From: Tannerella sp.
Lineage (GTDB): Bacteria > Bacteroidota > Bacteroidia > Bacteroidales > Tannerellaceae
Direction: 5' to 3'
NCBI GenBank assembly: GCA_031288935.1
Contig: JAITQL010000040.1
Location: 1 to 13,694, forward strand
DNA length: 13,694 bases
In this document: positions 1 to 13,694 of the stretch, one piece after another
How the letters are laid out: the number at the start of each line of letters is the position of its first letter
How positions within the stretch are numbered: the first letter of the stretch is position 1
Made by a program: the position numbers and the translations under genes
Notes under the pieces: generated by a model
The model's database searches: none
Told to the model about the DNA's origin: nothing
What the model saw: the letters and a program-made list of their open reading frames with translations, nothing else

Positions 1-30
1 GAATCTTTGAATTTTTGAATCTTTGAATTT
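1..30. repeat. GATTCAA-type tandem repeat at the 3' end of the esterase gene
   Basis: The 14-base unit GAATCTTTGAATTT occurs at 1-14 and exactly again at 17-30. The second copy runs into the esterase stop codon (29-31, minus strand). Read in the sense direction of that gene, the repeat carries ATTCAAAGATTC directly after the stop. The same core appears at 5648-5660 and 6988-6999, also at 3' ends of genes and on their sense strand. The function is unknown. Confidence 0.7.
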
Positions 31-910
31 ACTTCGCCTGGACGAATGTATCCGCCAGGATTTCCTGTAGCCAGGGGATGAATATTTCAGTCCATGCCGT
101 CGCATGTTTTTCGATGTGCTTGCAGTTGATGCCGAATCCGTGTCCTTTTTCATCGTACAGGGTGAAGGCGCAGGGCACCTGTTTGGCCGTCAGGGCCTGC
201 TGATAGCAGATGGCATTGCGGCAGTCCACCGTCCGGTCGCGGCGGCAGTGAATGAGAAAGACGGGAGGCATGTCCTGCCGGACGTTCTGTTCGAGCGACA
301 TCCGGTGTCGGAGATCCTCCGTGTAATGCCTGCCCAGCAGGTTGCGGCGCGACTTTTTGTGCACAATACTGTCCGTCATGGAAACTACGGGATAAATCAT
401 CGCGACAAAAGCGGGACGCAGGGAGACGCGCGTTTGAATACCGGCCGATTCCAGGTAATCGGTCTCAAAATAAGTGGCTGCCGTTCCGGCGAGATGTCCT
501 CCGGCCGAAAAACCCATCACGCCGACTTTCTCCGGCACAACGCCCCTGTCCGCGTAGTCTTCCCGGACGATTTGAATCGCTCTTTGCAGGTCTTGAATCA
601 TCGCCGGGTAGCGGTTTCCGTACATCCCGACGCGGTAGCGGAGCACGAATGCCGAAATCCCGTTCTCCTGCAACCATTTTGCCACGCGGTGGCCTTCACC
701 GTTCATGCCCAGGTAACAGTAACTTCCGCCCGGACAGATGATGACGGCCACTCCGGTCGAGTTCTCGCCGGCGATGTAGGCAGTCATTTCCGTCCGTTTC
801 ATTTTTCGGTCCCGGGGTTTGTCACCCCAAAGCTTGACGGTTTGCGCAGGCAGGCAAGTAAAGATCATACATGCAAATCCGAAACATAAAATCGTTCTCT
901 TCAAATTCAT
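29..910 (-). CDS. secreted alpha/beta-hydrolase (esterase/lipase family)
   Basis: This encodes a 293-residue serine hydrolase, probably a carbohydrate or small-ester esterase acting in the periplasm. The N-terminus (MNLKRTILCFGF onward) is a signal peptide with a likely cut after residue 22 (LPA/Q). Visible family parts are the oxyanion-loop motif CPGGSY (59-64), the nucleophile elbow GFSAGG with Ser135, an acid in HCRRD (Asp225), and the catalytic His257 in GHGFG. The order and spacing fit the acetyl-esterase/BD-FAE-like branch that many Bacteroidales use in polysaccharide de-esterification, and the length is normal. The substrate cannot be read from the sequence, and no CAZyme or SusCD gene is visible nearby. 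The start is ATG at 910. A -7 box lies about 120 bases upstream (1028-1035), so the gene probably has its own promoter. The family assignment is firm; the exact esterase type is inference. Confidence 0.9.
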   Translation of the reverse strand: MNLKRTILCFGFACMIFTCLPAQTVKLWGDKPRDRKMKRTEMTAYIAGENSTGVAVIICPGGSYCYLGMNGEGHRVAKWLQENGISAFVLRYRVGMYGNRYPAMIQDLQRAIQIVREDYADRGVVPEKVGVMGFSAGGHLAGTAATYFETDYLESAGIQTRVSLRPAFVAMIYPVVSMTDSIVHKKSRRNLLGRHYTEDLRHRMSLEQNVRQDMPPVFLIHCRRDRTVDCRNAICYQQALTAKQVPCAFTLYDEKGHGFGINCKHIEKHATAWTEIFIPWLQEILADTFVQAK

Positions 911-1027
911 AACGTCTTATTATTTGTTCTGTTTTACGTAAAAGAAGGGGCGCTTCTTCAACATTCAAATCTCAGGCCAAGGCCTTCCCGACCGGCGATA
1001 TTTTTTTCAGGCCGGCAAAAAACGGCG

Positions 1028-1057
1028 CAAATATAGTATAATTTTCGGGGCCGCAAA
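1028..1057 (-). promoter_or_regulatory. predicted Bacteroidota promoter for the esterase gene
   Basis: The minus strand reads TATATTTG at 1035-1028, a perfect TAnnTTTG -7 box. A TTTG -33 element lies at 1057-1054, giving 18 bases between the elements. The resulting leader to the ATG at 910 would be about 110 bases. In that leader, a short AAGAAG/CTTCTT hairpin (942-958) is visible but weak. Confidence 0.6.
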
Positions 1058-1078
1058 AATTAAACGGGCCAAGCCGGA

Positions 1079-1129
1079 TTCAATCCGGCAGGCAATCCTT
1101 TCATACGTGAAAAGCCTGCCGGGATTGAA
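1079..1129. repeat. long inverted repeat (hairpin) between the HIT gene and the esterase gene
   Basis: The left arm 1079-1093 (TTCAATCCGGCAGGC) pairs with 1114-1129 over 15 base pairs with one bulged G (1123). Inside the 20-base loop a second stem, TTTCA/TGAAA (1099-1103 with 1108-1112), closes on TACG. It lies about 70-120 bases downstream of the HIT stop and just upstream of the esterase promoter. No run of T follows immediately on either strand, so it is not a standard intrinsic terminator. It may end or stabilise the greA-HIT transcript. The rest of 911-1200 holds only the promoter above and no gene. Confidence 0.6.
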
Positions 1130-1200
1130 GTTGTCCGTATCTCCTCCCGGGCGGAAAGAACCGCAAGGCCGGGGACGGAAAGCGTCTGGAAAAATAGATG

Positions 1201-1596
1201 CTAAATGAATTTTTCGCGGATTTTTGCTGCCGTTTGGGCCAATTCCTCCGGCGTTTTTTTCAGTTTCGGGTTGCCGAAAAAGAGGTCGGATTCTTTTTGC
1301 AGGGGTACCAGGTGGATGTGTGCATGAGGAACTTCCAGTCCGATAACGGTCAGTCCGATGCGTTTGCAGGGAATGGCCTGTGCCAGGGCGCGGGCAATGG
1401 TTTTGGAAAACGCCATCATGCGCCCTAACGCACCGTCGTCCAGATCGAACAGATAGTCGACTTCTTTTTTGGGAATAACCAGCGTATGTCCCTCGGCGAC
1501 CGGATTGATATCCAGGAAGGCGAAAAACTCTTCATTTTCCGCGATGCGGTGGGACGGAATTTCGCCTGCCGCAATTTTACCGAACAGAGTAGCCAT
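1201..1596 (-). CDS. HIT-family (histidine triad) nucleotide-binding protein
   Basis: This is a 131-residue cytosolic protein of the HIT superfamily, Hint-like branch, whose members hydrolyse nucleoside phosphoramidates or related nucleotide conjugates. The signature HAHIHLVP is at 91-98, giving the triad His91, His93 and His95, with His93 in the nucleophile position. The N-terminal part (FGKIAAGEIPSHRI, and DINPVAEGHTLVIPKK around 29-44) is typical of bacterial Hint proteins, and the length is normal. The ATG is 10 bases after the greA stop, so the gene is almost certainly the second gene of a greA operon. The physiological substrate is unknown. Confidence 0.93.
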   Translation of the reverse strand: MATLFGKIAAGEIPSHRIAENEEFFAFLDINPVAEGHTLVIPKKEVDYLFDLDDGALGRMMAFSKTIARALAQAIPCKRIGLTVIGLEVPHAHIHLVPLQKESDLFFGNPKLKKTPEELAQTAAKIREKFI

Positions 1597-1606
1597 GACT
1601 TTACGT

Positions 1607-2077
1607 TTAAATGGATATTTCCAGAATCTCGAACTTGACCACTCCCGACGGCACCTGGATTTCGACCGCGTCGCCTACTTTTTTTCCCATCAGTCCCCTG
1701 GCAATCGGCGTGCTTACCGCGATCTTGTATTCTTTCAGGTTGGCCTCCGAGTCGGAAACCAGCGAATACGTCATGGTGACATTATTCTGGAGATTTTTGA
1801 TTTTTACCTTGTTCATGATCTGAACAACCTCCGTTTGAATCCGTGCTTCGTCAATCAAACGAGCGTTTGAAAGGATATTTTTCAACTGGGCAATTTTCCC
1901 CTCGAGAAGACCCTGCGCCTCTTTGGCCGCATCGTATTCCGCATTTTCAGACAGATCGCCCTTGTCTCTTGCTTCTGCAATCTGGGCAGAAATCTCGGGA
2001 CGTTTCACGCTTTCCAGATAATTAATCTCCGCCAATAATTTGTTATAGCCATCTCCAGTCATGTATGTAACAGCCAT
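1607..2077 (-). CDS. greA: transcription elongation factor GreA
   Basis: GreA rescues backtracked RNA polymerase by stimulating cleavage of the nascent RNA 3' end. The 156-residue protein has the normal length. The N-terminal coiled-coil hairpin runs to about residue 75 and carries the tip motif GDLSENAEY, with Asp41 and Glu44 at the same positions as the catalytic acidic pair in E. coli GreA. The C-terminal FKBP-like domain contains the typical SPIARGLMGKKVGD-like stretch near 122-137. The ATG at 2077 is fixed by a strong AAGGAGGA ribosome binding site (2085-2092), unusual for this phylum. The leader contains an intrinsic terminator (2106-2149) downstream of the predicted promoter. The HIT gene follows after 10 bases. 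Confidence 0.97.
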   Translation of the reverse strand: MAVTYMTGDGYNKLLAEINYLESVKRPEISAQIAEARDKGDLSENAEYDAAKEAQGLLEGKIAQLKNILSNARLIDEARIQTEVVQIMNKVKIKNLQNNVTMTYSLVSDSEANLKEYKIAVSTPIARGLMGKKVGDAVEIQVPSGVVKFEILEISI

Positions 2078-2084
2078 CTTATAT

Positions 2085-2092
2085 TCCTCCTT
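2085..2092 (-). promoter_or_regulatory. strong Shine-Dalgarno site of greA
   Basis: The minus strand reads AAGGAGGA at 2092-2085, seven bases before the greA ATG. Most other starts in this window have no such site, so this one stands out and fixes the start codon. Confidence 0.8.
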
Positions 2093-2105
2093 GTTTTTTG
2101 GTTCT

Positions 2106-2149
2106 AAAAATAAAAAAAGAATCCCGGCTAAATGACTTGACCGGAATCC
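2106..2149 (-). terminator. intrinsic terminator in the greA leader (possible attenuator)
   Basis: On the minus strand, GGATTCCGG (2149-2141) can pair with CCGGGATTC (2127-2119) to form nine pairs, two of them G-U, with a 13-base loop. Seven T follow directly (2118-2112), then A and five more T. The predicted greA promoter lies upstream of this structure and the ribosome binding site lies downstream. It could also end transcripts from the thioredoxin-like gene, whose stop is about 100 bases upstream, but then greA would need a promoter between 2111 and 2093, and no TAnnTTTG box is present there. Confidence 0.65.
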
Positions 2150-2181
2150 ATATCTGCTAAATTCATTATAATAAATCGTCG

Positions 2182-2213
2182 CAAAGATAATTCTTATTTT
2201 ACGATCCGGGAAA
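2182..2213 (-). promoter_or_regulatory. predicted promoter of the greA-HIT operon
   Basis: The minus strand reads TATCTTTG at 2189-2182, a perfect TAnnTTTG -7 box. A partial -33 element, TTTC, lies at 2213-2210, 20 bases away. A GGAAATTTCC palindrome (2209-2218) overlaps the -33 region and could be an operator. The leader to the ATG at 2077 would be about 100 bases. Confidence 0.6.
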
Positions 2214-2244
2214 TTTCCGGGAATGCTTTACAACATAATTTTCC

Positions 2245-3396
2245 TCACAATACCGCCTGCACTTCCCTTTCAAGACTGTTTATATCATCCACCCGTTTCA
2301 CCAGATTTCCGCTCTTGTTCAGGATAAAAATCGCCGGCAGTTGCTTTACATTATATAACGCAGCTGCCTGTGAATAGACCGACTGGGGGTCGTGCACGCA
2401 TGTCCACGGCAAATCGGAAACGATATTTTTCCACAGGTGCGTGTCGCCGTCCAACGATACTTGATAGATTTCCACCCCCTGCGCATGATAATTGACATAC
2501 ATCCGGTTTAGCGCCGTATTCAGTTCGGCCGACCATTCCGACTGATACACCGTGAAGTTCAGCACTACGGCCTTATCTCTGGCCACGTCGGAAAGTTTTA
2601 TCTTTTCGCCCTGGAGATTGGGCAATTCGACATCCAGAAGACTGACTTCCCTGGCTATTTTGTCCAAATCAATCGCGCGTTCGCTCCGAAGCACTTTCAA
2701 AGACTGCAGCGCGAGATTGTATAAATGCCTGGCGCGCGGACTTTCCGGATAAAAATGGTTGTAACTGGTAGCTACCGCACCGTAGGCGCGCGAATCGCTC
2801 TTGTCGTACAAATCAAAAAACATCAATCCGTCGATCTGCTGAAAAAGGGCGAAATAGGAAACCGTAGACATCGGCTGCGCGTAGATATATTTCAACGCAA
2901 TTTCCTTATACGCATTAACTACGTTCAATACCTGACGTTGATAAAGGGTATCGGAGATGATGCCCGTTTCATACTCCTTGCGCAAACGCTTGATTGCCTG
3001 ATTGGCGTCCAGTTGAGCCAATGTGACTTCCTTGAAGGCGGTTGCAGCGTCCGAACCCTCCACCGTATACGAAGTAGCAAACGTACCTGCGTCGGCCGTG
3101 AACGTAAGGGTTTCCGTCGAATCCACGGCAAAATTAATCAGTTGATTATTCAAACGGAGATGATAAAAATCCGGATAATCCGGACGTGGATGCTTGAACA
3201 CGAACTTCCCGGAAGTATTCAGTCTGGCCGAATCCAGCGTCACAACCGACGAAAGGCTTACATTTTCCAGATAGACGGTTTGTCCATCCGCACCGGCTAC
3301 AATACCGGTTACCACAAATTCAGGCGACGGATTGCATGCCATCACCACCCCAAAACCGTAAACAACGGCTAAAAAACGATACATTCTATTTTTCAT
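2245..3396 (-). CDS. lipoprotein with thioredoxin-like (TlpA/AhpC-TSA type) domain lacking the CXXC motif
   Basis: This encodes 383 residues. I start at ATG 3396 (MKNRMYRF), not at an in-frame ATG at 3426, because the later start gives a clean lipoprotein signal ending VMAC (lipidated Cys21) and because the promoter -7 box (3424-3431) covers the earlier ATG. The N-terminal part (about 27-115) resembles the DUF4369 beta domain often fused to thioredoxin folds in Bacteroidales. A helical middle (about 120-250) follows, then a thioredoxin-like domain (about 255-383) with a retained cis-proline (QLPAIFIL, Pro354). Where a redox protein would have WCxxC there is VLNFTVYQSEWSAEL (278-292) without cysteine, so disulfide chemistry is unlikely. 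It is probably a periplasm-facing binding or scaffold protein; I cannot name its partner. Confidence 0.85.
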   Translation of the reverse strand: MKNRMYRFLAVVYGFGVVMACNPSPEFVVTGIVAGADGQTVYLENVSLSSVVTLDSARLNTSGKFVFKHPRPDYPDFYHLRLNNQLINFAVDSTETLTFTADAGTFATSYTVEGSDAATAFKEVTLAQLDANQAIKRLRKEYETGIISDTLYQRQVLNVVNAYKEIALKYIYAQPMSTVSYFALFQQIDGLMFFDLYDKSDSRAYGAVATSYNHFYPESPRARHLYNLALQSLKVLRSERAIDLDKIAREVSLLDVELPNLQGEKIKLSDVARDKAVVLNFTVYQSEWSAELNTALNRMYVNYHAQGVEIYQVSLDGDTHLWKNIVSDLPWTCVHDPQSVYSQAAALYNVKQLPAIFILNKSGNLVKRVDDINSLEREVQAVL

Positions 3397-3423
3397 ACAA
3401 AGAAAATTTACTCTTTTGCGCTG

Positions 3424-3454
3424 CAAATGTACGTTATTTTATATTGGGTAAAAA
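3424..3454 (-). promoter_or_regulatory. predicted promoter of the thioredoxin-like lipoprotein gene
   Basis: The minus strand reads TACATTTG at 3431-3424, a perfect -7 box. An A/T-rich stretch (TTTT at 3454-3451) sits at -33 distance. Transcription would start about 22 bases before the ATG at 3396. It faces away from the kdsD promoter, and the two share the A-rich block 3450-3460. Confidence 0.55.
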
Positions 3455-3474
3455 AAAATAATCCACTACATTTG
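3443..3474 (+). promoter_or_regulatory. predicted promoter of the kdsD-pfkB operon, probably leaderless
   Basis: TACATTTG at 3467-3474 is a perfect -7 box. ATTG at 3443-3446 is a 3-of-4 match to the -33 element, with 20 bases between. The expected transcription start is at about 3478-3481, on or next to the ATG at 3480, so the mRNA would have almost no leader. Confidence 0.6.
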
Positions 3475-3479
3475 CATCC

Positions 3480-4094
3480 ATGAATGAAATTAATATCAAA
3501 TCAATCTTGGAACAAGAAGCTGATGCAGTACGTAACATCCCGTTTGGCGCCGTGTATGAGACTGCAATAGAGCTGATTGTTAAGCACGTCCACCGCTTGG
3601 GTGGCACGTTGGTAATTAGCGGTATGGGAAAAGCAGGTCAGATCGCCATGAACATTGCGACCACGTTCAGTTCGACCGGCACGCCGGCCTGTTTCCTGCA
3701 TCCGAGTGAAGCACAGCACGGCGATTTGGGGATTATTCGCAAACATGATCTGATGTTGCTGATCTCCAATTCCGGGAAAACGCGCGAATTGGTCGAACTG
3801 GTTCAACTGGCGCGCGTTTTGGTGGAAGACATGCCGTATATTGTCATTACTGCCAATCCTGACAGTCCGCTGGCCAGGGAAGCTGCCGTATGTCTGCTCA
3901 CCGGCGCCCCCAAAGAAGTGTGTCCGTTGGGTTTGACGCCTACGACGTCTACCACCGTTATGACCGTCATTGGCGATTTACTGGTCGTCAGCGTGATGCA
4001 GCGAATCGGATTTACCAGCTCCGATTATGCCAAACGTCACCACGGCGGTTATCTGGGTTCGAAAAGTCGCGAACAAAGTAAAAACGAACAATAA
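3480..4094 (+). CDS. kdsD: single-domain SIS sugar isomerase, KpsF/GutQ/KdsD family (arabinose-5-phosphate isomerase)
   Basis: This 204-residue cytosolic SIS-fold protein probably interconverts ribulose-5-phosphate and arabinose-5-phosphate, the first step to KDO for lipopolysaccharide or capsule. Visible motifs are SGMGKAGQIA with Lys51 (48-56), HPSEAQHGDLG (74-84), SNSGKTRE (96-103), KEVCPLGLTPTTSTT (145-159) with Glu146, and the C-terminal HHGGYLG (187-193). The paired CBS domains of the E. coli enzymes (about 320 residues) are absent. Single-domain forms are known in Bacteroides, including a structurally determined B. fragilis protein that I recall as very similar. The promoter suggests a leaderless mRNA. 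The next gene starts 11 bases after the stop. The family is firm; the exact sugar phosphate is inferred. Confidence 0.9.
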   Translation: MNEINIKSILEQEADAVRNIPFGAVYETAIELIVKHVHRLGGTLVISGMGKAGQIAMNIATTFSSTGTPACFLHPSEAQHGDLGIIRKHDLMLLISNSGKTRELVELVQLARVLVEDMPYIVITANPDSPLAREAAVCLLTGAPKEVCPLGLTPTTSTTVMTVIGDLLVVSVMQRIGFTSSDYAKRHHGGYLGSKSREQSKNEQ

Positions 4095-4105
4095 GAGAGA
4101 ATTTT

Positions 4106-5032
4106 ATGAGGAAAGTAATTGGAATAGGAGAAACGCTTCTGGACATTATTTTTAAGGGGAATCAACCGCGCATTGCGATTCCCGGCGGATCAACGTTTAA
4201 CAGTATGGTTTCGTTGAGCCGTTCAGGTATCCCCGTTTCCTTCATCAGCGAGTTGGGCAACGACCGCGTGGGGGAAATGACACGCCGGTTCATGCACGAG
4301 AACGGGATGACAACCGACTATATAGACGCCTGTCCGGACGGGAAAACCTCCGTCTCGCTGGCGTTTCTGGGTGAAGGGAACGATGCCGAATACCTTTTCT
4401 ACACCGGCAGCCCCAACCAGCGGTCAGACATTGCCTATCCGCCGGTGGATGAAAATGACATTTTCATCTTCGGCTCGTTCTACGCGCTCAATCCGCTCAT
4501 CCATCCGCGGATTTTGGAACTGCTGGAATACGTTCGCAAGCGGAAGGCGATTATCTATTATGACCCGAACTTCCGAAAGATGCACGCACACGACGCGATC
4601 CGCGTTCGTCCAACGGTGATGGACAATTACGAGTTTGCCCACATTGTCAGAGGTTCGGACGAAGATTTCCTCCACTTGTATGCTCAGACGGATATGGATA
4701 AAGTCTATCGCGACGAAGTCCATTTTTACTGCAAGAATCTGATTACTACGCATGGTGCAGGCGGCGTCAATCTTTTTACGGAAAAGTCCCGTATCCATTT
4801 TGATGTGCCTGCCATCACGCCGGTCAGTACCATAGGGGCGGGTGACAATTTCAATGCCGGGGTGATCTACGGACTTGTCAAATACGGTGTCGGCTATCAG
4901 GACTTGCCCGAACTGGATGAAGAAACCTGGAAGAAGATCATTCATTGCGGGATAAAATTCTCCACTGAAGTTTGTCGGAATTATGAAAATCACATTTCGA
5001 CCGGCTTCGCAGAGAACCTCCTGCAGATGTAG
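4106..5032 (+). CDS. PfkB-family carbohydrate kinase
   Basis: This is a 308-residue ribokinase/fructokinase-fold kinase that phosphorylates a sugar or nucleoside with ATP. The N-terminal sugar-binding signature PGGSTFN is at 26-32, GNDRVG at 51-56, YYDPNFR at 151-157, and the C-terminal PfkB signature STIGAGDNFNAG at 241-252, with catalytic-base Asp247 and the GAGD anion hole. The length is normal. It lies 11 bases downstream of the isomerase gene and very likely shares its transcript. The pairing suggests a substrate linked to pentose phosphate or KDO metabolism, but the substrate cannot be read from the motifs. GAGAGAATTTT before the ATG is a weak ribosome binding site. Confidence 0.92.
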   Translation: MRKVIGIGETLLDIIFKGNQPRIAIPGGSTFNSMVSLSRSGIPVSFISELGNDRVGEMTRRFMHENGMTTDYIDACPDGKTSVSLAFLGEGNDAEYLFYTGSPNQRSDIAYPPVDENDIFIFGSFYALNPLIHPRILELLEYVRKRKAIIYYDPNFRKMHAHDAIRVRPTVMDNYEFAHIVRGSDEDFLHLYAQTDMDKVYRDEVHFYCKNLITTHGAGGVNLFTEKSRIHFDVPAITPVSTIGAGDNFNAGVIYGLVKYGVGYQDLPELDEETWKKIIHCGIKFSTEVCRNYENHISTGFAENLLQM

Positions 5033-5065
5033 AAGAGAGTTCAACGTTTTTAATCTGCCGTCACA

Positions 5066-5719
5066 ATGAACCCGCCACCCAGCGTTCCGCTTTCCGTTCC
5101 GGGCGGCGCAACGGAGATATTGCTTCATGCCTGTTGCGCTCCGTGTTCCGGAGCGGTCGTCGAATGTATGCTGGAAAACCGGCTGCATCCGACGGTGTTT
5201 TATTTCAATCCCAACATCTGTCCGCAGGCAGAATACGAACGGCGCAAAGCCGAAAACATCCGTTATGTCGAAGCGCTGGGCTTGCCTTTTGTCGACGGGG
5301 ATTACGACCACGCTGCATGGCGCGGGCAGGTGCAGGGCTTGGAGCAGGAGCCGGAGCGGGGCGCACGGTGCAGGGTTTGTTTCGGGATACGGCTGACGGC
5401 TACGGCGCAATACGCCTTTGCGCACGGCTTCAGGGTATTTGCAACGACGCTGGCCTCCTCGCGCTGGAAAGACCTGCGGCAGATCACCGAAGCCGGCCGC
5501 GAAGCCGCCGCACAGTTTCCCGGTCTTGTGTTCTGGGAACAGAACTGGCGCAAAGGCGGACTGAGCGAACGACGCAACGCGCTGGTCAAAGAACATGGCT
5601 TTTATAATCAAACCTACTGCGGGTGCGAGTTTGGGCAGCGCGTAAAAGATTCAAGGATTCGTCGGAGTTTGCCGGAGCGGTCAAATCCGCATCCGGACGG
5701 ATGCGGAATGATGCAATAA
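5066..5719 (+). CDS. queH: epoxyqueuosine reductase QueH
   Basis: QueH reduces epoxyqueuosine to queuosine in tRNA, the last step of queuosine synthesis, and replaces QueG in many bacteria. The 217-residue protein shows the family cysteines: Cys23, Cys24 and Cys27 in HACCAPCS, Cys102 and Cys105 in RCRVCFGIRL, and Cys185 and Cys187 in YCGC, consistent with an iron-sulfur site. NPNICPQAEYERR (48-60), TTLASSRWKD (127-136) and NWRKGG (160-165) also match. After YCGC the family usually ends soon; here about 30 arginine- and proline-rich residues follow, encoded by a GATTCAA repeat (5648-5660) and a perfect hairpin (5687-5706), so the tail looks acquired. It starts 33 bases after pfkB and is probably in the same operon. 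Confidence 0.93.
   Translation: MNPPPSVPLSVPGGATEILLHACCAPCSGAVVECMLENRLHPTVFYFNPNICPQAEYERRKAENIRYVEALGLPFVDGDYDHAAWRGQVQGLEQEPERGARCRVCFGIRLTATAQYAFAHGFRVFATTLASSRWKDLRQITEAGREAAAQFPGLVFWEQNWRKGGLSERRNALVKEHGFYNQTYCGCEFGQRVKDSRIRRSLPERSNPHPDGCGMMQ
5687..5706 (+). repeat. perfect GC-rich hairpin within the queH 3' end
   Basis: CCGCATCC (5687-5694) is exactly complementary to GGATGCGG (5699-5706), with a GGAC loop. It sits inside the last codons of queH, 11 bases before the stop. No T run follows, so it is not a standard terminator. It might protect the mRNA 3' end. Confidence 0.6.
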
Positions 5720-5871
5720 ACATTTCGGGTGCAAGATTGTTATATATGTGTAGAGTTTCTTTAGGCGGGACGGAGAATAAAAGGTACATTTACTCTCTTG
5801 ATCCTTACCCTGTCCTTTGCTGAATAAAGGGCATATAATGTAGTTATTTTGATAGTTATGTAATTCGAAAG

Positions 5872-5900
5872 AAAGGCAGGCCGTGAGGTTTGCCTTTTTT
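5872..5900 (+). terminator. intrinsic terminator downstream of queH
   Basis: AAAGGCA (5872-5878) pairs with TGCCTTT (5891-5897) around a 12-base loop, and the T run continues to 5900. It lies about 150 bases past the queH stop and would end the kdsD-pfkB-queH transcript or a small RNA encoded before it. Confidence 0.7.
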
Positions 5901-5997
5901 GCGATCACGGGACATGCGTTGACAGAGACGCGCGGCACACGAGAAATAAACATGCGCCGCATCGCGCTCTGTTTCCCGCTTTTCATCCGCAGGGAGG

Positions 5998-6027
5998 GTT
6001 GAAATTCAGGAAAAAAATGTACTTTTG
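5998..6027 (+). promoter_or_regulatory. predicted promoter of the prenyltransferase gene
   Basis: TACTTTTG at 6020-6027 is a perfect TAnnTTTG -7 box. GTTG at 5998-6001 is a 3-of-4 match to -33, with 18 bases between. Transcription would begin near 6032, about 12 bases before ATG 6044 or 27 before ATG 6059. Confidence 0.6.
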
Positions 6028-6043
6028 CCGCCTGTAACAAATC

Positions 6044-6964
6044 ATGATTGTAGACGAAATGAAACCGACTTTGAAACAATGGATACTTGCTTTCCGGCCG
6101 TGGTCGTTCCCGGCTTCGACGATGCCTGCACTGACGGCGCTGACGTTTGTCTTTTTTCAATATCACACGGGAGCCGTGTCCGGCGTGAACTGGATGAACG
6201 GCTGGCTGGCTCTGCCCGGGGTGCTGGCCTGCCATGCGGGGGGCAACCTGATCAGCGATTATTACGATTACCGTTACGGCGTAGACCGCAAGGAATCTTT
6301 CGGCTCAAGCCGCTTGCTGATCGAAGGCGTTTTCCGTCCGGTCACGATTCTGTGGTACGGATACCTGTTCCTGCTGGCCGGTGCGCTGACGGGTATTTAC
6401 CTGATGCTGCACAGTGGCGTGCATCTGCTCTGGATTGGCGTTGCCGGTATCACGGGATCGGTTTTTTACTACCGGTTGAAGTATCGCGCGCTGGGCGATC
6501 TGCTGATTTTTCTGATTTACGGCCTGCTGATTGCGTTGGGGACGGCCTATGTGATGACGTCGCAGCTGAATGTCCCCGTGTTGCTGCTGTCCATGCCGAC
6601 CGGTTTTCTGGTAGTCAATATCCTGCACGCCAACAATACGCGCGACATCCTGCACGACCGCCAGGCTCACATCAGGACGCAGGCCATGCTGCTGGGTTTG
6701 AAGGCCTCCAAGGTGCAATATGCCTTGCTGGCGCTGGGCAGCTATGTGGCGGTGGTTTTGCCGGTCATTTTCCGGGCAGTGCATCCGCTGTGTCTCTCAG
6801 TGCTTGTGACCTTGCCGCTGGCGTTTAAAAATATACGGCAGATGCGTACGGCGCAGATCGAACATCCGGAACGTATCAGGGATTTGGACGGCAAGTCGGC
6901 GCAACTGGTGCTGGCATTCGGTCTGCTGCTGATCATTTCCAACGTGCTGGCGGCATGGATATGA
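6044..6964 (+). CDS. menA: UbiA-family prenyltransferase, probably MenA (1,4-dihydroxy-2-naphthoate prenyltransferase)
   Basis: This 306-residue polytopic inner-membrane protein transfers a polyprenyl chain to an aromatic acceptor. Both Asp-rich, Mg-diphosphate-binding motifs of the superfamily are present: NLISDYYDYRYGVD (68-81; Asn68, Asp72, Asp75) and NNTRDILHDRQAHIRT (197-212; Asp201, Asp205). Hydrophobic segments alternate throughout, about eight to nine, as in UbiA proteins. The conserved N-terminal LKQWILAFRPWSFPAS stretch fits MenA-like members, and Bacteroidota respire with menaquinone, so MenA is the likely role. Another aromatic acceptor is not excluded. ATG 6059 (MKPTLKQW) is an equally good start. 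The next gene begins 61 bases after the stop. Confidence 0.8.
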   Translation: MIVDEMKPTLKQWILAFRPWSFPASTMPALTALTFVFFQYHTGAVSGVNWMNGWLALPGVLACHAGGNLISDYYDYRYGVDRKESFGSSRLLIEGVFRPVTILWYGYLFLLAGALTGIYLMLHSGVHLLWIGVAGITGSVFYYRLKYRALGDLLIFLIYGLLIALGTAYVMTSQLNVPVLLLSMPTGFLVVNILHANNTRDILHDRQAHIRTQAMLLGLKASKVQYALLALGSYVAVVLPVIFRAVHPLCLSVLVTLPLAFKNIRQMRTAQIEHPERIRDLDGKSAQLVLAFGLLLIISNVLAAWI

Positions 6965-7025
6965 AAAGTCAGGGATTCAACGGTCAGGATTCAAAGATTT
7001 TATTTTCAATTTTCAGTTTTTGACG
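6965..7025 (+). repeat. GATTCAA-type repeat after the prenyltransferase gene
   Basis: This 61-base spacer holds two similar units, GTCAGGGATTCAAC and GTCAGGATTCAAAG, followed by GATTTTATTTTCAATTTTC. The core GATTCAAAGATT (6988-6999) matches the repeats at 1-30 (inverted) and 5648-5660. Confidence 0.5.
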
Positions 7026-7661
7026 ATGCAACGGAAGGATAAAAGCGACGGTTTGAAATGCACGCTGTCCGTACTGGTGGCTGCCGCGTGCTGGTTTGTG
7101 ATGTTTTCGCCGTGGACGGGCGGGCGGCTGAATTTCTGGTATGCGATGAGCGGTGCGGCCGTGATTTTATGCGCGGTGAGTGCATGGATGGGAGATGATT
7201 TCCGGAAACAGTTCCGGTGGTCGGTGAAAGATGTGGCGCTCGGTTTGCTGTCCGCTGCGGTTTTGTGGGGCGTTTTCCTTGCAGGGGACATTTTTTCGTC
7301 ACTGCTCTTTGACTTTGCCCGTCCGCAGGTAAATCTGATCTACCGGATGAAAGAAGGGGAAAGTCCCTTGCTGCTTGCTTTGCTGCTGTTGCTGTTGATT
7401 GGCCCGGCAGAGGAGATTTTCTGGCGCGGCTACGTGCAGCGCGTGCTGATAAGGAAGTACGGGGAATGGACAGCCCTGATCGCAACGACATTCATCTATG
7501 CGCTGGTGCATCTCTGGTCGTTCAATTTCATGCTTGTCATGGCCGCTGCCGTCTGCGGCGCTTACTGGGGACTGCTTTACCGTTACAACAAGAATTTAGT
7601 GATGCTTATCGTCTCTCATGCCGTGTGGGACGTGGCGGTTTTTATCCTCTTCCCGCTGTGA
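7026..7661 (+). CDS. CPBP-family intramembrane glutamic endopeptidase (Abi/CAAX-protease-like)
   Basis: This is a 211-residue membrane protein of the CPBP (Rce1/Abi) family of intramembrane proteases. The three family motifs are visible: EE followed by R in PAEEIFWRGY (Glu129, Glu130, Arg134), motif 2 His162 in YALVHLWSF, and motif 3 SHAVWD with His198 and Asp202. About six hydrophobic segments surround them. Members cleave prenylated or hydrophobic peptides, or act in bacteriocin immunity; the substrate here is unknown. I use ATG 7026; a TTG at 7020 in the same frame is less likely. Placement behind a prenyltransferase gene suggests co-transcription but does not prove a shared pathway. Confidence 0.9.
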   Translation: MQRKDKSDGLKCTLSVLVAAACWFVMFSPWTGGRLNFWYAMSGAAVILCAVSAWMGDDFRKQFRWSVKDVALGLLSAAVLWGVFLAGDIFSSLLFDFARPQVNLIYRMKEGESPLLLALLLLLLIGPAEEIFWRGYVQRVLIRKYGEWTALIATTFIYALVHLWSFNFMLVMAAAVCGAYWGLLYRYNKNLVMLIVSHAVWDVAVFILFPL

Positions 7662-7865
7662 CAGCGAATGTTCTGCCTTACTGATAAAAGTTCAGGAATT
7701 TCCCCTGTCTGCTGCCTGGCTTTGTTTGCTCTCATCGAGAGTTGTGTTTCGCTCCGAATGAATATGCGCCTGCCCTGCCCGGACGGAAGATGCGTCCGCG
7801 TGGACGGATTTAACATTTGCCCTGCCATGATCCGGTCGAAAACCGCTCTTTTGGATTTTTTTCCC

Positions 7866-7873
7866 TAACTTTG
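7866..7873 (+). promoter_or_regulatory. predicted -7 box of the efflux operon promoter
   Basis: TAACTTTG is a perfect TAnnTTTG match. A TTTG at 7850-7853 is too close (12 bases) to be its -33 element, so the upstream half is weak. A start here would give a leader of about 170 bases before the adaptor gene. Confidence 0.5.
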
Positions 7874-7898
7874 CGCCCGGAGAAAAAGTTATTCCCGG

Positions 7899-7928
7899 AT
7901 GGAATGATTTGTTATGGAATGGTTTGTT
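7899..7928 (+). repeat. 15-base tandem direct repeat in the efflux operon leader
   Basis: ATGGAATGATTTGTT (7899-7913) is followed directly by ATGGAATGGTTTGTT (7914-7928), with 14 of 15 positions identical. It lies about 20 bases downstream of the predicted start point and could be a regulator binding site. Confidence 0.6.
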
Positions 7929-8024
7929 CAGGCCATATGTAAAATAGCGCTTTTTGGAATAACGCCCCTCTGCCTGGAGCAATGGCATGTCCTTACCGTG
8001 TTTGCAGGCAGTTGAAGTATATGG

Positions 8025-8038
8025 TAAAACCGGTTTTA
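8025..8038. promoter_or_regulatory. perfect 14-base palindrome, candidate operator before the efflux genes
   Basis: TAAAACCGGTTTTA is fully self-complementary and lies 11 bases before the adaptor ATG at 8050. Palindromes of this kind are often sites for dimeric repressors such as TetR or MarR proteins, but no regulator gene is visible in the window. Confidence 0.4.
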
Positions 8039-8049
8039 AAGATATAAGT

Positions 8050-9159
8050 ATGAAAAGTATATACGTAGCAGGAGCAGCGTTGACGCTGCTCGCAATGATT
8101 TCTTGCGGAAAACAGCCAAACAGAACGAACAGCGCTGCTCCGCCAAAGTATCCTACCACCGTTGTCGCCACCGGCGCTACGGAATTGGCCGCCCTCTATC
8201 CGGTCACGATTCACGGGCGGGAAGACATCGAAATCCGTCCGCGGATCGACGGATTCATTGAAAACATTTACATCGACGAAGGCTCGGCGGTGAAGCAGGG
8301 ACAGGTTCTGTTCAAAATCAACTCGCCGCAGGCCGAACAGGCCGTCACGACCGCCCGCGCGGCCGTCACCGCAGCCGAAGCGCAGCTGGCCACGGCCAAA
8401 CTGAATGTTGACCGCATGACGCCCCTGGCCGAAAAAGGCATCATCAGTTCCGTGCAGCTGGAATCCTACCGCAATGCGTACAGCGCCGCCGAGGCTGCTC
8501 ACGCACAGGCTGCGGCGCAACTGAAAAATGCGGAGGCGACCCTGTCGTGGACATCCGTTACCAGTCCCGTCAACGGCTATGTCGGCGCCGTCGCCTACCG
8601 GAAGGGCAGTCTGGTGAACAGCCAGAACGTGCTGACTACCGTGGCGAATACGACTACGATCTTCGCTTATTTTTCGCTGAACGAGAAAGCGCTGTCCGAG
8701 TTTCTGGGACGCCTTGAAGGTCAAACGCAGGCCGAGAAACTGAAACACGCGCCGGAAATCACCCTCACCCTGGCGGATGGAAGCGTCTATCCGTATAAAG
8801 GCAAGATAGAAACCATCGCCGGCGTGGTGAACATCTCGACCGGAAGCGCCAACTTCCGCGCGGAGTTTCCCAACGAAGAAGGCATCCTGCGCAGCGGCAC
8901 GAGCGGGAAAATTGCCATTCCAACGACGTATACCGACGTGATTTTAATCCCCCAGAAATCTACTTTTGCCCAGCAGGACAAGGTGCTGGTCTATGTAGTC
9001 GGTGAAGACGGCGCGGCGACGCAACGCATCATCACGGTTACGCCGACGCCAGACGGCCAGACGTATATCGTGCACAGCGGCCTGAACGCGGGCGAACGCA
9101 TCGTTTCCGGAGGCGTGGCGACGATGGCCAACGGCACCAAAATCAGTTTCGACCATTAA
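8050..9159 (+). CDS. RND efflux periplasmic adaptor lipoprotein (membrane fusion protein, AcrA/MexA type)
   Basis: This adaptor joins the inner-membrane pump to the outer-membrane channel of a tripartite efflux system. It has 369 residues from ATG 8050. I prefer that start to an in-frame ATG at 7987 because it places a lipoprotein signal at the N-terminus, ending AMISC with lipidated Cys19. HlyD-type layout follows: first lipoyl half (about 60-93, REDIEIRPRIDGFIENIY then EGSAVKQGQVLFKI), an alanine-rich alpha-helical hairpin (about 95-165), second lipoyl half (about 167-197, TSPVNGYVGAVAYRKGSLV), then beta-barrel and membrane-proximal domains. The fused pump/channel gene starts 21 bases after the stop. 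Confidence 0.95.
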   Translation: MKSIYVAGAALTLLAMISCGKQPNRTNSAAPPKYPTTVVATGATELAALYPVTIHGREDIEIRPRIDGFIENIYIDEGSAVKQGQVLFKINSPQAEQAVTTARAAVTAAEAQLATAKLNVDRMTPLAEKGIISSVQLESYRNAYSAAEAAHAQAAAQLKNAEATLSWTSVTSPVNGYVGAVAYRKGSLVNSQNVLTTVANTTTIFAYFSLNEKALSEFLGRLEGQTQAEKLKHAPEITLTLADGSVYPYKGKIETIAGVVNISTGSANFRAEFPNEEGILRSGTSGKIAIPTTYTDVILIPQKSTFAQQDKVLVYVVGEDGAATQRIITVTPTPDGQTYIVHSGLNAGERIVSGGVATMANGTKISFDH

Positions 9160-9180
9160 TCTCATTAAACGTATATTCGT

Positions 9181-12100
9181 ATGTTAAAGACATTCATTGA
9201 CCGGCCGGTCTTGTCGACGGTCATTTCCATCCTGATCGTGGTATTGGGGATCATCGGGCTGTTCCTGTTGCCGGTAGAGCAGTATCCCGACATCGCGCCG
9301 CCCACCGTCCGCGTATCGGCCACCTATCCGGGCGCGAACGCCGACGTGGTGATGAACGCCGTCGTGATTCCGCTCGAAGAACAAATCAACGGCGTCGAGG
9401 GCATGACGTACATGACCTCGTCGGCCTCGAACACCGGCAGCGCGACGATCACCGTCTTCTTCGAGAAAGGCATCAATCCCGACATTGCCGCGGTGAACGT
9501 GCAGAACCAGGTGGCGCGCGCCACGCCGCTGCTGCCGCAGGAAGTGACGCAGATCGGCGTCACCGTCCGCAAGCAGCAAAGTTCCACTATCCTGATGATA
9601 AACATTACTTCGGATAACCTGGACTACAACCAGACGTTTCTCCAGAATTACGCCAACATCCACCTCCTGCCGCCCATCAAGCGGGTGAAGGGCGTGGGAG
9701 ACGCCAACGTGTACGGCGCCCGCGACTATTCGATGCGCGTCTGGCTGAAGCCGGACGTGATGGCGGCCTACAGGATCACGCCGCAGGAAGTCATCGCCGC
9801 CCTGCAGGAACAAAACATCGAAGCGGCTCCCGGCGAACTGGGGCAGGAGAGCCGGCAGAGTTTTCAGTTCACGCTGAAGTTTACGGGGCGGCTGAAGTCC
9901 GCGCCCGAGTTTGAACAGATCGTCGTGCGGTCGGTCGACGGGCAGATTCTTCGTCTGCGCGACGTGGCGCAAGTGGAACTCGGCGCGCTCAACTACAACG
10001 TCGTTTCGCGCCTGAACGGAAACCAGTCCGTCACCATCGGCATCAACCAGACGGCCGGCTCCAATGCGCAGGAGGTGATCAACAACATCAAGGCCGTGCT
10101 GAAGGAGGCCGAAGTTTCCTTCCCGCCCGGCATGGAGGTGGTATACGTGCAGGATGCCAATGAATTTCTGGACGCATCCATCGAAAAGGTCGTGCATACC
10201 TTGCTGGAAGCCTTCATCCTGGTGTTTATCGTGGTGCTTGTCTTCCTGCAGAATTTCCGTTCGACGCTGATTCCGGCCATTGCCGTGCCGGTAGCCATCG
10301 TAGGGACGTTTTTCTTCCTGCAACTGTTCGGCTTCTCGGTGAACCTGCTGACGCTGTTCGCGCTAGTGCTGGCCATCGGGATTGTCGTGGACGATGCGAT
10401 CGTCGTCGTGGAGGCCGTCCACGCGCAGCTCGACGCGGGCGTAGCCAATGCCCGCGAAGCCGCCCTCAACGCGATGAAGGAAATCGCGCCGGCCATTGTC
10501 TCCATCACGCTCGTGATGTCGGCCGTGTTCGTACCCGTCAGTTTCATCGGAGGCACGTCCGGCGTCTTTTACAAGCAGTTCGGATTGACGCTCGCCATTT
10601 CGATTCTGCTCTCTGCCGTCAACGCGCTTACGTTAAGCCCCGCGTTGTGCGCGCTTTTCCTGAAAGGACACCGGGGCGACCGGCGGAAAGGCTTTTTCAA
10701 CCGCCTCGCGTTTATGTTCAACACCGTCTTCCAGTCGGCCACCGACCGCTACGAGAAAGCGCTGCATTTCCTGGGCAGGCGCGGCCACCGCTGGATCACG
10801 GTGACGCTTCTGCTCGTCATGACGGGGATTCTGTTCAGCCTGATGCGCATCATCCCCACCGGATTCGTGCCGCAGGAAGACAGCGGCGGCGTGATGGGAA
10901 TGGTTACGATGGCGCCGGGCGCGTCGCTGGAGCGTACGCACGAAGTGCTCAGGCAGGTGGCTGACGTGGCGAAACAGATCGAGCACGTGCAGTACGTTTC
11001 CGACCTTGCAGGCGTGAACTTCATGAGCGGAGTGGGGAGTTCATACGCCACGATTCAGATCAAGATGGATCCCTGGAATCAGCGCGACATCACGACCAAT
11101 CAGGTGGCCGCCATCCTGAAGGAAAAGACGGCGGAGATCAAGGACGCCACCTTCATCTTCATGGGAACGCCCACGTTGCAGGGCTTCGGCCTGAGCAACG
11201 GCGTGGAATTGCAGATGCAGGATCGCACGGGCGGAGACATCAACCTCTTTTTCGACATCACCAACCAGTTTCTGGCCGCCATGCGGGAACGTCCGGAGGT
11301 CATGATGGCCATGACGACCTTCAATCCCAATTTCCCCCAGAAGATGATCGAAGCCAACATCGCCAAGATCAAGGAAGCCGGGCTGACGCTCGGCCAGGTG
11401 ATGACGACGCTGCAGGCGTATGTGGGGAGCATGTATGTGTCGAACTTCAACGTCTACGGCAAGCAGTTCCGCGTCATGGTACAGGCGGCGCCGGAGTATC
11501 GCGAGAAGCTGGAAGACCTGGAGGGCTACTTCGTGCGCACGGAGTCGGGCGAGATGGCGCCGGTGACGGAGTTCCTCACGATTACGGACGTCACCGCGCC
11601 GCAGACGCTAAGCCGTTTCAACATGTATTCGTCGATGAGCGTCACGATCATCCCCAACTTCCTCGACGGCTACGCTACCGGCGACGCCCTCAAAGCCGTT
11701 ACGGAAGTGGCGGCGCAGGTGTTGCCGGACAATTTCACCTACGACTATTCCGGCATGACGCGCGAGGAGGTGAAGAGCGGCGGACAGACCTACCTCATCT
11801 TCGCGCTTTGCCTGATCTTCGTCTACCTGCTGCTGGCCGCGCTCTACGAGAGCTACCTCCTGCCGCTGGCCGTTATCTGCTCGCTGCCCGTGGGGCTGGC
11901 CGGCGTCTTCATCTTCATCTTCGGCGGCATGGCGATGGGTACGGGGATCGTGAACAACATCTACGTACAGATTTCGCTGATCATGCTGATCGGCCTGCTG
12001 GCCAAGAATGCGATTCTGATCGTCGAATACGCCGTGCAGCGCCGCAAGCAGGGCATGAGCATCGTCGAGTCGGCGGTGCGTGGCGCCGTGGCGCGGTTGC

Positions 12101-13694
12101 GGCCGATTCTTATGACCTCGTTCGCGCTGATCTTCGGATTGCTGCCGCTGGCGCTGGCATCGGGCGCCGGCGCAATCGGGAACCGTTCCATCGGTATTTC
12201 GGCCATCGGCGGCATGTTGATCGGAACGCTGCTCGGCGTGCTCGTCATCCCCTCGCTCTTCATCATCTTCCAGAACATCCAGGAGAAATTCACGAAGTCG
12301 GGATGGACCAATGCGAGCAAGGTGATCGCTGTCGGCGTGCTGTTTTCCGTCGGAATGTCATCCTGCGGAACGGTAAACAGGTACAGCGCGCCGGAAGTCG
12401 ACACGGCCGGCCTGTACCGCGACGCGGCGCATGAAACGGATACCGCGACGGTGGCCGCGATTCCCTGGTCGTCGTATTTCACCGACCCCGACCTGCAAAA
12501 GCTGATTGCGGAGGGCTTGCAGGAGAATTTTGACCTCCGGACGGCGCTGTGGCGGATCCGGGAAGCCGAAGCCGGACTGCAGGTTGCCCGTGCGGCGTAT
12601 TTCCCTGTCGCCGGACTGGTCGGGCAGGCTACGCATACGCGGACAAGCGGCAGTGACGGCAGCGACATCCTGGGATACGGCAGCAACCGGTTTCAACTCG
12701 GCATTGCGGTGCAGTGGGAACTGGACGTGTGGGGCAAACTCAACCGGCAGTCCCGCGCGCGGTATGCGCAATTCCTGAACAGCGTTGAATACAGGCGGCT
12801 GATACAGACGACGCTCGTGTCTACCGTCGCAACGTCCTACTATACGCTGCTGGCGCTGGACGAACAGCTGCGCATCACGCGCGGGACGATCGGTCTGCTG
12901 GCGGAAAGCGCCGAGTCGATGCAGTCCATGATGGATGCCGGTCTGCTGAACGCCGCGGCCGTGGAGCAGAGCCGCGCCCTGCTGCACGCCACGCAGGTAT
13001 CCGCGCTCACGCTGGAACAGTCCATCCGCAAGCTGGAGAATGTATTGTCGGTAACGGTCGGCCGTAAACCCGGCTCCATCGAGCGGCAGTCGTTTGCGAC
13101 GTGGACGGCGCCCGCCTCCCTGCCTCACGGCGTGCCGGCGCAGATGCTGGCCTTGCGCCCCGACGTGCGGGCGGCGGAACTGCAATTCCGCGCGGCCTTT
13201 GAATTGCGCCGCGCAGCGCAGGTGTCGCTTTATCCCTCCCTCACCCTCAACTCGGGCACGATGGCAGGATATGGCGCGACGACGCTGGCGGATTTCTTCA
13301 AGCCCGAAAATCTGCTGGCCAACCTCATCGGCGGACTGACGCAACCGCTCTTTGCAGGCAACCAGCTCCGGGCGCAGGTCGTCATCACCAAAGCGCAGGA
13401 GCAGGAGGCGCTTGTCAACTTCCAGAAAACGGTGCTCACCGCAGCCCGCGAAGTTTCCGACGTGCTTTTCACCTATGAGAAGGCATTGGAGAAGACCGGC
13501 CACCGCAATGCCCAGATCGCAGCGCTGGAAAAATCGGTAGACTACACGCAGGAACTGCTCAAGGCAGGCGAGGCGACGTATCTGGAAGTCCTCACCGCAC
13601 AGCAGAATTACCTCGGCGCACGGCTGGCGACCGTCAGCGATCAGCTGGAAAAAGCCCAGGCCGTGATCGACCTCTACCGCGTACTGGGCGGAGG
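9181..13694 (+). CDS. RND (HAE-1/AcrB-type) efflux pump fused to NodT/OprM-type outer-membrane channel; 3' end beyond window
   Basis: One open frame of 1504 codons without a stop. Residues 1 to about 1040 form a complete AcrB-type pump: MLKTFIDRPVLSTVISILIV as TM1, two periplasmic loops, and the proton relay of Asp404 and Asp405 in GIVVDDAIVVVE, Lys942 in GLLAKNAILIVEYA and Arg974 in RLRPILMTS. After SLFIIFQNIQEKFTKS the frame runs into a lipoprotein-type signal (about 1047-1061) and Cys1062, then an OprM-like channel: YSAPEV, IPWSSYFTDPDLQKLI, LRTALWRIREAEAGLQVARA, WELDVWGKL, LRPDVRAAE, SLYPSLTLNSG, QPLFAGNQLRAQV, YLEVLTAQQNYL and LYRVLGGG. The last motif is normally within a few to some tens of residues of the family's C-terminus. 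The two parts are usually separate genes. Pump function is clear; substrates (drugs, bile salts, other amphiphiles) are inferred from the HAE-1 type. Confidence 0.93.
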   Translation, partial: MLKTFIDRPVLSTVISILIVVLGIIGLFLLPVEQYPDIAPPTVRVSATYPGANADVVMNAVVIPLEEQINGVEGMTYMTSSASNTGSATITVFFEKGINPDIAAVNVQNQVARATPLLPQEVTQIGVTVRKQQSSTILMINITSDNLDYNQTFLQNYANIHLLPPIKRVKGVGDANVYGARDYSMRVWLKPDVMAAYRITPQEVIAALQEQNIEAAPGELGQESRQSFQFTLKFTGRLKSAPEFEQIVVRSVDGQILRLRDVAQVELGALNYNVVSRLNGNQSVTIGINQTAGSNAQEVINNIKAVLKEAEVSFPPGMEVVYVQDANEFLDASIEKVVHTLLEAFILVFIVVLVFLQNFRSTLIPAIAVPVAIVGTFFFLQLFGFSVNLLTLFALVLAIGIVVDDAIVVVEAVHAQLDAGVANAREAALNAMKEIAPAIVSITLVMSAVFVPVSFIGGTSGVFYKQFGLTLAISILLSAVNALTLSPALCALFLKGHRGDRRKGFFNRLAFMFNTVFQSATDRYEKALHFLGRRGHRWITVTLLLVMTGILFSLMRIIPTGFVPQEDSGGVMGMVTMAPGASLERTHEVLRQVADVAKQIEHVQYVSDLAGVNFMSGVGSSYATIQIKMDPWNQRDITTNQVAAILKEKTAEIKDATFIFMGTPTLQGFGLSNGVELQMQDRTGGDINLFFDITNQFLAAMRERPEVMMAMTTFNPNFPQKMIEANIAKIKEAGLTLGQVMTTLQAYVGSMYVSNFNVYGKQFRVMVQAAPEYREKLEDLEGYFVRTESGEMAPVTEFLTITDVTAPQTLSRFNMYSSMSVTIIPNFLDGYATGDALKAVTEVAAQVLPDNFTYDYSGMTREEVKSGGQTYLIFALCLIFVYLLLAALYESYLLPLAVICSLPVGLAGVFIFIFGGMAMGTGIVNNIYVQISLIMLIGLLAKNAILIVEYAVQRRKQGMSIVESAVRGAVARLRPILMTSFALIFGLLPLALASGAGAIGNRSIGISAIGGMLIGTLLGVLVIPSLFIIFQNIQEKFTKSGWTNASKVIAVGVLFSVGMSSCGTVNRYSAPEVDTAGLYRDAAHETDTATVAAIPWSSYFTDPDLQKLIAEGLQENFDLRTALWRIREAEAGLQVARAAYFPVAGLVGQATHTRTSGSDGSDILGYGSNRFQLGIAVQWELDVWGKLNRQSRARYAQFLNSVEYRRLIQTTLVSTVATSYYTLLALDEQLRITRGTIGLLAESAESMQSMMDAGLLNAAAVEQSRALLHATQVSALTLEQSIRKLENVLSVTVGRKPGSIERQSFATWTAPASLPHGVPAQMLALRPDVRAAELQFRAAFELRRAAQVSLYPSLTLNSGTMAGYGATTLADFFKPENLLANLIGGLTQPLFAGNQLRAQVVITKAQEQEALVNFQKTVLTAAREVSDVLFTYEKALEKTGHRNAQIAALEKSVDYTQELLKAGEATYLEVLTAQQNYLGARLATVSDQLEKAQAVIDLYRVLGG
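12319..12366 (+). other. internal lipoprotein signal peptide and lipobox at the pump/channel junction
   Basis: Codons 1047-1062 read K-VIAVGVLFSVGMSS-C, followed by GTVNRY. This is a basic residue, a hydrophobic stretch of about 14 residues and a lipobox-like MSSC followed by Gly, as at the start of NodT/OprM lipoproteins. The AcrB-type pump ends in the cytoplasm, so this segment would cross the membrane in the orientation of a signal peptide. No in-frame ATG lies at a position that would give a separate channel gene a full signal: the nearest are GTG 12328 and ATG 12355. Confidence 0.75.

Follow-up and report, generated by a model that had tools for sequence, protein, structure and literature searches.

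Results

An RND pump and an outer-membrane channel in one reading frame

The stretch of DNA analysed here (the window) is a whole contig, C42, of 13,694 bases, from a draft assembly of 1.85 Mb in 264 contigs with a completeness of 55.66%. Its first part (29-7661) encodes a BD-FAE-type esterase, a HIT protein, GreA, a DUF4369/thioredoxin-like protein, a KpsF-like isomerase (SIS), a PfkB kinase, QueH, a MenA-like prenyltransferase and a CPBP (Rce1-like) membrane protease. The remainder carries an adaptor gene and, starting 21 bases after it, a long gene that is stop-free from its ATG to the end of the window (Table 1). The stop codon of this gene lies beyond the contig end; in relatives with longer contigs, the corresponding frame stops approximately 1-10 codons past the same Gly-Gly.

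Table 1. Features of the efflux locus, in window coordinates
Feature	Position	Strand	Basis or remark
Periplasmic adaptor (AcrA/MexA type), third part of the tripartite pump	7987..9159	+	TIGR01730 RND_mfp 237.1 bits, cut-off 94.9; HlyD_D23
Fused pump-channel gene	9181..13694	+	1504 codons visible (9181-13692), ATG start, open at contig end
HAE-1 RND pump half, residues 1-1030, 12 hydrophobic segments	9181..12270	+	ACR_tran, TIGR00915, hydropathy, structure matches
Short loop after last pump helix, residues 1032-1047, predicted cytoplasmic; n-region of the predicted internal signal peptide	12274..12321	+	
13th hydrophobic segment and lipobox residues before Cys, residues 1048-1061, VIAVGVLFSVGMSS; predicted internal lipoprotein signal peptide	12322..12363	+	
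Cys1062 codon, predicted lipidation site; predicted LspA cut just before	12364..12366	+	
NodT/OprM-type outer-membrane channel half, few residues short of its end	12364..13694	+	TIGR01845, OprM matches

The two halves were placed by profiles and by sequence matches to solved structures. On the pump side, ACR_tran matched residues 1-1030 (profile 1-1020 of 1021, E 5.9e-303) and the HAE-1 RND permease model TIGR00915 scored 1034.7 bits against a cut-off of 940.35 (profile 1-1034 of 1050); the metal-type (HME) model TIGR00914 scored 336.5 bits, below its cut-off of 701.45. Twelve hydrophobic segments precede residue 1031, the last at 1013-1029 (hydropathy, with overlapping peaks merged by eye), and D404, D405, K942 and T979, which by their roles in AcrB would be proton-relay residues, are invariant in 31 aligned fusions. 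The best solved pump relative by sequence is CmeB, with MexB and AcrB further down. On the channel side, TIGR01845 (outer_NodT) matched residues 1054-1504 with 246.8 bits, above its cut-off of 210.05, over profile positions 2-459 of 460. The best solved channel relative is OprM (E 3.5e-45 for 6zre and 1.6e-44 for 1wp1). In a comparison whose query began at Ser1061, so that query residue 2 aligned to chain residue 1, Cys1062 fell on residue 1 of the OprM chains 6zre, 1wp1 and 7akz. The N-terminal Cys of OprM carries lipid, according to one study (PMC4486845).

Antisense to the channel half, a 444-codon open frame occupies 12358-13692 on the minus strand. It is probably a by-product of codon use.

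A single gene is thus confirmed to encode a complete HAE-1 RND pump followed by a NodT/OprM lipoprotein channel that is nearly complete. The initial annotation had read the locus in the same way, as a single stop-free frame from pump to channel with both halves complete, and both its reading of the frame and its pairing of an HAE-1 pump with a lipoprotein channel were borne out by the 1504-codon frame, the fused relatives described below, scores above curated cut-offs for both halves and the presence of a lipobox. As in AcrAB-TolC and MexAB-OprM, an adaptor is encoded upstream of an HAE-1 pump and, in the window, an OprM-type lipoprotein channel; in contrast to those systems, in which pump and channel are two genes, the window has one gene with a predicted internal lipoprotein signal peptide.

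The fusion recurs in related genomes

Across 61 genomes searched, and among the matches listed, a stop-free match across the junction was found in 16 of the 37 genomes of the genus, the source included. A full-length fused frame without a stop is present in 13 other genus genomes at 79-84% identity, and in G028 the stop-free junction match lies in a locus cut by both contig ends. The other 21 genus genomes, many of which are incomplete, gave no fused match among the matches listed; in G022 and G033, re-translation showed the nearest gene to be unfused. G306, from another family, is also fused, with 73% identity over the last 524 residues. A scan of wider genome contigs yielded nine loci, comprising a fused gene in L063 (Tannerella sp.), separate genes in L064, L065 (Dysgonomonas) and L066 (Hydrotalea), and five remaining loci at which the script saw the pump alone. 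We use the word fused only for re-translated frames; several reported frames of ~1520 proved, on re-translation, to consist of two genes separated by a single stop. Re-translation of 22 distinct fused loci revealed no stop at the junction, and no homopolymer of 5 or more bases occurs in 12241-12420. In G018 (C90; loci L017/L090), an in-frame insertion of ~20 codons lies near pump residue 505 and introduces no stop.

Because 16 of the 37 genus genomes have a stop-free fused junction, the fusion is no assembly error, and an artefact of assembly or a frameshift was ruled out by these relatives. The finding that the initial annotation had named as fatal to it, separate genes in all close relatives, is likewise not what the genus contains.

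A predicted lipoprotein signal peptide lies between the two halves

The initial annotation described the halves as joined with almost no linker. This part of the description did not hold, as a 13th hydrophobic segment and a lipobox sit between them. The segment appears as a hydropathy peak at 1048-1064 and closes with the lipobox SKVIAVGVLFSVGMSS-C, i.e. MSS-Cys1062. This MSSC motif behind a hydrophobic run agrees with the lipoprotein signal, with a Cys at the mature N-terminus, that is expected of a NodT/OprM channel, and lipidation of the Cys is predicted. With a conserved internal signal peptide of this kind between two complete proteins, the gene has the build of a polyprotein, the cleavage of which we infer.

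A database search for single chains joining pump and channel, which the initial annotation had proposed, gathered 150 fused proteins. The window's channel part found 31 proteins; the channel of one of them, P0032, matched 139 long chains, and all of the 120 listed contained both Pfam domains. These searches covered chains longer than ~820 residues, scored on the channel part alone, among the 7998-8000 candidates sharing most words. The resulting alignment of 151 sequences consists of the window protein and the 150 database fusions (31 plus 120 listed, with P0032 in both); it includes contig fragments, for example P0021, P0023 and P0062, and also P0005, which was left out of the 31-protein alignment.

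The Cys column is C in 151/151 aligned fusions, and residue -1 is Gly in 94, Ser in 35 and Ala in 22. The alignment program may favour placing Cys on Cys, a bias from which the -1 rule is free. Asp at +2 occurs in 0/151. The junction core has a median 12-residue Kyte-Doolittle mean of 2.36 (lowest 0.62), and the net charge of the n-region is zero or positive in 150/151. From P1024 to Y1068, Cys1062 is the sole column with a conservation of at least 95%, and over the 30 columns 1032-1061 the commonest residue averages 0.37.

Junction signal-peptide calls rest on hydropathy and motif rules. A lipoprotein-signal rule (Gly, Ala or Ser at -1, a hydrophobic core, and an n-region whose net charge is not negative) was passed by 150 of the 151 junction cysteines versus 19 of the 535 other cysteines of the same proteins; only this contrast counts, because the core threshold was set at the lowest junction value. 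When the proteins were clustered at 60% identity, the first member passed in 20 of the 21 groups. The rule is broken by P0025, whose n-region has a net charge of -2, and weak hydrophobic cores are found in P0090 and P0149. Part of this conservation of the signal is inheritance, because all of the fusions descend from channels that already bore it.

Purifying selection acts on both halves and is relaxed in the hydrophobic core

Both halves are under purifying selection: among the 17 window-family fusions compared, pN/pS was 0.159 in the pump part and 0.245 in the channel part. Across the junction the ratio is 0.299 in the loop (1032-1047) and rises to 0.658 in the core (1048-1058), the fastest-changing region, where residues are swapped while hydrophobicity stays. 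It falls to 0.160 in the lipobox (1059-1062), near the value for the pump, and is loose again in the tail past the Cys (0.413). Since the core, lipobox and tail are short (11, 4 and 33 codons), their values are rough. A functional lipoprotein signal would nevertheless be expected to give such a profile. The junction shows no drop in synonymous change in the 17 genes (pS 0.61-0.67 vs. 0.61 in the pump), and a hidden conserved DNA element in the junction was ruled out on this ground.

A proposed route from one chain to two proteins

We consider it highly probable, from the sequence evidence above, that the product is a polyprotein that LspA separates at Cys1062 into pump and channel. Pump and channel would be made as a single chain. 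As members of its family do, the pump half would insert with 12 helices and leave its C-terminus in the cytoplasm; the 13th hydrophobic segment would then insert into the membrane and act there as an internal signal peptide, with export of the channel half. Given the conserved lipobox, Lgt would lipidate Cys1062 and LspA would cut between Ser1061 and Cys1062. The pump would remain an inner-membrane protein, its C-terminus extended by the signal peptide as a 13th helix unless this stub were later removed, while the lipoprotein channel would pass to the outer membrane and rejoin the pump via the adaptor encoded just upstream. With the fusion, the two proteins would always be synthesized 1:1, matching their ratio in the 3:6:3 assembly. 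The topology of the 13th segment, lipidation, cleavage, sorting, the leftover helix and the benefit of a fixed ratio are all elements that we infer in this scheme.

The initial annotation had instead taken the working product to be one continuous protein, in which an inner-membrane pump would be covalently tethered to an outer-membrane channel. The 22 re-translated loci without a junction stop agree with a chain that stays whole, as does the fit of a 1:1 chain to the 3:6:3 assembly, as given in a study of reconstituted MexAB-OprM (PMC4754349). According to the same text, however, a distance of 23 nm separates the two membranes, and the pump does not touch the channel directly (PMC4754349). Because the hydrophobic segment and Cys1062 are adjacent, an uncut chain would require one spot to be in both membranes, yet these would be 23 nm from each other. 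Nor could the chain beyond the Cys bridge this gap if the Cys stayed at the inner membrane. At 0.36 nm per residue for a fully stretched chain, the 34 residues from the Cys to W1096 would reach ~12 nm here, and over the 151 fusions the same distance (25-59 residues) corresponds to 9-21 nm. An unused signal should, moreover, lose its Cys and the -1 rule, and both are kept in 151/151. We regard an undivided working chain as improbable; the lipoprotein signal peptide kept in 151 fusions points to separation. The claim that a single gene forces 1:1 production survives as 1:1 synthesis.

A second possibility is that an internal translation start within the junction yields the channel, either additionally or as its main source. 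Start codons (ATG, GTG or TTG) upstream of the last pre-core Lys/Arg do occur in 8 of the 17 window-family genes (ATG in three), a Met lies 13-33 residues before the Cys in 51 of the 151 fusions, and in the window codons 1048 and 1053 are GTG and codon 1059 is ATG, all inside the core. In the other 9 of the 17 genes, however, the window's included, there is no start codon from which a charged n-region would be retained, and in L014 all 31 codons from pump to Cys are free of start codons. The places of the start codons differ between genes, and as synonymous change is not lowered, no conserved start signal is visible. Internal initiation was rejected as a general route on this survey, a rejection that does not extend to every gene, and for the junction as a whole we give it little credence. 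An artefact or a decaying gene (a frameshift, a lost stop or a pseudogene), to which the fragmented, 55.66% complete draft and a gene reaching the contig end might have lent colour, has a negligible chance of being correct in view of the fusion in 16/37 genus genomes and in another family, the low pN/pS of both halves and 150 database proteins of the same build. We therefore return to separation by LspA as the preferred reading.

Fusions of other pump classes

As judged by profile matches, fusions of an HAE-type pump to a NodT channel are not confined to the lineage of the window. MdtC-like fusions (e.g. P0032 and P0095) share with it an RND multidrug pump, a NodT lipoprotein channel and a junction lipobox. 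The P0032 channel scores 423.7 bits for TIGR01845, and its pump is nearest to MdtC (NF007905, 1497.1 bits, below the cut-off of 1774). The six MdtC-like rows form a far branch of the pump tree and so represent a separate fusion. Named plasmids were considered as carriers of the MdtC-like fusion and rejected, as the best identity among at least 5000 records was always below 60%; of three candidates examined among the 25 listed, Granulicella has separate genes, and the Methylobacterium and Caballeronia records are unannotated at that place.

The CusA/CzcA-TolC fusions of Bacteroidota, which the initial annotation had mentioned, proved to be real and common. CusA/CzcA-type matches numbered 140 among those listed over 119 genomes of the class, 78 of them with reported frames of 1434-1504. 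On re-translation, 29 of the 30 loci examined were fused, and the unfused one (L124) was dropped. The source genome's own two CusA/CzcA-type matches are unfused by reported length (1027 and 1041). A single CusA/CzcA-type channel query, scored like those above against the 7998-8000 candidates sharing most words, matched at least 2463 long chains, of which the 120 listed were used.

In all of the 149 CusA/CzcA-TolC fusions examined, a hydrophobic run at the junction is followed by Ala-Gln (138) or Gly-Gln (11), with site picking that prefers Ala-Gln and in a set that holds near-copies, since L141, P0152 and P0153 do not differ in the part used as query. The same rule, run plus [A/G]-Gln, was satisfied by 114 of 2629 random windows elsewhere in those proteins. 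An [A/G/S]-Gln dipeptide alone is weak without the core, because it is present in 730 of the 2629. Gln at +1 of signal peptidase I sites is habitual in this phylum, and the CusA/CzcA-TolC junction looks like such a site. These fusions resemble the window gene in their pump-channel order in one frame, their length of ~1440-1500 residues and a predicted junction signal peptide, and differ from it in having a metal-type pump, a channel without a lipobox and a type I junction site; the window junction has the lipobox Cys and no [A/G]-Gln type I site. That the class of signal follows the class of channel supports processing rather than accident.

Repeated changes between separate and fused genes

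In the unfused relatives L029, L064, L075, L086 and L105-L110, the channel gene lies in the frame of the pump, with its first Met 3-45 bases past the pump stop. The share of unfused loci with this arrangement means nothing, because many were fetched for looking so. From such operons, a fusion can arise by the loss of one stop, with the signal peptide already in place.

A FastTree phylogeny of 73 pumps (31 fused) was built with duplicate, partial and masked loci left out and with 11 of the 150 database fusions, chosen for being fused. Given its starred branches, no fewer than six switches between the fused and the separate state are required, gains and losses being indistinguishable. The fused groups are those of the window, P0025, P0024, L073/L076/L077/L078, L074 and the MdtC-like proteins, and the lipobox is kept in each; P0024 resembles P0023, which is recorded as Puia sp. 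G015 carries two different fusions, L073 (C129) and L013 (C130), which are 38% and 81% identical to the window protein and belong to two separate fusion groups.

Near the window, 14 fused genus genes form one supported group on the pump tree. On the pump trees, the unfused L091 (G241:C3) may branch either outside or inside the wider fused group with L083 and P0022, a single fused group having a support of 8; on the channel tree, 16 fused rows fall on one side of a supported branch (98). The pump of L083 (G306:C125) groups with P0022 outside the genus, and its channel is placed within the genus, next to L006. One half of L083 may have undergone gene exchange or conversion.

Discussion

Taken as a set, the fusions lead us to a wider reading that we hold to be likely: RND pump-channel fusions would have arisen repeatedly and been tolerated each time via the signal peptide of their channel class (type II where the channel is a lipoprotein, type I where it is TolC-like), giving a self-resolving polyprotein and a pump with a 13th helix. 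If true, this would be a general and so far undescribed means of holding two proteins at a fixed ratio when each is bound for a different membrane, and the mechanism would be important far outside this one genome.

Signal-peptidase cleavage of polyproteins is well known in some viruses but, to our knowledge, hardly so in bacteria. FbcH, the cytochrome b/c1 precursor of Bradyrhizobium, is one case in which an inner-membrane protein and an exported protein are made as one precursor and split at an internal signal. FbcH differs in having a type I cut that releases two inner-membrane proteins in one membrane, with no lipoprotein and no role in efflux. Among the titles and abstracts listed from the open-access literature, we found no description of natural RND-channel fusions and none of a polyprotein split by LspA. 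Database entries for the fused proteins carry either the name of a single permease or automatic double names, e.g. 'hydrophobe/amphiphile efflux-1 (HAE1) family protein/NodT family efflux transporter outer membra...', and the double names indicate that annotation programs do recognize the domain architecture.

Should the cut be real, many ~1500-residue entries now filed in databases as single RND proteins would represent two mature proteins, with effects on annotation, structure prediction and proteomics, and a simple route would exist to 1:1 inner- and outer-membrane partners from one gene. Efflux would also be tied to lipoprotein processing, and a block of LspA should stop the separation of pump and channel. 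The source genome encodes Lgt (C258, 180.9 bits, over the cut-off) and has an LspA match on C169 with 48.6 bits, below the NCBIfam cut-off of 73.95. Among the 37 genus genomes, an LspA match is present in 34 and exceeds the cut-off in 1, so that it is below the cut-off or absent in 36. The LspA at G000:C169:7468-8013 matches the profile in two pieces, which suggests an insertion in the enzyme of this group.
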